A program made the position numbers and the translations under genes. The notes beneath the pieces were generated by a model. That model did no database searches. It was given only the letters and a program-made list of their open reading frames with translations, and was not told the DNA's origin. This document shows positions 1 through 64,000 of a DNA stretch of 64,000 bases, piece after piece (the first letter of the stretch is position 1; each line of letters opens with the position of its first letter). This DNA comes from an uncultured Bacteroidota bacterium. GTDB lineage: Bacteria; Bacteroidota; Bacteroidia; Chitinophagales; Chitinophagaceae. Where the stretch lies: contig CAISPO010000025.1 in the NCBI GenBank assembly GCA_903887415.1, forward strand, positions 1 to 64,000, in the 5' to 3' direction.

Positions 1-50
1 ACCCTGTGTGTCCTGCCTGCCCCCGCGGGGGCAGGCAGGACACACAGGGT
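1..50. repeat. Perfect 50-bp palindrome
   Basis: The two 25-base halves are exact reverse complements, meeting at CCCCGCGGGG. The inner arms CCTGCCTGC/GCAGGCAGG recur in a shorter palindrome at 7884-7899, which suggests a dispersed palindromic element. It could act as a bidirectional transcription barrier, but no T-run follows it. The window edge cuts off the left context. Confidence 0.85.
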
Positions 51-82
51 GGGTTGACACAGTTTAAAATACACTCCCTAAC

Positions 83-121
83 AAAATGAGGAAATTGCGA
101 GTTTTGCGCCTTTGCGAGATA
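83..121. repeat. Dispersed intergenic repeat, TTTGCG family (copy 1)
   Basis: The stretch starting at AAAATGAGGAAATTGCGAG and ending in GCGCCTTTGCGAGAT resembles elements at 8937-9000 and, in two tandem copies, at 21238-21421. All copies lie between genes. The 64-codon reading frame that passes through this element (86-280) looks accidental. Function is unknown. Confidence 0.5.
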
Positions 122-292
122 TTTTTTCACATATTTTCGGGCAATAACCACACTTCTTGGCACTATTTATTTGCGCTTCACCCCAACATTTGCTACAAAT
201 ACCGTAAATTTAATGTGTTTTATACGGCCTCACCCAACCTTTTCCTGGATGATTCGGTCTTTATAAATGTTAAGCATTAATAACAAACATAC

Positions 293-868
293 TTGTCTAT
301 CGCTTTGGCATATACTTTAACTGGCCATGCAAGTGAGTTAGAACAGCTCATTCAGGGTTGTATTCGCAACGAAAGGAGCGCACAGGAGAAGTTATATCGT
401 CTATTTTATCCTAAAATGATGGCACTCGTAAAGCGCTACATCGATGATGAAATGCAGGCGGAAGAAATTATGAACAACGGTTATTTGCGTGCTTTCCAGA
501 AAATAAAGCAGTACAATTTCCAGGGCTCTTTTGAAGGCTGGCTAAGAAAAATAGTGTTTCACGCGGTTGCCGACTATGTGAAACAAAACACACGATATTC
601 GGATAAGGTACTACTGGTAGAGAAGGACGAGTTAGTGCATAAAGACCATGCGGACAAGCTGTACTATGACCAACTTATGCAACTGGTACAGGCATTACCG
701 GGAGCAACGAGGACCGTGTTTAACATGTATGTGATGGAAGGCTTCACACACAAGGAAATAGGTACTATGCTAGGCATCAGCGAAGGCACATCCAAATGGC
801 ATTTATCCGAGGGGCGGCGGGTACTGAAAGAACGGATAGAAAAGATGGAATTGCATTTGAAAGTATAA
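293..868 (+). CDS. ECF-subfamily RNA polymerase sigma factor
   Basis: This 191-residue protein has the layout of a Bacteroidota ECF sigma-70 factor. A region-2 helix set lies around residues 25-95, with RNERSAQEKLYRLFYPKM followed by EIMNNGYLRAFQKI and the aromatic segment FEGWLRKIVFHAVADY. Region 4 lies around residues 130-185 and contains the helix-turn-helix HKEIGTMLGISEGTSKWHLS. It should direct RNA polymerase to a small regulon. No in-frame ATG exists before residue 42, so the start is probably TTG at 293, or TTG at 305; this is the weakest part of the call. It lies 80 bp upstream of the dual-membrane protein at 949, the expected place for an anti-sigma partner, and a 20-bp palindrome sits between the two genes. 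Confidence 0.88.
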   Translation: MSIALAYTLTGHASELEQLIQGCIRNERSAQEKLYRLFYPKMMALVKRYIDDEMQAEEIMNNGYLRAFQKIKQYNFQGSFEGWLRKIVFHAVADYVKQNTRYSDKVLLVEKDELVHKDHADKLYYDQLMQLVQALPGATRTVFNMYVMEGFTHKEIGTMLGISEGTSKWHLSEGRRVLKERIEKMELHLKV

Positions 869-884
869 CATATAATGAATGTAG

Positions 885-904
885 GGGTTGAAAATTTTCA
901 ACCC
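885..904. promoter_or_regulatory. 20-bp perfect palindrome between sigma and anti-sigma genes
   Basis: GGGTTGAAAATTTTCAACCC is its own reverse complement and lies 16 bp after the sigma-factor stop and 44 bp before the next start. It could be an operator for a dimeric regulator or an RNA hairpin that tunes expression between the two genes. There is no T-run, so an intrinsic terminator is less likely. Confidence 0.5.
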
Positions 905-948
905 GTGAGTGTGAAAAAAGTCATTTTTAAAACAAAAAATTTATCCAC

Positions 949-3225
949 ATGGATAAAAATTTCATTAGCATCGATGACCTGGTAAGGCAGCGATTAGGCG
1001 GAGAGGAAGAAAAAGAGCGCCCCGGGGCGTGGTTGCAAATGCGCGACCTGCTCGATAAGGAAATGCCTCAGGATAGGGGTGGGTTCCTGTATTGGCGTCG
1101 CACGTTAGGCGCTATAGCCTTGGTTTTGCTGGCTGGTGGCGCTAGTGTGGGGAGTTATTTCTATGCCACAAGATCGCTTAACGCATCAAACAATAATGCT
1201 GTTGTAGTTAGTACTTCTGCCAATAACAACCTGTCTGTAACCAATGCAATAGCTGACAACGCTACTAAAACAGCCATTGATAATACAACCGCCAAAAATT
1301 CAGATGCTGATAACACAACTCCCAAACACTCGGCAGCTAAAAAGACTACGAATGATCTGAAAAACAATAAGGTTGTAGCCGGCAACCAGGCTAATAACGA
1401 TCACACTGCCACAACCACTGAATCACGTAACACCACGAAAACAGCAAACAGTAATGATGTAAATGATACAAAACAATTAACTGTAGCACCCGCTGCAGAT
1501 AGTAAAAAAGCAAATAACAACCCCACAGCCAAGCAGGCCGTAAAAACTCCGGTTGAAAATCTTGCAGCCATTACGCCTGCAACTCATGCAGACCGAAAAC
1601 TAGCCTCAGCTCATAGTTCCGGCCGCAAACACAGCATCGCTAAAACGGAAACCACTAAGAAAAAACAATTCTTAGCAAGCATTATTGCCACAAATGACCG
1701 CAATAAGAAAGCAGCTGCAGAAAGCCGCAAAAAAGAGGCAAACAAACAACTGGCTGCTTCAAATGCGAAGACATCAGCAAAAAATCACACACTACCTACC
1801 GCTGGTGGCGCTCATCATTCAGTACGTAAGTCAGCCGCAGCGAAAGTTGGCGATGTGAATACCGCTGATCTGGCAGCAACCGGTAAACTGCCCACACCTG
1901 TAACTGGTGCCCTCAATACAGTGGCCCAAAAGAACGAACAAACGGCAAACATGGGCAAACTCGCTTTAGGAAGTGGTACAACCGGAACGAAGACCATTCC
2001 GGCAGGTTCACCAAAGTCGCCTGATGCCAATGAAAAGCCCCTTGCAGATAACAACAGCAAACCTGGCCGCGCTAAAACAGGTACATCTAAGAAAGCCGCT
2101 GGTAGCGGAACAGGTAATGGCCCTGGTGTCAATAACGCGGGTACCGCTTCCCGCAATGGTACGGCGCAGACATCTGGCACCACTCCTGCTTCGGAAGAAG
2201 TTGCAGCAGAACGGGAAAAAGTGTCGTATGACCGGGTGACAATTACCGAGCACTTCGTTTGCACAAATCCCAAAGAAGGGTATTATAAGTACGATACCAT
2301 TTCTATAGAGCAACTTGCCCGCGATCTTGGTATCAATGGCGGCAGCAGCAGTGCACATCATCCGGAGGAAACAAGGAAAGAAGAAAATACAAATTCAACC
2401 AACAGCACCAATGCGGTAGCTGCTGCCACTTCACCCATTGTTCCTGAATCATCGGCTTCTGCTACTGGCAAAAACGGCCTGGCTGCGAAACAAGCCCAAA
2501 CTGCAAAAAGCGGCACCGGCGAGTCCACACTCGATAAACTGAATGCCACTTTCAACGATGTGAAATATCACGTTTCCGGAATGCAGTTTGCACCCGGCCT
2601 TACGGGCGGTATCAATGCCACATTCTTTGGCCCCAACAGCTTTAAGGGCTTCCAGTTCGGCGCTACTGGTAACTTTATTTTCGGCGATAATGTTAGCGCT
2701 ATGGCAGAGCTCAAGTACTTCCATCGTATCAACAACAACTACTCGCTCGATGATAATTACTACACCTACACTCAGGTGGGCGCAGGCCAGTGGAGCAAGC
2801 AGCAACTGTCTAATTCATACAGTTTCTCTACATTGCACAGCATAGAGATGCCCATCACCATCAGGTACATGAAGAGCCATTTCAGTTTTTATGCCGGTGC
2901 TAACCTGGTTTATAGTTTCTCTATAAATACCGGTAAATCTGAACAGCCAAGTGCATTGACGCCAATTCTGGTAAATGCAATGGGCAACGACAATACGCCA
3001 AAAGTGCAGCAGAGCGATTTTAATTCGAGGTTTGGTGTAGGCTACATAGCTGGCTTATCCTACGAGGTGTATCCTAATGTCACATTAGATTTTCGCAACG
3101 TACAGACCGTTTGGGACAATGGCGCATCGCAGGGCGCTAAATACATCTCTAACCAGCTTTACAAAAGCCCTTCATTCCAGGTATCTGTTGGCTACCGCCT
3201 GGGCAACAATAAAAAGAAGGACTAA
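949..3225 (+). CDS. Putative dual-membrane-spanning anti-sigma factor (N-terminal TM, long linker, C-terminal outer-membrane beta-barrel)
   Basis: This 758-residue protein has three parts. Residues 1-47 are a short charged segment with no signal-peptide character, likely cytoplasmic. One transmembrane helix follows at about 49-70 (TLGAIALVLLAGGASVGSYF). Residues about 72-525 are low-complexity, rich in Ala, Asn, Thr and Lys, and long enough to cross the periplasm. Residues about 530-758 have alternating aromatic/glycine strands like a PorT-type or OMP_b-brl beta-barrel, ending in FQVSVGYRLG. The architecture and position directly after an ECF sigma gene match the dual-membrane anti-sigma (Dma) class described in Bacteroides, where an outer-membrane signal controls a cytoplasmic sigma factor. 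The N-terminus would hold the sigma protein. I infer function from architecture and context, not from a recognised anti-sigma motif. Confidence 0.72.
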   Translation: MDKNFISIDDLVRQRLGGEEEKERPGAWLQMRDLLDKEMPQDRGGFLYWRRTLGAIALVLLAGGASVGSYFYATRSLNASNNNAVVVSTSANNNLSVTNAIADNATKTAIDNTTAKNSDADNTTPKHSAAKKTTNDLKNNKVVAGNQANNDHTATTTESRNTTKTANSNDVNDTKQLTVAPAADSKKANNNPTAKQAVKTPVENLAAITPATHADRKLASAHSSGRKHSIAKTETTKKKQFLASIIATNDRNKKAAAESRKKEANKQLAASNAKTSAKNHTLPTAGGAHHSVRKSAAAKVGDVNTADLAATGKLPTPVTGALNTVAQKNEQTANMGKLALGSGTTGTKTIPAGSPKSPDANEKPLADNNSKPGRAKTGTSKKAAGSGTGNGPGVNNAGTASRNGTAQTSGTTPASEEVAAEREKVSYDRVTITEHFVCTNPKEGYYKYDTISIEQLARDLGINGGSSSAHHPEETRKEENTNSTNSTNAVAAATSPIVPESSASATGKNGLAAKQAQTAKSGTGESTLDKLNATFNDVKYHVSGMQFAPGLTGGINATFFGPNSFKGFQFGATGNFIFGDNVSAMAELKYFHRINNNYSLDDNYYTYTQVGAGQWSKQQLSNSYSFSTLHSIEMPITIRYMKSHFSFYAGANLVYSFSINTGKSEQPSALTPILVNAMGNDNTPKVQQSDFNSRFGVGYIAGLSYEVYPNVTLDFRNVQTVWDNGASQGAKYISNQLYKSPSFQVSVGYRLGNNKKKD

Positions 3226-3245
3226 CAATAATATTCAATGGCATA

Positions 3246-3312
3246 CCGCATCTGCGAAAGCAGATGCGGCTATCAAGAACCTGGGTGTGCGCTCGGGTTT
3301 TTCTTTTTTATC
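3246..3312 (+). terminator. Probable transcription terminator
   Basis: A perfect 10-bp stem, CCGCATCTGC/GCAGATGCGG with a GAAA loop (3246-3269), is followed by GGGTTTTTCTTTTTTA at about 3296-3311. It lies 20 bp after the anti-sigma-like gene and would end that operon. Confidence 0.7.
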
Positions 3313-3353
3313 GGGCCCCTTGCGCAAATCATAGATTTTCATTAATTTAGGAA

Positions 3354-4145
3354 ATGAAGCGCCCCGTTTTTCTCGTCCTCATGTTGCTATCCGCTTGCTT
3401 ATCCTACGGTCAGGAAGATAGCTCATTATACCAGTGGGGCAATAGTTCGGCAAGCTACAATATCCGTTTTTTCAAAACTCATTGTAACGACAGGGAATAT
3501 GCAATTGCGGGCTACTATGTGCTGAAAAATTCCCACGATGGCTGGGGCAGCACCCAGCTTTTGGAAATTTGTTCTATAATTCTTCAAAGAGCACAAACTT
3601 CAGTAGATCCATCTTTGGAACATGGGTATAGTCAGATATACAACCTTGCAGCCGATAAGATCAGCAAGATATATGAAGCTCGTAACAGGTACGACTCAGC
3701 ATTACATTACCTCTGCATATCGGATACGGTACACCGTTACGTCACGAGTTGCGGAAATGATTATTACATGCACAGGATTATTAATGCCTGTCGTTATGCG
3801 GATATCTACGAGAAAATTAATGATACGGATCGCGCCTTCACCATTTTATTGAAGGAAGCATTTAATACAGAAACAAACAGGCACTTTATAAAGCTACAGC
3901 CGCTGTTGTCAAGATACGAGAGGAAAAAACTAAAAAGGGAATTGAACTATTCTATCCTCCATTATGTTTCAGATAGCTTTGCCCGCACAACCGGTCACAA
4001 TGGGCCGTACATTGTTTTTCTGGTTACAAAAATTTACTTCTATGCCTGGAGCGTTAACGAAACAGCCAATAGCATAGCACTAAAGAAAAAGACAATTGCT
4101 TACCTGAAGAACACTCCATTCTACACAATGGTTATGCGCATGTGA
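3354..4145 (+). CDS. Exported protein of unknown function
   Basis: This 263-residue protein starts with an N-terminal export signal, MKRPVFLVLMLLSACLSYGQ. It could be cut after Gln20, or be a lipoprotein with Cys15 in LSAC. The mature part looks helical, with repeated Tyr/Ala/Leu patterns around residues 95-190 (for example ISKIYEARNRYDSALHYL and CRYADIYEKINDTDRAF) that resemble degenerate TPR units. No enzyme motif is visible. It stands alone: a terminator precedes it, and the next gene converges on it from the minus strand with a 44-bp gap. Confidence 0.65.
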   Translation: MKRPVFLVLMLLSACLSYGQEDSSLYQWGNSSASYNIRFFKTHCNDREYAIAGYYVLKNSHDGWGSTQLLEICSIILQRAQTSVDPSLEHGYSQIYNLAADKISKIYEARNRYDSALHYLCISDTVHRYVTSCGNDYYMHRIINACRYADIYEKINDTDRAFTILLKEAFNTETNRHFIKLQPLLSRYERKKLKRELNYSILHYVSDSFARTTGHNGPYIVFLVTKIYFYAWSVNETANSIALKKKTIAYLKNTPFYTMVMRM

Positions 4146-4155
4146 TCTACTCGCG

Positions 4156-4184
4156 GACTTACGACATGACTCGTGACTTACGAC
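4156..4184. repeat. Short direct repeat GACTTACGAC
   Basis: GACTTACGAC occurs at 4156-4165 and 4175-4184, a 19-bp step, inside the 44-bp gap between two convergent genes. It looks like a simple intergenic repeat. No function is apparent. Confidence 0.5.
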
Positions 4185-4189
4185 TAAAC

Positions 4190-4975
4190 TCACTCATTCA
4201 CCTTCCCCATAGCCGCATTCTTCATCTGGGTTGTTACGGTATGCCCCAGGTAGCGTTCTATCCCTTTTTCTATCAGGTAGATAAGCGGGGTCAGCACAAT
4301 GGCCATAGTAAATTTATAAGCATAATTCACAAGTCCTATCGCTATCACCCGCTGGTAGCTCCACCCCTTACCTATCTTGAAAGCGATGAACAGCACAATG
4401 AAGCTATCCACCAGTTGCGAGATGATCGTTGACCCCGTTGCTCTTAGCCACACATGCTTTTCCCCGGTCACCCTTTTTATCCGGTGAAAGATCCATACAT
4501 CCACAAGCTGGCTCACCAGGAAGGCGATAAGACTGCCCACAATGATCCACATCCCTTGCCCGAAGATGTTGGAAAACGCGTCCTGCATGTTTGGCACACC
4601 GGTATCTTTCTGGCTGCCCACCCAGAAATTGGTATCTGCCGGCACCTGGATGGCAAAGTAAAACATCAGGAATGCATAGCTGATCAGCGCTATGGCTATA
4701 TACGAGATCCTTTTTATAGCCCTTGGCCCGAAGTATTCGTTCACAATATCTGTCATAATAAACTCCAGCGGCCATAGCAGTACGCCGCAGGTAAGCGTAA
4801 AAGTCAGCCCTTGCTCCCCCAGCAGTGAAAAAGGGTGGGGCGTCATGCCAAACACCCGCTCCAAAGAAAATAGCTTGCCGCCTATGCATTCCGCTATCAG
4901 TGCATTCGCAACGAAAAAAGAAGTAAGTACAATAAAGAGTTTTGTCGGTTTGTCATTTAGTATTTTATGTACCAT
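4190..4975 (-). CDS. Queuosine precursor transporter, YhhQ/DUF165 family
   Basis: This 261-residue integral membrane protein is probably an importer of a queuosine precursor (preQ0/preQ1 type) for tRNA modification. Family features include the early segment KLFIVLTSFFVANALIAECIGGKL, the polar in-membrane stretch FIMTDIVNEYFG, and SQLVDVWIFHRIK followed by STIISQLVDSFIVLFIAF. About six hydrophobic helices are visible, and the length is normal for YhhQ. The reading frame extends 26 codons upstream, but a -7 box (TAGCTTTG on the minus strand, 5020-5027) lies inside that extension, so I place the start at MVHKILND. It has its own promoter and ends opposite the gene at 3354-4145. Confidence 0.88.
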   Translation of the reverse strand: MVHKILNDKPTKLFIVLTSFFVANALIAECIGGKLFSLERVFGMTPHPFSLLGEQGLTFTLTCGVLLWPLEFIMTDIVNEYFGPRAIKRISYIAIALISYAFLMFYFAIQVPADTNFWVGSQKDTGVPNMQDAFSNIFGQGMWIIVGSLIAFLVSQLVDVWIFHRIKRVTGEKHVWLRATGSTIISQLVDSFIVLFIAFKIGKGWSYQRVIAIGLVNYAYKFTMAIVLTPLIYLIEKGIERYLGHTVTTQMKNAAMGKVNE

Positions 4976-5019
4976 ATTGAATATGAATGTGAAGCGAGAA
5001 AAAGTGAAAGCAGTAATTC

Positions 5020-5054
5020 CAAAGCTACGGATAACTGGAAATAGGTGGCACAAA
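5020..5054 (-). promoter_or_regulatory. Bacteroidota-type promoter for the YhhQ gene
   Basis: On the minus strand, TAGCTTTG at 5027-5020 fits the -7 consensus TAnnTTTG. A TTTG at 5054-5051 could be the -33 element, although the 23-nt spacer is slightly long. Transcription would begin near 5013, about 38 nt before the start codon. Confidence 0.5.
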
Positions 5055-5144
5055 AGTTGTATAAATCTGGCATAATCTCTTCAAAAAACGCATACAACGA
5101 TAGATTTATTTAGGTAATTTCACTAACATTTACCCCCTTCGCCC

Positions 5145-6776
5145 ATGCAGCAGGTTATCGACTTTTTCGGAGGCTTATTTGATACATCCCTGTGGCCTCC
5201 GAGATGGCATTGCGGGCGGTGGAGCGAATTTCACGGCTGGCTGTATATCATCAGCGATCTGCTTATCTTTTCCGCGTACTTCGCTATGCCCGTTATAATT
5301 GTTCGGTACATAGCCTCGCGCACACATGCCCGGTTTCACAAAGTTTACTTTTTATTCGCTGCATTTATTCTTGCCTGCGGCTTCACCCATCTGCTCGATG
5401 CTATCACGTTTTGGTATCCTGTTTATCGTTTCAATGCCTTGGTGCGGTTTATCACTGGCGTCATTAGTTGGACAACTGTTTATTACCTTATCAAGCTGTT
5501 ACCGGTCGCATTTTCCTTAAAAACAGCCGAGGAGCTGGAAGCCGAAGTGGAGCAACGTAAAAGAGCAGAAGAAGATCTGCACGTTAAGGTACGTTTGCTG
5601 AATGAAGCGCAGGAAATAGCTAAAATGGGGCACTGGGAGTTGGTGCCTGATGCCAATAGTTTTATGTTCTCAGACAACCTGGTCAAAATATACGGGGCAG
5701 GGCAACCATACATTTCCTTCGCGCAGTTCCTGGAACACGTACACTCCGAAGACCGGAATAATGCCGATACCGCTATCAAACAGGCGATAGCCGATAAGCG
5801 GTCTATCGACTTTTATCACCGGATCAATACACCGGAAGGCCTCGTGAAGACCATGCATACCAGGGGTGAAATAGTAACCGGTAAAGACGGGGGCATATTG
5901 AAAATTATTGGTACAGCACAGGATGTAACGGAGCAAAAGCAGATAGAGCAGGAGTTGCTCATAAAATCTTCTGCCCTGGAGTCGAAAAACGACGAGCTGC
6001 AAAAATTCGCTTACGTAGCCTCGCATGATTTGCAAGAGCCGCTGAGGAAAATAAGGACGTTTATTTCCAGGATGCAAAACCCTGCCGAAGACTATTCGCC
6101 TGAAAAGGCGCACCAGTACATGGAAAAAATAATAGGTGCTGCAGCGCGTATGCAAAAGCTTATTGAAGATGTTTTAAGTTTTTCCAGGATATCTTCTGCC
6201 GATTCATTGTTCCTGTTTGCCCGCACTGACCTCAGCGTTGTCGTTGCTTCGGTGCTTACTGATATGGAGGTGTTTATTGAGAACAGCAAGGCGGTGATAC
6301 ACGTTTCTCAGCTGCCTGTTATCGAGGCCAATGATACGCAGATGGGGCAATTGTTTCAGAACATGATCGCCAATTCCATTAAGTTTAAAAAAGACGATGC
6401 AGATCCCGTTATCAGCATATCTGCAAGGGTAATTGGCGGGTTTGACATAGCGGCGCCGGGCCACATAAAAGCACGTTACAAATTTACGGGCTGGAAAGAA
6501 AATAAATTCTGGGACCGCGAGCAATTTGTAAGTATCCGGATCACGGATAATGGTATCGGCTTCGACCCGCAGTTCGCAGACCGGATTTTCGAGGCCTTTC
6601 AGCGGTTAAGCGGCATGTATGAGGGCACAGGTATAGGTCTCGCCATATGCAAAAAGATCGTTGAGAACCACAATGGTATGATCACCGTGGAAAGTAAGCC
6701 GGGCGAGGGAACGTCTTTTACTATAACGCTTCCGGTTTCCCAGGCAAATTTTGACCAGAACATTAACAGTTTATAG
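5145..6776 (+). CDS. Ethylene-receptor-like sensor histidine kinase (ETR1-type TM sensor, PAS, HisKA, HATPase)
   Basis: This 543-residue kinase has an N-terminal sensor of three membrane helices (about residues 33-57, 66-90 and 97-123) that resembles plant ETR1. Asp38, Tyr45, Pro49, Cys78 (in ACGFTHLLD) and His82 keep the spacing I recall for ETR1 Asp25, Tyr32, Pro36, Cys65 and His69, the residues tied to copper and ethylene binding. A short coiled coil (about 126-155) leads to a PAS domain (about 150-266, ending IIGTAQDVTEQKQ). HisKA follows with phospho-acceptor His294 in ASHDLQEPL. The HATPase domain has Asn406/Asn410, DNGIGF (468-473) and GTGIGLA (494-500). It should autophosphorylate and pass phosphate to the receiver protein encoded 21 bp downstream. 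The ligand is inferred from residues, not known. Confidence 0.92.
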   Translation: MQQVIDFFGGLFDTSLWPPRWHCGRWSEFHGWLYIISDLLIFSAYFAMPVIIVRYIASRTHARFHKVYFLFAAFILACGFTHLLDAITFWYPVYRFNALVRFITGVISWTTVYYLIKLLPVAFSLKTAEELEAEVEQRKRAEEDLHVKVRLLNEAQEIAKMGHWELVPDANSFMFSDNLVKIYGAGQPYISFAQFLEHVHSEDRNNADTAIKQAIADKRSIDFYHRINTPEGLVKTMHTRGEIVTGKDGGILKIIGTAQDVTEQKQIEQELLIKSSALESKNDELQKFAYVASHDLQEPLRKIRTFISRMQNPAEDYSPEKAHQYMEKIIGAAARMQKLIEDVLSFSRISSADSLFLFARTDLSVVVASVLTDMEVFIENSKAVIHVSQLPVIEANDTQMGQLFQNMIANSIKFKKDDADPVISISARVIGGFDIAAPGHIKARYKFTGWKENKFWDREQFVSIRITDNGIGFDPQFADRIFEAFQRLSGMYEGTGIGLAICKKIVENHNGMITVESKPGEGTSFTITLPVSQANFDQNINSL

Positions 6777-6797
6777 TGGGCGCAGTAAAAAATTAAA

Positions 6798-7289
6798 ATG
6801 CAGGATAGTAACGAAAATAAGTACCAGTTGAGCCAGATTGCTGAAAGCAGGCAGTTTAATATCATCTTAGCGGATGATGATGACGATGATTTTGATTTTT
6901 TTAAAGAAGCAATGCAGTCTTTTATCCCGGCCCTGGCTATTTCCCGGGCCTATGATGGCGCTAATCTGATAAAAATATTAGAACAGTCGCCAGGCAGCCT
7001 GCCAGATCTCATCTTCCTCGATCTTAATATGCCTTGCCGAAATGGTTTCGAGAGCCTCTCAGTTATCAGGAAGAATGAAAAATGGCTCAATATTCCCGTT
7101 ATCATCTATTCCACATCGGCCTTCCCCGATCAGATAGATACTACCTACAAGCTCGGGGCTAATCTCTATATCCAGAAACCGGATGACTATAACGAGATCA
7201 AACAGATCGTAAAAAAGATATTATCCCTTAATTTACACGACCTCATATGCCGCCCGGAGAAAGAAGATTATTTTTTGACATTGAAATGA
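6798..7289 (+). CDS. Single-domain response regulator (REC only)
   Basis: This 163-residue protein is a lone receiver domain with no output domain. It has an acidic pocket at Asp26-Asp28 within a run of aspartates, phospho-acceptor Asp75 in IFLDLNMP, switch residue Thr106 in YSTSAF, and Lys127 in IQKPDD. It resembles Rcp1-like regulators that work with phytochrome- or PAS-type kinases and signal by protein-protein contact. The gene starts 21 bp after the ethylene-receptor-like kinase on the same strand and is very probably its partner. Confidence 0.9.
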   Translation: MQDSNENKYQLSQIAESRQFNIILADDDDDDFDFFKEAMQSFIPALAISRAYDGANLIKILEQSPGSLPDLIFLDLNMPCRNGFESLSVIRKNEKWLNIPVIIYSTSAFPDQIDTTYKLGANLYIQKPDDYNEIKQIVKKILSLNLHDLICRPEKEDYFLTLK

Positions 7290-7319
7290 GCCCGGTACGC
7301 ATGGCTAAAAACTGTAACA

Positions 7320-7757
7320 ATGAAAGCAGCTAAGTATGTATTGCCCGTAGTAGCGGGCGCTATTGTAGGCATGGTGCTGATAAAACTGGGTGAAACGCTG
7401 ATAAGCAAGTTATACCCGCTGCCTGCAGGAATTGATCAGAATAATATCGAAGCACTGGCAAAGGCTGTTGCGGCAATGCCTAAAGCAGCATTTGGGCTGT
7501 TGCTGCTCAACTATGCCGTTTCTTCTTTTGCAGCCGGCCTGACTGCAACGCTGGTTGCGGGCAGGACAATGATGCGGCCCGCAGTGATTGTAGGAATAAT
7601 ACTAACCCTGGGCGGCATCTTCAATGTAGTTACTTTTCCCAGGCAGCCAGCCTGGTTTTCAGTATCAAACCTTCTTGTTTACTTGCCTTTCGCGCTTATC
7701 GGCTATGCCCTCGCGAAAAAACGTCCGGCTCAGGAAGATAATGCATATACCGCATAA
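7320..7757 (+). CDS. Small four-helix membrane protein of unknown function
   Basis: This 145-residue protein has four hydrophobic segments, at about residues 5-25, 57-80, 86-104 and 113-131, with short polar loops and a charged C-terminal tail (AKKRPAQEDNAYTA). I recognise no family motif. It starts 30 bp after the response regulator on the same strand, so it may be the last gene of that operon. A group of hairpins follows it directly. Confidence 0.7.
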   Translation: MKAAKYVLPVVAGAIVGMVLIKLGETLISKLYPLPAGIDQNNIEALAKAVAAMPKAAFGLLLLNYAVSSFAAGLTATLVAGRTMMRPAVIVGIILTLGGIFNVVTFPRQPAWFSVSNLLVYLPFALIGYALAKKRPAQEDNAYTA

Positions 7758-7841
7758 GCCCGAATGGGCTTAAATGTCAAAAGCCCCGGACGATATCCGG
7801 GGGCTAATAGAGTTAAGAGAACACAACCACGATAGTGGTTG
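7756..7841. terminator. Cluster of three hairpins ending the kinase operon
   Basis: Three stem-loops lie in a row: AAGCCC/GGGCTT (7756-7771, overlapping the stop codon), AGCCCCGGA/TCCGGGGGCT with a one-base bulge (7782-7805), and CAACCAC/GTGGTTG with a GATA loop (7824-7841). The middle one is the strongest. No long T-run follows, so termination is inferred from position and stem strength. Confidence 0.5.
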
Positions 7842-7883
7842 AATACAGATTGAATCGCGAAGATTTGGAGTGCTCCCCTCTTG

Positions 7884-7899
7884 CCTGCCTGCAGGCAGG
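7884..7899. repeat. 16-bp palindrome CCTGCCTGCAGGCAGG
   Basis: This perfect palindrome shares its arms with the 50-bp palindrome at 1-50. It lies in the 226-bp gap before the OmpA-like gene. It looks like a dispersed element with no obvious gene-specific role. Confidence 0.7.
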
Positions 7900-7983
7900 T
7901 TAGGGATAGGGTTATTTATACTGAAAAAATTCATAACTTACAGCAGTAATGTACACGAAGCCATCCTGTGCAGTAGATTTCCT

Positions 7984-8850
7984 ATGTATAAAGCATTATT
8001 GACAATATTGTTTTCGGTAGTATTGACGCCTGTTTTCGGGCAAAAGGCTATTGATACGTTCAAGCTCTATTTCGACCTTAATGTCTCTGTGCTCAATGAT
8101 AAAATGGAAAAGAAAATTGACTTGCTCGTTTACAATGATAAAATAATAAGCGGCAGTAAAGTGATGATCATCGGCTATGCCGATTTCCTTGGCTCTGAGG
8201 GCCACAATAAGGACCTTTCCATTTGGCGGGCTGAAAGCGTGAAAGCCTATCTCGTGGAGAACGGCGTGAATGCAAGTGATATTACGCTTTGTGAGGGTAA
8301 GGGTGAGATAGACCGCACTTCAAAAGAAAAAGGCGGGTTCCCTGCCGACAGGCGGGTGGATATTGTTGTGAATAACAGGGTTAAGACAAATATATCCGGG
8401 CTTCCCGGAAAAGACACAGGCAAAAAAAAGCCAATAGTGACGGCAAATATCAGCGAGATCAGCAAGCTGGGCGCCGGTTCTGTTATTTTGCTGCGCGATG
8501 TTTATTTCCCGTCAGACCGGCACACAATAAGCCCCGAATCAGATGCCACGCTTGAGCGCTTGTATGCAGTGCTGGATGCCAACCCTAAACTGAAGATCAG
8601 TATTGAAGGGCATGTATGCTGTATAAACCCTGAAGCGCCTGACGCGCTGGACATTGAAACAGGGGAGGCCCATTTATCCGTTAATCGTGCCCGGGAGATA
8701 TACAATTACCTTGTGAACAGGGGCATTGATCCGCAAAGGCTTACCTACGCAGGTTTTGGCAGGAGCAGGCCTGTGGCGCCGGCAGAAAAAACCGATGAAG
8801 ACAAGGAGCGCAACAGGCGCGTGGAAATACGCATCATCAGCAACAAATAA
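7984..8850 (+). CDS. Tandem OmpA-domain cell-envelope protein
   Basis: This 288-residue protein is counted from ATG 7984, which begins a clear signal peptide, MYKALLTILFSVVLTPVFGQ. An in-frame extension to 7870 would put the signal 38 residues in and cross the palindrome, so I reject it. Two OmpA-like peptidoglycan-binding domains follow. The first, about residues 22-140, has SVKAYLVENGV and ends ADRRVDIVVNN. The second, about 165-287, has VYFPSDRHTISPES, ISIEGHVCC, NRAREIYNYLVNRGI, LTYAGFGRSRPV and ERNRRVEIRI. It probably ties the outer membrane or a secreted assembly to peptidoglycan. No lipobox and no beta-barrel are present. Confidence 0.85.
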   Translation: MYKALLTILFSVVLTPVFGQKAIDTFKLYFDLNVSVLNDKMEKKIDLLVYNDKIISGSKVMIIGYADFLGSEGHNKDLSIWRAESVKAYLVENGVNASDITLCEGKGEIDRTSKEKGGFPADRRVDIVVNNRVKTNISGLPGKDTGKKKPIVTANISEISKLGAGSVILLRDVYFPSDRHTISPESDATLERLYAVLDANPKLKISIEGHVCCINPEAPDALDIETGEAHLSVNRAREIYNYLVNRGIDPQRLTYAGFGRSRPVAPAEKTDEDKERNRRVEIRIISNK

Positions 8851-8894
8851 CACCGTTCAGCATACATACAAGCGAGACATTCGCACACAACTAA

Positions 8895-8921
8895 TAGAGA
8901 CGTTGCACCGCAACGTCTCTA
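8895..8921. repeat. 12-bp stem-loop repeat
   Basis: TAGAGACGTTGC and GCAACGTCTCTA are perfect complements around a 3-base loop. The hairpin lies between the convergent OmpA-like and sod genes, where it could end transcription from both sides. Its REP-like form suggests a dispersed element. Confidence 0.7.
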
Positions 8922-8936
8922 TATAACATAAATACA

Positions 8937-9000
8937 ACACGCGCTTGGCGGTCTTAAAAACAAAATGATAGAACTGCCGTCTTTGCGGCGAGAAACCTTT
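8937..9000. repeat. Dispersed intergenic repeat, TTTGCG family (copy 2)
   Basis: The stretch CGCGCTTGGCGGTCTTAAAA followed by CAAAATGATAGAACTGCC and GTCTTTGCGGCGAGAAACC matches, with differences, the tandem units at 21238-21421. The orientation is the same as there. No coding function is apparent. Confidence 0.6.
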
Positions 9001-9030
9001 ACCCTCTGTGAGAGATTTTCGCGTGGAAAA

Positions 9031-9633
9031 TTATCGTGCTGCTTTATAGCGCATTGATACAGCATCCCAGTTTATTACGTTCCATATTTCTTTCAGGTAG
9101 TCGGGTCGCCTGTTTTGATACTTCAGGTAATAGGCATGTTCCCATACATCTATTCCCAGTACAGGCATCCCTTTCACTTCAGCAATATCCATCAGCGGGT
9201 TATCCTGGTTCGGTGTAGAGCTTACTATCAGTTTGCCGTCATTTACCAGCAGCCATGCCCAGCCGCTGCCAAAGCGCGTAGTGCCGGCCGTGTTCATCTT
9301 TTCTTTTAATGCATCCAGTGAGCCAAACGTCTCATTGATCGCTGTTGCCAGGTCTCCGGTTGGCTGCGGCGCGCCTTTGCCCAGTATGTTCCAGAATAAG
9401 GTATGGTTAAAATGGCCGCCGCCATTGTTGCGCACCGCTGCCGGGTATGCCGAAATGTTAGCCATCAGTTCTTCAAGCGTTTTGTTTTCGCCATCGCTGC
9501 CGGCAAGCGCTTTGTTCAGGTTGTCCACATACGCCTGGTGGTGCTTGTCATGGTGTATCTGCATGGTTTGAGCGTCAATGTGTGGTTCCAGTGCATCGAA
9601 TGCATACGGTAATGCGGGGAGTGAGAATGCCAT
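9031..9633 (-). CDS. Superoxide dismutase, Mn type (Mn/Fe family)
   Basis: This 200-residue cytoplasmic enzyme converts superoxide to oxygen and hydrogen peroxide. It opens with the family signature [16 protein letters not shown]. The metal ligands are His27 (IHHDKHH), His77 ([11 protein letters not shown]), Asp162 and His166 ([19 protein letters not shown]). Gln143 in NQDNPLM and the triple glycine at 71-73 favour a manganese rather than an iron enzyme. Length is normal for the family. No signal peptide is present. It is a single-gene unit with a -7 box about 40 nt upstream, and its end faces the OmpA-like gene across a hairpin and repeat. Confidence 0.97.
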
Positions 9634-9671
9634 AATTATTGGTTTTAGTGTTGGTGAGTTGTTTTATGTTT

Positions 9672-9679
9672 CAAAGATA
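9672..9679 (-). promoter_or_regulatory. -7 promoter box of the superoxide dismutase gene
   Basis: On the minus strand this reads TATCTTTG, an exact fit to TAnnTTTG, 38 bp before the ATG. A clear -33 TTTG is not visible at the right distance; only a T-run is there. Confidence 0.5.
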
Positions 9680-9737
9680 ATTGAATCAGGATCGAAAAAT
9701 GAGTTACCAGGAATAAGAAATTGAGATACTGGTATAA

Positions 9738-9860
9738 TTAAACTCTTGCAAAAACATCATGCCCGAGCCAATTTATAACTTCGGCCTCCATATAGAGAGA
9801 GCGAACCTCATGCCTGCCGATGGCCGGTTCATTCTGCTTCACCTTTCCTTTGGAGTCCAT
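9738..9860 (-). other. Possible 40-codon open frame in the gap before the first giant gene
   Basis: The 535-bp gap from 9634 to 10168 contains a minus-strand frame of 40 codons from ATG 9860 to TAA 9738. It has an ordinary, non-repetitive composition (for example AIGRHEVRSLYMEAEV), and the frame continues open upstream as RPSGG. It could be a small protein, a gene remnant or part of a dispersed element. No promoter or ribosome site supports it. A plus-strand TATTTTTG at 9979-9986 fits the -7 consensus and may start the giant gene's transcript with a leader of about 175 nt. Confidence 0.25.
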
Positions 9861-10168
9861 GCCGCCGGAAGGACGTAACGCGCGAGAGGAGGTGCCCTTT
9901 TTTTAATCAAAAACTATAAAAAATGCAAACGATTAGTTAACGGCATTATTTTATACGTCCGATTTATATTCGTAGAATTATTTTTGTGGCAAATGTGGCG
10001 AATTTAGTGCGCCAATTGTTTTGTTATGAACGAAAACAAATTATCTTTATCCCCGTGATTGAAAATACGAGTTTACTTTTTACAGTAAGCAAAGTATTTT
10101 TAATTAGTTTTTATTGTAACAAAATACAGCTTTATCCTAAGTCAAAAATCATCGCAAACAACTGTTTT

Positions 10169-13100
10169 ATGAAAAAAAACTTACCCCTTTATCTGCGCTC
10201 CCTTCTGTTATCAGGGCTCTTTTTATTGACCGGTCACGGGGCTTTCGCCAGCCACCTTGTTGGTATGGACCTAAGTTATCAGTGGATCAGCGGTAACCAA
10301 TACCAGGTGACAGTTGTAGCATATGGTAACTGCGGCGCGGCGTCATATGCAGCCTTTGAAACCCTGGAAACTGCCCACCCACAGGTTTGTGTGTATAATG
10401 GGACAACCTTATTTGCGACACTCTCATGCTCCATAGATGCGGCCAATTCAAATCTGCTTTCGGCCCAGGTTTGTACTGCTGATACCGGCCTTACAACATG
10501 TACGGATACTGCGTACACGATAATAGGGATCAAAAAGTTTACTTATCATGCTACGGTTACGCTGAGCGGCGCCTCGGCTGACTGGCGCTTTATTTTCGCC
10601 GGCTACATGGGTACTTCGACTGCTGCCGGACGTGCAGCATCTATCACCAACATTATGAATCCGGGCACCACCTTTACCACAATGGTGGACACACTTAATA
10701 ATACTTATTTCAATAGTACATCGCCAACCCTGGCTGTTGAACCAACGCCATATTATTGCCTGAATGATGCAGATTCCTACGCCCCTGGTGCGACAGCAGA
10801 CGGGATAGATAGTTTACACTTTTTGCTCACCTCGGGGCTCAATGGTTCGGGAGGCGCAACATGTGCTTCCACAACCCCGGCTGTTACCTACCTGGGTGGG
10901 TATAGCGCCACCGCTCCTTTATCGGTTGTTGCTGGTTCACAAACATTTAATTCACTAACAGGGCATCTTAACTTTACGCCAAATATCGTTCAGCGATCGC
11001 TGGTCGTCTATAATATTGAGCAATACCGTAACGATACGTTCGCGGGTACCATGATGCGCGAAATGACATTCCTGGTACAGACTTGTACCCAAACACCACC
11101 TTGGGGTGGCATAGTTTCCTCTACAGGAAGCGGCCTCGTCGTTGATAGCCTTGATTATCACATATGTGCCAATTCAGGGGCATTCACACTCAGTATGAAC
11201 CCGGTAGAAGCAGGAGGCACTGCAAACATTACTGTAACTTCATCCGGTTTACCTACCGGGGCTACTGTGAACGTGGTAAACAATGGTACTCCGACACCAA
11301 ATGTTACTTTCTCTTGGACATCTACAGGAGTCGCCGCCGGAACTTACACGTTCTACCTGATATATACCGATAATAGCTGTCCTATCAATAGTCAGTCAAC
11401 CTACGGATTTAATGTTACTATCAACTCACTTGGCGTAATAACTGGCACACCAACAGTCTGCACAGGGGGCACAACTAATTTGACGGACGCAACATCCGGC
11501 GGTGTGTGGAGCAGCAGCAACGGCAACGCTACCGTTGGTACAGGCACTGGTGTTGTTACGGGTAACACTGTCGGCACAGCAACTATCACTTATGCGGTCG
11601 GTACTTGTAATGTTACCCAGGTAGTTACTGTTACGTCAGCGATCGCAGCTATTTCACCGGCTTCGCTTGCCGTTTGTGTTGGCGATACCATCTATGTGTC
11701 AGATGCAACTGCTGGTGGTGCCTGGAGTGGCAGTGATGGTACGATAGCTCAGGTCGGAGGAACTGGACCGGGAACCGGATTTGTTATAGGTTTCACTGCC
11801 GGTACGGTTACGGTATCTTATACCATAGGCGCATGTTCTGCGTTGGCGACCGCCACTGTAAATGCAGCGCCAGCGGCAATAACTCCCGCGGGCGGTGTTG
11901 TATGTATTGGTAACACGCTTAGTCTTTCGGATGTAACAACCGGCGGTACATGGAGTGCCAGTAACGGGGATGCAACAGTGGTCGGTGGACTAGTCACGGG
12001 GGCTGCGTCCGGCGTTGATGAAATTTCTTATACAGTAGGCGGTTGTTCCACAAGTGTGGCCGTAACCGTTGATCCAGCGGTTGCAGCTATAACCCCGTCT
12101 CCGGTTACACTTTGTATCGGCGGCACATTACAACTTTCCGATGTTACTGCCGGTGGCACATGGAGCAGCAGCAATACTGCTGTAGCAACAATTTCAGGTA
12201 CAGGCCTGGTAAGCGGTCTCGCCACAGGAACTACGGTCATTTCTTATATCACTGCAGGATGTTTTGTAACTACGATAGCTACCGTGAATACAGCAGCCTC
12301 ACCGATTACCCCCGCTACAGCAACGGTATGTAGGGGCGCTACTGTAAATCTCACCGATGTAACCACCGGCGGTACCTGGAGTGCAACCAATGGCAATGCT
12401 ACGGTTAGCGGTACCGGCGTAGTAACGGGTGTTAATGCTGGTACGGTTACTATTTCTTATATTATCGGCGCTTGTTTTTCAACTGCTACAGTTACGGTGA
12501 ATGCAGGCGCTGCAGCGATCACACCGGCAGTGGTTACCATCTGCCTTGGCGGAACTGCTAATTTGACTGACGCAAGCGGCGGCGGCGCATGGAGCAGTAG
12601 TAACACGGGTGTTGCAACTGTTTCCGGAACTGGTGTTGTTACCGGCAGCGGAGTAGGTACTGCAACTATTTCTTATACTATCGGTACTTGTTCCGCAACA
12701 GATATTGTTACCGTAAATTCGGCTCCCGTTGCTATTGTTCCAGCAAGCACTTCAGTTTGTACAGGCAGCACGGTAAATCTTACAGATGCCACTAGTGGCG
12801 GCGTGTGGAGCAGCAGCAACGGCGATGCTACTGTGAGCGGCACCGGCGTAGTTACCGGTGTTACGGCTGGCGCAGTTACCATTTCTTATTCTATTGGCAC
12901 CTGCACTTCAATTGCAGTTGTTACAGTAAATCAAACACCTGGCCCGATCAATCCCACGGTTACTACTATTTGTTTAGGTGGTTCAGCCAATCTTACTGAT
13001 GGAACCGCCGGTGGTGCTTGGAGTTCTGGTTCAACAGGCGTTGCTACGATCACGGGTGGCGGCACTGTGACCGGTGTCGGCGTCGGCACAGCGACAATCT

Positions 13101-16100
13101 CTTATACGCTTTCTGGTTGTACAGCTACAAACATCGTTACTGTAAACAATGCTCCGTCAGCGATCACTCCCGCAGGCGCTACGGTTTGTACCGGCGCTAC
13201 AGTTAATCTGACGGATGCTACTTCAGGCGGTGTTTGGAGTGCAAGCAACGGTAATGCCAATGTGGGTGGCACTGGTATAGTTACTGGTGTGGCCGCAGGT
13301 ACGGTTACTATTTCTTACGCTATCGGCACTTGTATTGTTACGGCAATTGTAACAGTTAACACAGGTGTTGCAGCGATCTCCCCTTCTTCCATTAATCTTT
13401 GTATCGGTAATACAGCAACGGTAAGTGATGCCGTAGCTGGCGGCGCGTGGAGCAGCAGCAATGGTAATGCTACCGTTTCTGCAGGTGGACTGGTTACTGG
13501 TGTTGTTTCAGGTACTTCTCTTATATCTTATACTTTAGGCAGTTGCACGGCCACCATCGTAGCTAATGTTGCGGCAAGCCCATCTGCTATTTCTCCCGCT
13601 ACTGCCACCGTTTGTGCAGGCGCCACCATCACAATGTCTGATGCAGTTGCCGGCGGCGGCTGGAGCAGCAGCAATGGTAACGCAACCGCTATCGCGGGTG
13701 TTATTACGGGTGTTACCGCAGGTACTTCTACCATCACTTATGCCATCGGCACCTGTATTGCAACAGCAACCGTTACGGTATTCCCTGCACCTAATGCCGG
13801 AGCGATAGTTTCGGCCGCTACTCAGATCTGTCCCGGCGCATCAATACAAATGACCGACTCAATAGCTGGTGGTACTTGGAGCGTGAGCAATGGTAACGCT
13901 ACTGTTTCAGGCACAGGCCTCGTTACCGGCGTAACGCTTGGTACGGACGTCGTTTCTTATTCAGTAACAACCGGTTGTGGCACTGTTTCTGCCCTGCTTA
14001 CTGTTACGGTTTCCGCTACCGCAGGTTCAGGTTCTATACTTGGCCCGCTGACCATATGCGTTGGTTCATTCGATATCTATCTTGATTTCACTACCGGCGG
14101 TACCTGGGCGCTTACAAATGGTAATGCGGTTATATCGCCTGTTGGTGTGGTAACGGCAATAACAGCAGGCCCCGAAACAATAATTTATACCGTTCCCGGT
14201 GCATGTTCTTCTTCAACTTTGAATGTTACCATTGTTCCTGCCACATTGGGTGCAGGTACTATCCTGGGCCCTACAAGCATCTGTATGGGTTCTACAGTTA
14301 CCTTGTCTGATCCTTCAGCTCCCGGTGGAGTTTGGACCATGACCAATGGCCATGCAACCATCAATGGTTCAACCGGTGTTGTAAACACAGTATCTCCTGG
14401 ATTGGACACCGTAATGTATGTACTTACTACAGCTTGCGGCACTTACACAGCTACTTCTACCATGAATGTGGATGCTTCTTCAACACCATCTGCTATCGGT
14501 GGGCCATCCACAGTATGCGTAGGCAATATCATTTTACTGACAGACGCTGACCTAGGCGGTGCATGGAGCAGCAGCAATGCGCACGCTACCGTTACTCCCG
14601 GTGTTGGTGATGTTACAGGTGTATCGGCAGGCATAGACACGATCAAATATACCGTGATCAATGGTTGCGGCCTCGGTTCAACCACTAAGGTGATCACTGT
14701 TATGCCTTCACCTGGTGCAGGCACTATCACCGGCGCAAGCAGCGTTTGTATCGGTGCTACCATAGCGCTTACTGATCTTACTACGGGCGGTATCTGGAGC
14801 GCTACAAATGGCAATGCTACAATCAGCGCAATAGGCCATGTTACCGGTGTTACTGCCGGCATGGATACGATCCTCTACACAATAACCGCAGCTTGCGGTG
14901 CGATCAGCGCAGAAAAAATAATAACTGTTAATTCAGTAGGTGATGCCGGCATTATCCTTGGCCCAGACAGTTTGTGTGTTGGTACTAACATCACATTACT
15001 CGACTTTACGCCTGGTGGCGTATGGACTGCGGGTAACGGTAATGCTACCGTACTTGGCGGTGTTGTTACTGGTGTTGCCAACGGTACAGTGCCGATATCT
15101 TATACTGTTTCCACTTCTTGCGGTTCGGGTTCGGCTGTCAAGATAGTTAACGTAATGTCTCCGGGTGGTGATCCGGGTATCATCGTTGGTATCGATGCGG
15201 TTTGTGTTGGTTCTGCTATCACACTTACAGATACGGTTGCAGGCGGCATATGGGCTACCAGCAACGACAATGCTATCCTCCTCGGCCCTGGCATCGTTTC
15301 GGGCGTCACTCCGGGTATCGATTCTATATTCTATGTAGTGACCAATATGTGCGGAACAAATGAAGCACGCAAGATTATAACCATTAACCCAAGCCCCACA
15401 GTACCGGCTATTACCGGCCCTACTGCTCAGTGCGTGGGCACAAACATGACATTAGGCGATGGCCTTGGCGGTGGTATCTGGACCAGCAGCGATAATACCA
15501 TCGCTACCGTGAACCTGACTACAGGTATTGTTACCGGCACAGGCGCTGGTATTGCCACTATCAGTTATACGGTAACCAATGGCTTCGGTTGCCCTGCATC
15601 TGCAGTATCTCCGGATACGGTTAGCAATGCTGTTACGGTAGCGCCGATTACCGGCAGTCCTTCACTTTGCTTTGGCGGATTGTCCGTATTGGCTGATACA
15701 ACCGCCGGTGGTGTATGGAGCAGCAGCGATGCAACAATTGCATCAGTGGACGCTTCTGGAAATGTTACTGGTGCCGGCGCAGGTATAGCTACTATCAGCT
15801 ATACAGTGACAGGCCCATGTAACACTGCATTTGCAACACTTTCTGTTACTGTGAATCCATTGCCGGCAATATCACCCATATCCGGTAGCGGCAATGTATG
15901 TCTCTCAGGCACTACTGCAGTATCTGATGCAACCGCAGGCGGTGTATGGAGCAGCAGCGATACAACTATACTTACAATAGATCCGGTAACAGGTGTTGTT
16001 ACTGGCGTAACGTCCGGCACTGCTAATGTGATATATACAGTCACAAGTGCTGCGGGTTGTTCTTCCTCAGTTTCAGTTGCCTATACAGTGGATACACCTC

Positions 16101-17503
16101 CGGTTGTGGCCGCAATAACAGGTACGCCTGTTGAATGTGTAGGCACTTCAACAACACTTGCCGATGGCACAGGCGGCGGCGTATGGAGTACAGGTGACAT
16201 CACCATAGCTACTGTGGATGCGTTCGGTAAGGTATCCGGCGTGGCAGTAGGTACTACCTTGGTCAGCTATACAGTAACGGATGGCGTGGGCTGTTCCGTT
16301 TCTGCAACTGTTTCTGATACGGTTACTACGATGCCGGTTACAACTCCTATTACAGGAACAATGAGTGTATGTGTAGGTGCTACTACTGCTTTATCTAACT
16401 CGGTAAGCGGTGGCGCATGGAGCAGCAATGATGTTACCCTGGCAACGGTTGATCCGGTAACGGGTATCGTAACTGGTGTAGGCGCTGGCTCAGACTTCAT
16501 CTTCTATACAGTTACCAATGCCTGCGGTTCCGTGGTCGATTCGGCTACAGTTACCGTTAACGCATCCCCTGTTGTAGGTCCTATATTCGCAACATTCTCT
16601 TCGGTATGTATCGGCACAACAATTACCCTTACAGATGCTACAACCGGTGGTGTATGGAGCAGCAGTGACGATACCGTTGCTACTATCGATGCTTCGGGTG
16701 TGGTAACCGGCCTCATGGCTGGTACAGTTACTATGTACTACACAGTTACGAGTGGTGGCTGTTCGGGTACGGCTTCAATTATCCTGAACGTTTCTTCTGC
16801 TACTACAGGTGTAGCTGTCGTTCCGGCTTCTGCAACGCTTTGCCACGGCAACAATGTGAACATGCACGTGACTGCAATAATACCAGGTATGACCTACCAG
16901 TGGCTCCTCAATGGCAACATTATACCGGGCGCTACCAATTCTGGTTATATAGCAGACACAGCGGGTACTTATTCCCTCGAAGTGAACAATGGCAGTTGCA
17001 GCATGACCATCAGCGGCACAGTGGTATCGGCACAGCCAAACCCGGTTATCGGCTTCAACACACCGAATGTATTATACACCGGTTCGTTCTTTGCTTACCA
17101 GTGGTATAAGAATGGGGTTGCTATCTCCGGCGCTAACAGCAGCACTTACTACGAAACAACGCCTGGCGATTATACAGTGGTGGTTACTGACATCAACGGA
17201 TGTACCGATACTTCGGCTGCTTACCTCCTCGGCGGCGGCGGTGGTGGTACGGGCGTAGGCAATGTGGCAAATGCGGGCAATATCCGCATATTCCCTAACC
17301 CTGCTACTTCTTCACTCAACATTGATGCTCCGATGAAAGTGAATGTGTCCCTGCTGAGTGTGGACGGCAAGACGCTCATTTCTCAGAAAGATGCAACAGC
17401 AATAGACATCAGTGCGCTTCCAAACGGTATGTACCTCATCATGATCTACAATGAAAACGATGTACTGATCCGTACTTCGAAATTCGTGAAGTCAGAACAA
17501 TAG
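10169..17503 (+). CDS. Giant T9SS-secreted surface protein with 24 BIG2-like modules
   Basis: This 2444-residue protein is counted from ATG 10169, which begins a signal peptide cut after Ala27 (GAFA/SHLVG). An upstream extension to 9986 has no export signal and is rejected. Residues about 28-395 form an N-terminal domain starting SHLVGMDLSYQW, a type common at the front of Bacteroidota gliding-associated surface proteins. From about residue 420 to 2210 come 24 modules of roughly 70-80 residues. Each carries a VCxG motif, LTDATxGGxWSSS, VTGVxAGT and usually a second Cys, as in BIG2 Ig-like domains. Two further Ig-like segments (YQWLLNG, YQWYKNG) and a Gly-rich linker precede a type A sorting domain (about 2372-2444: IRIFPNPATSSLNI to ISALPNGMYLIMI). 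It should be exported by T9SS and displayed or released. An adhesive or matrix role is inferred. Confidence 0.88.
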   Translation: MKKNLPLYLRSLLLSGLFLLTGHGAFASHLVGMDLSYQWISGNQYQVTVVAYGNCGAASYAAFETLETAHPQVCVYNGTTLFATLSCSIDAANSNLLSAQVCTADTGLTTCTDTAYTIIGIKKFTYHATVTLSGASADWRFIFAGYMGTSTAAGRAASITNIMNPGTTFTTMVDTLNNTYFNSTSPTLAVEPTPYYCLNDADSYAPGATADGIDSLHFLLTSGLNGSGGATCASTTPAVTYLGGYSATAPLSVVAGSQTFNSLTGHLNFTPNIVQRSLVVYNIEQYRNDTFAGTMMREMTFLVQTCTQTPPWGGIVSSTGSGLVVDSLDYHICANSGAFTLSMNPVEAGGTANITVTSSGLPTGATVNVVNNGTPTPNVTFSWTSTGVAAGTYTFYLIYTDNSCPINSQSTYGFNVTINSLGVITGTPTVCTGGTTNLTDATSGGVWSSSNGNATVGTGTGVVTGNTVGTATITYAVGTCNVTQVVTVTSAIAAISPASLAVCVGDTIYVSDATAGGAWSGSDGTIAQVGGTGPGTGFVIGFTAGTVTVSYTIGACSALATATVNAAPAAITPAGGVVCIGNTLSLSDVTTGGTWSASNGDATVVGGLVTGAASGVDEISYTVGGCSTSVAVTVDPAVAAITPSPVTLCIGGTLQLSDVTAGGTWSSSNTAVATISGTGLVSGLATGTTVISYITAGCFVTTIATVNTAASPITPATATVCRGATVNLTDVTTGGTWSATNGNATVSGTGVVTGVNAGTVTISYIIGACFSTATVTVNAGAAAITPAVVTICLGGTANLTDASGGGAWSSSNTGVATVSGTGVVTGSGVGTATISYTIGTCSATDIVTVNSAPVAIVPASTSVCTGSTVNLTDATSGGVWSSSNGDATVSGTGVVTGVTAGAVTISYSIGTCTSIAVVTVNQTPGPINPTVTTICLGGSANLTDGTAGGAWSSGSTGVATITGGGTVTGVGVGTATISYTLSGCTATNIVTVNNAPSAITPAGATVCTGATVNLTDATSGGVWSASNGNANVGGTGIVTGVAAGTVTISYAIGTCIVTAIVTVNTGVAAISPSSINLCIGNTATVSDAVAGGAWSSSNGNATVSAGGLVTGVVSGTSLISYTLGSCTATIVANVAASPSAISPATATVCAGATITMSDAVAGGGWSSSNGNATAIAGVITGVTAGTSTITYAIGTCIATATVTVFPAPNAGAIVSAATQICPGASIQMTDSIAGGTWSVSNGNATVSGTGLVTGVTLGTDVVSYSVTTGCGTVSALLTVTVSATAGSGSILGPLTICVGSFDIYLDFTTGGTWALTNGNAVISPVGVVTAITAGPETIIYTVPGACSSSTLNVTIVPATLGAGTILGPTSICMGSTVTLSDPSAPGGVWTMTNGHATINGSTGVVNTVSPGLDTVMYVLTTACGTYTATSTMNVDASSTPSAIGGPSTVCVGNIILLTDADLGGAWSSSNAHATVTPGVGDVTGVSAGIDTIKYTVINGCGLGSTTKVITVMPSPGAGTITGASSVCIGATIALTDLTTGGIWSATNGNATISAIGHVTGVTAGMDTILYTITAACGAISAEKIITVNSVGDAGIILGPDSLCVGTNITLLDFTPGGVWTAGNGNATVLGGVVTGVANGTVPISYTVSTSCGSGSAVKIVNVMSPGGDPGIIVGIDAVCVGSAITLTDTVAGGIWATSNDNAILLGPGIVSGVTPGIDSIFYVVTNMCGTNEARKIITINPSPTVPAITGPTAQCVGTNMTLGDGLGGGIWTSSDNTIATVNLTTGIVTGTGAGIATISYTVTNGFGCPASAVSPDTVSNAVTVAPITGSPSLCFGGLSVLADTTAGGVWSSSDATIASVDASGNVTGAGAGIATISYTVTGPCNTAFATLSVTVNPLPAISPISGSGNVCLSGTTAVSDATAGGVWSSSDTTILTIDPVTGVVTGVTSGTANVIYTVTSAAGCSSSVSVAYTVDTPPVVAAITGTPVECVGTSTTLADGTGGGVWSTGDITIATVDAFGKVSGVAVGTTLVSYTVTDGVGCSVSATVSDTVTTMPVTTPITGTMSVCVGATTALSNSVSGGAWSSNDVTLATVDPVTGIVTGVGAGSDFIFYTVTNACGSVVDSATVTVNASPVVGPIFATFSSVCIGTTITLTDATTGGVWSSSDDTVATIDASGVVTGLMAGTVTMYYTVTSGGCSGTASIILNVSSATTGVAVVPASATLCHGNNVNMHVTAIIPGMTYQWLLNGNIIPGATNSGYIADTAGTYSLEVNNGSCSMTISGTVVSAQPNPVIGFNTPNVLYTGSFFAYQWYKNGVAISGANSSTYYETTPGDYTVVVTDINGCTDTSAAYLLGGGGGGTGVGNVANAGNIRIFPNPATSSLNIDAPMKVNVSLLSVDGKTLISQKDATAIDISALPNGMYLIMIYNENDVLIRTSKFVKSEQ
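11430..16800 (+). repeat. Array of 24 BIG2-like coding repeats
   Basis: About 24 diverged copies of a roughly 220-bp unit lie head to tail in frame. The best-conserved DNA is around the Trp codon, TGGAGCAGCAGCAA, which recurs with little change (for example at about 11507, 12161 and 12806). The first dozen units are most alike (CxGxT...GGxWS..NGNATV). Later ones change to SSDxTIATVD. Confidence 0.85.
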
Positions 17504-17520
17504 AAGGTCAAATATTTCAA

Positions 17521-17563
17521 ACGATAAAGCCCGAAGGTTTAGCCTTTGGGCTTTATCGTTTTT
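17521..17563 (+). terminator. Intrinsic terminator after the first giant gene
   Basis: ACGATAAAGCCC (17521-17532) pairs with GGGCTTTATCGT (17548-17559), with an inner AAGG/CCTT extension and a T-run to 17563. It begins 18 bp after the stop codon. Confidence 0.88.
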
Positions 17564-17982
17564 GGTGGAATAAATGTTTAGACATACCAAGCCTGGACGA
17601 ATGATGCCTGCGGAAATGGAAATGCACTATGGGCATGTAAATCACTTTTATTTCGAAGCCCAACTTTGCGGCTCAACAGAGCTAATATTGTGTTTGGCTC
17701 TGACGTGGTCAGAATAATACCAAATTGACAGCTAAATCAAGCATTTTAAATAGCCCCGGTCTTAAGGCCGGGGTATAGGGGCAAGATAATGACTAGGCTT
17801 TAGCCAAAATGCTTGCGATAAATTTAGTCGTCTAAACAGTATAGTACCGTTTAAAAAAGAATTGGTTCATCCAAAAAATGTTGTCCATGAGCACCATATT
17901 CTTTTCCGACATTTGAGCAGGGCTTCGGTCCATATGCAGGCTAACTGCAGAATTTGTTTGAAACTATAAAAAACTATGTTTT
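17564..17982. other. Intergenic stretch without a recognisable gene
   Basis: This 419-bp stretch separates the first giant gene from a lipoprotein gene. The one clear structure is an imperfect palindrome at 17754-17773, CCCCGG/CCGGGG around CTTAAG. Frames are short and broken. I see no promoter that fits the consensus well. Confidence 0.5.
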
Positions 17983-18435
17983 ATGAAATATCCCGTCATC
18001 ATTTTATTAGGTTTGCTATCCATCGCCGGTGCTTGCAAGAAACCCACGAAGAATCCTGTTGGCGGTATATGTGAGACCAGGGGGCCTGTTGTGGTCTATA
18101 AGACCCGGAACGATTATTCGGATAATGTTTCTGTTCAGCTTTCGGCAGATAAAAAAACTATAACTGCGTATCCCGGCCCCGGAGATGTGCATTCGCCTGG
18201 ATTGCTTGTTAATGGCTACAACCTGCAATATATGTTGGGAAATGCGTTTTTATCAATTACTATCGAGCAATACAGGGATTCCAGCTCAAAATATCCCTTC
18301 GATCAGTTAATGAACTACATCATAGACAGCGACCCTTTTACCGAGTATTATGAGTTATGTGAATGTTCAGGCCGGGATACATTTTCTTTAAACAATCTCA
18401 TCAGGCATGATTCCTTGGGGAAATGTAAGCAATGA
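17983..18435 (+). CDS. Small lipoprotein of unknown function
   Basis: This 150-residue protein starts with a lipoprotein signal, MKYPVIILLGLLSIAGACKK, with lipobox AGAC and lipidated Cys18. The mature part is polar, with a likely beta-rich core (VVYKTRNDYSDNVSVQLSADKKT) and a C-terminal Cys-containing segment (YELCECSGRD). No family is recognised. It stands alone on the plus strand, and the minus-strand C45 gene ends 47 bp after it. Confidence 0.75.
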   Translation: MKYPVIILLGLLSIAGACKKPTKNPVGGICETRGPVVVYKTRNDYSDNVSVQLSADKKTITAYPGPGDVHSPGLLVNGYNLQYMLGNAFLSITIEQYRDSSSKYPFDQLMNYIIDSDPFTEYYELCECSGRDTFSLNNLIRHDSLGKCKQ

Positions 18436-18482
18436 GTGAAACACTTCGGGAATCAATAAACAGGAAAGAGCGGAAGAGGTAC

Positions 18483-20156
18483 CTACTTATCACATTTCCC
18501 TATCTGCTTCCTGATCTGCTCTGTTTCTCCTTTAGTAGGGATAACCTTTGTCAGCGCGGTTTCGTAATACTGTTTCGCCTGCGCTTTGTCACCATGCTTC
18601 AATTCATAATTGCCAGCCAATTGGTAAGCGAGGTAAGATTCTGGATTTGAAGCTATAAGTTGTTTCACATCTACTGCTTTCTTATCCGCTATAGCCTGCT
18701 TCAATTGTCGGAAAAGAACAAACTGCTGGTACTCCTTCGTTTTCAGGAACTCATCGGGAGCAATATTCAGTGCGCTGTCGCAAACCTCGGTATTACGCTG
18801 TAGGCCCTTCATCGCAAATATCTTATTGAGATCATACGCTACATACTGCCCAAGTTGCCATGGCGCTGTGGATACCCATACCAGCCGCTTTTGCGGCTCA
18901 AAAACGATAGAATGGTGCGCTATGAGCTGGTTCACCGCCTTTTCGTTGCCCATGCCTATATCCTGCCCGTGCAGGCCGCCGCGGTCGCGGAGTATATCTA
19001 CAGTCTTCTGCACGGTATTAGCGCCTTTCTGTTGCAGCAATTCATTCAACCGCTCGTAACGGTATGCAGAAGCGCTTTCATCCACCCATTTCTTATTGGA
19101 TGGCAGCTGGCTCAGCTCCTTGCCCTGGAAGTGATTGGTGCAGGTTATGAAGTCATCCTTGGGTGCATACATATCCATACTGTCCGGCGTTTTCTCTATC
19201 ACCACCGCGCGGTTGTCCATTGCCGAGCCGATGAGGAACGACTCCGACACGAACATCTTTCTTTTCTTAGCTATGGTCCAGGCCTCATCAATGTTTTTAG
19301 CATACTGCAATATCTCACGCGCTACCAGCGACACCGGCGTAGCGTTCGCCCCCGATGGCCACGTTGTCTTGTCCGCATTGATGGTCACCGTTAGCCCGTT
19401 CTCGTTCATGCCCGAGACTACGCCCGTAAAGCCTGCCCAGGTCACCATCATAAACCGGTAACCGGCAGAGGGGTGGTAAAACGCCACGATCTTATCTTCT
19501 GCAAATTTATCGCCCACATAAAAATCAAAGTTGCGGCCCACTATCAGTGTGCTATCTGCCGAGCGGCCATTCCAGGTAGCGAAGGATGTGCAGCCCACCA
19601 GCGCTATGCTTTGCAGCGCATGGCCTATGTCGTGTGCAGCGTGATAGTTCAGCAGCCGCTCGTACTTGCTGCCTATATAGCCATAATCATCAGAGGCGGG
19701 AAAAGATATACCGTATATCTCGTCCTTATATTCCTCCGGTATGTTTTGTGCCAGGTTGCGGTTGAAAAAACCAATGAAATACCGGAGGAAGTTGCGGTAA
19801 ATATTGGACGGCACCAGCCTTTTTATTTGGTCGGTGAAATTATCTTCCTGCCTTTTTACCAGTTCGGTGGTGAGCTTGCCATAGATCACACCCCGCTCGA
19901 AAGGCGTCCCCTCTACATACAGCTCATACAGGCCCGACTTGCTCTTTCGAAACCAGTTATTGCCTATTACGTAGCAGTTAGTGTCCAGTTGTGTGCGTTG
20001 TAACTTTAACGCGCTCGTATCCTCGATCTTTGGCGGATCGATATGCGACACATGCACCATATATCCGCTGAGCACAGCCAGCAACAATAGGAGAACCAGT
20101 AAAAAATTCCGCAACACCCGGCCCAGCCTGCGCCAGCCACTTCTTTTTTGTTCCAA
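18483..20156 (-). CDS. C45-family autoproteolytic acyltransferase/hydrolase with N-terminal membrane anchor
   Basis: This 557-residue Ntn-hydrolase-like protein belongs to the acyl-CoA:6-aminopenicillanate acyltransferase group. A membrane anchor at about residues 15-35 (RNFLLVLLLLLAVLSGY) precedes the catalytic region. Predicted nucleophile Cys189 in LVGCTSFATW would become N-terminal after self-cleavage. GRNFDF (207-212), GFTGVVSGMNENGL and TCTNHFQGKEL are further family segments. A single TPR-like unit ends the protein (about 508-545). The start is TTG at 20156: the frame is closed upstream, and the next Met falls inside the anchor. A -7 box lies 25 bp upstream. Genes of this type occur in flexirubin/aryl-polyene clusters, and related pathway genes lie 1.9 kb away on the same strand. 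Its substrate is unknown. Confidence 0.85.
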   Translation of the reverse strand: MEQKRSGWRRLGRVLRNFLLVLLLLLAVLSGYMVHVSHIDPPKIEDTSALKLQRTQLDTNCYVIGNNWFRKSKSGLYELYVEGTPFERGVIYGKLTTELVKRQEDNFTDQIKRLVPSNIYRNFLRYFIGFFNRNLAQNIPEEYKDEIYGISFPASDDYGYIGSKYERLLNYHAAHDIGHALQSIALVGCTSFATWNGRSADSTLIVGRNFDFYVGDKFAEDKIVAFYHPSAGYRFMMVTWAGFTGVVSGMNENGLTVTINADKTTWPSGANATPVSLVAREILQYAKNIDEAWTIAKKRKMFVSESFLIGSAMDNRAVVIEKTPDSMDMYAPKDDFITCTNHFQGKELSQLPSNKKWVDESASAYRYERLNELLQQKGANTVQKTVDILRDRGGLHGQDIGMGNEKAVNQLIAHHSIVFEPQKRLVWVSTAPWQLGQYVAYDLNKIFAMKGLQRNTEVCDSALNIAPDEFLKTKEYQQFVLFRQLKQAIADKKAVDVKQLIASNPESYLAYQLAGNYELKHGDKAQAKQYYETALTKVIPTKGETEQIRKQIGKCDK

Positions 20157-20180
20157 AATGTATATTCAGAATTGAGGGTG

Positions 20181-20188
20181 CAAAGGTA
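20181..20188 (-). promoter_or_regulatory. -7 promoter box of the C45 gene
   Basis: The minus strand reads TACCTTTG, an exact fit to TAnnTTTG, giving a short leader of about 18 nt before the TTG start. This supports the TTG start. It is divergent from the toxin-antitoxin promoter. Confidence 0.5.
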
Positions 20189-20234
20189 CGGAATATGCAG
20201 GTCTCGGTTTAATCTGCAAATTCTGAAAAAGAGC

Positions 20235-20242
20235 TACTTTTG
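20235..20242 (+). promoter_or_regulatory. -7 promoter box of the toxin-antitoxin operon
   Basis: TACTTTTG fits TAnnTTTG and lies 16 bp before the antitoxin ATG. A weak GTTT at 20207-20210 is the only candidate -33 element. Confidence 0.5.
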
Positions 20243-20258
20243 TATAAAAAGAAACACC

Positions 20259-20492
20259 ATGACAGCAAGAGCACTGGATGCGGAGATCAATAAGTTTTTG
20301 CCATTGCTGGGTAAGGAAGAGAAATTATCCCTGCTCGGGGTAATTAAGTCATTTATGCACCTCAAAAAGGAAGAGGCTCACCGCATAAGTATAGACCAGT
20401 ATAATGATGAAATTGATGAAGCGCTGGCACAGGTAAAGACTGGAAATTATGTCACCCATGAGGAGCTTGAAAAAGAGATGGAGCAGTGGTGA
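20259..20492 (+). CDS. Antitoxin of a RelE/ParE-type toxin-antitoxin pair
   Basis: This 77-residue acidic helical protein has a C-terminal tail (YVTHEELEKEMEQW) typical of antitoxins that wrap their toxin. The ATG at 20259 sits 16 bp after a -7 box; an in-frame extension to 20148 crosses that promoter and is rejected. The TGA stop overlaps the toxin's GTG start by four bases (GTGA), so the two are translationally coupled. It should neutralise the toxin and may repress its own promoter. I recognise no classical DNA-binding fold, so the role rests on its place, size and coupling. Confidence 0.75.
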   Translation: MTARALDAEINKFLPLLGKEEKLSLLGVIKSFMHLKKEEAHRISIDQYNDEIDEALAQVKTGNYVTHEELEKEMEQW

Positions 20493-20788
20493 AAAAGCGA
20501 AAAGTGATATGGCCTCAGATGCCAAAGCAACAGCTTCGGGAGCTATATGACAATATAAAGAAGGATTCCTTACAAAATGCAGGTAAAGTTCGTAGTGCAA
20601 TTGTCTCCGCTGCTATAGAGTTGTCTGAAAATCCCGGCAGGTATAATCCTGATAAATTTAAAAAGAACAATGATGGTTCTTTTCGGGCTTTTGAGTTATA
20701 TCATTTTCGAATTGCGTACAAGGTAACCGAGAAAGAAATCATCATAGTCCGTGTTCGGCATACAAGTATGGAACCTGCCGATTACTAA
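20489..20788 (+). CDS. RelE/ParE-family toxin
   Basis: This 99-residue basic protein has the RelE/ParE layout: a helical N-terminus (KQQLRELYDNIKKDSLQNAGKV), NPGRYNPDKFKKNNDGSFRAFELYHFRIAYKV with the core Arg residues, then the end strand IIIVRVRHTSMEPADY. The family either cleaves mRNA on the ribosome or poisons gyrase; the sequence does not settle which. The start is GTG at 20489, overlapping the antitoxin stop; a second GTG at 20486 directly precedes it. Confidence 0.85.
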   Translation: MKKRKVIWPQMPKQQLRELYDNIKKDSLQNAGKVRSAIVSAAIELSENPGRYNPDKFKKNNDGSFRAFELYHFRIAYKVTEKEIIIVRVRHTSMEPADY

Positions 20789-20815
20789 GCCGCTCCCTCA
20801 CCGGATCGGAATAAG

Positions 20816-20823
20816 TACATTTG
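20816..20823 (+). promoter_or_regulatory. -7 promoter box before a micro-ORF
   Basis: TACATTTG fits TAnnTTTG and sits 17 bp before ATG 20841, almost the same spacing as in the toxin-antitoxin promoter. Confidence 0.35.
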
Positions 20824-20840
20824 TAAGTATTGCTCATGAT

Positions 20841-20951
20841 ATGAACGTATTGTTACTCCTCTCTGCCAGTCCTGGACATTTTATTTTCGTTGCAGTCCTT
20901 GTTATCGCTGTGGTTTCACTTAAAATAGCTGTATGGGATAGGCGGAAGTAG
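20841..20951 (+). CDS. Possible 36-residue single-helix membrane protein
   Basis: The frame from ATG 20841 encodes 36 residues. One hydrophobic helix spans about residues 13-29 (HFIFVAVLVIAVVSLKIAV), and the tail is WDRRK. A consensus -7 box lies directly upstream. It starts 52 bp after the RelE/ParE toxin. The form recalls small membrane peptides such as type I toxins, but no antisense RNA signal is seen. It may also be chance. Confidence 0.35.
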   Translation: MNVLLLLSASPGHFIFVAVLVIAVVSLKIAVWDRRK

Positions 20952-21084
20952 TTTCGTACTCCGTATTAGTTCACACCGGCGCCAGCCAGTAGCCAAGATA
21001 AAACAGTCAATCAGTTAATCTTGGTTAATCTGAGGTTCAGACTGCCGAAAAACACCCCAAACCCTTGCCCACAGCGCAAGGAAA

Positions 21085-21137
21085 TTTACATCATGTGCGC
21101 ATAGCGTTACATCATGTACCATATACGTCACATCATA
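21085..21137. repeat. Three copies of a TTACATCATG motif with 21-bp spacing
   Basis: TTACATCATG lies at 21086-21095 and 21107-21116, and the variant TCACATCATA at 21128-21137, each step exactly 21 bp. The first two units share further bases (ATCATGT, then ATA before C). Two-helical-turn spacing puts every copy on the same DNA face, as in operator or iteron arrays. The binding factor is unknown. Confidence 0.65.
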
Positions 21138-21237
21138 AAACTTCGATTTTTATTTCTCATTACTTCTTCTCAGCTTTGTGCCCGAAAAGCACTTTTTGAG
21201 CATTTCTCGGCCCAGGAGTAATGCATTGAAGACCAGT

Positions 21238-21421
21238 ATAAACAAATGCACTCGCGCTTGGCGGCCTTTAAAACAAAATGAGTGAACTGAGAGCTTTGCG
21301 TCTTTGCGAGAGGCCTTTCTTCCCCGCTGGCGCGGGATAAACAAATGCACTCGCGCTTGGCGGCCTTTAAAACAAAATGAGTGAACTGCGAGCTTTGCGT
21401 CTTTGCGAGAGACCTTTCTTC
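21238..21421. repeat. Two tandem 85-bp repeats on a 99-bp period (TTTGCG family)
   Basis: Copy 1 (21238-21322) and copy 2 (21337-21421) start ATAAACAAATGCACTCGCGC and differ at two positions. A 14-bp GC-rich spacer separates them. Related elements occur at 8937-9000 and 83-121. The stop-free minus-strand frames across this region result from the repeat and are not likely genes. Confidence 0.85.
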
Positions 21422-21466
21422 GCGAGACACTCACTAAACTGACATTTAAACTTTAAACCCTATACC

Positions 21467-22138
21467 ATGAACAGAAACTTAAACCTCGCCCATCGGCTTT
21501 ATTCCACCGAAGGCAAAACACAAAAAGAGATCGCCGGAATTGTTGGCGTCAGCGAGCGCACCATTTACACCTGGATACATCAGCACGGCTGGGAGCGTAG
21601 CCCATACACTCCCGCTGTTATAGAAGCCAGCATCTACCGCCAGGTCGCAGAGTTGCAAAATGCAATCGATGCTCGCGAGCCCGGCAACCGTTTCCCAACC
21701 ATGCAGGAAGCGGAAGTGATCCGGAAGCTGATCTGCAGTGCAGAAAAGCTAAGAAAGGCTACAGGCGCAGTTCAGCCAAAACCAACACAGCCAAAAAATA
21801 CAACGCTTGCTTCTGCGGGCGAACGGAAAGAGCGCCCCGAAAAAGAGCCGGCCATTTTCCGCATACCAAAGCATAAACCAACGCTCACCGATAAACAGGC
21901 TTTGGCAAGATGGCGTAAGCATACTATTGCTATCATGAAGACAAGCGAAAAACCCGGAACAAAACCAGAAATTTCACAGTCCCAATCATGCAATTCCTTT
22001 AATCATGCAAATCTAGGTTCAGACAGTTATGTCCTCCAGCAATGCGCCCAAATCAATGATCTCCCCGCAAGTGATCAGCCCGCTGATGGTAACGCCCAGT
22101 ATGCCGTGCAGGTTCAGGTTTTGGCCAGTGAGGAATAA
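21467..22138 (+). CDS. HTH DNA-binding protein, phage terminase small-subunit-like N-terminus
   Basis: This 223-residue protein has an N-terminal helix-turn-helix at about residues 7-43 (LAHRLYSTEGKTQKEIAGIV, then GVSERTIYTWIHQHGW), like the DNA-binding end of terminase gpP-related proteins. A helical stretch (about 45-97) and a basic, Pro/Lys-rich tail follow. No large terminase subunit or other phage gene is nearby, so it may be a domesticated regulator. The last 120 bp (about 39 codons) overlap the 3' end of the minus-strand oxidoreductase. That overlap is unusually long, so the native C-terminus may have been lost or extended by a mutation. A tandem repeat lies directly upstream. Confidence 0.7.
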   Translation: MNRNLNLAHRLYSTEGKTQKEIAGIVGVSERTIYTWIHQHGWERSPYTPAVIEASIYRQVAELQNAIDAREPGNRFPTMQEAEVIRKLICSAEKLRKATGAVQPKPTQPKNTTLASAGERKERPEKEPAIFRIPKHKPTLTDKQALARWRKHTIAIMKTSEKPGTKPEISQSQSCNSFNHANLGSDSYVLQQCAQINDLPASDQPADGNAQYAVQVQVLASEE

Positions 22139-23521
22139 ATTGGGCACTCGCGTGCGCGGTGAAATGAATGTGTTGAATGAGTTATGGTGGTCTTTAAGAA
22201 TGCCATACATGCTGCCGTCAGCAGAGCCTTGGTAGTCGCGGTAGGAGAGGGGAGTGGCTACGTAGTATGATTGGATGCACGACCGTATATTCGGAAATTT
22301 TTTTTCAACAACATCAAGGAGGCGTTCCGCTTTTTCTTTTTTGAAGGCCTCATAATCAGCTCCTCGTTCATGCGGCCGCGAGTCGGTATTGAAGGTGTCT
22401 TTCCACTTGCCCACATCTTCATACCGCATGTAGGTCATTATGGTGAGGCTGTCGGTAAACTGCTCGCTTTTTGAAATGGCATTTGCAAACAGTGCGTAGG
22501 TAAGCGGCCAGTTTTCTTTTGTATAGTTGATGCCTTCCCATGCATCATCGGTTTCGTGGTGATGGTAGTTGTAATTGAGATAGTGGAAGGTATCTTTCTT
22601 TAAAACGATATTCAGCAGGAAGGTACCAATCGTATTTTCCAGGTTTTGCAGGCGGGTACGGTAAGCATTTCTCAGTTGGTCACTCTCGGTCATTTCCACT
22701 GTTTGCGCCGGGTGCAGGTTGGAGATGAAATACTTGGCCGTTATTTTTTTTCCGTTCTCCAGCAGTAAATGTTCAATTGTTTCCAGGCCTGCTATCTGCA
22801 CCACCTTAGTGTTGCGGTGTATCTCTCCGCCCAGCGCATGTATTTTTTTGCCTAGCAGCTTTGCAATCTGCGAGCCGCCGTCCACGCACTTCCACGCGCT
22901 TTCTATAAAGCTATTGGTAATAAGCGCGTGAATGTAGAATGGGGTTTTATCAGCAATACCGGCATAAAGAAGATTGTTGCCTGCCAATACCTGCTGTAGC
23001 TTTTTGTTCTCCGTAATGGAGCTTAAGAAGGACGAGGTATCAATATTCAGTACGTCTTCTTTTTCAGAATAGTCGCCGGTGCGAAGATTGTATAATGGGA
23101 ACTTGGCGCAAACCTCCTTTATCTTATTGCAGTAATAGTCCAGCGCTTGTTCTTCACCAGGGAAATCTGCCAGCAATTGCTTTTTAAAATTAGTGTAGCC
23201 TTGTGCCAGCTTGTACGGCTTACTATCATCACCAAAGCCTATGACATCAAAACCATCTACGTCCATTTGTTTCAGCTTCAGCTTATCTAAAATGCCGATG
23301 TACTTAAAGATGGCATTGAGGTTTTGCCCTGGCCCCAGGCCGCCTATATAGTGCACTCCTGTATCTATCACCGTCTTATCGCGTGCGTAGGTTTGCAGGC
23401 AGCCGCCTATCTGCCGGTTCTTTTCAAAGATGCCCACCTTATAGCCATGCATACCCAGCACCGCGCCGCATACCAGCCCTCCCAGTCCGCTGCCGATGAT
23501 CGCTACATCATAGTCATACAT
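22019..23521 (-). CDS. FAD/NAD(P)-dependent oxidoreductase, CrtI/phytoene-desaturase-like
   Basis: This 500-residue flavoprotein starts with a Rossmann FAD motif, DVAIIGSGLGGLVCGAVLG (about residues 4-22), then GIFEKNRQIGGCLQTY. It ends with the family's second FAD segment, NLFLTGQNLNLHGILGVTIS. It groups by motif with phytoene desaturases and retinol 13,14-reductase-like enzymes, which change double bonds in long polyene or isoprenoid chains. The ATG at 23521 overlaps the stop of the upstream MMPL fusion by 8 bp, which suggests translational coupling. Beside the acyltransferase-methyltransferase fusion, an aryl-polyene/flexirubin-type substrate is more likely than a carotenoid. That is context-based, and no reaction is shown by the sequence. 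Confidence 0.85.
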   Translation of the reverse strand: MYDYDVAIIGSGLGGLVCGAVLGMHGYKVGIFEKNRQIGGCLQTYARDKTVIDTGVHYIGGLGPGQNLNAIFKYIGILDKLKLKQMDVDGFDVIGFGDDSKPYKLAQGYTNFKKQLLADFPGEEQALDYYCNKIKEVCAKFPLYNLRTGDYSEKEDVLNIDTSSFLSSITENKKLQQVLAGNNLLYAGIADKTPFYIHALITNSFIESAWKCVDGGSQIAKLLGKKIHALGGEIHRNTKVVQIAGLETIEHLLLENGKKITAKYFISNLHPAQTVEMTESDQLRNAYRTRLQNLENTIGTFLLNIVLKKDTFHYLNYNYHHHETDDAWEGINYTKENWPLTYALFANAISKSEQFTDSLTIMTYMRYEDVGKWKDTFNTDSRPHERGADYEAFKKEKAERLLDVVEKKFPNIRSCIQSYYVATPLSYRDYQGSADGSMYGILKDHHNSFNTFISPRTRVPNLFLTGQNLNLHGILGVTISGLITCGEIIDLGALLEDITV

Positions 23522-26500
23522 AAGTGGGAGAGGGGTTTTTCCTGATCACAAATATCACGTTCGATGTGTACTTCGTATTGTCTATCTGCTCCACAGAGCC
23601 GCCACAGGCCGCTACTACAGCCCGCAGATGTGTTGAAGACAGAAAGGATAACGGCTTATCGGAGGTCTTATTAAACCCAATAAATTTCGTAGAGAAAAAC
23701 TCGGTAAGTGCTGTGCCCTTCTGCCGGTCTTTGAGGTCTGCATCTCCGTCGCGCACAATAAGCACACCGCCATCAGCAAGGTTGCTGATGCACTTTTTGA
23801 TCAGTGTTTCCTGTTCGTCGGGCTGCAGATAGTGCAGCAAATCGCTGATGATAAAGGCGTCATGCTCACCGAAAGAATAGTTGACAACATCGCTACAAAC
23901 AAAATTCAAGGCTTCGGTTTTCAGATAAGCGTGATTGGCGGTTGCAACCTTTTCCTCATCATGGTCTATGCCGGTTATCTGCCGTTCTTTAGAGAGGAAG
24001 TGCAGCATATACGACATGAGGCCATATCCGCAGCCAATATCAAGTATCCGCCCGCGCATAGGCAGCAACTCATGAAACTGGCTGTAGTTTTTTTCCAGCC
24101 TTATCTTGATGCGCTGGTACCACTCCAGCACGGGGCCTTTATACAGGTAGTTGTAGTAAAGCTGCTCGCGGAAGTAAGAAGGGGTTTCCGCTTCACTGCG
24201 CAGCTTTTCATATTCATCCCTGAAGTAGCGGCTTATGTTTTTGGTGCGCTCGGCATAGCCGTCTCCCCAGGTACTGTCTTTTACTTTTATACGTGGCAGG
24301 TACTTTACGGTGATCAGGCCATCTTTCAGGAGGAAATCTCCCTTGGTCATAGTATAGGCGGTGCCGTGGATCACCACCGGCAGCACATCAAGGCCCAGCT
24401 CCTCTGCCAGATAAAATGCGCCCTTGTGAAAGCGCTTTATATGGGCATCCTGGGTGCGGGTGCCTTCAGGGTAAACGACGATCGAATAACCCTGCGCCAC
24501 CTTTTCCCGGAGCTTTTCCACGCTGCCTTCCACGCCATCGGCTACAGGATAATAATCTGCAAGCCGCACCACTCCGCCGAAGATGGGCGAACGCCACACC
24601 CATTGGTTAGTAAGCAATATCACCTTTGGGTTCATGGATGTGGACACCAGTATATCCAGGAACGATGTGTGATTGCTGATGATCACCGTAGGGCTGCTGA
24701 AATCTTCATTAAGTGGGTTGATGTAGCGCTTGGTAACATTGGTCATTATGTGCAGTACTGACCATGTAAATTTCGACAGAATGGCGTGATACAGGTACTT
24801 GCCTTTTTCTTTGTTAAATGGGTTTAGCCTTATCAATACAATGCCAATGCCCGTCATGATCCAACTGCCGAGCGCGAAGTAAGTAAGCGAGAAAACAGAC
24901 TTGGCCCAGCTCGTCAGTGTCCATGGTGGCCGGCCTTTTTTCACACGGTTGGTGATCAGCCAGTTGAACAAGAATGGTATCATCACCTGCGAGGTCAGCA
25001 CCACACAGGCTATGCCCACAATAGATATGATAGCTATGGAGCGCAACGATGGATGTTTTGCAAATATCAGTATGCCCAGCCCCAGCACAGTGGTGATCGC
25101 AGATAAAAATATAGATGACTTGAACGATGATAAGTGCTTCTTGCCAGTCTTGTATTGCTGTAGCAGCCCATCCATTATGAAGATGCTGTAATCATCACCC
25201 AGGCCGAAGATAAAAGTAGAGAGTATGATATTTACAATGTTGAATTTGATACCCAGTATGCCCATGATGCCCAATATCCATACCCAGCTTATGAGCATCG
25301 GGATAAAGGTAATGAGCGTTAGCTCTATGCGGCCATAGGAGAGCAGCAATGCCATGAATACCAGCAGCGATGTCATCCATGCTATGTTGTTGAACTCATT
25401 GTTTATTTCATTTACCAGGCTGTTCGTTACATATTGCCGGTCCAGCAAGGTGATACCAGGCTGGTTGCCCAGCGCTTTCGATACCCGTGTTTTTTGCGCC
25501 GGATCTACTTTCAGCAGCGTAATAACAGACACACGGCCATGCTTGTCAGTAATAAAATTGCTCAGCATACCGGTATGCATCGCATCAAGGTCTTGCGGCG
25601 GCACGGGTGTGTAAGTTTTATTGAGCAGCGCTTCAAACTTATCAACAGCATCAGCCTTAAAATGATATGCCTCGCTTTCTTTGCGAAGGTTTGCAAGTAG
25701 TTCTTTTTTTCTTTCTGTTGTCCAGTAGTTATGCCAGCGGCCTATTCGTGCTTGTTGCTCTTTTTCAGATAGCAGCAGATCGCCAATACCTGTAACCTCT
25801 TTAATCGCGCCTTGCTGCTGAAGTTGGTGTATCTCCGGAGCAATACGCTCGTTGCTTTCAAGCGCTTCCTCCAGTGTCTTGCCCTCTGCCGAAAGGTATA
25901 GCATCTGCGCGGTGTAAGAAATAGCAGTATTCATCTTCCGCTCAGATTCCTGTAGCTTCGGCGATGTGTAATTCATCCGCATCATATCGCTTTCAAAGGA
26001 CACATTGCGGGCGGTGAATAAAAAGACGATGGTCAGCAGGAAGATGCCGCCTACAAGATATTTGTTTCTTTCAGGATGGTATTCGGCTATTTTGTCGAGC
26101 CAGCCGTGATGATGGTGCGGCGCGTGGGAAGTGGCCATGTGTTCCCGCTTATGGTCCACGATCCAGTGCGGCAGGAAGATGAGTGAGCAGAGCGTAGCAC
26201 CAATGAGGCTGAGCGCGGCAAACAAGCCCATGTCGTTCAGCAGAGGCGATGGCAGCAGCATCAGGCACAGGAAGCCGCCTATGGTAGTGAAGCTGCCTAT
26301 GGTCATTGGCGAGGCCACATCGCTTATCACCTGGCGCATATCCGGTATGTGCTTGTAGTGGTTAAACGCATGCATGGAGTAGTTCACCGCTATGCCCAGT
26401 ATTATAGAGCCCGCGCCCAATGCCACCATGGAAATATGCCCCTTCAGGAGATATACCAATGCCAGCGCAAAGAGGCCACCGAAAATTACGGGCATCATAA

Positions 26501-27389
26501 TAACAACCGGTGCGCGCTTCTTGCGAAAGTAAAGGCCAATGAATACGATAAGCAACAACAGCGTTACTCCTTGTGTAAGTATCGTATCGGTCACTAACTG
26601 CGATTGGTTGCCGGCATAAACGGCCGCTGCGCCGTAATAGGAAGCATCTATAGCGGGATGTATCTGTTGCAGGCTATCCAGTAGGTGGTCAAGGGTTTTT
26701 AGAAATGTTTTGTTCTTGCTTACTGCATTGGGTGGATTTGCCGGGGTTACGAATATCATCAGGTGCTTATGGTCCCGGGTGATGATATAGCTATCGTATA
26801 GCTCGAAGTTTTTCTTTTGTTGCTGCAGCTTCTTGATGCCTATCCATGATATGCCGCTGGGGTCACCGGCTATGGTTTGTTTCAGCACCATACCGGCAGG
26901 TGATACAAGCGTGTTGTAGTCGTAGGCGATCTGTTTCTTTACTTGTTCAGGTGCAGTGAGCGCGGCAATGGTGTCATAGTCGGTAGCCGAGAGATAGATA
27001 GGCAACCGCTCCTGTATGCCCTGCATGAGGTTCATGGCAGAGCTGTCTTCTATTTTGCCTTGTATGCTTTTTATGTAAGGTGAAAGCTGGGCACTGATCA
27101 CATCCGTGAGCGTATCGGCAAACCCCGTGAGCATATCGGGGTCTGCGGCAGCGCCGGTATCTTTCCGGGATATGGTAAATGTAAGCTGGTCTGCGAAGCG
27201 CGAATCTTCGAATACCTGCTGCATCTTGTCCAGGTTCTTCTCATGTGGCAGTATGCGCGTTATGTCTTCTTCTATCTTTATCCGCGAAGCAAAAAAGCCA
27301 AGCACTAAAAAGGAAGAGATGGCAGCCACCCACATCGCGCCCTTATGCCGTTCGAAATAGTTGTATATAGATATAAAAAAACGCTCCAT
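23514..27389 (-). CDS. Trifunctional MMPL/RND transporter - lysophospholipid acyltransferase (PlsC) - SAM methyltransferase
   Basis: This 1291-residue protein fuses three functions. Residues about 1-850 form an MMPL/RND-type exporter with two similar halves: an N-terminal helix (MWVAAISSFLVLGFFASRI), a periplasmic loop, then helix bundles such as GVTLLLLIVFIGLYFRK and FNIVNIILSTFIFGLGDDYS. Residues about 885-1040 are a PlsC acyltransferase with NHTSFLD (906-912), RLADYYP, YPEGTR (973-978) and LPVVIHGT. Residues about 1105-1215 are a class I methyltransferase with SAM motif DIGCGYG (1117-1123). Fusions of this kind belong to flexirubin/aryl-polyene clusters, where they probably finish and export the polyene lipid. 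It starts 30 bp after the GT2 gene and overlaps the oxidoreductase start by 8 bp, so the three genes form one operon. Confidence 0.93.
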   Translation of the reverse strand: MERFFISIYNYFERHKGAMWVAAISSFLVLGFFASRIKIEEDITRILPHEKNLDKMQQVFEDSRFADQLTFTISRKDTGAAADPDMLTGFADTLTDVISAQLSPYIKSIQGKIEDSSAMNLMQGIQERLPIYLSATDYDTIAALTAPEQVKKQIAYDYNTLVSPAGMVLKQTIAGDPSGISWIGIKKLQQQKKNFELYDSYIITRDHKHLMIFVTPANPPNAVSKNKTFLKTLDHLLDSLQQIHPAIDASYYGAAAVYAGNQSQLVTDTILTQGVTLLLLIVFIGLYFRKKRAPVVIMMPVIFGGLFALALVYLLKGHISMVALGAGSIILGIAVNYSMHAFNHYKHIPDMRQVISDVASPMTIGSFTTIGGFLCLMLLPSPLLNDMGLFAALSLIGATLCSLIFLPHWIVDHKREHMATSHAPHHHHGWLDKIAEYHPERNKYLVGGIFLLTIVFLFTARNVSFESDMMRMNYTSPKLQESERKMNTAISYTAQMLYLSAEGKTLEEALESNERIAPEIHQLQQQGAIKEVTGIGDLLLSEKEQQARIGRWHNYWTTERKKELLANLRKESEAYHFKADAVDKFEALLNKTYTPVPPQDLDAMHTGMLSNFITDKHGRVSVITLLKVDPAQKTRVSKALGNQPGITLLDRQYVTNSLVNEINNEFNNIAWMTSLLVFMALLLSYGRIELTLITFIPMLISWVWILGIMGILGIKFNIVNIILSTFIFGLGDDYSIFIMDGLLQQYKTGKKHLSSFKSSIFLSAITTVLGLGILIFAKHPSLRSIAIISIVGIACVVLTSQVMIPFLFNWLITNRVKKGRPPWTLTSWAKSVFSLTYFALGSWIMTGIGIVLIRLNPFNKEKGKYLYHAILSKFTWSVLHIMTNVTKRYINPLNEDFSSPTVIISNHTSFLDILVSTSMNPKVILLTNQWVWRSPIFGGVVRLADYYPVADGVEGSVEKLREKVAQGYSIVVYPEGTRTQDAHIKRFHKGAFYLAEELGLDVLPVVIHGTAYTMTKGDFLLKDGLITVKYLPRIKVKDSTWGDGYAERTKNISRYFRDEYEKLRSEAETPSYFREQLYYNYLYKGPVLEWYQRIKIRLEKNYSQFHELLPMRGRILDIGCGYGLMSYMLHFLSKERQITGIDHDEEKVATANHAYLKTEALNFVCSDVVNYSFGEHDAFIISDLLHYLQPDEQETLIKKCISNLADGGVLIVRDGDADLKDRQKGTALTEFFSTKFIGFNKTSDKPLSFLSSTHLRAVVAACGGSVEQIDNTKYTSNVIFVIRKNPSPTYV

Positions 27390-27419
27390 CAGTTATTTAT
27401 CACCAGAACCAATATAATA

Positions 27420-28631
27420 TTATTTACCCGTTTCCCCCATTTTCCTTTTTACATGCCCCACAGATTCCAGTGTGAAATAAGTAATGAGATACGCGGTCAG
27501 CCCCGCTATTACCGCCAGCGTCATGCTACCATAGATGTACTGCTCAATATTCAGCTTCCATGCTTCCATAGTAATGTGCCTGCTGAACATCATATAGACC
27601 GCATTACTCCCTACCCAGAACCGGCCTAGCAGGAAGCTCAGAAAAATGATAAGCGGTATCATGGGTGGGATGCTGATATTGGATGCGATGATAGTAAGTG
27701 CCTTGTTGAGCCGGAACGCAGCAGCCAGCGCCAGTGCTACAGCCATCTGGAAACCCCAGATGGGCACTATACCCATGAACACCCCAAATCCTATAGACGC
27801 CGCTTTTTTCCTGTTCGACTCTTCCTTGTTATACAGGTGCCGGCGCAGCAGATCTTTTACGTTTTTAAACTTTGAAATATGAATGATAAAATCACGCGGC
27901 TTGATATAAAGCACTGCGACCAAAAACAATATCGTATTCAACACGCTGATGCGGGAAAAATCAGGGCCGGGCCGGAAGTGCGAAACGCGCTGCTCGGGTG
28001 GGGGGTAGTACACATTGATGGGTATCCACTTTATGCCGATCCCCTTCCATGCACACCGCACCAGCACTTCTACTTCAAACTCATACTTGCGGCCATAAAA
28101 GTGCATCCCTTTCATCAGGTGAAGAGGGTAGAGCCGGTACCCGCTCTGCGTGTCTGGCGCCTGGATACCCGTATCTACAAAAAACCAGAAGTTGGAAAAT
28201 TTATTGGCAAAGGTGTTCTTGCCCGGCATATTTTCCTGGTGCAGGTTGCGGGCGCCAATGATGATGGCAGATTTTTCACTGGCCAGCTTTTCCAGGAAAG
28301 ACGGTAAGTCGGATGCAAAATGCTGGCCATCGCTGTCAATCGTGATCGCATAGTCATAACCCATTTTTACAGCAAGCTCAAAGCCCGCCCTGATTGCCAT
28401 GCCCTTGCCTTCATTTTTGGGAAAGTTTATTACAGAGAGGTTCGGGAATTTTGCAAGTATTCGCTGCGTATCATCGGATGAACCATCATTTACCACAATA
28501 ACCCGGCCTGTATAGTGCAGCACATCGCTCATTACCTGGTGCAATGTTCCCGCATTGTTGTAAGTAGGAACTATAACACAGGCATTATGTGCTTCAAACA
28601 ATTGCTGATATTGGTTATCGGGCTGCTGCAA
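27420..28631 (-). CDS. GT2 glycosyltransferase fused to a DUF2062 membrane domain
   Basis: Counted from TTG 28631 the protein has 403 residues. The N-terminal GT2 (DPM1-like) domain has VIVPTYNN (19-26), VIVVNDGSSDD (44-54), KNEGKGMAIRAGF and the metal-binding DSD (99-101, in ITIDSDGQH). The C-terminal half has DUF2062 features, with FGVFMGIVPIWGFQMAVALA and several membrane helices. It may transfer a sugar to a lipid carrier or polyene lipid. The frame is open to ATG 28808, but the 59 extra residues look non-coding and sit in the divergent promoter region of the giant gene. TTG at 28649 is another option. It leads the operon with the MMPL fusion and oxidoreductase. Confidence 0.85.
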   Translation of the reverse strand: MQQPDNQYQQLFEAHNACVIVPTYNNAGTLHQVMSDVLHYTGRVIVVNDGSSDDTQRILAKFPNLSVINFPKNEGKGMAIRAGFELAVKMGYDYAITIDSDGQHFASDLPSFLEKLASEKSAIIIGARNLHQENMPGKNTFANKFSNFWFFVDTGIQAPDTQSGYRLYPLHLMKGMHFYGRKYEFEVEVLVRCAWKGIGIKWIPINVYYPPPEQRVSHFRPGPDFSRISVLNTILFLVAVLYIKPRDFIIHISKFKNVKDLLRRHLYNKEESNRKKAASIGFGVFMGIVPIWGFQMAVALALAAAFRLNKALTIIASNISIPPMIPLIIFLSFLLGRFWVGSNAVYMMFSRHITMEAWKLNIEQYIYGSMTLAVIAGLTAYLITYFTLESVGHVKRKMGETGK

Positions 28632-28823
28632 ATACCGGGATTTGCGCAAATAAACGATAAAATCCGGTGTTGTAAAGAATGTACGGCAGTTTTCGGGTCC
28701 ATATTTCAGGAAAGTCGATAAACAATTTTTATATATCCACGATGAATTATTATAAAAGTAACAGAAAAATATTACTCTGTTAACATTGCAATTCCACTTT
28801 TGCAACAATAAAAACTGTCTATT
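28632..28823. promoter_or_regulatory. Divergent promoter region between the GT2 operon and the second giant gene
   Basis: This 192-bp AT-rich gap separates two divergent units. On the plus strand CACTTTTG (28795-28802) is one mismatch from TAnnTTTG and lies 21 bp before the giant gene's ATG. No good -33 or minus-strand box could be assigned. Confidence 0.4.
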
Positions 28824-31800
28824 ATGTTGCGATATTTACCAGGTGCGCCGGCAAAATCATTTGCATTGATTACCGTCCTTTTTGCGTTACAATTGTTCAC
28901 CGGTAAGGCATCGGCGCAAACAGACCCTGCACCACAGGTGTTGCCCTATTCGTCTTCCGCTAGCTTTTCAACGCTGCTGGGCGCAACCACTACTTATCCC
29001 GCAGGTTTACTTGGAGGTATTGTACCCGGTTCCCTTACGACAACAGTGTTAACAGCGGCTTTTACGTCCAGCGTATCATGTACTGCCGGGCAGACCAATG
29101 CGTCAACCTCCCCGTTTGTAGGGGATATGGCACAGAAGATAGGCATACTGTCCAGCTCTTCTACTGTTGAAGGGTTGTGCCTGGCGTTGAACACAACGTC
29201 TGTAACATCGGGCAACGTGCAGCTTATATATACTGCCGCTACGCAGGGGCAAACAGCCGGAGGATATATAGATGAGCTGGACCTGCAATACCGGATAGGT
29301 ACAACTGGCCCCTTTGATACTGTTGCAGGAGCTACCTACCGTAACAATGCGCTGACAACAACCAATACCGCGGTCACGACCGCATACAATCCCGCTACTG
29401 TATATGTGGTATTGCCTGCCGCATGTACCAACCAGCCTGTGGTAGAGCTCCGGTGGATACCAAGAAATATATCGGGCAGTGGCATAACGCATCCGGGCTT
29501 TTCAATTTCCAATATTACGGCGCAGGCCAATGTAACAACTGAATACTACTCAAAACCTGCCGGTGACCTGTGGACAAATACTACATGGGGCACAAATACG
29601 GATGGCACAGGAACCAATCCGTCTAACTTTATTACCGATGGCCAGGTGTTTCACATTTCCAATGGAAACCCCGGATACGTGAGCGCCAACTGGACGGTAT
29701 CCGGCCTTAATTCGAAAATAATAGTTGATGGAACGGACTTTTATGACACATCAAAAGTGATCACTGCTACTATCGATGTGAATGCAGGCCGAACATTGAC
29801 GCTCCAGGCGGCTTCGTTCCCCACCCTCGGAAACCTGAGCCCGCTGAGCACAGTAGTATTTTCAGACCAGGCAGGCATGACTGTGCCTAATGCCGCCCCT
29901 GCATATGGCAGCGTTACATTCAGTAATTGCACAGTCGCATTGCCCGGCGCCATCCAGAAAATAATGTTTGCAGGAAATTTTACATTGCAAGGTTCCACCT
30001 CTTTTATTGGGGCTAATGCCACACTGGGCTACACGCTTGCCTCTTACGGCAACAACCCACAATTAATAAATGCGAACGGACGCCCGCTGACTATCTGGAA
30101 CCTGGATATAGGCAGCACAAATACCAAGACAGGAGGGGAGCTTTCTCTTGCGGCTAATACAAACATCATCGCTCAAAACAGCGTAATTATGATGTTGTCC
30201 GGCGCTACGCCTCTGTTTGCTGATGGCGGCGACACCATAAGTGTTTATAACAACTTTGACTGTGGCGGCTCGGCCTCCGCATATAATTTTACGGGCACTG
30301 TAAGCCTTAACACCTGCTGTAGCGGTTCCTGTAATATTCGCGGGGGCGGCTCGTCTTCCAACCCCTGTGTCGCATCCATAAATAACCTGATCGTAAATAA
30401 CACCAACCAAATAAAGGTAGATCCGTCTTCCGGCGGAATAACTTTTGCTGTGAAGGGGAACCTGATCGTTACGGCTGCCGCAGTGAGCGTTTTTAACTTT
30501 CAGAATAATAATGTTTCCGTTGGCGGCAACTTTATTTATAACAATACCAATAATGCTCTGTTTACTATGGGTACCGGTAATCTGATCTTTAACGGAACGG
30601 GTGTGCAAACCTATACATCCAGCGTTACCGGAGGCAACTCACTTGGCAACATAACGATGAACAATACCGGCGCGGGCCTTACATTGAACTCACCTTTGAA
30701 TGTGACCGGCACATCGACGCTCACGCTCACCAGCGGTGTTATTTCCACCGGTGCATACAGCGTTAATATAGCCGCAACCGCTACAGTCGCAGGGGCAAAT
30801 GAAGCCTCATATGTAATTGGTAACCTATCAAAAACAATGCCTGCTGCAGGCGTTACCGCACTGCCTTTTGAGGTGGGCGATGTTACCTACGCTCCTATAA
30901 AACTCACCTTCGGCGGTACCAGCGTGAACAGCGGCAGCATTAACGTAAAATCAACTGCGGGCAAGCATCCATCAGTAGCAACCTGTTATGTGGATACTAC
31001 CAATTTTGTGAACCGTTACTGGACTGTAACAAATGCAAGCGTATCCCCAACCCCCGCATCGATCGGCGTAGCCTTGAGCTATAATGGCGGAGACATAACC
31101 AGCGGCCTGGGCAGCAATACTGGCTATATCATCAGGGAATATACCGGCGGCGCATGGTCAACGATGCTGCCGGAAAACAATACTGCTGCAGCTACAGCCC
31201 CGTTGCTCCCATTAGCTTCAACAGCTACCAGTGTGAACCCCACATCGTTTTCCGGCGATTACGTAGCCGGCGCTCCTGACTGTACCACATCACCCGGTAC
31301 TGCTATAGGCTCACCCGCCGCTATTTGCGGCTCGGGCACAGCCACGGTTACGCTTACCGGCGCTACTTCAAATTCCGGTAATACTTATCAGTGGCAGTCA
31401 TCTCCAAATGGATCCTCGTGGGCAAACATTACCGGCGCTACAAACGCGGTTTACACATCTTCAGTGATAACTACAACTACTTATTACAGGAGCACTGTAG
31501 GCTGTATTCCTATAGGGTCGCCTGTAAATTCAGCCAGTGGTATTGTTACCGTTAATGCATTGCCAGCCAATATATCGGGCAATACGGCCGGCTGCATGGG
31601 GCAAAACACTACGTTAAGTGATGCCGCAGGTGCAGGCGCCTGGAGCAGCTCTAATACCGGTATTGCAACTATAGGCTCATCATCAGGAATATACAGCGGG
31701 ATATCGGACGGAACCACTACTATCACCTATACCTCGCCTGCCACAGGCTGCATGACGACATCTGTAATTACGATTAACACAACGCCTGTGGCGCCGGTGG

Positions 31801-34800
31801 TATCACCTTTGCTGGTGAGCCTTTGCTCCGGCAGCCCCGCACAGCTTGTAGCTGTTTCCGGCGATACGCTTTTCAGTTCTTTTTCCGTGTCGCATACGGG
31901 GCCTTTGAATAAAGCTATTCTTGTAAACACGGCAACCACAGACACTATAAACGTAAACAGCATACCTCCGGGCGCTATCATAACTAATGTTTCCATTACT
32001 TTCAGCGATACCACCAATCTTGCTGCTTCGGGTTCAGAATACCGGGACTGGATATACAACCTGCAGGCGCCCAATGGCCAGGTTCTTAACCTGATCGATG
32101 GAAGCGGTGGTTCTTCTGCACACCAGAATTTCAGGAACATTTCTGTTGGCTCGGCAGGAACAGTAACCCAAACGGCCCCGCTGGTATCCGGCAATCTGTA
32201 CATAGCTAAAGCCCTTAACACGGTTCCGACGCTATCTGCGGGAGTACCTGCATCTCTTCAATCGAATGTAACAACGTGGTCCAGCCTGTATTCAGTGCCC
32301 AATGGCAACTGGGTATTTATTGCCGATAACACTTATGCGAGCGGGGAGGGCACACTCCAGGCATGGACCATAAATATCTCTTATATCGTTGCTCAAAGCA
32401 TCACCTGGTCCCCCACTACCGGCCTTTATACCGATGCCGGCGCCAGCTCAGCATACACGGGCACCAGCACTGGTAGCATATATATGAAGCCAACAGCTAC
32501 GACTACTTATAATGTTACTGCTGCTATTGGCACCTGTACCAGCTCTTCAAACGTTGTTGCTCTTTTTGGCAGCCCTCTTTATGTAGCGGCTATATCCGGG
32601 CCATCGGCAGTATGTGCCGGTTCCAGCATAACCATGACCGACTCTACATCAGGCGGGACATGGAGCTGCTCAGGCGCAGCCACTATAGGTTCGTCAACCG
32701 GCATCACTATAGGAACGGGGACTACGGCCAGCACTGCTGTTATTACTTATACTTACTCTGATGGCGGCGCGTGTACGCCAGTGAGTGTTTATAAAACAGT
32801 TAGCGTAAACCCTGTTCCGGTTGTAAGCGCAATATCGGGCAACTTTAACCTCTGTTATTCCGGTACACCTGTAGCCAGCTCTTTGAGCGATGCGACTTCC
32901 GGCGGAGTTTGGAGCAGCGGAAATACTGCTGCCGTTACCATAGATGGTTCGCTGGGTACGGTCAGCGGCATATCGCCAGGCAGCTCTGCGATCACTTACT
33001 CTTACAGCAACGCTTTCTGCACTACCAATGTAAATACGACCGTTAATGTATATAGCACACCAACTGCCGTTGCTGTATCGCCATCCTCTTTGTCATTCTG
33101 CACAGGCACTACGCCGCAATTGCTTACCGCTTCGGGAGGCGACATTCCGGCAAGTGTCACCGTTTCTTCAGGACCAATATCCGTAATATGCAATACGGTC
33201 ACGCCTTCTGCTTCGTCCATCACTGTAAGCGGTATCCCTGCGGGGGCAATAGTTACCGGCGTTGCGGCGACTTTTAATGTAAGCTGCAGTTATGATGCCG
33301 ATGCACAGCTAAACCTCCAGGCTCCTAACGGCAGTGTGATCAACTTATTTTCGGCCACTACCGGCAACAGCGGTGTAAACTTTGTAAACACTACTATCAG
33401 TTCTTCCGGCAGCACCCCTATTCCTAACTCATCAACCGGCGCACCATGGACTGGCACTTATGCTGCGTCTAATGGGGCCGTAGCGCCAAATTTTACCGCT
33501 TCCGCATATTCCGTAACTACTACATCGTGGGCGCCTCTGGAAGCTGCCAACCCTAATGGGACCTGGACATTGGCAGGCATTGATAATTACAGGGATTCTA
33601 CGTTTACCATTACTTCATGGTCTGTTACCGTTTCCTATTTGTATCAATCACCTGTAACGTGGGCACCGGTAACGGGTTTATATACCAGTACTTCTGGCAC
33701 AGCATATACAGGTACGGCAACGGCCACAGTATATACATCTCCAGCCGGTACTACTGTTTATACTGTTTCGGCTACCAACGGAACGTGTGCCAGCAATACA
33801 ACCATGACTGTATCTATCAGCGCTGCGCCATCAGCTATATCCGGTACCGGTACAATATGCCAGGGCGGAAATACGCTCCTGAGCGACATTACCACGGGCG
33901 GCACATGGATCAGCAGCAATACAGCGGTCGCTACTGCGGGCAGCGATGGTACAATCACAGCAGGTAGTATTGCAGGTACATCCACCATCACTTATTCTTT
34001 ATCAGGAAGTTGCCAGACAACTACAATTGTAACCGTGAACCCAATATCCGCAATATCGGGCGCTTCCCTGGCCTGCCTTGGCGGGCCGTCTTTCTCCTTG
34101 AGCGATGCCACAAGCGGCGGCGCCTGGAGCAGCGGTAATACGGCCGTGGCTGCGGTCGGGTCATCCGGCATTATTACTATAGGTGCCGCTGCCGGAACCA
34201 GCGCGATTTCCTACATTATGCCATCGGGATGCAGCGCAGTAACAACCATTACCGTCAACCCAATACCTCCTGCGCCTCTTTTTTCACCTTCGTTTGTCAG
34301 CGTATGCCCCAGCGGCCCTGCGCAGTTAGTAGCAGCTTACGGAGATTCCGTTACCGGGCCAATAGTTGATTCAACCGGGCCGATAGCTATGCCGCTTTTC
34401 TCAGTAACGCCCACTGCCAGCAGCATTACCGTAAACGGAATACCTGCAGGTGCGGTCATTACGGCCGTAAGGGCCACGATCAACGGGCATGGCACCGGGG
34501 CCGGCAATTCAAAGGAATATAATTTCGCCTACAACCTTATGGCGCCGAATGGTAATATTATATCACTGACCAATGCACAGGGTAGTTCCAGCATCAGCGA
34601 CTTCCGCTATATTACGTTTGGCTCTGACGGCGCTGTACCTATACCTGCAGGCGCATCGCCTGGCGGCCTTTACATTTCCGGCAATGACTATGTTGCAAAC
34701 CTTGCAATCGGTGTGCCGGCGGGCATAACTGCGGGATACCGGTCAAATGTGGCCTCATGGTCAGGTTTATATGGTACGCCTGACGGCATATGGACGCTCA

Positions 34801-37800
34801 TTGGCGCGGCTACTTACAATCCGGCAGCAGGCCTGGATACACTTAAGGGCTGGTCGCTGAGTATATCTTATTATGTGCCGCCTGCTTCAGTAACCTGGGC
34901 GTCAACATCCGGCTTGTTTACTGATGCAGGGGCGGTTACTGCCTATACCGGCACATCTGCCGCCAGTTTGTATGCGGAGCCGGGCGCAACAACGGTTTAT
35001 ACAGTAACAGCCACACTTGGAACCTGCAAGAGCTCTTCGCATTTTACAGCGTCTGTTAACACTACGCTTTATGTTCCTGTTGTTTCCGGATTGTCCGGTG
35101 TTTGTGTCGGTTCTGCGATCACACTCACTGACTCCGTAAGCGGCGGAGCGTGGAGCAGCACCAGCAGTAATGTTTCCGTGGGCGCATCAACCGGTACAGT
35201 TACCGGGGTTACCGGCGGCACTGCTGTTGTTACCTATACTTATACGAGCGGCATTTGCCAGGGCACCGCAAGCAAGACAATAACAGTAAATGCATTGCCT
35301 TCACTTGGTGCGATCAGCGGAACAACTAACCTCTGTATCAGCGGATCTCCGGCATCGTTGCTAAGTGATATGCCTGCCAGCGGCACATGGACCAGCGGCA
35401 ACACTTCTGTTGCCAGTATAGGGACTTCAGGTAATCTTACGGCGCTGTCTGTAGGTACCTCTGCGGTTACTTATACCTACAGCGATGGCACCTGTGTGAA
35501 CAGTGTAACAGCAACGGTAAACGTAATGAACACACCTTCTGCGGTCACTATCTCTCCTTCGGCAGGCAGCTTGTGCCCCGGCAATGCACCTGTAATGCTT
35601 GTAGCCGCAGGGGGTATCCTTCCGGTTACAGCGTCTGCCACGACCGGTACGATCAGCATACCGGCAACAACGCCTTCTGTTGTTGTTACAGCTCCGCTTA
35701 CGATCAGCGGTTTGCCCGCGGGCGCTACAATTACGGGTGTTGCCGTGACATTAAATTTTACATCCTCATTCCTCCGGGATTATCAGTTCAACCTGCAGGC
35801 ACCGGATGGAAACATACTCAACCTCGTAAACCCGGTATCAACAGGGCCAACAAGCGCATCCTATACTAATACGATACTCAGCTCTGTAGGCGTTGCCACA
35901 TTAAGTGGCGGCAGCAGCAGCTCGCCATTTACCGGCACCTTTGCAGCAGATGCAGGCACGGTAAATATCCCGGGTTATGCGTCTAATGTAACCAGGTGGG
36001 ATTCGCTTTTCAGGATGCCAACCGGTACCTGGACGCTGATCGGGTATAATAACTCCAGTTTTACGAACGCAGGTTCGGCCCTTACCGGGTATGCGATAAC
36101 GATTAGCTACACTATCCCTGTTGCCGCTACCTGGGCTCCTTTGACAGGGCTGTACACCAACTCAACGGCAACAACAATATATGCCGGCACTCAAACAGAT
36201 ACCGTTTATGCTGCGCCATCAAGCGGTGTTGTTACCTACACCGATACGGCAAGGAATGGTTTCTGCGCCAGCGCAACAGGCAGTGCAACAGTTACTGTAA
36301 ACGCATTGCCGGTAATATCCGGAAGCCTCAGTGTTTGTGCAGGGTTCACTACCACGCTCAACAGTGCTCCCGCAGGCGGCACATGGGCCGCTACCGGCAG
36401 CGCGTCTGTGGATGGCTCAGGAAATGTTACTGCGGGATCAACTCCCGGCACTGCCACGATAACTTATACCGCGCCGGGTGGTTGTTCTGCGATAGCTATT
36501 GTAACCGTCAACGCTAATCCCGGAAGCATAAATGGCAATCTTGCTGTATGCCGCGGGCTTACTACACAGCTTTCTGATTCCTTTGAAGGCGGCACCTGGA
36601 GCAGCAGCAGCCCAGCCAACGCTTCTGTTGGTTCCGGAACAGGCCTCGTAGCTGGCGTTGCAGGCGGCACTACTTCTAATATCACCTATACATTGTCAAC
36701 AGGCTGTATGGCCAGTGCCATTGTAACCGTTAATGCATTACCCGGCGCCATCACCGGTAACCTTACTGTATGCCCTAATGCTACAACACAACTGAGCGAT
36801 GCCGGCGGCGGCTCCTGGACCATCACCAGCCCAAATGCAAATATAGATGCGTCATCGGGCCTGGTTACCGGTGTCACCAGCGGCACTACGGCCGCGGTTA
36901 CCTATACCTTGCCAACGAGCTGCTCCGTAAATGCTATAATAACCGTGAATGTAAGCCCGGCTTCTATCACGGGTACACTTACGGTATGTGTGGGGGCCAG
37001 CACCCAGCTTACAGATGCGGGCGGCGGTACATGGGGCAGCAGTGCTCTTGCTAATGCTACTGTATCCGGTACCGGATTAGTGCATGGGCTTGCAGGCAAT
37101 ACCACGGCTACTATTACATATACTGCTCTTAATACCTGTACAGCTACAGCAATAGTAACTGTTAACCCATTACCCGGTAGTATCACCGGTACACTTACCG
37201 TGTGCCCGTCAGGAACTACCCAGCTTACTGATGCAACCGGCGGCGGTACCTGGGTTTCACTCAGCCCTAATGCAAGTGTTAATGGATCCGGGCTGGTTAC
37301 GGGGATAGACCAGGGCACTACAGCTACAATTACTTACTCGTTATTAACCGGATGCAGTGTATCAACGGTAGTTACTGTTGATCTTTTGCCATATGAAATA
37401 TCGGGCAGCGGCACGGTTTGCCAGAATGCAACGATCACTTTAAGCGATGGAATGGGCGGCGGAACATGGAGCACCGTTTTTGGAAATATTACGGTTGATG
37501 GATCAGGTAATGTTACAGGGATTAGCGGCGGAAGCGCCCAGGTTACCTATACGCTTGGCACAGGCTGTTCTACAACCACATCAATTTTAGTTAACCCCGC
37601 TCCTTCAGCAATATTGGGAGCAGACAGTGTTTGTGTTGGCTTAACTACCAGCCTGAGCGATGAAGGCGAGGGGACATGGGGCGGCGGCAATGCTAATGCT
37701 TCTGTTGATCCTTCCGGCATGGTTACCGGGTTGGGCGCGGGAACATCTGTTATTACTTATACATTACCAGTTACAGGATGTTATACGGTGCAGACAGTAA

Positions 37801-39968
37801 CGGTTAATGCTATGCCATCATCCATTCTTGGTACTCCCGTGGTATCGGTAGGATACACTACTACATTGAGCGATGCAGGCGGCGGCACATGGAGTGAGAA
37901 CAATGGAAATGTTTCAGTAGGCAGCACAGGGTTGGTTACAGGCGTCGCTACCGGCACATCGGTTATATCCTATACTTTGGCTACCGGCTGCTATGCTACA
38001 ATTATTGCTACCATTAATGCTACTCCTCCGGCAATAACCGGTTTGATGGCCGTATGTGTGGGATCATCAACTACACTGAGCGACGCGGGCGCCGGTACAT
38101 GGGGCAGCAGCAGTGCTAATGTTTCTGTAGGTGCTACAACGGGCACAGTTAGCGGTGTTACAGCAGGCACTGCGGTTATTACATTTACTTTTAGTGCAGG
38201 GGGTACGGTTTTCGCTACGGTAACGGTTAATGGTTTACCTGATGTGATTAGTGGGCCGGCAGTTGTGTGCCGTGATGCAAACATTACGCTCAGCGATGAT
38301 GTGGCCGGTGGTGTCTGGACCAGCACTGAAAATGCAAGCGTGGGTGGTACAACAGGGATCGTTACCGGGGTCAATGCGGGAACTGCAAACATAACTTATA
38401 CTTTACCTATAACCGGTTGTTATATAATAAAGGCTGTCACGGTCAATCCATTGCCATTGTCCATAACAGGCACTGCTAATGTGTGTGTTGGGTTAACTAC
38501 CACCCTCACCGACCTGACGACAGGCGGAACATGGAGCAGCAGCAGTACCGCTAATGCTACAGTGGGTACCTCCGGTATCGTTTTGGGTATAGCAGGTGGC
38601 GAGGTTACTATTACCTATACGGCGGGCGGCTGTTATACAACGGATGAGTTTGTTGTTAATGCTTTGCCGGGCGCTATTTTGGGCAACGCAAACGTTTGCG
38701 CTGGCCTTACTACCAGCCTGAGCGATGGGGGTGAGGGTACCTGGAGCAGCAGTAATGGAAATGCGGCCATAGGAGTGGAATCAGGCATGGTTACCGGCAA
38801 CACTGCCGGTACTTCAACAATTACCTATATGTTGTCAACAGGCTGTATTATGACTGCTGTTGTAACAGTGAACGCAGTGGTTGTGCCATCGGTAAGCATC
38901 TCGGCGGCGCCGGGCGATACGGTATGCTCTGGCATAGCGGTACTCTTTACGGCTACTCCGTTTAACGGCGGTGTACCCGCGTACCAGTGGTCGCTAAATG
39001 GGGCGCCCATCACAGGGGCTACCAGCAACACTTATAATTATACGCCTGCAAACACAGATGTTGTCAGTGTCATGCTTGCCAGCAGCGCAATGTGCGCAAT
39101 ACCTGCAACTGCAACTGATGCCGTCACTATGACAGTGATAACTGCAGACACAAGTTCGGTGCATATTTCTGTGGCGCCGGGAGATACGGTATGCCAGGGT
39201 TCTTTTGCTTTGTTTGCCGCTGCCGGTTTACATGGCGGTACTGCACCCGTATATCTGTGGTGGGTAAATGGCACGCAAGTGGACACGGGCGTTACTTACG
39301 GATATTTCCCTGTGCTTAACGATAATATATATTGCAAACTCGTGAGCAACCAGCAGTGCATAGCTACGGATACTGTTGCGAGCAATCATATAACCATGCA
39401 GGTGGACACATCATATATCCCGGTCGTGGAGATATTTGCAACACCTGGAAATGCGGTAGGGCCGCTGCAGGCAGATACATTCAGGGCGGTAGTGAGTAAT
39501 GCCGGGCCGGTGACCGCGTACCAGTGGTTTGTGAATACCACGCTTATAGCAGGAGCTACAACAGATATATATACAGGGTCAGATTTCTCAAATAATGATT
39601 CTGTGTCCTGTGTGGTGGTAAGCGCCGGGCCCTGCGGATATGCCTCATTCAATGCTGTGAAGATCACAATTCTGTACGAAGGTGTGCAGCAGGTATCGCA
39701 GGGCAGCAGCAGCATAAGGCTGATGCCCAACCCGAACAAGGGGCAGTTCACCATTAAAGGATCGCTGGCTGCAAAGGGCGATGAAGATGTAGCTGTGGAA
39801 ATAACCGATATGCTGGGCCAGGTGGTATATAAAAATACTATAAAGGCTACGGGTGGAAATATTAACGAACCGGTATCACTGAACAGCGATCTTGCCAACG
39901 GTATGTACCTGTTGAATCTTCATTCAGGCAATGAAAATATTGTGCTGCATTTTGTGATCGGACGATAG
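28824..39968 (+). CDS. Giant T9SS-secreted surface protein with BIG2-like and P-domain-like modules
   Basis: This 3714-residue protein has a signal peptide cut near Ala31 (KASA/QTDP). Residues about 32-240 form a beta-rich domain (DELDLQYRIG ... VVELRWIPRNISGSG), followed to about 820 by a repetitive beta-strand region rich in Asn and Gly, perhaps a beta-helix. From about 910 to 3350 there are some 19 BIG2-like modules and four P-domain-like modules (about 31,860-32,395; 33,150-33,640; 34,340-34,880; 35,620-36,115) with GIPAGAxIT, NLxAPNGxIxNL and GxWTLIG...WSxxISY. Three related Ig-like units follow (APGDTVCxG), then a type A sorting domain at about 3629-3714 (IRLMPNPNKGQFTIKG ... LANGMYLLNLHSG). 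T9SS export is well supported; an adhesive role is inferred. A terminator follows. Confidence 0.88.
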   Translation: MLRYLPGAPAKSFALITVLFALQLFTGKASAQTDPAPQVLPYSSSASFSTLLGATTTYPAGLLGGIVPGSLTTTVLTAAFTSSVSCTAGQTNASTSPFVGDMAQKIGILSSSSTVEGLCLALNTTSVTSGNVQLIYTAATQGQTAGGYIDELDLQYRIGTTGPFDTVAGATYRNNALTTTNTAVTTAYNPATVYVVLPAACTNQPVVELRWIPRNISGSGITHPGFSISNITAQANVTTEYYSKPAGDLWTNTTWGTNTDGTGTNPSNFITDGQVFHISNGNPGYVSANWTVSGLNSKIIVDGTDFYDTSKVITATIDVNAGRTLTLQAASFPTLGNLSPLSTVVFSDQAGMTVPNAAPAYGSVTFSNCTVALPGAIQKIMFAGNFTLQGSTSFIGANATLGYTLASYGNNPQLINANGRPLTIWNLDIGSTNTKTGGELSLAANTNIIAQNSVIMMLSGATPLFADGGDTISVYNNFDCGGSASAYNFTGTVSLNTCCSGSCNIRGGGSSSNPCVASINNLIVNNTNQIKVDPSSGGITFAVKGNLIVTAAAVSVFNFQNNNVSVGGNFIYNNTNNALFTMGTGNLIFNGTGVQTYTSSVTGGNSLGNITMNNTGAGLTLNSPLNVTGTSTLTLTSGVISTGAYSVNIAATATVAGANEASYVIGNLSKTMPAAGVTALPFEVGDVTYAPIKLTFGGTSVNSGSINVKSTAGKHPSVATCYVDTTNFVNRYWTVTNASVSPTPASIGVALSYNGGDITSGLGSNTGYIIREYTGGAWSTMLPENNTAAATAPLLPLASTATSVNPTSFSGDYVAGAPDCTTSPGTAIGSPAAICGSGTATVTLTGATSNSGNTYQWQSSPNGSSWANITGATNAVYTSSVITTTTYYRSTVGCIPIGSPVNSASGIVTVNALPANISGNTAGCMGQNTTLSDAAGAGAWSSSNTGIATIGSSSGIYSGISDGTTTITYTSPATGCMTTSVITINTTPVAPVVSPLLVSLCSGSPAQLVAVSGDTLFSSFSVSHTGPLNKAILVNTATTDTINVNSIPPGAIITNVSITFSDTTNLAASGSEYRDWIYNLQAPNGQVLNLIDGSGGSSAHQNFRNISVGSAGTVTQTAPLVSGNLYIAKALNTVPTLSAGVPASLQSNVTTWSSLYSVPNGNWVFIADNTYASGEGTLQAWTINISYIVAQSITWSPTTGLYTDAGASSAYTGTSTGSIYMKPTATTTYNVTAAIGTCTSSSNVVALFGSPLYVAAISGPSAVCAGSSITMTDSTSGGTWSCSGAATIGSSTGITIGTGTTASTAVITYTYSDGGACTPVSVYKTVSVNPVPVVSAISGNFNLCYSGTPVASSLSDATSGGVWSSGNTAAVTIDGSLGTVSGISPGSSAITYSYSNAFCTTNVNTTVNVYSTPTAVAVSPSSLSFCTGTTPQLLTASGGDIPASVTVSSGPISVICNTVTPSASSITVSGIPAGAIVTGVAATFNVSCSYDADAQLNLQAPNGSVINLFSATTGNSGVNFVNTTISSSGSTPIPNSSTGAPWTGTYAASNGAVAPNFTASAYSVTTTSWAPLEAANPNGTWTLAGIDNYRDSTFTITSWSVTVSYLYQSPVTWAPVTGLYTSTSGTAYTGTATATVYTSPAGTTVYTVSATNGTCASNTTMTVSISAAPSAISGTGTICQGGNTLLSDITTGGTWISSNTAVATAGSDGTITAGSIAGTSTITYSLSGSCQTTTIVTVNPISAISGASLACLGGPSFSLSDATSGGAWSSGNTAVAAVGSSGIITIGAAAGTSAISYIMPSGCSAVTTITVNPIPPAPLFSPSFVSVCPSGPAQLVAAYGDSVTGPIVDSTGPIAMPLFSVTPTASSITVNGIPAGAVITAVRATINGHGTGAGNSKEYNFAYNLMAPNGNIISLTNAQGSSSISDFRYITFGSDGAVPIPAGASPGGLYISGNDYVANLAIGVPAGITAGYRSNVASWSGLYGTPDGIWTLIGAATYNPAAGLDTLKGWSLSISYYVPPASVTWASTSGLFTDAGAVTAYTGTSAASLYAEPGATTVYTVTATLGTCKSSSHFTASVNTTLYVPVVSGLSGVCVGSAITLTDSVSGGAWSSTSSNVSVGASTGTVTGVTGGTAVVTYTYTSGICQGTASKTITVNALPSLGAISGTTNLCISGSPASLLSDMPASGTWTSGNTSVASIGTSGNLTALSVGTSAVTYTYSDGTCVNSVTATVNVMNTPSAVTISPSAGSLCPGNAPVMLVAAGGILPVTASATTGTISIPATTPSVVVTAPLTISGLPAGATITGVAVTLNFTSSFLRDYQFNLQAPDGNILNLVNPVSTGPTSASYTNTILSSVGVATLSGGSSSSPFTGTFAADAGTVNIPGYASNVTRWDSLFRMPTGTWTLIGYNNSSFTNAGSALTGYAITISYTIPVAATWAPLTGLYTNSTATTIYAGTQTDTVYAAPSSGVVTYTDTARNGFCASATGSATVTVNALPVISGSLSVCAGFTTTLNSAPAGGTWAATGSASVDGSGNVTAGSTPGTATITYTAPGGCSAIAIVTVNANPGSINGNLAVCRGLTTQLSDSFEGGTWSSSSPANASVGSGTGLVAGVAGGTTSNITYTLSTGCMASAIVTVNALPGAITGNLTVCPNATTQLSDAGGGSWTITSPNANIDASSGLVTGVTSGTTAAVTYTLPTSCSVNAIITVNVSPASITGTLTVCVGASTQLTDAGGGTWGSSALANATVSGTGLVHGLAGNTTATITYTALNTCTATAIVTVNPLPGSITGTLTVCPSGTTQLTDATGGGTWVSLSPNASVNGSGLVTGIDQGTTATITYSLLTGCSVSTVVTVDLLPYEISGSGTVCQNATITLSDGMGGGTWSTVFGNITVDGSGNVTGISGGSAQVTYTLGTGCSTTTSILVNPAPSAILGADSVCVGLTTSLSDEGEGTWGGGNANASVDPSGMVTGLGAGTSVITYTLPVTGCYTVQTVTVNAMPSSILGTPVVSVGYTTTLSDAGGGTWSENNGNVSVGSTGLVTGVATGTSVISYTLATGCYATIIATINATPPAITGLMAVCVGSSTTLSDAGAGTWGSSSANVSVGATTGTVSGVTAGTAVITFTFSAGGTVFATVTVNGLPDVISGPAVVCRDANITLSDDVAGGVWTSTENASVGGTTGIVTGVNAGTANITYTLPITGCYIIKAVTVNPLPLSITGTANVCVGLTTTLTDLTTGGTWSSSSTANATVGTSGIVLGIAGGEVTITYTAGGCYTTDEFVVNALPGAILGNANVCAGLTTSLSDGGEGTWSSSNGNAAIGVESGMVTGNTAGTSTITYMLSTGCIMTAVVTVNAVVVPSVSISAAPGDTVCSGIAVLFTATPFNGGVPAYQWSLNGAPITGATSNTYNYTPANTDVVSVMLASSAMCAIPATATDAVTMTVITADTSSVHISVAPGDTVCQGSFALFAAAGLHGGTAPVYLWWVNGTQVDTGVTYGYFPVLNDNIYCKLVSNQQCIATDTVASNHITMQVDTSYIPVVEIFATPGNAVGPLQADTFRAVVSNAGPVTAYQWFVNTTLIAGATTDIYTGSDFSNNDSVSCVVVSAGPCGYASFNAVKITILYEGVQQVSQGSSSIRLMPNPNKGQFTIKGSLAAKGDEDVAVEITDMLGQVVYKNTIKATGGNINEPVSLNSDLANGMYLLNLHSGNENIVLHFVIGR
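31560..38880 (+). repeat. Array of 19 BIG2-like and 4 P-domain-like coding modules
   Basis: BIG2-like units of about 65-80 residues alternate with larger P-domain-like units in the first half (31.5-36.1 kb) and run uninterrupted in the second (36.3-38.9 kb). One unit near 37,830-38,010 has Ser in place of the usual first Cys (VVSVGYTTTLSD). Confidence 0.8.
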
Positions 39969-39990
39969 TTTTATTGTTTAAAAATTTTTG

Positions 39991-40027
39991 AAAAGGAGTG
40001 GGCTGCGTTATGCAGGTTGCTCCTTTT
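39991..40027 (+). terminator. Probable terminator after the second giant gene
   Basis: AAAAGGAG (39991-39998) pairs with CTCCTTTT (40020-40027), with an inner CTGC/GCAG stem. It starts 22 bp after the stop codon. The T-run is only the stem's own four bases. Confidence 0.6.
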
Positions 40028-40076
40028 CGGTTACTGAGAAAATTACAGAATAGTTTATTTTTATTTTTTCGATAGT

Positions 40077-41888
40077 ATGAAAACTCAGTACGGATTTAAT
40101 ATTTCACTGCAATTAAAACTCTGCGTATTGCTGTTTGCAGTATCTGTTTTGTTGTATGCTAACTCTATTAGTAACGGATATGTATATGATGATTCATCAG
40201 CTATAACGGGTAACGTTATTGTGAAGAAAGGTATTGGCGCTATACCGGAAATACTTGCAACTCCCTACCGGCTGGGTTTTTTTAAAACCAGCGGAGACCT
40301 GTACCGGCCACTTTCATTAGTCATGTTTGCGGTAGAATATAATATTCTTCCCAATGAGGCTTGGTTGAGCCATTTGATAAATATTTTACTATTTGGCGGA
40401 TGTGTAGTGGCGCTTTTTCTTTTTTTAAATAAACTCATGGATGGTAAAAAAATGACGGTTGCCTTTATGGCAGCTTTGTTCTTTTCTTTTCATCCTGTCC
40501 ATACAGAAGTAGTTGCGAATATTAAAAGCAGGGATGAGTTGCTTAGCTTTTTCTTTGGCTTTTTGTCTCTGAATATGTTTACATATTACATGGATCGGGG
40601 TGCAAAAACTAAATTCATTTTGGGGACGATTTTTCTTTTCTTGGCATTTCTCTCCAAAGAGACCGTTATTTCTTTTTTAGCCGTGGTTCCGCTGATTTTC
40701 TTTCTTTATATTAATGAGAACCGGAAAAGAGCCATTTACATTACGCTGGCTACGGTTGGGGTATCGGTACTCTTTATTTCGATCAGAACCTATATTTTGA
40801 CAAAATACAATGCTAATGATACGTTTTCAGTCAGCTTTTTTGATAACCCCTTGAGTGCATATGATTTGAGTCACCGCTTAGCAACCACGATCTTTATTCT
40901 CGGTAAGTATTTAATGCTATTGCTGGTCCCTTATCCGCTTATCAGCGATTATGCATATAATAGTATTCCGGTGCGTGCTATTGGAGATGTAGCTGTGGTG
41001 TTTTGGCTCGTAGTATATCTTGCTTTGATATTTCCGGGGATATATTCAGTGCTGAAAAGGAAAAAGAATTACTGGGCATTCGGGATATTATTCTATGTGT
41101 TTACGATTGCGTTATTCTCAAACATCGTTTTTTTAATTGGCGCCGAAATGGCGGAACGCTTCCTTTTTTTACCCTCCGCTGGCTTTTGTTTGCTGTTTGC
41201 CCTTGCTATGGAAAAATGGATCACAGGACCTGTTACTGTCAATGAAATATTGAAGAGTACTAAGGTGTGGGCCATACTCGCACCTGTGCTGCTTATTTTT
41301 TGCAGCATTATTATCGTGAGAAATGGCGAGTGGAAAGACAATCTTACTTTATATAAAGCAGATGTTGTTAAGTCGCCTGATGATTGCCGGCTTTATTATA
41401 ATGTGGCCAGTGAATTGTTAGTTACCTCGTATTATCTGGAAACCAAGCCGACAGTAAAACAACAGATCTTAAAAGATGGAATAGCTGCTATGAGGCATTC
41501 AATAGGAATATATCCGAGGTATAAAGACGCAAATGCAAGGTTAGCGTATGCCTATTTTCTTGACCGTAAATATGACTCATCTGAATATTATAACCTGGCA
41601 GCTTTGGAGATAATACCCAATGACAGCGTTGCATTATCAAACCTTACCGGAGTCTATTTTGCAGAACACAAAGACACGGCAGCGCTGGCCATATGCAAAA
41701 AAATGATCGCGAAGTATCCTGATAACTATTCTTTCTATTTTAATGCAGGTGTGTGCAACTATTATATGCACCAGTATGATTCTGCAATCGTATATTTTCA
41801 AAAAACATTGCAGCTTAAGCCGGATCTGGATAAGGCCCGTGCGCTGATGGCTGATGTTGATAAGCATCGCGGGCAGGCTGAAAAATAG
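40077..41888 (+). CDS. TMTC-like GT-C membrane glycosyltransferase with C-terminal TPRs
   Basis: This 603-residue protein has about ten hydrophobic helices in its first 420 residues and TPR-like units from about 478 to 600 (CNYYMHQYDSAIVYFQKTLQLKP). The first loop has the acidic pair Asp38-Asp39 in GYVYDDSSAI, as in GT-C enzymes. FHPVHTEVVANIKSRDELL (about 138-156) matches the TMTC/DUF1736 signature (HPxHTE...R.(D/E)LL). TMTC proteins are O-mannosyltransferases in animals. This protein may transfer sugars from a lipid carrier to exported proteins in the periplasm. It lies between two giant T9SS adhesins on the same strand, which makes them candidate substrates; that link is inferred. Confidence 0.75.
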   Translation: MKTQYGFNISLQLKLCVLLFAVSVLLYANSISNGYVYDDSSAITGNVIVKKGIGAIPEILATPYRLGFFKTSGDLYRPLSLVMFAVEYNILPNEAWLSHLINILLFGGCVVALFLFLNKLMDGKKMTVAFMAALFFSFHPVHTEVVANIKSRDELLSFFFGFLSLNMFTYYMDRGAKTKFILGTIFLFLAFLSKETVISFLAVVPLIFFLYINENRKRAIYITLATVGVSVLFISIRTYILTKYNANDTFSVSFFDNPLSAYDLSHRLATTIFILGKYLMLLLVPYPLISDYAYNSIPVRAIGDVAVVFWLVVYLALIFPGIYSVLKRKKNYWAFGILFYVFTIALFSNIVFLIGAEMAERFLFLPSAGFCLLFALAMEKWITGPVTVNEILKSTKVWAILAPVLLIFCSIIIVRNGEWKDNLTLYKADVVKSPDDCRLYYNVASELLVTSYYLETKPTVKQQILKDGIAAMRHSIGIYPRYKDANARLAYAYFLDRKYDSSEYYNLAALEIIPNDSVALSNLTGVYFAEHKDTAALAICKKMIAKYPDNYSFYFNAGVCNYYMHQYDSAIVYFQKTLQLKPDLDKARALMADVDKHRGQAEK

Positions 41889-41910
41889 TACCCGGTGTAT
41901 GTGCATTCAA

Positions 41911-41996
41911 CCACAAGGCGCGCTAAGAAATTCACAAAGATCACCAGGCACATTTTTTTGCACTTTATGCTTGACCTTCGTGCCCTATGCGGTTAA
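41911..41996. repeat. Dispersed palindromic-type intergenic repeat
   Basis: The stretch has CCACAAGGCGCGCTAAGAAA near one end and CTTCGTGCCCTATGCGGTTAA at the other. The ends are partly complementary, as in common dispersed elements with this wording. It lies in the 391-bp gap before the third giant gene. It may be transcribed but is not coding. Confidence 0.45.
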
Positions 41997-42067
41997 TTTT
42001 TTACTGTATCCACTACCTTAATGGTATGCGTGAAGGGCATGTAGTTTTTTAAAACCGGCAGTGACAT
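41993..42067 (-). pseudogene. Possible remnant of a gene's C-terminal end
   Basis: The minus strand has a 24-codon frame (ATG 42067 to TAA 41993) whose residues look like the ordered end of a protein (YMPFTHTIKVVDTVKN) rather than repeat DNA. No longer frame continues upstream. It could be a decayed gene end or chance. Confidence 0.2.
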
Positions 42068-42225
42068 TATTAATACAAACCAAATTTTTCTCCACAAATA
42101 ACAATAAGGTTTCAGTAGCTTAATGTTTTGATAACATTGCCTGTGGCTCATTTACATGGCATTAACAACAATTGATTTTTACATTTTTTCGCAACGATTT
42201 GTTCATAATTGCATAACATACAAGG

Positions 42226-42257
42226 TTTGATTTGGTAACAATTGGTGGGCATATTTG
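42226..42257 (+). promoter_or_regulatory. Probable promoter of the third giant gene
   Basis: TTTG at 42226-42229 and CATATTTG at 42250-42257 (one mismatch from TAnnTTTG) are 20 nt apart, the usual -33/-7 distance in Bacteroidota. The ATG follows 22 bp later. Confidence 0.45.
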
Positions 42258-42279
42258 CATCCTAAAATCTCCCCCGATT

Positions 42280-45200
42280 ATGTTACCAGCACTACACACC
42301 AAATTTGCGAAATCACTCGCCTGCGCCAGTATCTTCGCGTCATTGTTCCTGATTGCCGGGACGGCAACTGCACAGTTTACCAGAGGAAGCCTTGTTGTTG
42401 AAAGAATGGGAACAGGTTCCGCAGCATTAAGCAGCGCATCAGCACAGGTGTACTTAATGCAGTTTGCTACAACCGGGGGAGCCCCTACCTACACTGTAGC
42501 AATACCTGCTACAGGAACCCCTAGTCTAACGGCTGCCGGCAGTTCTACCGCAGAGGGTATTCTTGGTACGTCTGCAGAAAGAGATGTGCTGATCCTGCCT
42601 GGTTATTCGGCGGCGGCAGGTGTATCAGCTATCTCATCAACAACCGCCTCGGCTAATCCCCGTGAGCTTTTTAAGATATTCCCGAACGGAAGCTATTCAC
42701 TTGCGGCTACGACAAATACTTTTGGAGGAGCCGCACGCGGCGGTACTTCTTCCCAGGGCAGTAATTATTTCTTAGCAACGTCAGGGAATGGTGTAATAGC
42801 TTTTCCAGGTGCTAACACCCCTGTTCAGGTCGAAACTACTACTACAAACAGCCGCGGCGCGGTTGTGTATAATGGACAGCTATATATAACTTCGGGTTCA
42901 GCAAACCAAGAACTGATCAAAGTCGGAACGGGCGTACCAACGGTCTCCGCAACTTCATGTACAACCGTTACTCCGACAGGTGGTGGTGACCCGGGTACAA
43001 TATCATTCAGCCCCGATGGAAGTAAGCTTTATATAGCTGATGGTACTGGCGGTATTTCAAAATTTGTGAATAGCTCAGGCACTTATACCCTTGCCTACAC
43101 TTTTAGCGTTAGTGCAACTTCGGCACTGATAAGCGGAAGAGGCATTGCTGTTGATTATTCGACACCAAATGCTAAAATTTATGCTGTTGACGCCAGCACG
43201 CTAAGTAATATCATTGCGTTTACTGATGCGGGTGTTGCTTCTGTAGGAGTTACTACTTTAGCCACTTCGCCGACAAATACACTTTACAAAGGTATCCAGT
43301 GGGCACCTGCTACTTATGCAAGTGTTGCGGTTTCGGGTGCAGCGAGTGTTTGCAGCGGTGGTACATCTTCATTCCTGATCACAGGTAACCCCAATGCTGC
43401 AATACATTATAACATTAACTCGGGTTCAACCGTTGCCGCCACTTTAGGTAATAATGGATTATTAACTGTTTCAACCGGTGCTATTAGTTCGGCGGCAACT
43501 TTAAACTTAGTGGATATTACTTCTGCCAACTCATTGCTTACTTCTCTTTCGGGCAGTGCAACTGTAAATATCACTGCTCCGCCAGCACCAACATTATCTC
43601 CGGCTACTGCTGCAATCAATACCGGCTCACCACAGATACTGACATTTGGCGGCGCCAGCGGAGACGTAATTACCTATACATGGACCGGAGGCGGACCGGC
43701 AACAACAACAATAGGTGCCGGGGGCACTTCCACTGTCAGTGTTACACCACCACTTGCAGGAACTTATACTTATTCTATTACGAGCGCTACATCCGCATCA
43801 GGATGTACTAACTCGGCACCTACCGGCAGTGTAACTTCCGTACTAACAGTGACCGATGTGCCGTTCGCCAACTTTATTGGCAGCGGCACGAACGCCTGTA
43901 ATGGTGTTCCTGCTTCTATTGCTATCACCGGTAACGGTGGCGGTACTGTTACTTATGGCGATGGTACAACGCCAGGCCTTACAGTAGTATTAAGTGGTTC
44001 AGGCGGTACAGGTACAGCAACGCTTACGCCGACATTATCAACCGGCGTTGTTACTTATACATTAACCAGTGTACAACCCTTGGGCGCCGGCTCTCCAACT
44101 TCGGTTAGCGGCAGCTTTGCGGTAACGGTTAATCCTACACCTACTTCAATAAATGGTAACCTGGCAGTATGTGTTGGCGCTTCAACTACGCTCACTGATG
44201 GCTTCTCCGGTACATGGAGCTCTGTTAACGGTTCAGGTTCTGTTACCATCGGCTCCGGCAGTGGCTCGGTAGCTGGTGTATCAGCAGGTACGGCTACAAT
44301 AGTATTTACTTCTACGGCAGGCTGTACGACAAGCTCTTTGGAAACAGTGAATGCGTTGCCTTCAGCGGGTAGTATTTCCGGCGCATCAAGTGTTTGCTTA
44401 GGCAGCACAATTTCATTATCTGACGCTACAGGCAGCGGAGTATGGAGCAGCACAACTCCAGGCAACGGTTCTGTTGACGTTTCGGGGAATGTTACTGGTG
44501 TAGTTGCCGGTACCACTACCATATCTTATACTGTAACGGACGTGAACGGCTGTATGGCTTCGGCGACGCAGGTGGAAACAGTTAATCCGGCAGCTAATGC
44601 AGGTACGGTCACCGGCCCATCGGTGGTTGCCGGTACATCGAGTATCACATTAAGTGATGCGGTAGCAGGCGGTACATGGAGCAGCTCAAACACTTCTGCT
44701 GCTACGGTGGTAGGGTCAACAGGTGTTGTGACTGCTGTTGCGCCGGGTACAACAACCATTTCTTATACGGTTACGAATTGCGGCACGGCAACAGCAACTT
44801 ATAATGTGACTGTGCGGGCAACGTATTTTACACACGGGAACTTAGTTGTGGAACAGGTACAGGCAGGCGGCACCAGCGCAGCTTCTCCGGTCGTGCTGAT
44901 CGAATATGCTCCTGTTGCTTCTGCATCTGTAGTTTCCACTTTATCTATACCTTCTTCAGTCAGCGGTTCCGAGTTAACTGTGAGCGGCACTGCTGCGGCA
45001 GAAGGTTTCATGACATTATCTGCAGAAATGGACCGCCTTGTTTTAGACGGTTATGATACTGCCGCTACTACAGCATCAGTTGCTTCTACCATCGCTCCAA
45101 GAAACGTTGCCACTGTTGACGGTTATGGTAATATTTTATTCCCTGCTGAGACCAGGGTATTTGGCGCAAATAACATGCGTGGCGCCACAGCATCCGGAAC

Positions 45201-48200
45201 TAATTATTTCGGGGTTGCTAAAACAAATGGTGTTGTAGATATGAATAACGGCACTTTACTTTCAAGCTCAAACGTAAACAACAATCTTATAGAAATATTT
45301 GGCGGTAATGTTTACATCTCTTCGGCTAAAACAGGAACCGGTTTTGAAGGCATCAGCCAAATGGGCAGTGTAGGTACTTCAACAGTTACCGGCCAGACAG
45401 AAACACTTGTGGCAGCAGATGGTTCTTCTGCCAACGGGCCCCAAGGATTTGCTGTCAGCCCTGACGGACATACAATGTATGTTGCTGACGGTACAAATGG
45501 TACCTTAAAGTACACGAGGGCGGGAACTACTGGCGCATTCACTCTTGCTTCCGGCGGTTATACCGCAGGCGCTGTTAACGCTACACCCGTTGCCGGTATT
45601 GCAGTTAACTTCTCAGCACCAGGCGGCGCTATGATATATGCCACTACTTTTACCTATACTAATATAATAGGTTTCCAGGATGCAGGCGCTACAACTACTA
45701 CTATAACTACAGTAGCTGCTACAACTGCTGCTACACCATTCAAGGGTTTGATGTTTGCTCCTTCCTGCTTTGCAAGTGCTACCGCGACCACTGCTTCATT
45801 ATGCGGCAGCGGCAATAGCTCGGTTGTTATCACTGGTAACCCTACCGGCGTTGTTTCTTACAATGTGAACGGAGGATCTACACAAACCATAACTCTTGAT
45901 GCCACAGGCAGCAATACAGTTACACTTACAGGGATTACTGTAACAACAACAGTTAACCTGCTGAGCATATCAACAACAGCTTGTTCTTCAGCGCCACTTT
46001 CCGGTAGTGCTATTGTGTCGGTTAATCCAATCCCCGCGCCAACATTATCTCCGGCAACTGCATCACTGGGAACAGGTACCAGCCAGGTATTAACTTTCAC
46101 CGGCAATTCCGGTGATGTTATTACTTATCAATGGTCAAGCGGCGGCGTACCTACAAGCACTACAGTAACAATAGGCGCCGGCGGCACTGCTACGGTTAGT
46201 GTATTGCCACCAAGCGCTGGCAGCTATACTTACCAGGTAACGAGCGCTACTTCAGCATTTAGCTGTACTAACTCATCACCTACTGGCAGCATTACTTCGG
46301 TATTATCGGTAAGCGATGTGCCATTTGCCAATTTTATCGGCAGCGGTGAGAATGCCTGTATCGGCCTTCCTGCTTCAATAGTTATACAGGCTAATGGAGG
46401 CGGATCTGTTGTTTATGGAGACGGCACGTCAACTTATACAGTTACCGCGAGCGGTTCCGGAGGTATAGGAACAGCTACGATCACAGCAACATTACCACTT
46501 GGTGTTACTACTTATACATTAACCAGCGTACAACCTATAGGCGCTGCATCACCGAGTGCGGTTAGTGGCAGCTTTGCCGTAACGGTTAATCCAATACCTG
46601 ATGCGATCTCCGGCAGCTTAAACGTATGCGTTGGCGGAACAGCTACCGTAACCGATGATATCTCCGGTACATGGAGCACTACGGATATTTCTTTTGCTAC
46701 TGTTGTTTCAGGCACAGGAGTTGTAACCGGTGTATCCGCTGGTACAGCGAATATTACCTTTACATCTGCAGCCGGTTGTAAAACAACCGCTGTTGAAACT
46801 GTAAATGCCGGGCCTGCTGTTTCTCCGATCTCAGGCACAGGCGCGATATGTGCGACGGCTTCTTTATTGCTTACTGACGGTACAAGCGGCGGTGCATGGA
46901 GCACAGCAAGCAGCAATGTGACTGTTGGTACAGACGGAACGGTAACAGGAGTTAACGCTGGTACGACAGCTACTGTAAGTTATACAGTAACTGGCGGCAT
47001 GGGATGTCAAACATCTGTTACTGCTATAGTAACCGTTAATCCAGCAGCTAATGCAGGTACGATCACCGGCCGGACGCAGGTGGTTCGCACAGAAAGCATA
47101 GCATTAAGTGATGCAATATCGGGTGGTACCTGGAGCAGCTCAAACACTTCCGCTGCAACAGTTGTAGGGTCAACAGGTGTTGTGACCGGTATTGCTGCGG
47201 GTACAACAATAATTTCTTATACGGTAGTGAATTGCGGCACAGCAACAGCTACTTATAATGTGACCGTGAAAGCTACATATTTTACACCCGGCAACTTGAT
47301 AGTAGAACAGCCACAGGGCAATTCCAGCGCAGCTACTCCTGTAGTGCTCATTGAATATGCCCCTACGGCTTCTGCTTCTATAGTGTCCACTTTATCTATA
47401 CCTGCTACAACCAGCGGTTCCCAGCTTACCGTAAGCGGCTCGGCTGCGGCGGAAGGCTTCATGACATTATCTGCAGAAATGGACCGCCTTGTTTTAGACG
47501 GTTATGATGTTACCGGTGGTGTGGCAAGTGTTGCAGCTACCACAAATCCAAGGAATGTTGCTACTGTTGACGCCCTGGGTAATATCTTATTCCCTGCTGA
47601 AACTAATGCATTTGGCGCAAATAACATGCGTGGCGCGACAGCATCGGGAACTAATTATTTCGGTGTTGCTAAAACAGTTGGTGTTGTAGATATGAATAAT
47701 GGCACAACACTTTCCAGCTCAGATGTAAACAATCATATAATACAGATATTTAACGGCAATGTTTATGTGTCTTCAGCTTCAGGAAGTTTCATGGGCATTA
47801 GCCAGATGGGCAGTGTAGGTACTTCAACTGTTACCGGCCAGACGGAGACACTCCTGGCAGCAGACGCTTCTGCTAACGGGACAGAAGAATTTGCGATCAG
47901 CCCTGACGGACATACACTGTATGCAGCATCAGGTACATCAGGTACTTTAAAATTCACAAGGGCCGGAACTACAGGCGCTTTTACCCTTGCTTCTGGTGGC
48001 TATACTTCAGGGGCTGTTAACGCTGTACCGGTTGCCGGCCTTGCAGTTAACTTCTCAGCTCCCGGCGGCCCTATGATATATGCTACCAACTTTACGTATA
48101 CCAATATAATAGGGTTCCAGGATGCCGGTTCTACGACTACTACAATAACTACTGTAGCTACTACAACTGCTGCTGCTCCGTTCAAGGGCTTGATGTTTGC

Positions 48201-51200
48201 CCCTTCCTGCTTTGCAAACGTAACCCCGCTTACTGCGGGTGTATGTAATGGCAGCAACGGTGCTGTAATTTTCACAGGTAACCCAACCGGTACGGTATCT
48301 TACAATATTGGCGGCGGTTCTACAATGACTGCTGTTCTTGACGCTACCGGCAGCGCTACTGTGAGCACAGGCGCTGTTACGGCCCCTACTACAGTTAACC
48401 TGCTGAGCATATCAACTATTGCTTGTTCTTCTGCTCCTGTTTCCGGCAGCGCTACAGTAACTGTTAACCCGGCACCAGTTGCCCAGACTGTAACTGGTGG
48501 CGGTCAATACTGCCCTGCCGCAGCAGGCGCACCGGTAGGTTTATCGGGTTCTGAGTCTGGTGCGAGCTATAGCCTGTACAATGGCGCTACCCTGGTAACC
48601 ACAATAGCGGGTACAGGATCTGCAATTTCTTTTGGCCTTCAGCCAACCGGTACTTATTCAGCAGTTGGCACTTATACTGCCACCGGCTGCAGTGGGAATA
48701 TGACCGGAGCGGTTTCAACTTCACCGTATTCACTGCCTACAGCTACTATTGCCGGGTCAACCAGCATATGCTCCGGGGCATCTGCAACTATATCAGTAGC
48801 AGGCGGCACTCCGTTTGCAAGCATAGCGCTGAACCCTTCCGGTTCATTTACACTGGATGTCAGCGGTAATGGCAGCACCACAGTTAACCCATTAGTATCC
48901 ACTACTTATACAGCAACAGTAACCTCTTCAGCAGGCTGCGCTACTCCTGCTTCAGGAAGTGTTGTGATCACTGTTAATCCAACATCTGTTACTTCAATAA
49001 ACGGTAATTTATCGGTTTGCGGTATGGGCACAACAACACTTACCGATGCTACTACCGGCTCTACCTCATCAACATGGACCAGCGGTAATACTGCAATTGC
49101 AACCGTAGGTGCTACTACCGGTATTGTAACTGGTGTTGCTTATGGCTCTGCTCCTATTACATATACAATAGTAAATAGCTGTGGTACTTATACAACCGCC
49201 ATGACCGTTTCTGTTAATCCTACACCTCTTGCACCGGTTGTTACACCGGGTGAGCTTAGTTTCTGCTCATCCACTGCAGCCCAACTGGCAACAGCTACCG
49301 GTGTCATTACCGGCACTATAGTTGATTCTACAGGATATATTACCGCATTAATGGTTTATTCTGTTCAGGCTACCAGCACCCTTAATGTGGCTGGCATACC
49401 GGCAGGCGCTACGATCACTTCGGTACGTGCTACAGTAAATGCAGCTGGTACCAGCACCGGCAACTCCAAGCAATATAATATGGGCTTTAACCTTAAAGCT
49501 CCTGACAATAGTATTATCAGCTTGAGCAACGGCCAGGGCAGTAGTACACTCCTCCCCGGTTTCAATTTTGTGACATGGGGTTCTGATGGCTCAACCGCTA
49601 ACCCCGGCACAGGGGGTGCAACTCCTTACGTTTCCGGTAATGACTATATTGCAAACCTTGCTACGAGTGTACCTTCTGGTTTTGCTGCGGGGAACAAGTC
49701 AACTATCAATAACTGGGCAGGCCTCAATACTATGCCAAATGGTAACTGGACACTTTATGCGGGTTCGACTTACAATAACGCCACATCTATTGACACCTTC
49801 CATGGCTGGTCTATCACTATTACTTATACCATGTCTCCCACTTCTGTGACCTGGGCTCCGTTCACAGGTTTGAATGGCGGATCATACGCTGGCGCTTCAA
49901 CTACTACAGTTAACGTATTGCCTGCAACCTCTACTGTTTATACAGTAACGGCTTCTGTAGGCTCGTGCAGCAGCTCATCAACGCTTGTTGCTACTGCTTC
50001 TCCATCATCAACGCTTTATGTTCCTGCGGTTAGCGGAGCATCTGCGGTATGTGTCGGCGCTACTAAAACATTGACTGACCTGGCTTCCGGCGGTACCTGG
50101 AGCAGCAGCAGCCCAACAGTTGGTTCTGTTAATGCGGCTACAGGAGTTGTAACTGGTTTAACAACAGGCACTACTACTATCGTTTATACACTTAGCAATG
50201 GTTCAGGTTGTTCAGGCACATCTTCCTCAATAGTTACGGTGAATGCTCCAACAGCTCCCGGCGCTATATCAGGCAGCACAAGTATCTGTACTTCCTCGCC
50301 AACAACGCTTAGCGATAGCCCTTCAGGCGGCGTATGGAGCAGCAGCAATACTGCTTTTGTTACTATTGGGTCGTCTTCAGGTATAGCAACTGCCGCAGGC
50401 ACTAATTTAGGTACCTCTACCATCACTTATACTTATACCGATGTAAACGGATGTATCAGCACCGTAACTACTAATGTTACCGTTGTGGCAACACCAACGC
50501 CGATAACCGTATCGCCTGCTTTCACTTCCATTTGTCCCGCTGCGAATTCCGTATTTCTCACTGCCACCGGCGGTGCCGTAAGAGGCCCAGCAGTAGCTAC
50601 TACCGGTAATATATTATCTACAATAGGCACCACTTCTTTGTCGGCAACTACATTTCCTGTTACCATCAGCAACGTGCCTGCCGGCGCGACTATTGATAGT
50701 GTGACTGTTACCATCAATGATTTGACAGCCCCCTACGTTGGAGATTGGGTTATTAACCTTAAGGGCCCAAATCCAACAACTAATATTCTTAACTTATCTA
50801 ACCTCGGTGGTACCCATGGCGCAGGTTCATTCACTAATCTTGTTGTGAGTTCGGTGGGCACGGCTTCCATTACAGCCACCACTACAACGGGAGATGTTAT
50901 GGCAATGGCTGCCAGCGGTGTAGGCCCTGCAAGTTATTTGTCAAATACCACATCATGGACTTCTTTGTTGAACAGCGGATCTCCTAATGGTACCTGGACG
51001 CTTATTGCCTATCTTAACGATGGTACGTTCTCCAGCGCTTCTTATTTTACTGGCTTTTCCGTAAACGTTTACTATTCAGTGCCATATTCAGGCGCAGTAT
51101 GGTCTCCTGCTGCTAACCTGTACACTAATTCAGGTGCAACAACGGGTTATGATGGTGTTAGCGCTACAAATACTATTTATGCATTGAATCCTTCTACCGC

Positions 51201-54200
51201 CACTAATGGTACTTATAATTTCGCTGCAACGTCAACTAATGGCGCTTGTGCTTCTGTGGGTACTTCTACTGTGGTCCTCAATTCTACGCTTGCAGTGCCT
51301 GCAATTACAGGTACAGCGAGTGTTTGCCAGGGATTAACAACTACTTTGTCTGACCCCGCAACCGGTGGTACATGGAGCACCACAGACGGCACGGCAACTG
51401 TTGTAAGTTCTACAGGTGTAGTTACGGGTGTTTCTGCAGGTACAGCTACGATATCATACAACCTTACAGTTGGCGGATGTTCGGGTTATAACACACAGGT
51501 GGTTACCATAAATCCTTTACCTGTTATTTCTCCGATCGGCGGCAATACAAACGTATGCCTCGGCACACCTAACACATTGAGCGACGGTACTACAGCCGGC
51601 ACATTCGCATGGAGCAGCAGCAATACTGCCATTGCAACTATCGGTTCGTCTTCGGGTACGGTAACTGGCGTTTCTACCGGTACTTCTACTATTACTTATT
51701 CTTATAACAACGGTACCTGTGGCAGCTATGTTACGACCAACATAAATGTTTCATCCATCCCTGGTGCAGTTACCATGTCTCCCGCGTCAGCAAGTATCTG
51801 TCCTTCAGGTCCTCCTACATTGCTTTCAGCGGCGGCTACAGCTACGGCTACGGCTACGTTCTCTTCCGGGCCTATTAGCGTAAGTGTCAGCACAGTTACT
51901 CCTGTGCCAAATACTATCAACGTGAGCGGTATTCCTGCCGGCGCTGTTGTAACGGGCGTTTCAATGAAATTAAACGCTACGGTTGGCTTTGATGGCGATG
52001 CAGAATTTAACCTGGAGGCGCCTAATGACAGCATAATCAATATATTCAGTACAGGAAGCAGCAATAGCGTAGTTAATTTTGTAAACACCACCTTTACTTC
52101 TGCACTTACACCCGGCGGCGGTTCTATCATACCGAACAGCTCGGGCCCCGCAGGATGGCCTGGTACTTATGCCGCTACTGCAGCCCTCAATAATGCCATC
52201 TCGCTATCTTACTCAGCGCCCTATGCTGAAAATACACAAAGTTGGTCATCGCTTGAAAATGGCAACCCCAACGGTCCATGGCAACTGATAGGCCTTGATG
52301 ATTATCATACTGATGTATTTACGATCACATCATGGTCTTTGACGCTTACTTACAGTTTCCCTGTGCCAATTACATGGGCTGCTGCCACAGGCCTGTACAC
52401 GGATGCAGCCGGCATGACAGGTTATGCAGGTTCTAATACGGATACAGTATATGCGATGGGCACGTCAACGGTTATAGGTACTGTTACTGTTTATACTGCT
52501 ACTGCTACCAATAATGGTTGCGTCAGCTCAAATACAGCAACTACTACTTCCAGCACCACGCTTTCTGTAGCGGCCATTTCGGGTGCCGGTTCTTTCTGCT
52601 CCGGTGTTCCTACAGCATTATCTGATGCAAACTTCGGCGGTACATGGAGCAGCGACAATACAGGTGTAGCCAATGTTGGCAGCACATCCGGTATTGTTAC
52701 GGGCGGCACCAGTGGCACAGCAAACATAATCTATACATTGACGAGCGGTTCGTGCTCAGGTTCGACCAGCAAAGCCGTTACTGTTAATGCGCTGCCTGCT
52801 GTTGGCCCGATCACCGGAAATGCTAACCTGTGTTTTATTACTTCTTACATAGGTTCTGACCCTACATCTGCTCTTAGCGATGCCACTGCAAGTGGTGCAT
52901 GGAGCAGCAGCAATCCTTCAGTTGCTACCATAGGTTCTACAGGCACATTAACAGGCTTGTATCCTGGTTCATCAACAATAAGCTATACTTACAGCAATGG
53001 TACCTGCAGCAACACTGCAACAGTGAATGCGGTTATCAGCGCTTCGGCATTGCCATTGTTTATTGCCCCATCACCGGCCCGCGTGTGTGCAAGCGGTCCT
53101 GCTGCATTGTTAACAGCTACAGGCGGTGATATTCCAATGGTCGCTTCCTTCACAAACAATACAGGCTTGCCTGTTCCTGCTGGTACGCAGGGTGCGTACT
53201 CGGTGGCTGTGTCTATCCCTGCTGGCGCGACCATTACAGATATGTCAGTGACTTTGAGCATGAACCGCACCATAACCGCGGATGATAATAACATGATCAT
53301 AGACCTGCAGTCTCCTAACACAAACATATTAAACCTTATAAATGCAAGAGGTCCAGGTACTGCGTTAAATTTTGTAAATACTACGATTAGCTCTGAAGGT
53401 AGTACTGCGATGACTTCGTCAACGAACTTCTCTACTCCGGCTACTTTTGCCGCTGATGAGGTAGTTGGTGTGGGCCTTACTCCCCAGTCAAACACTAACA
53501 GATGGTCTGATCTGTACTCCACTCCATTCAATGGTACCTGGAATCTTTTAGGGTATTATAATAACACTGGCGGTACAGCTAATATCAGCTCATGGACACT
53601 GACTATTTATTACACAGTTCCGTCATCAAGTGTTACCTGGTCGTCTTTAACAGGCCTGTTTACCAATTCCGGCGCATCTTCTGCTTATACCGGTGGTTCA
53701 ACCAGTACGGTATATTCACTTCCGGCGTCAACATCAACGTACACAGTTACTTCAGCAAACGGCGCTTGTCCGGCAACTGCTAATGTAACGGTATCTGTTA
53801 ATGCGCTGCCAACCATTGGCTCTACAGGCGGTGGTGTTGCGATCTGCTCGGGTGCACCTCTCACACTTAGCGGTACCGGCGGTGTATCCTATAGCTGGAC
53901 AGGCGGTGTTACTAATGGTGTTCCGTTTACTCCTGCTGTGGGTGTAAACTCTTATACAGTTACTGGTACAAATTCAAATGGCTGCACGAATACGGCAACT
54001 ACTATGGTAGCAGTTTATGCATTGCCTACAGTAGGTACTACAGGTGGCGGTATTGCGGTATGTGATGGTACTATGGCTACACTTAGCGGTACCGGAGCTA
54101 CTTCTTATAGCTGGACAGGCGGTATCACCGATGGTGTTGCCTTTACGCCATCACTCGGTGTAAACAGTTATACCGTTACCGGAACTGACGGACATACCTG

Positions 54201-57200
54201 CATGAACACAGCAGTAACAACAATTACTGTAAATGCGATACCAACAGTAGGCACTACCGGCGGCGGTGTTGCGGTATGTAACGGGACTATGGCTACGCTT
54301 AGCGGTACCGGAGCTACTTCTTACAGCTGGACAGGCGGTATCACCGATGGTGTTTCGTTTACCCCATCACTTGGTGTAAACAGCTATACAGTAACCGGTA
54401 CTACCCTGGGCTGCAGCAATACAGCGACAACAACAATAACTGTAAATGCAATTCCAACAGTAGGCACTACCGGCGGCGGTATTGCGGTATGTGACGGTAC
54501 TATGGCTACATTAAGCGGTACCGGAGCTACTTCTTATAGCTGGACAGGCGGTATCACCGATGGTGTTGCCTTTACCCCAGCAGTTGGTGTCAACAGCTAT
54601 ACTGTAACCGGCACTACCTTAGGCTGCAGCAATACAGCAACAACAACAATAACAGTAAATGCGATACCAACTGTAGGTATTACCGGCGGCGGTATTGCAA
54701 TATGTGACGGCACTATGGCTACATTAAGCGGTACCGGTGCAGCTTCTTACAGCTGGACAGGCGGTATCACCGATGGTGTTTCGTTTACCCCATCACTTGG
54801 CGTAAGCAGTTATACTGTAACCGGCACTACCCTTGGTTGCAGCAATACAGCAACAACAACAATTACTGTAAATGCGATACCAACAGTAGGTACTACCGGC
54901 GGCGGCATTGCAGTATGTAACGGCACTATGGCAACATTAAGCGGTACCGGAGCAGCTTCTTATAGCTGGACAGGCGGTATCACCGACGGTGTTGCCTTTA
55001 CCCCGGCAGTTGGCGCTCACAGCTACACTGTAACCGGCACAACGTTAGGCTGCAGCAATACAGCAACAACAACAATAACTGTAAATGCGATCCCAACAGT
55101 AGGTATTACCGGCGGCGGTGTTGCGATATGTGACGGCACTATGGCTACATTAAGCGGTACCGGTGCAGCTTCTTACAGCTGGACAGGCGGTATCACCGAT
55201 GGTGTTTCGTTCACCCCATCACTTGGTGTAAGCAGCTATACGGTAACCGGCACTACCCTGGGTTGCAGCAATACAGCGACAACAGCAATTACTGTAAATG
55301 CGATACCAACAGTAGGTACTACCGGCGGCGGCATTGCAGTATGTAGTGGTACTATGGCTACATTAAACGGTACTGGCGCAACCACTTACATGTGGACAGG
55401 CGGTATTACCGATGGCGTTGCATTTACCCCAGCAGTTGGCGCTCACAGCTACACTGTAACCGGCACTACCTTAGGCTGCAGCAATACAGCAACAACAACA
55501 ATAACTGTAAATGCGATCCCAACAGTAGGCACTACCGGCGGCGGTATTGCAATATGTAACGGCACTATGGCTACGCTTAGCGGAACCGGAGCAGCTTCTT
55601 ATAGCTGGACAGGCGGTATCACCGATGGTGTTTCGTTCACCCCATCACTTGGTGTAAACAGCTATACCGTAACCGGCACTACCCTGGGCTGCAGCAATAC
55701 AGCAATTACAACAATAACGGTTAACCCGCTGCCACTGAGCATCTCTGGTGCAACAGGTGTGTGTGTAGGTTCAACCAGTACCCTTTCTGACCTGACACCA
55801 GGAGGTAACTGGAGCAGCAATGCTGTTGGTACCGTATCTGTAGTTGCTACTACGGGTGTTTTGAGGGGCAATGCCGTTGGTACTGCCGTGATCTCTTATA
55901 CATTGGGAACATCGTGCGCGTCAACAATTATTATCACCGTTAACCCGATACCAACGGCAATACTTGGTACGAAGGTTGTGTGTGTAGGCGCTATGACCAG
56001 CTTAAGCGATGCTGTTGCAGGCGGTGCGTGGAGCAGCAGCAATACCAATGGTTCGATAGATGCATCTGGTAATGTAACGGGTGTTAGCTCGGGTACATCG
56101 ACCATCACTTATGCATTTGCCGGCGAGTGCAAATCAACAGCAACATTGACAGTTAATCCGATACCCGCTGTAATTACAGGAGCATCCGGTGTATGTGTGG
56201 GCCTAACAACAACCCTTAGCGATGCGACTACAGGGGGTACCTGGGCCAGTTCAAATACATCCGTTGCCAGCATAGGGTCAACAACACGTGTAGTGACTGG
56301 TTTGACTGCAGGCAATACAACAATAACTTACCGCCTTGCCACAGGTTGTATCAATACATATAATATGACCGTGAATCCATTAACTGCCGCTGCCGTTACT
56401 TCCGGTACAGCAGTAGCATGTGTGGGATCAACAATCACCCTGACCGATGCTACCACAGGCGGTGCCTGGAGCAGCAGCGCAGTCGGTACGGCCTCTGTAG
56501 TTGCCACTACAGGTGTTGTTGCAGGCGTGGCAGCAGGCACAGCAGTTATCACTTACCTGCTACCTACAGGCTGTAAATCAACAGTTACAGTAACTATTAA
56601 TGCTATACCAACTATTTCCGGTTCGTCTTCTGTTTGTACAGGCAGTACAGCAGCGCTTACCGCGTCGCCAGCAGGCGGTGTATGGGTTAGCTCAACGCCT
56701 GCCAACGGAAGCATCAGCACTACAGGTGTTGTAGCTGGCATCGCGGCAGGTACAACTACCATTTCTTATACACTGACCACGGGCTGTGCCGCAGGCAGGG
56801 TAGAAACAGTTAACCCGATTTCAAATGTTTCCGGAGCTGCGGTGATCTGCAGCGGGACAAGCATTGTACTGACAGATGCAACTACAGGCGGCGCATGGAG
56901 CAGCAGCAGCGCACACGCAACGGTTGGTACTGATGGTACTGTAACCGGTGTTTCTGCTGGTACTTCTGTTATTACTTACCTGATGCCTACCGGATGTAAG
57001 GCTACTAATGCAATCGTAACAGTTAATACGACGCCAACAATTTCAGGTACACTGACACTTTGCGCGAACACTACAGTTACACTTACCGGCGCACCAACCG
57101 GCGGTGCATGGGTTAGCTCTGCACCAGCTATCGGCAGTATCAGTTCTACTGGCGTAGTTACGGGTGTATCTGGTGGTACAACAACAATTTCTTATACACT

Positions 57201-60200
57201 TTCCACAGGCTGTGCAACTGGTGCAGTAGTGGCAGTAAATCCAATATTGCCCGTTACCGGCGGTAACGTGGCTGTATGTTCAGGGGCATCTGTTTCCCTG
57301 ACTGATGCTACACCGGGCGGCTCATGGAGCAGCAGCAACGCTCATGCTATCGTGGGCACAGATGGGACTGTAACTGGCGGCACAACTGCAGGTACAGCTG
57401 TTATAACATATCTGTTACCTACAGGCTGTAAAGCAACTACGGGCATAACTACAAATGCACTGCCAGCGGTAATCAGTGGCCTTGGTAACCTGTGCCTTGG
57501 TTCAACAAGCACATTGAGCGATGCAACAGCGGGTGGTACATGGAGCAGCAGTGTGTTATCTGTTGCAACTATTGGCTCTTCCGGTTCTACAACTACATTT
57601 ACGACAGTTGGCGCCGGTACGACTACGATTGGTTATACACTCAGCACGGGCTGCGCGGTTACTAAGACCATCACGGTGGATGCGATACCATCCAGTATCA
57701 GCAATGTTACTGTATGCGCAGGGTCATCGACTACACTCAGCGATGTACCAACAGGCGGCACATGGACCAGCTCAAATGTATCGATCGTCACAATAGGCGC
57801 GGCTACAGGTGTACTTACTGGAGTAAACGGCGGTACTGCTACCATCACTTATGCTGATGCTGGCGGAAGCTGCTTTGCTACAGCTACTGTAACCGTAACT
57901 TCCATAGCGGCAATATCCGGTAATCTGAACGTATGTTCCGGCGGATCGACCACACTGGTTGATGGCACATCCGGCGGTATCTGGACAAGCAGCGGCAATG
58001 TTTCTGTGATCGGTACATCAGGTGTTGTTACAGGAGGGTCTATAGGCACAGGGGTTGTTACTTATACGATTCCTTCAGGCTGTGCGAGAACAGTTACTGT
58101 TAATGTAAACCCAGCTCCTTCTGCGGTTAGCGGCACAACGTCTGTATGTATAGGTGGAATGACTACGTTGAGTGATGATGGCAGTGGTACGTGGACCAGC
58201 AGCAATACGCTTATTGCCACTGTTACCACATCAGGCACCGTGACTGGCGCTGGCGTAGGTACTGCTACAATTACTTATGTGGCAGGCCCGGGCTGTATAG
58301 CTACTGTTATATTTACGGTCACCCCTGGCCCATCAGGAATAAGCGGCGCATCATCCGTATGCCAGGGGGCAGTAATTACATTGTCTGACTTAACGGCTGG
58401 CGGCTCATGGAGTGCGTCATCTGGTGTTACAGTTGCAGACGGCGGCACTACAGCTACCATTACCGGTAACACAGTGGGTACTTCGACGGTTACCTATATG
58501 TTGCCTACCGGATGCAGCTCTACATACATTGTTACCGTGAAAGCGATTCCTACAGCTATATTAGGAATGACAACCGCTTGTCTTGGTACAAATACCATAC
58601 TGTCGGATGCTACTACCCCTGCCGTATCATGGACGAGCAGCAACACCCTCGTAGCCACTGTTAACGCTGCGGGTGTGGTTGTTCCTGTTAACACTGGCAC
58701 GACTACAATTATCTATACCGCAACCAATACCTGTACAACAACGACAGTTGTATCTATCAACGCGCTTCCATCAGGTATCACAGGCAGCGCTTCTGTTTGC
58801 CCTGGTTCAACAGTTGGCTTAACTGACCTCGTAAGCGGTGGTACCTGGAGCAGCGCCAGCCCGGCTGTTGCTTCTGTAGATGCTGTTAGCGGTGTGGTTA
58901 CCGGCATTGCAGGCGGAACAGCTTCGATCAAGTATTCAGTTTATGGCGCAGGTTGCGCTGTTTCTTCAACTGTTACAGTGAGCCCTGCTGCTGCTGTAAC
59001 CGGCGCTGCTGCAATATGCCAGTTCGCTACGGTTACGCTGCATGATGCTACCTCTGGCGGTACATGGAGCACTGCAAGCAGCAATGCAACTGTTGGCAGC
59101 ACATCTGGTGTTGTAGCAGGCACAAATGCTGGTACAGCTACTATTACTTACACTACAGGCATAGGCTGCACAGCAACAGCAGTTGTAACTATTAACGCTG
59201 CTCCGGCTTCGATCTCTGGTGCAATGCAAATATGCGTGGGCAGCACAGTAACACTTACTGACGCTACCTCAGGCGGTAACTGGACATCTTTAAGCACCAA
59301 CGTTACTGTTGATGGTTCGGGAGATGTTACAGGCGGGTCTGTGGGCACAGCTTCGATCACTTATGCTTTGTCATCAGGTTGCCAGGCAATAGCAGTAGTT
59401 ACTGTGAATGCAGTGCCATCAGCAATTACTGGTACTGCTACAGTTTGTGCTGGTATGACAACGTCTTTGACTGACGGCGTAATCGGTGGTACGTGGACGA
59501 GCACTTCCGGTGCAACTGTGGGAGCTACCGGTATCGTTACCGGCGGCCCATCGGCGGGTACAGCTACTATCAGCTATACAACAGGCGCAGGCTGTGCCGC
59601 AAGTGTTGTGGTGACTGTTAATGCGGCACCAGACGCTATTTCAGGCAGCACAGTTGCGTGCGCAGGGTCAACGATCGCGTTAAGCGATGATATATCGGGC
59701 GGCGTATGGAGCTCATCAAACAGCAATGCTTCTGTAGATGGTTCCGGTAATGTTATGGCTACGGCTGGCGCTTCTGGCACTGTTACCATAAGCTATGTGC
59801 TTTCTGACGGCTGCTATGCTGCTTCAATAGTAACTGTGGCTGCTTTACCATCGGCTATTATGGGTAACACTTCCATTTGTATCGGCGGAACAACTACCCT
59901 GAGCGATATACCCGCAGGCGGTGTATGGAGCACGACTTCTTCGGCTGCCAGCATAGGCTCGGCTTCAGGTATTGTTAACGGCTTAGGTGCAGGCACAGCT
60001 ACTATAACTTATTCAGTAGGCTCAGGCTGTGCAACAACAGTTGTTGTAAATGTATATGGCGCCCCTCCGGCTATCAACGGCATACTTGCAGTTTGTGTCG
60101 GTGGTACTGCGATATTGAGCGATGATTTAAGTGGCGGTACATGGATAACCGGCAACACCGGGGTCGCAACCGTAGGTAACACCTCCGGTATTGTTTCCGG

Positions 60201-63036
60201 TGTAATGGCAGGAACCACGACTATCTCTTATACTGTTTCCGGTTGTTCGGCCACAGGTATCCTTACTGTTAACTCACTTCCGCCAAACATTACCGGCCCA
60301 GCCGTAGTATGCCCAGGCGCTACAGTAGCCTTAACCGATGCTTCGGCCGGCGGCACATGGAGCACAATGAGCACCAATATTACGCTTGATGGTTCAGGCA
60401 ATGTTACCGGCGGCACAGCTGGTGCGGCTACCGTTACTTATACGGCGCTCACTGGTTGCACAAGAACATATAATATCACTGTTAATTCTGCTCCGACATC
60501 CATCATGGGTAACACAACAGTATGCCAGGGAAGTACAACAATCCTGTCCGACGCTACCACCCCGACTGTGTCATGGACGAGCAGCAATACAACAGTTGCC
60601 ACTATTTCGGCATCCGGCGCTGCCTTGGGTGTTAGCCCAGGTAGTGCAACGATCATTTACACAGCGTCCAATACCTGTACCACTACCACTACGCTTACAG
60701 TGACCGGCGCCACCAGTCCGATTACAGGCAATGCTCCGGTTTGCCCGGCAAGCCCAATAACGCTGACTGATGCTACGGGGTCGGGTACATGGATAAGCGG
60801 CAATACAGCTATTGCTACCGTAGGTTCAACTACCGGTACAGTTGCAGGTGTAGCTACTGGTACGGCTATCATTACTTATTCGCTTCCGGGTGCTGGTTGC
60901 TCTGTTACAACGGCTGTAACTGTCAATGCTGCTCCGAACGCAGGTACATTGTTGGGTGCTCTTACTGCATGCCTGGGTACGGGAGCTACTTTCAGCGATG
61001 CAACTTCGGGCGGTACCTGGAGTTCCACAAACCTTGCTGTTGGTACGATCAACGTTTACGGTACTGTAACCACACTTAGCACGGGTACTACTACAGTTTC
61101 ATACACTGTTAGCAATGTATGCGGTTCAGCTGCGGCTACTGCAACACTGACAGTTAATCCATTGCCATCTGCAGGTACGATCACCGGCAATACCGGTGCT
61201 ATATGCGCGGGTGCAGTGTTAGCGCTTACAGATGCGGTTACAGGCGGCGCATGGAGCAGCAGTAACACAGCTGTTGGCAGTGTAGATGCTTCGGGTAATG
61301 TAACAGGTGTAGCAGGCGGCATCGCGTCCATCACTTATGCAGTGACAACCGGATGCGGTACTGCAAGAACAATGACATCTGTTACTGTCAATGCGTTCAC
61401 CGCAGGTGTGATCAACGGTTCATCGTCGGTTACTGCTGGTCTCACTGATCAATTAACAGATGGTGTAGCAGGTGGCGTATGGTCTGCAAGTAACTCGAAT
61501 GCAACAATTTCTGCCACTGGCCTTGTGACCGGTGTTACAGCAGGTGCTGACCTGATCAGCTACACGATAACTAATGGCTGCGGTTCGATCACGGCGACCT
61601 ATAATGTAACCGTTACCGGATCAGGTATCAGCCCGATAACCGGCATACCGAGTGTATGCCAGGGATCAACAACAGCGTTGACTGATGCTACTCCGGGTGG
61701 CACATGGCACAGCAGCAATACATTGGTAGCAACAGTAGGTACATCAGGTATTGTGACCGCGGCAGCGACAGGCACTGTGTCTGCAACCGCTACTATATCT
61801 TATACTGTAGGTGGTGTTCCGGTAATGGTGGTGGTGACAGTTAATCCTAACCCATCGGGTATAGTGGGATCGACTTCACTGTGTGCGGGAACAACTATAA
61901 CACTGAGTGATCTGGTAGCCGGCGGTGCATGGACAGCCAGCTCAGATGTAACATTAACACCTGGCTCCGCGGCAACTGTAACCGGCTTTAGTTCTGCAAC
62001 GGTTGGTACTAGCACAGTTACCTACGCGCTGACTACAGGATGTGCCAAGACCCTTAGTGTAACCGTGAAGGCATTGCCAACGCCTATCTTAGGAAATCTC
62101 TCTATATGCGGTGTAGGCAACGGAACTTCCCTGTCAGACATGACGACAGCTACTTCTTGGGCATCCAGTGCGGTTGGCACTGCTACTGTTAACGCAGCTG
62201 GCCATGTATATGGCGTGTCTCCGGGAACTGCTACAATTATCTTTACCGCTTCTAACACCTGTACAACAACAGCCACTGTTACCGTGTATGCTGCGGTTAC
62301 CGTAGCAACAATATCGGGCACCAGCAGCGTAGGCCACGGCCTGACAATAACCTTGTCTGATGCAACAGGCGGAGGTACATGGAGCAGCAGCAACGCAGCC
62401 CTTGGCAGTGTTGATGCATCGGGAGATGTAACCGGTGTGGGTACTTCAGGTACAGTAACCATCAGTTATTCTGTGTCCTACGGCGGCGGCTGCATGGCAA
62501 CTGCTACCAAGCCGATCACCGTTCATACCCCTGCGCCTCCGGCACATGGCACAACGGTTGGCGGTACGATCATGATGGTTGCGGGTACGGCAGTCAGCCT
62601 TGATGATGAAGCAGCAGGGGGCATATGGAGCAGCAGCAATACAAACGTTGTCACTGTTGACGGCGGATTGCTTACTGCGATTGCTCCTGGCGCGGCTAAC
62701 ATCACGCATACAGTAACTAACGGTAATGGGGAAGTATCAACCAGCGTTACCCCGGTTGTTGTGAACTCAATGCCAATGGATGTAAGAGTTGTTCCTAACC
62801 CGAACAATGGTGCATTCACAGTAAAAGGCATGATGGGCACCACACAGGATGTGGAAGTGACACTGGAAGTTACAGATGTTCTTGGCCAGGTTATCTACAA
62901 TAACAAGGTAATAGCACAGGACGGAAAGATCAATGAAGCAATATCACTGAGCGGTACACTTGCAAATGGCATGTACATGATGAATGTTCACACTGCTACC
63001 GAGCAAAAAGTATTCCACTTCGTGATAGAGAAATAA
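42280..63036 (+). CDS. Giant (6918-residue) T9SS-secreted mosaic surface protein
   Basis: Counted from ATG 42280 the protein has 6918 residues. The signal peptide is cut near Ala31 (GTATA/QFTRG); an in-frame extension to 42232 lacks export character. The order is as follows. A propeller-like module (FSPDGSKLYIADG, GRGIAVDY) plus Ig-like units is present in about 2.5 copies (42,373-48,480). Four P-domain-like modules (about 49,300-49,850; 50,570-51,090; 51,840-52,370; 53,135-53,630) are interspersed with BIG2-like units. Nine near-identical 71-residue units (TVGTTGGGIAVCDGTMATLS) follow at 53,809-55,731. About 32 BIG2-like modules run to 62,760. A type A sorting domain closes the protein (about 6835-6918: VRVVPNPNNGAFTVKG ... 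LANGMYMMNVH). I count about 45 BIG2-like modules in all. T9SS export is well supported. An adhesive or matrix role is inferred. Confidence 0.9.
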   Translation: MLPALHTKFAKSLACASIFASLFLIAGTATAQFTRGSLVVERMGTGSAALSSASAQVYLMQFATTGGAPTYTVAIPATGTPSLTAAGSSTAEGILGTSAERDVLILPGYSAAAGVSAISSTTASANPRELFKIFPNGSYSLAATTNTFGGAARGGTSSQGSNYFLATSGNGVIAFPGANTPVQVETTTTNSRGAVVYNGQLYITSGSANQELIKVGTGVPTVSATSCTTVTPTGGGDPGTISFSPDGSKLYIADGTGGISKFVNSSGTYTLAYTFSVSATSALISGRGIAVDYSTPNAKIYAVDASTLSNIIAFTDAGVASVGVTTLATSPTNTLYKGIQWAPATYASVAVSGAASVCSGGTSSFLITGNPNAAIHYNINSGSTVAATLGNNGLLTVSTGAISSAATLNLVDITSANSLLTSLSGSATVNITAPPAPTLSPATAAINTGSPQILTFGGASGDVITYTWTGGGPATTTIGAGGTSTVSVTPPLAGTYTYSITSATSASGCTNSAPTGSVTSVLTVTDVPFANFIGSGTNACNGVPASIAITGNGGGTVTYGDGTTPGLTVVLSGSGGTGTATLTPTLSTGVVTYTLTSVQPLGAGSPTSVSGSFAVTVNPTPTSINGNLAVCVGASTTLTDGFSGTWSSVNGSGSVTIGSGSGSVAGVSAGTATIVFTSTAGCTTSSLETVNALPSAGSISGASSVCLGSTISLSDATGSGVWSSTTPGNGSVDVSGNVTGVVAGTTTISYTVTDVNGCMASATQVETVNPAANAGTVTGPSVVAGTSSITLSDAVAGGTWSSSNTSAATVVGSTGVVTAVAPGTTTISYTVTNCGTATATYNVTVRATYFTHGNLVVEQVQAGGTSAASPVVLIEYAPVASASVVSTLSIPSSVSGSELTVSGTAAAEGFMTLSAEMDRLVLDGYDTAATTASVASTIAPRNVATVDGYGNILFPAETRVFGANNMRGATASGTNYFGVAKTNGVVDMNNGTLLSSSNVNNNLIEIFGGNVYISSAKTGTGFEGISQMGSVGTSTVTGQTETLVAADGSSANGPQGFAVSPDGHTMYVADGTNGTLKYTRAGTTGAFTLASGGYTAGAVNATPVAGIAVNFSAPGGAMIYATTFTYTNIIGFQDAGATTTTITTVAATTAATPFKGLMFAPSCFASATATTASLCGSGNSSVVITGNPTGVVSYNVNGGSTQTITLDATGSNTVTLTGITVTTTVNLLSISTTACSSAPLSGSAIVSVNPIPAPTLSPATASLGTGTSQVLTFTGNSGDVITYQWSSGGVPTSTTVTIGAGGTATVSVLPPSAGSYTYQVTSATSAFSCTNSSPTGSITSVLSVSDVPFANFIGSGENACIGLPASIVIQANGGGSVVYGDGTSTYTVTASGSGGIGTATITATLPLGVTTYTLTSVQPIGAASPSAVSGSFAVTVNPIPDAISGSLNVCVGGTATVTDDISGTWSTTDISFATVVSGTGVVTGVSAGTANITFTSAAGCKTTAVETVNAGPAVSPISGTGAICATASLLLTDGTSGGAWSTASSNVTVGTDGTVTGVNAGTTATVSYTVTGGMGCQTSVTAIVTVNPAANAGTITGRTQVVRTESIALSDAISGGTWSSSNTSAATVVGSTGVVTGIAAGTTIISYTVVNCGTATATYNVTVKATYFTPGNLIVEQPQGNSSAATPVVLIEYAPTASASIVSTLSIPATTSGSQLTVSGSAAAEGFMTLSAEMDRLVLDGYDVTGGVASVAATTNPRNVATVDALGNILFPAETNAFGANNMRGATASGTNYFGVAKTVGVVDMNNGTTLSSSDVNNHIIQIFNGNVYVSSASGSFMGISQMGSVGTSTVTGQTETLLAADASANGTEEFAISPDGHTLYAASGTSGTLKFTRAGTTGAFTLASGGYTSGAVNAVPVAGLAVNFSAPGGPMIYATNFTYTNIIGFQDAGSTTTTITTVATTTAAAPFKGLMFAPSCFANVTPLTAGVCNGSNGAVIFTGNPTGTVSYNIGGGSTMTAVLDATGSATVSTGAVTAPTTVNLLSISTIACSSAPVSGSATVTVNPAPVAQTVTGGGQYCPAAAGAPVGLSGSESGASYSLYNGATLVTTIAGTGSAISFGLQPTGTYSAVGTYTATGCSGNMTGAVSTSPYSLPTATIAGSTSICSGASATISVAGGTPFASIALNPSGSFTLDVSGNGSTTVNPLVSTTYTATVTSSAGCATPASGSVVITVNPTSVTSINGNLSVCGMGTTTLTDATTGSTSSTWTSGNTAIATVGATTGIVTGVAYGSAPITYTIVNSCGTYTTAMTVSVNPTPLAPVVTPGELSFCSSTAAQLATATGVITGTIVDSTGYITALMVYSVQATSTLNVAGIPAGATITSVRATVNAAGTSTGNSKQYNMGFNLKAPDNSIISLSNGQGSSTLLPGFNFVTWGSDGSTANPGTGGATPYVSGNDYIANLATSVPSGFAAGNKSTINNWAGLNTMPNGNWTLYAGSTYNNATSIDTFHGWSITITYTMSPTSVTWAPFTGLNGGSYAGASTTTVNVLPATSTVYTVTASVGSCSSSSTLVATASPSSTLYVPAVSGASAVCVGATKTLTDLASGGTWSSSSPTVGSVNAATGVVTGLTTGTTTIVYTLSNGSGCSGTSSSIVTVNAPTAPGAISGSTSICTSSPTTLSDSPSGGVWSSSNTAFVTIGSSSGIATAAGTNLGTSTITYTYTDVNGCISTVTTNVTVVATPTPITVSPAFTSICPAANSVFLTATGGAVRGPAVATTGNILSTIGTTSLSATTFPVTISNVPAGATIDSVTVTINDLTAPYVGDWVINLKGPNPTTNILNLSNLGGTHGAGSFTNLVVSSVGTASITATTTTGDVMAMAASGVGPASYLSNTTSWTSLLNSGSPNGTWTLIAYLNDGTFSSASYFTGFSVNVYYSVPYSGAVWSPAANLYTNSGATTGYDGVSATNTIYALNPSTATNGTYNFAATSTNGACASVGTSTVVLNSTLAVPAITGTASVCQGLTTTLSDPATGGTWSTTDGTATVVSSTGVVTGVSAGTATISYNLTVGGCSGYNTQVVTINPLPVISPIGGNTNVCLGTPNTLSDGTTAGTFAWSSSNTAIATIGSSSGTVTGVSTGTSTITYSYNNGTCGSYVTTNINVSSIPGAVTMSPASASICPSGPPTLLSAAATATATATFSSGPISVSVSTVTPVPNTINVSGIPAGAVVTGVSMKLNATVGFDGDAEFNLEAPNDSIINIFSTGSSNSVVNFVNTTFTSALTPGGGSIIPNSSGPAGWPGTYAATAALNNAISLSYSAPYAENTQSWSSLENGNPNGPWQLIGLDDYHTDVFTITSWSLTLTYSFPVPITWAAATGLYTDAAGMTGYAGSNTDTVYAMGTSTVIGTVTVYTATATNNGCVSSNTATTTSSTTLSVAAISGAGSFCSGVPTALSDANFGGTWSSDNTGVANVGSTSGIVTGGTSGTANIIYTLTSGSCSGSTSKAVTVNALPAVGPITGNANLCFITSYIGSDPTSALSDATASGAWSSSNPSVATIGSTGTLTGLYPGSSTISYTYSNGTCSNTATVNAVISASALPLFIAPSPARVCASGPAALLTATGGDIPMVASFTNNTGLPVPAGTQGAYSVAVSIPAGATITDMSVTLSMNRTITADDNNMIIDLQSPNTNILNLINARGPGTALNFVNTTISSEGSTAMTSSTNFSTPATFAADEVVGVGLTPQSNTNRWSDLYSTPFNGTWNLLGYYNNTGGTANISSWTLTIYYTVPSSSVTWSSLTGLFTNSGASSAYTGGSTSTVYSLPASTSTYTVTSANGACPATANVTVSVNALPTIGSTGGGVAICSGAPLTLSGTGGVSYSWTGGVTNGVPFTPAVGVNSYTVTGTNSNGCTNTATTMVAVYALPTVGTTGGGIAVCDGTMATLSGTGATSYSWTGGITDGVAFTPSLGVNSYTVTGTDGHTCMNTAVTTITVNAIPTVGTTGGGVAVCNGTMATLSGTGATSYSWTGGITDGVSFTPSLGVNSYTVTGTTLGCSNTATTTITVNAIPTVGTTGGGIAVCDGTMATLSGTGATSYSWTGGITDGVAFTPAVGVNSYTVTGTTLGCSNTATTTITVNAIPTVGITGGGIAICDGTMATLSGTGAASYSWTGGITDGVSFTPSLGVSSYTVTGTTLGCSNTATTTITVNAIPTVGTTGGGIAVCNGTMATLSGTGAASYSWTGGITDGVAFTPAVGAHSYTVTGTTLGCSNTATTTITVNAIPTVGITGGGVAICDGTMATLSGTGAASYSWTGGITDGVSFTPSLGVSSYTVTGTTLGCSNTATTAITVNAIPTVGTTGGGIAVCSGTMATLNGTGATTYMWTGGITDGVAFTPAVGAHSYTVTGTTLGCSNTATTTITVNAIPTVGTTGGGIAICNGTMATLSGTGAASYSWTGGITDGVSFTPSLGVNSYTVTGTTLGCSNTAITTITVNPLPLSISGATGVCVGSTSTLSDLTPGGNWSSNAVGTVSVVATTGVLRGNAVGTAVISYTLGTSCASTIIITVNPIPTAILGTKVVCVGAMTSLSDAVAGGAWSSSNTNGSIDASGNVTGVSSGTSTITYAFAGECKSTATLTVNPIPAVITGASGVCVGLTTTLSDATTGGTWASSNTSVASIGSTTRVVTGLTAGNTTITYRLATGCINTYNMTVNPLTAAAVTSGTAVACVGSTITLTDATTGGAWSSSAVGTASVVATTGVVAGVAAGTAVITYLLPTGCKSTVTVTINAIPTISGSSSVCTGSTAALTASPAGGVWVSSTPANGSISTTGVVAGIAAGTTTISYTLTTGCAAGRVETVNPISNVSGAAVICSGTSIVLTDATTGGAWSSSSAHATVGTDGTVTGVSAGTSVITYLMPTGCKATNAIVTVNTTPTISGTLTLCANTTVTLTGAPTGGAWVSSAPAIGSISSTGVVTGVSGGTTTISYTLSTGCATGAVVAVNPILPVTGGNVAVCSGASVSLTDATPGGSWSSSNAHAIVGTDGTVTGGTTAGTAVITYLLPTGCKATTGITTNALPAVISGLGNLCLGSTSTLSDATAGGTWSSSVLSVATIGSSGSTTTFTTVGAGTTTIGYTLSTGCAVTKTITVDAIPSSISNVTVCAGSSTTLSDVPTGGTWTSSNVSIVTIGAATGVLTGVNGGTATITYADAGGSCFATATVTVTSIAAISGNLNVCSGGSTTLVDGTSGGIWTSSGNVSVIGTSGVVTGGSIGTGVVTYTIPSGCARTVTVNVNPAPSAVSGTTSVCIGGMTTLSDDGSGTWTSSNTLIATVTTSGTVTGAGVGTATITYVAGPGCIATVIFTVTPGPSGISGASSVCQGAVITLSDLTAGGSWSASSGVTVADGGTTATITGNTVGTSTVTYMLPTGCSSTYIVTVKAIPTAILGMTTACLGTNTILSDATTPAVSWTSSNTLVATVNAAGVVVPVNTGTTTIIYTATNTCTTTTVVSINALPSGITGSASVCPGSTVGLTDLVSGGTWSSASPAVASVDAVSGVVTGIAGGTASIKYSVYGAGCAVSSTVTVSPAAAVTGAAAICQFATVTLHDATSGGTWSTASSNATVGSTSGVVAGTNAGTATITYTTGIGCTATAVVTINAAPASISGAMQICVGSTVTLTDATSGGNWTSLSTNVTVDGSGDVTGGSVGTASITYALSSGCQAIAVVTVNAVPSAITGTATVCAGMTTSLTDGVIGGTWTSTSGATVGATGIVTGGPSAGTATISYTTGAGCAASVVVTVNAAPDAISGSTVACAGSTIALSDDISGGVWSSSNSNASVDGSGNVMATAGASGTVTISYVLSDGCYAASIVTVAALPSAIMGNTSICIGGTTTLSDIPAGGVWSTTSSAASIGSASGIVNGLGAGTATITYSVGSGCATTVVVNVYGAPPAINGILAVCVGGTAILSDDLSGGTWITGNTGVATVGNTSGIVSGVMAGTTTISYTVSGCSATGILTVNSLPPNITGPAVVCPGATVALTDASAGGTWSTMSTNITLDGSGNVTGGTAGAATVTYTALTGCTRTYNITVNSAPTSIMGNTTVCQGSTTILSDATTPTVSWTSSNTTVATISASGAALGVSPGSATIIYTASNTCTTTTTLTVTGATSPITGNAPVCPASPITLTDATGSGTWISGNTAIATVGSTTGTVAGVATGTAIITYSLPGAGCSVTTAVTVNAAPNAGTLLGALTACLGTGATFSDATSGGTWSSTNLAVGTINVYGTVTTLSTGTTTVSYTVSNVCGSAAATATLTVNPLPSAGTITGNTGAICAGAVLALTDAVTGGAWSSSNTAVGSVDASGNVTGVAGGIASITYAVTTGCGTARTMTSVTVNAFTAGVINGSSSVTAGLTDQLTDGVAGGVWSASNSNATISATGLVTGVTAGADLISYTITNGCGSITATYNVTVTGSGISPITGIPSVCQGSTTALTDATPGGTWHSSNTLVATVGTSGIVTAAATGTVSATATISYTVGGVPVMVVVTVNPNPSGIVGSTSLCAGTTITLSDLVAGGAWTASSDVTLTPGSAATVTGFSSATVGTSTVTYALTTGCAKTLSVTVKALPTPILGNLSICGVGNGTSLSDMTTATSWASSAVGTATVNAAGHVYGVSPGTATIIFTASNTCTTTATVTVYAAVTVATISGTSSVGHGLTITLSDATGGGTWSSSNAALGSVDASGDVTGVGTSGTVTISYSVSYGGGCMATATKPITVHTPAPPAHGTTVGGTIMMVAGTAVSLDDEAAGGIWSSSNTNVVTVDGGLLTAIAPGAANITHTVTNGNGEVSTSVTPVVVNSMPMDVRVVPNPNNGAFTVKGMMGTTQDVEVTLEVTDVLGQVIYNNKVIAQDGKINEAISLSGTLANGMYMMNVHTATEQKVFHFVIEK
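42373..48480 (+). repeat. 2.45-kb higher-order repeat, about 2.5 copies, inside the third giant gene
   Basis: Unit 1 starts at 42373 (QFTRGSLVVE), unit 2 at 44824 (YFTHGNLVVEQ) and unit 3 at 47278 (YFTPGNLIVEQ), 2451 and 2454 bp apart. Each complete unit holds one propeller-like module plus several Ig-like modules, including VPFANFIGSG. Units 2 and 3 are close, with exact identity over at least 51 bases after 45,007 and 47,458. Unit 1 is more diverged. Unit 3 stops matching at about 48,480. Confidence 0.85.
53809..55731 (+). repeat. Nine tandem 71-residue coding repeats (213/216-bp period)
   Basis: Units begin at 53809, 54025, 54241, 54454, 54667, 54880, 55093, 55306 and 55519. The first two are 216 bp and more diverged; the rest are exactly 213 bp. 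Each has GTMATLSGTGATSYSWTGGI or a variant, then TVTGTTLGCSNTA. Units alternate between FTPSLG and FTPAVG, so pairs 54667-55092 and 55093-55518 repeat as a 426-bp dimer. Confidence 0.93.
55732..62760 (+). repeat. Array of about 32 BIG2-like coding modules
   Basis: Units of about 65-75 residues, most with VCxGxT...LSDATxGGxWSSS and a second Cys near GC(x)T. An atypical SWTSS or SWASS variant with a TNTCTTT end occurs at about 58,550, 60,490 and 62,075. Confidence 0.85.
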
Positions 63037-63063
63037 TTGATCACGTTGGTGATAAAATTTAAG

Positions 63064-63095
63064 CGGGCTGCCTTCAAATGGCAGCCCGTTTTTTT
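63064..63095 (+). terminator. Intrinsic terminator after the third giant gene
   Basis: CGGGCTGCC (63064-63072) pairs perfectly with GGCAGCCCG (63080-63088) around a 7-base loop, followed by seven Ts. It begins 28 bp after the stop codon. Confidence 0.93.
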
Positions 63096-63182
63096 ACTTG
63101 CAAATAAGTTTGATAAAGCGGATAATGTTCAAAAAAAGATTTTGATTATAGATTCACATTATTAGATATTGAGCGCTATCCC

Positions 63183-63218
63183 GGACTTTTCAGGATAGTA
63201 TCTTTGGACTTTTCAGGA
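63183..63218 (+). promoter_or_regulatory. Promoter bracketed by a 13-bp direct repeat
   Basis: GGACTTTTCAGGA occurs at 63183-63195 and 63206-63218, 23 bp apart. TATCTTTG at 63199-63206, an exact -7 box fit, lies between and touches the second copy. A regulator bound here would control the dehydrogenase gene starting at 63269. No good -33 TTTG is present, which is in keeping with an activator-dependent promoter. Confidence 0.6.
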
Positions 63219-63268
63219 AAGCAGTTTAAATATTACATGCAGACCTTTGCTCTATAAAACATATAGAA

Positions 63269-64000
63269 ATGGGAGCAACAAAAGCGTATGTGATCACCGG
63301 GCCGACTTCGGGAATAGGTTATGCAACAGCATTGGAACTGGCCAAGTATGGTACGGTGGTTCTTGCAGGCAGAAACCTGCAAAAGCTGAACCGGGTACAA
63401 AAAACTATAGAGGGGAAAGGGCAAAAAGCAGTAAGTGTTGTGTGCGATATTTCAGACATTAAAAGCGTTCGAAACGCGGCGCAGCAGATCATTGCGCTTG
63501 GGCTACCAATCGTTGGAGTGCTAAATAATGCAGGGATTATGCCGGTGAAGGCTGGGAAGAGCGCGCAGGGTTGGGACCTGACCTTTGCTACCAATCACCT
63601 GGGAGCTTTTGCGCTAACCGAAGCGCTCTCCGGCCATCTGCCCAATGGCGCCAATGTAGTATTTATCACATCTGCTATAGAAGACCCTGAACGCAAGCCA
63701 GCAAAGGTGATGGGGATGCGGGGTGGCCGCTACATTTCTGCCGAGGCAAGCGCCCGTGGCGAGTGGGAGGAGGGCGGGTCAAAAATGGGGGGTATAGATG
63801 CCTATGCTACATCAAAGCAGTGCATACTGGCTGCGGCAATGTTCCTGGCACGGGAAAATACACGATTGCATTTCAATGCCGTGGAGCCGGGAATAACCCG
63901 TGGCACAAGCCTGGGCGGCGAGAGTACAAATGCAGCAGTACGTTTCATATTTGACCAACTGATGTCCATCATACCGCCTTTTTCGCGCTATAGCAGTACA
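63269..64000 (+). CDS. Short-chain dehydrogenase/reductase (SDR), cut by the window end
   Basis: The first 244 codons are present and no stop is reached. The NAD(P)-binding motif TGPTSGIG (residues 10-17), Asp60 in CDIS, NNAG (86-89), catalytic Ser135 (ITSA), and Tyr179-x3-Lys183 (YATSK) mark a classical SDR. The later segment AVEPGITRGTSL fits the family's PG motif. AGR at about 33-35 hints at NADPH preference. Substrate cannot be told. An inserted stretch between Ser135 and Tyr179 (about 43 residues) is longer than usual. It has its own promoter, separated from the giant gene by a terminator. Confidence 0.9.
   Translation, partial: MGATKAYVITGPTSGIGYATALELAKYGTVVLAGRNLQKLNRVQKTIEGKGQKAVSVVCDISDIKSVRNAAQQIIALGLPIVGVLNNAGIMPVKAGKSAQGWDLTFATNHLGAFALTEALSGHLPNGANVVFITSAIEDPERKPAKVMGMRGGRYISAEASARGEWEEGGSKMGGIDAYATSKQCILAAAMFLARENTRLHFNAVEPGITRGTSLGGESTNAAVRFIFDQLMSIIPPFSRYSST

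Follow-up and report, generated by a model that had tools for sequence, protein, structure and literature searches.

We propose that an ECF sigma factor and the protein encoded directly after it in the window (the whole 64,000-nucleotide stretch of DNA analysed here) are likely to form a sigma/anti-sigma switch, with an outer-membrane barrel as its sensing end, that drives ACCCAAC-N18-GTCTW promoters of mostly surface-exported proteins. This proposal builds on what can be read from sequence, namely the gene pair, the domain anatomy, the conserved promoter, the promoter excess linked to the pair and the nature of the downstream genes. The dual-membrane anti-sigma (Dma) architecture is already known; what is new here is the predicted function, the output of cargo of the type IX secretion system (T9SS).

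Anatomy of the gene pair

The ORF list places the sigma gene (293-868, + strand) ahead of the gene for a 758-aa protein (949-3225, + strand). These positions and the ECF identity of the upstream gene, both given in a first-pass annotation of this DNA, were borne out by the ORF list and by sigma profiles: Sigma70_r2 (8e-12) and Sigma70_r4_2 (2e-12) were found in a profile scan, and TIGR02937 scored 70 bits against a cut-off of 43. The position of the TTG start is kept in the relatives whose match covers residue 1. The features of the locus are as follows.

232..261, + strand: predicted sigma-dependent autoregulatory promoter ACCCAAC-N18-GTCTT, 32 nt 5′ of the start codon (conserved motif)
293..868, + strand: ECF sigma factor gene, 191 aa, TTG start (profile matches)
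949..3225, + strand: Dma-type dual-membrane-spanning anti-sigma protein, predicted, 758 aa (domain anatomy, conservation, barrel model)
949..1083, + strand: cytoplasmic N-terminal segment, residues 1-45, predicted to bind sigma (conservation; paralogous segments)
1105..1161, + strand: predicted inner-membrane helix, about residues 53-71, after WRR (the protein's only hydrophobic peak)
1174..2544, + strand: low-complexity periplasmic linker, residues 76-532 (composition; low identity)
2218..2325, + strand: semi-conserved beta-hairpin island in the linker, residues about 424-459 (conservation; two strands, pLDDT about 62-84)
2545..3222, + strand: predicted C-terminal 8-stranded outer-membrane barrel, residues 533-758 (OMP_b-brl; AlphaFold2 model)

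In 73 of the 80 relatives fetched, the sigma gene is followed by a partner that shares the N-terminal motif (72 by pattern, and L068 by eye because unread bases interrupt its ORF), so the pairing is far from chance. The remaining seven comprise two contig ends, two split versions and three with a different C-terminus. All 80 are Bacteroidota by name except L055, recorded as Azovibrio restrictus, a record that is perhaps misbinned; L013 comes from a cultivated strain of Flavipsychrobacter stenotrophus. The gene 3′ of the pair (3354-4145) found a match in just one of the 80 relatives' loci, whose flanks are limited; therefore, no wider operon is claimed. The protein set excluded L037 and L045 (without a downstream ORF), L068, L077 and L078, as well as L005, L017, L035, L057 and L074, whose partners are cut at contig ends; the conservation profile additionally omitted L069-L072 and L079-L081. 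Alignments A1, A2, A3 and A4 held 22, 31, 20 and 31 of the 80 loci, respectively.

The first-pass annotation had recognised no anti-sigma motif in the partner, a statement that our data contradict. Residues 1-45 are the most conserved region of the protein (69-98% identity to nine hand-picked relatives; D9, W28, M31 and L35 are invariant), which makes the motif recognisable, and similar segments start the proteins adjoining two other ECF sigmas of the same genome. A pseudo-fusion model of the sigma with the partner N-terminus (pTM 0.45, mean pLDDT 66.5) contained only two beta elements, the first located between sigma2 and sigma4 in their linker, the second in the partner N-terminus; since these sit one per partner, they presumably pair with each other. 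Among the best Foldseek matches of this model were chains of the AlgU-MucA, sigmaE-RseA and SigW-RsiW entries, beside other ECF sigmas. At this pTM, the presumed pairing lends weak support to the suggested interface between the N-terminus and the sigma.

Windows of 19 residues with hydrophobicity above 1.4 begin at residues 51-56 only, with WRR just ahead, and a hydrophobic peak lies at a comparable place within the first 200 residues of the relatives. Alanine makes up 16% of the 457-residue linker that follows, threonine 13%, asparagine 11%, lysine 10% and serine 9%, and residues 76-420 of this linker share 13-46% identity with the same nine relatives. Disorder was read from composition, low conservation and pLDDT, which is below 50 for residues 462-526 of the modelled linker portion. 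The linker is thus long and rich in A, T, N and K as first described, but it is not exceptional in its length: estimates across the clade range from 260 to 735 residues, with a median of 435 (68 complete proteins, including that of the window). The AlphaFold2 model of the C-terminal part, built on an alignment of the window protein with 31 relatives (32 sequences), has eight strands, with pLDDT of at least 90 in most blocks. Its best PDB matches are OmpA, OmpX, Ail and NspA, at modest TM-scores (0.46-0.59 by target length for the first seven). The barrel fold expected of this region was therefore recovered, and hydrophobicity, composition and OMP_b-brl agree with the annotated one-chain order of a short N-terminus, one helix, a linker of about 450 residues and a barrel.

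Promoter motif and predicted regulon

The window has CCAAC-N18-GTCT ahead of its sigma gene, and so do 74 of the 79 relatives that could be checked, giving 75 of 80 sequences; L075 was left out because its sequence begins too late. The motif is absent upstream of the sigma in the five most distant relatives (L077-L081), and it is present ahead of sigmas that are just 52-54% identical. The spacing between the boxes is invariably 18 (17-19 tried), and the chance rate, estimated from base-shuffled upstream stretches, is 0.0009 (0.09%).

The source genome contains only five exact ACCCAAC-N18-GTCTW sites, including the pair's own promoter, and the looser CCCAAC-N18-GTCT gave 11 matches against 7 for the control. 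The predicted regulon of this genome is therefore small, and these matches were too few to define it from the source genome alone, so a comparative route was taken. One of the five exact sites overlaps a terminator-like hairpin.

Across 35 genomes of the genus, ACCCAAC-N18-GTCTW gave 167 matches, own promoters included, compared with 35 for the reversed-pattern control; these counts include sister species, whose sites are not independent. Changing the spacer in the same genomes to N17 or N23 left 18 (control 28) and 26 (control 31) matches, respectively. Among 147 genomes sampled from the family, 28 had a close ortholog of the N-terminus and 119 had none, by an E cut of 1e-12 that was chosen after the list was seen. 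Site density was about tenfold higher in the ortholog-bearing genomes (0.98/Mb versus 0.092/Mb), whereas the control pattern ran in the opposite direction (0.143/Mb with ortholog versus 0.288/Mb without). With one own-promoter site subtracted for each of the 28, a Mann-Whitney test gave p 4e-9, a value that ignores kinship between genomes. In 7 of the 28 ortholog-bearing genomes, and in G170 of the genus, just one exact site was found, which the own promoter alone would account for.

For 71 of the 121 sites in fetched loci, an ORF begins 10-100 nt downstream, and 65 of these 71 ORFs were signal-peptide-like; at 3942 random positions in relatives, the corresponding values were 33.9% near an ORF and 4.0% signal-peptide-like. 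In a recount by ATG starts, 69 of the 121 sites stood 8-100 nt ahead of an ORF (54 complete, 15 cut), and again 65 were signal-peptide-like. The other 52 sites had no ATG ORF beginning at that distance, and some of them are surely due to chance. An NCBIfam T9SS sorting domain scored above its curated cut-off in 33 of the 54 complete ORFs and just below it in two more; most of the others resemble lipoproteins or PorP/SprF. Among 40 longer downstream regions, picked for long, mostly non-lipoprotein ORFs, the domain was above cut-off in 35 of 37 scanned ORFs and just below in the remaining two, a proportion that overstates the T9SS share because of how the regions were picked; 33 plus 2 of 54 is the fairer figure. 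The source genome itself encodes SprA and at least 150 type-A sorting domains. Given the conservation of the promoter, the genome-wide excess and the T9SS domains downstream, the pair probably controls T9SS cargo.

Several candidate targets were set aside. Homologs of the C1 lipoprotein occur in 15 of the 35 genus genomes, but the box before them is poorly kept; the nearest, L134 (82% identical), has a similar box with a spacer one base longer, and 13 other, more distant homologs examined were without the box. We therefore do not propose C1 as a conserved target. Cluster 6, made up of L250 and its orthologs, was dropped because the L250 site, judged by eye, runs into a terminator-like hairpin. 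We also do not count as targets the ECF sigma genes that cluster about 187 nt downstream.

Alternative readings and known systems

An alternative for the regulon is that the pair is Dma-type and its T9SS link indirect, with another ECF sigma of the same species reading ACCCAAC-N18-GTCTW and also transcribing this sigma gene. At least three more ECF sigmas were found in passing in the source genome, overlapping ECF regulons are discussed for Flavobacterium psychrophilum in the available part of PMC9723704, and a different ECF of like specificity and distribution could use these promoters. However, the promoter stands 5′ of the sigma gene in every checkable sequence outside L077-L081, even ahead of sigmas of only 52-54% identity, the site excess tracks the presence of the pair, and the loci fetched for the three paralogous sigmas contain no CCAAC-N18-GTCT. 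We regard an indirect link as unlikely.

Two further alternatives concern the partner. It might be an ordinary exported barrel whose hydrophobic segment is a late, cleaved signal peptide, so that the barrel and the cytoplasmic N-terminus would be separate in the cell. Pedobacter indeed uses two adjoining genes to encode the N-terminal part and the barrel, and physical linkage is thus not universally needed; against this stand the single ORF in 67 complete closer relatives and the position of the strongest conservation at the N-terminus, unexpected for a signal-peptide extension, and we consider cleavage quite improbable. Still less credible to us is a C-terminal domain that serves as a periplasmic beta-barrel or lipocalin-like sensor. 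A barrel prediction by itself is no proof of membrane insertion, and the whole-protein Pfam score lies at the cut-off (27.3 versus 27), but residues 536-758 scanned alone matched OMP_b-brl above cut-off (4e-7), and the eight-strand model resembles outer-membrane proteins of the OmpA and OmpX kind. We therefore retain the dual-membrane anti-sigma reading.

FecR/RseA-type transmembrane anti-sigmas possess a cytoplasmic ECF-binding segment and one transmembrane helix; they end in the periplasm, and other proteins pass them the outer-membrane signal. In contrast, the chain described here itself bears the barrel. In the portion of PMC13088901 available to us, the Dma architecture comprises an N-terminal anti-sigma segment, one transmembrane helix, a long disordered tether and a C-terminal barrel, with an adjacent ECF sigma. 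Further traits of the family are that this sigma belongs to group ECF21, that its members are confined to Bacteroidota and that losing the anti-sigma frees the sigma. The domain order and the presence of an adjoining ECF sigma are the same here and all four features are present by sequence, which supports the match to Dma first suggested. Dma proteins have been described as links from the outer membrane to transcription, and the Dma2 paper still calls the sensed substrate unknown; the outputs described in PMC13088901 are OMV production and polysaccharide-utilisation loci, compared with predicted T9SS cargo here. The barrel sequence is a poor probe for Dma proteins at large, as a phylum-wide search by the barrel alone found only 3 of 148 genomes.

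Two other systems resemble the predicted output. PorXY-SigP of Porphyromonas gingivalis also involves an autoregulated ECF sigma controlling T9SS genes; according to the available portions of PMC4800418 and PMC7712824, however, the response regulator PorX binds and activates SigP, whose main described targets are T9SS machinery genes. Its proposed motif, as given in the same part of PMC4800418, is A-rich and, compared by eye, unlike ACCCAAC-N18-GTCTW. The SM6 promoters of F. psychrophilum likewise place an ECF-type motif ahead of T9SS genes and an ECF/anti-sigma pair, but with a CGT box at -10; the T9SS targets named in the part of PMC9723704 at hand are machinery genes, e.g. GldN and PorU, and that part describes no barrel-bearing anti-sigma.

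Proposed mechanism and its meaning for type IX secretion

We provide a putative mechanism for this switch. Residues 1-45 of the 758-aa protein would bind the ECF sigma and hold it at the inner membrane, with the transmembrane helix as the anchor and the long flexible tether spanning the periplasm to the C-terminal barrel, the presumed sensing end in the outer membrane. A change at the outer membrane would free the sigma, which may then recognise ACCCAAC-N18-GTCTW, transcribe its own gene and drive a few further promoters that share this form. The targets would be mostly surface-exported: T9SS cargo with type A/B C-terminal sorting domains, lipoproteins and PorP/SprF-type T9SS membrane proteins. 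In this manner, a reading taken at the outer membrane would be converted directly into the choice of T9SS cargo that is made.

Three distant relatives (L079-L081) have a partner whose C-terminus is a T9SS sorting domain (PF13585 above cut-off) instead of a barrel, and the secretion machine could therefore act on the anti-sigma tail. We tentatively speculate, with more doubt than confidence, that the barrel form senses through its barrel and that the tail of the L079-L081 type is pulled on or exported by the secretion machine, which would make secretion the direct trigger.

These data provide a Dma-type pair with a large clade, a clear promoter motif and a predicted T9SS-cargo regulon. The outer-membrane end varies naturally: it may be a barrel on the same chain, be encoded by a gene of its own or consist of a T9SS sorting signal. 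The motif, the regulon and the variant C-termini jointly yield a concrete hypothesis on what Dma-type proteins sense, and they suggest that type IX secretion may be controlled at the level of its cargo.

Architecture and conservation of the pair

Overall, the window encodes a pair that is Dma-like by architecture, with a predicted autoregulated regulon of T9SS cargo. Its elements are as follows.

232-261, + strand: ACCCAAC-N18-GTCTT, predicted sigma-dependent promoter (pattern match)
293-868, + strand: ECF sigma gene (open reading frame; Sigma70_r2 and Sigma70_r4_2 in family scans)
949-3225, + strand: partner, 758 codons (open reading frame; OMP_b-brl over the C-terminal 223 residues)

The first 45 or so residues of the partner are polar, and a single hydrophobic helix follows at about residues 53-71. 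The linker spans 457 residues and is rich in A, T, N, K and S. For the C-terminal domain, AlphaFold2 predicted eight strands with high local confidence (whole model: mean pLDDT 76, pTM 0.58). The top PDB matches to the model of this domain were OmpA, OmpX, Ail and NspA, which supports the predicted barrel fold. The first-pass annotation had proposed an ECF sigma factor beside a protein that joins a short N-terminus, one helix, a low-complexity stretch and a barrel, and the open reading frames, family scans, hydropathy and AlphaFold2 bear this out. A linker island at about residues 424-459, predicted to form a beta-hairpin, shows some conservation. TTG serves as the start codon of the sigma gene (window 293-295), with an in-frame stop just 5′ of it; TTG is kept in relatives whose match reaches residue 1, and this conserved non-AUG start may restrict sigma synthesis. 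The contig opens (C25:1, window 1-50) with an inverted repeat of 50 bases that is a perfect palindrome as read; it may have arisen at the contig end as an artefact, or it may represent a mobile or terminator-like element.

The pairing recurs among relatives. Scanning the genome contigs with the sigma factor yielded 80 loci (the best 80 of 101 relatives), and in 73 of them a partner with the same N-terminal motif lies directly downstream of the sigma gene (67 complete, five cut by contig ends and one, in L068, with its reading frame broken at unread bases). The other seven loci include two that end before the partner, two split versions and three with a different C-terminus. Across 64 complete sequences, one of them the window's, column conservation peaks in residues 1-40 and in the barrel and is weakest in the linker. 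Identity to nine hand-picked relatives is 69-98% in the N-terminus, 13-46% in the linker (76-420) and 57-92% in the barrel, and estimated linker length ranges from 260 to 735 residues (median 435; 68 complete proteins). Conservation of both ends with a divergent tether is what a tethered switch would be expected to show. A membrane protein on the minus strand (window 4190-5053), which resembles queuosine precursor transporters, is matched close to the pair in 34 of the 80 loci.

The shared N-terminal consensus is M-x-x-N-x-I-x-I-D-D-L-x-x-x-x-L-x-G ... GAW-x-x-M-x-x-LLDKEMP; the first-pass annotation, which saw no recognisable anti-sigma motif, is corrected on this point. A profile of this consensus also matches two paralogs in the window's genome, each adjoining its own ECF sigma gene. 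These two pairs and a further ECF locus are:

L098 (G000:C66:18000-24257), 2334-5811: second pair, partner of 953 aa (motif E 1e-7), linker of >600 residues by eye
L101 (G000:C38), 505-2278: third pair, partner of 394 aa (motif E 3e-4), much shorter linker
L102 (G000:C8), 847-3105: ECF sigma with an anti-sigma-like protein of another kind (PRK13920, weak match), then a separately encoded exported protein

The 394-aa partner gave no Pfam or NCBIfam match. An inverted repeat lies upstream of the sigma gene in L098.

We modelled the sigma factor and the first 48 partner residues from locus L020 as a pseudo-fusion, with intergenic stops read as glycine and 20 paired rows. DSSP assigned only two beta elements, one in the stretch joining the two sigma domains (sigma residues 114-116) and one at model residues 216-218 (partner residues 5-7), followed by partner helices at 219-227 and 238-249. 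As the only such elements, the two presumably pair. The model, at low confidence (mean pLDDT 66.5, pTM 0.45), is suggestive of the proposed interface between the N-terminus and the sigma factor but no proof of it.

A predicted promoter shared across relatives and genomes

At least 150 nt 5′ of the sigma gene were available in 80 sequences, the window and 79 relatives (L075 starts too near the gene to be included). Of these, 75 carry CCAAC-N18-GTCT upstream of the sigma gene, with a spacing of 18 throughout, and in 63 of the 75 the box lies 30-33 nt from the TTG start; after base shuffling, 0.09% of upstream stretches contain it. Such a box ahead of an ECF sigma gene usually points to autoregulation. 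The five sequences that lack it, L077-L081, have sigma factors that are 39-44% identical, and it was also absent from the loci fetched for the three paralogous sigma genes. The anatomy of the pair and its promoter are well supported.

Across 35 genus genomes, ACCCAAC-N18-GTCTW has 167 matches (own promoters included) versus 35 for the reversed pattern, and changing the spacer to 17 or 23 gives 18 (control 28) or 26 (control 31). In a family sample of 147 genomes, 28 encode a close ortholog of the N-terminal segment (E no higher than 1e-12, a threshold chosen after viewing the list). These hold 103 matches in 104.6 Mb and 15 control matches, with just one match in each of seven genomes, and the 119 that lack such an ortholog hold 48 in 520.1 Mb and 150 control matches.

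Predicted T9SS cargo downstream of the sites

Around sites among the matches listed for the genus genomes, leaving out those recognised as the sigma's own, we fetched 120 regions, which contain 121 sites, one of which (in L270) is the promoter of the sigma gene itself. An initial script placed an ORF start 10-100 nt after 71 of the 121 sites, 65 of them signal-peptide-like; at 3942 random positions in relatives it gave 33.9% for an ORF start and 4.0% for both conditions. Recounting by ATG starts gave 69 of 121 within 8-100 nt, 65 being signal-peptide-like by a crude hydropathy test. The ORFs group into 18 BLAST clusters of at least two members and 24 singletons.

Longer regions were obtained for 40 sites, 20 picked from non-lipoprotein clusters and 20 from about 33 with incomplete near ORFs (short contigs skipped). 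Complete scanned ORFs came from 37 (L308 and L312 were cut, and L314 had no near ATG ORF), and 35 of these carry a T9SS sorting domain (TIGR04183 or TIGR04131) above the NCBIfam cut-off; the remaining two fall just under it (L303, 21.9 vs 23; L311, 33.1 vs 35), and two of the 35 (L293, L294) begin >100 nt from the site. Among 54 complete near ORFs, 33 have the domain over cut-off and two just below; the other 19 are ten lipobox-pattern, three PorP/SprF-like (L188 scanned, TIGR03519, 187 bits; two assigned via BLAST cluster) and six mixed, two of which are probably chance. Fifteen cut near ORFs were left outside this classification.

In the own genome, exact sites comprise the sigma promoter, those before lipoprotein-like genes on C1 and C62, one on C55 preceding a large protein read without its end, and a doubtful one on C42. 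On C52, a site that departs from the pattern by one base lies ahead of a gene for a T9SS type-B protein. The C1 target has an 82%-identical homolog in G169 whose box has one extra spacer base, and 13 further homologs examined had no box; conservation of the C1 site across these sequences is poor. The C42 site (G000:C42:1754-1783, L250), with its orthologs L213, L239, L244, L253 and L265, is a probable false positive, because in L250 it overlaps a terminator-like hairpin. The genome encodes SprA and has at least 150 type-A sorting domains, so the predicted regulon would be a small subset of the cargo.

Partner variants and relation to known systems

The architecture matches that of the Dma family as described in PMC13088901, in agreement with the first-pass annotation. 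T9SS regulation via an ECF sigma is known from PorXY-SigP in P. gingivalis (PMC4800418, PMC7712824), and SM6 promoters of F. psychrophilum have been tied to such regulation (PMC9723704); both motifs, as described there, differ from that of the window pair, and the targets described are chiefly machinery. Among the matches listed in the open-access literature, judged by title and the opening of the abstract, no paper reports T9SS cargo under the control of a dual-membrane anti-sigma.

In two Pedobacter genomes (L077, L078), the sigma gene is followed by a short anti-sigma-like protein, whose N-terminus is related by eye to that of the pair's partner, and, 20 nt on, by a separate gene, which in L077 scores as an outer-membrane barrel (PF13568, 2e-10). 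Three further partners are anti-sigma-like, with a T9SS signal domain in place of the barrel:

L079, 3247-4647
L080, 5562-6956
L081, 5555-7123

Their sigma factors are 39-40% identical. The partners carry two to three copies of a W-containing motif at the N-terminus (by eye), then a TM helix, N-rich linker and PKD domains, and end in a PF13585 match (E 9e-9 to 3e-10, over cut-off; TIGR04131 under cut-off). This signal provides an independent tie of such anti-sigmas to the T9SS. Regulation and sensing by the window pair are inferred, and the signal on the L079-L081 partners grounds our boldest reading, that the T9SS itself may be what such anti-sigmas sense.
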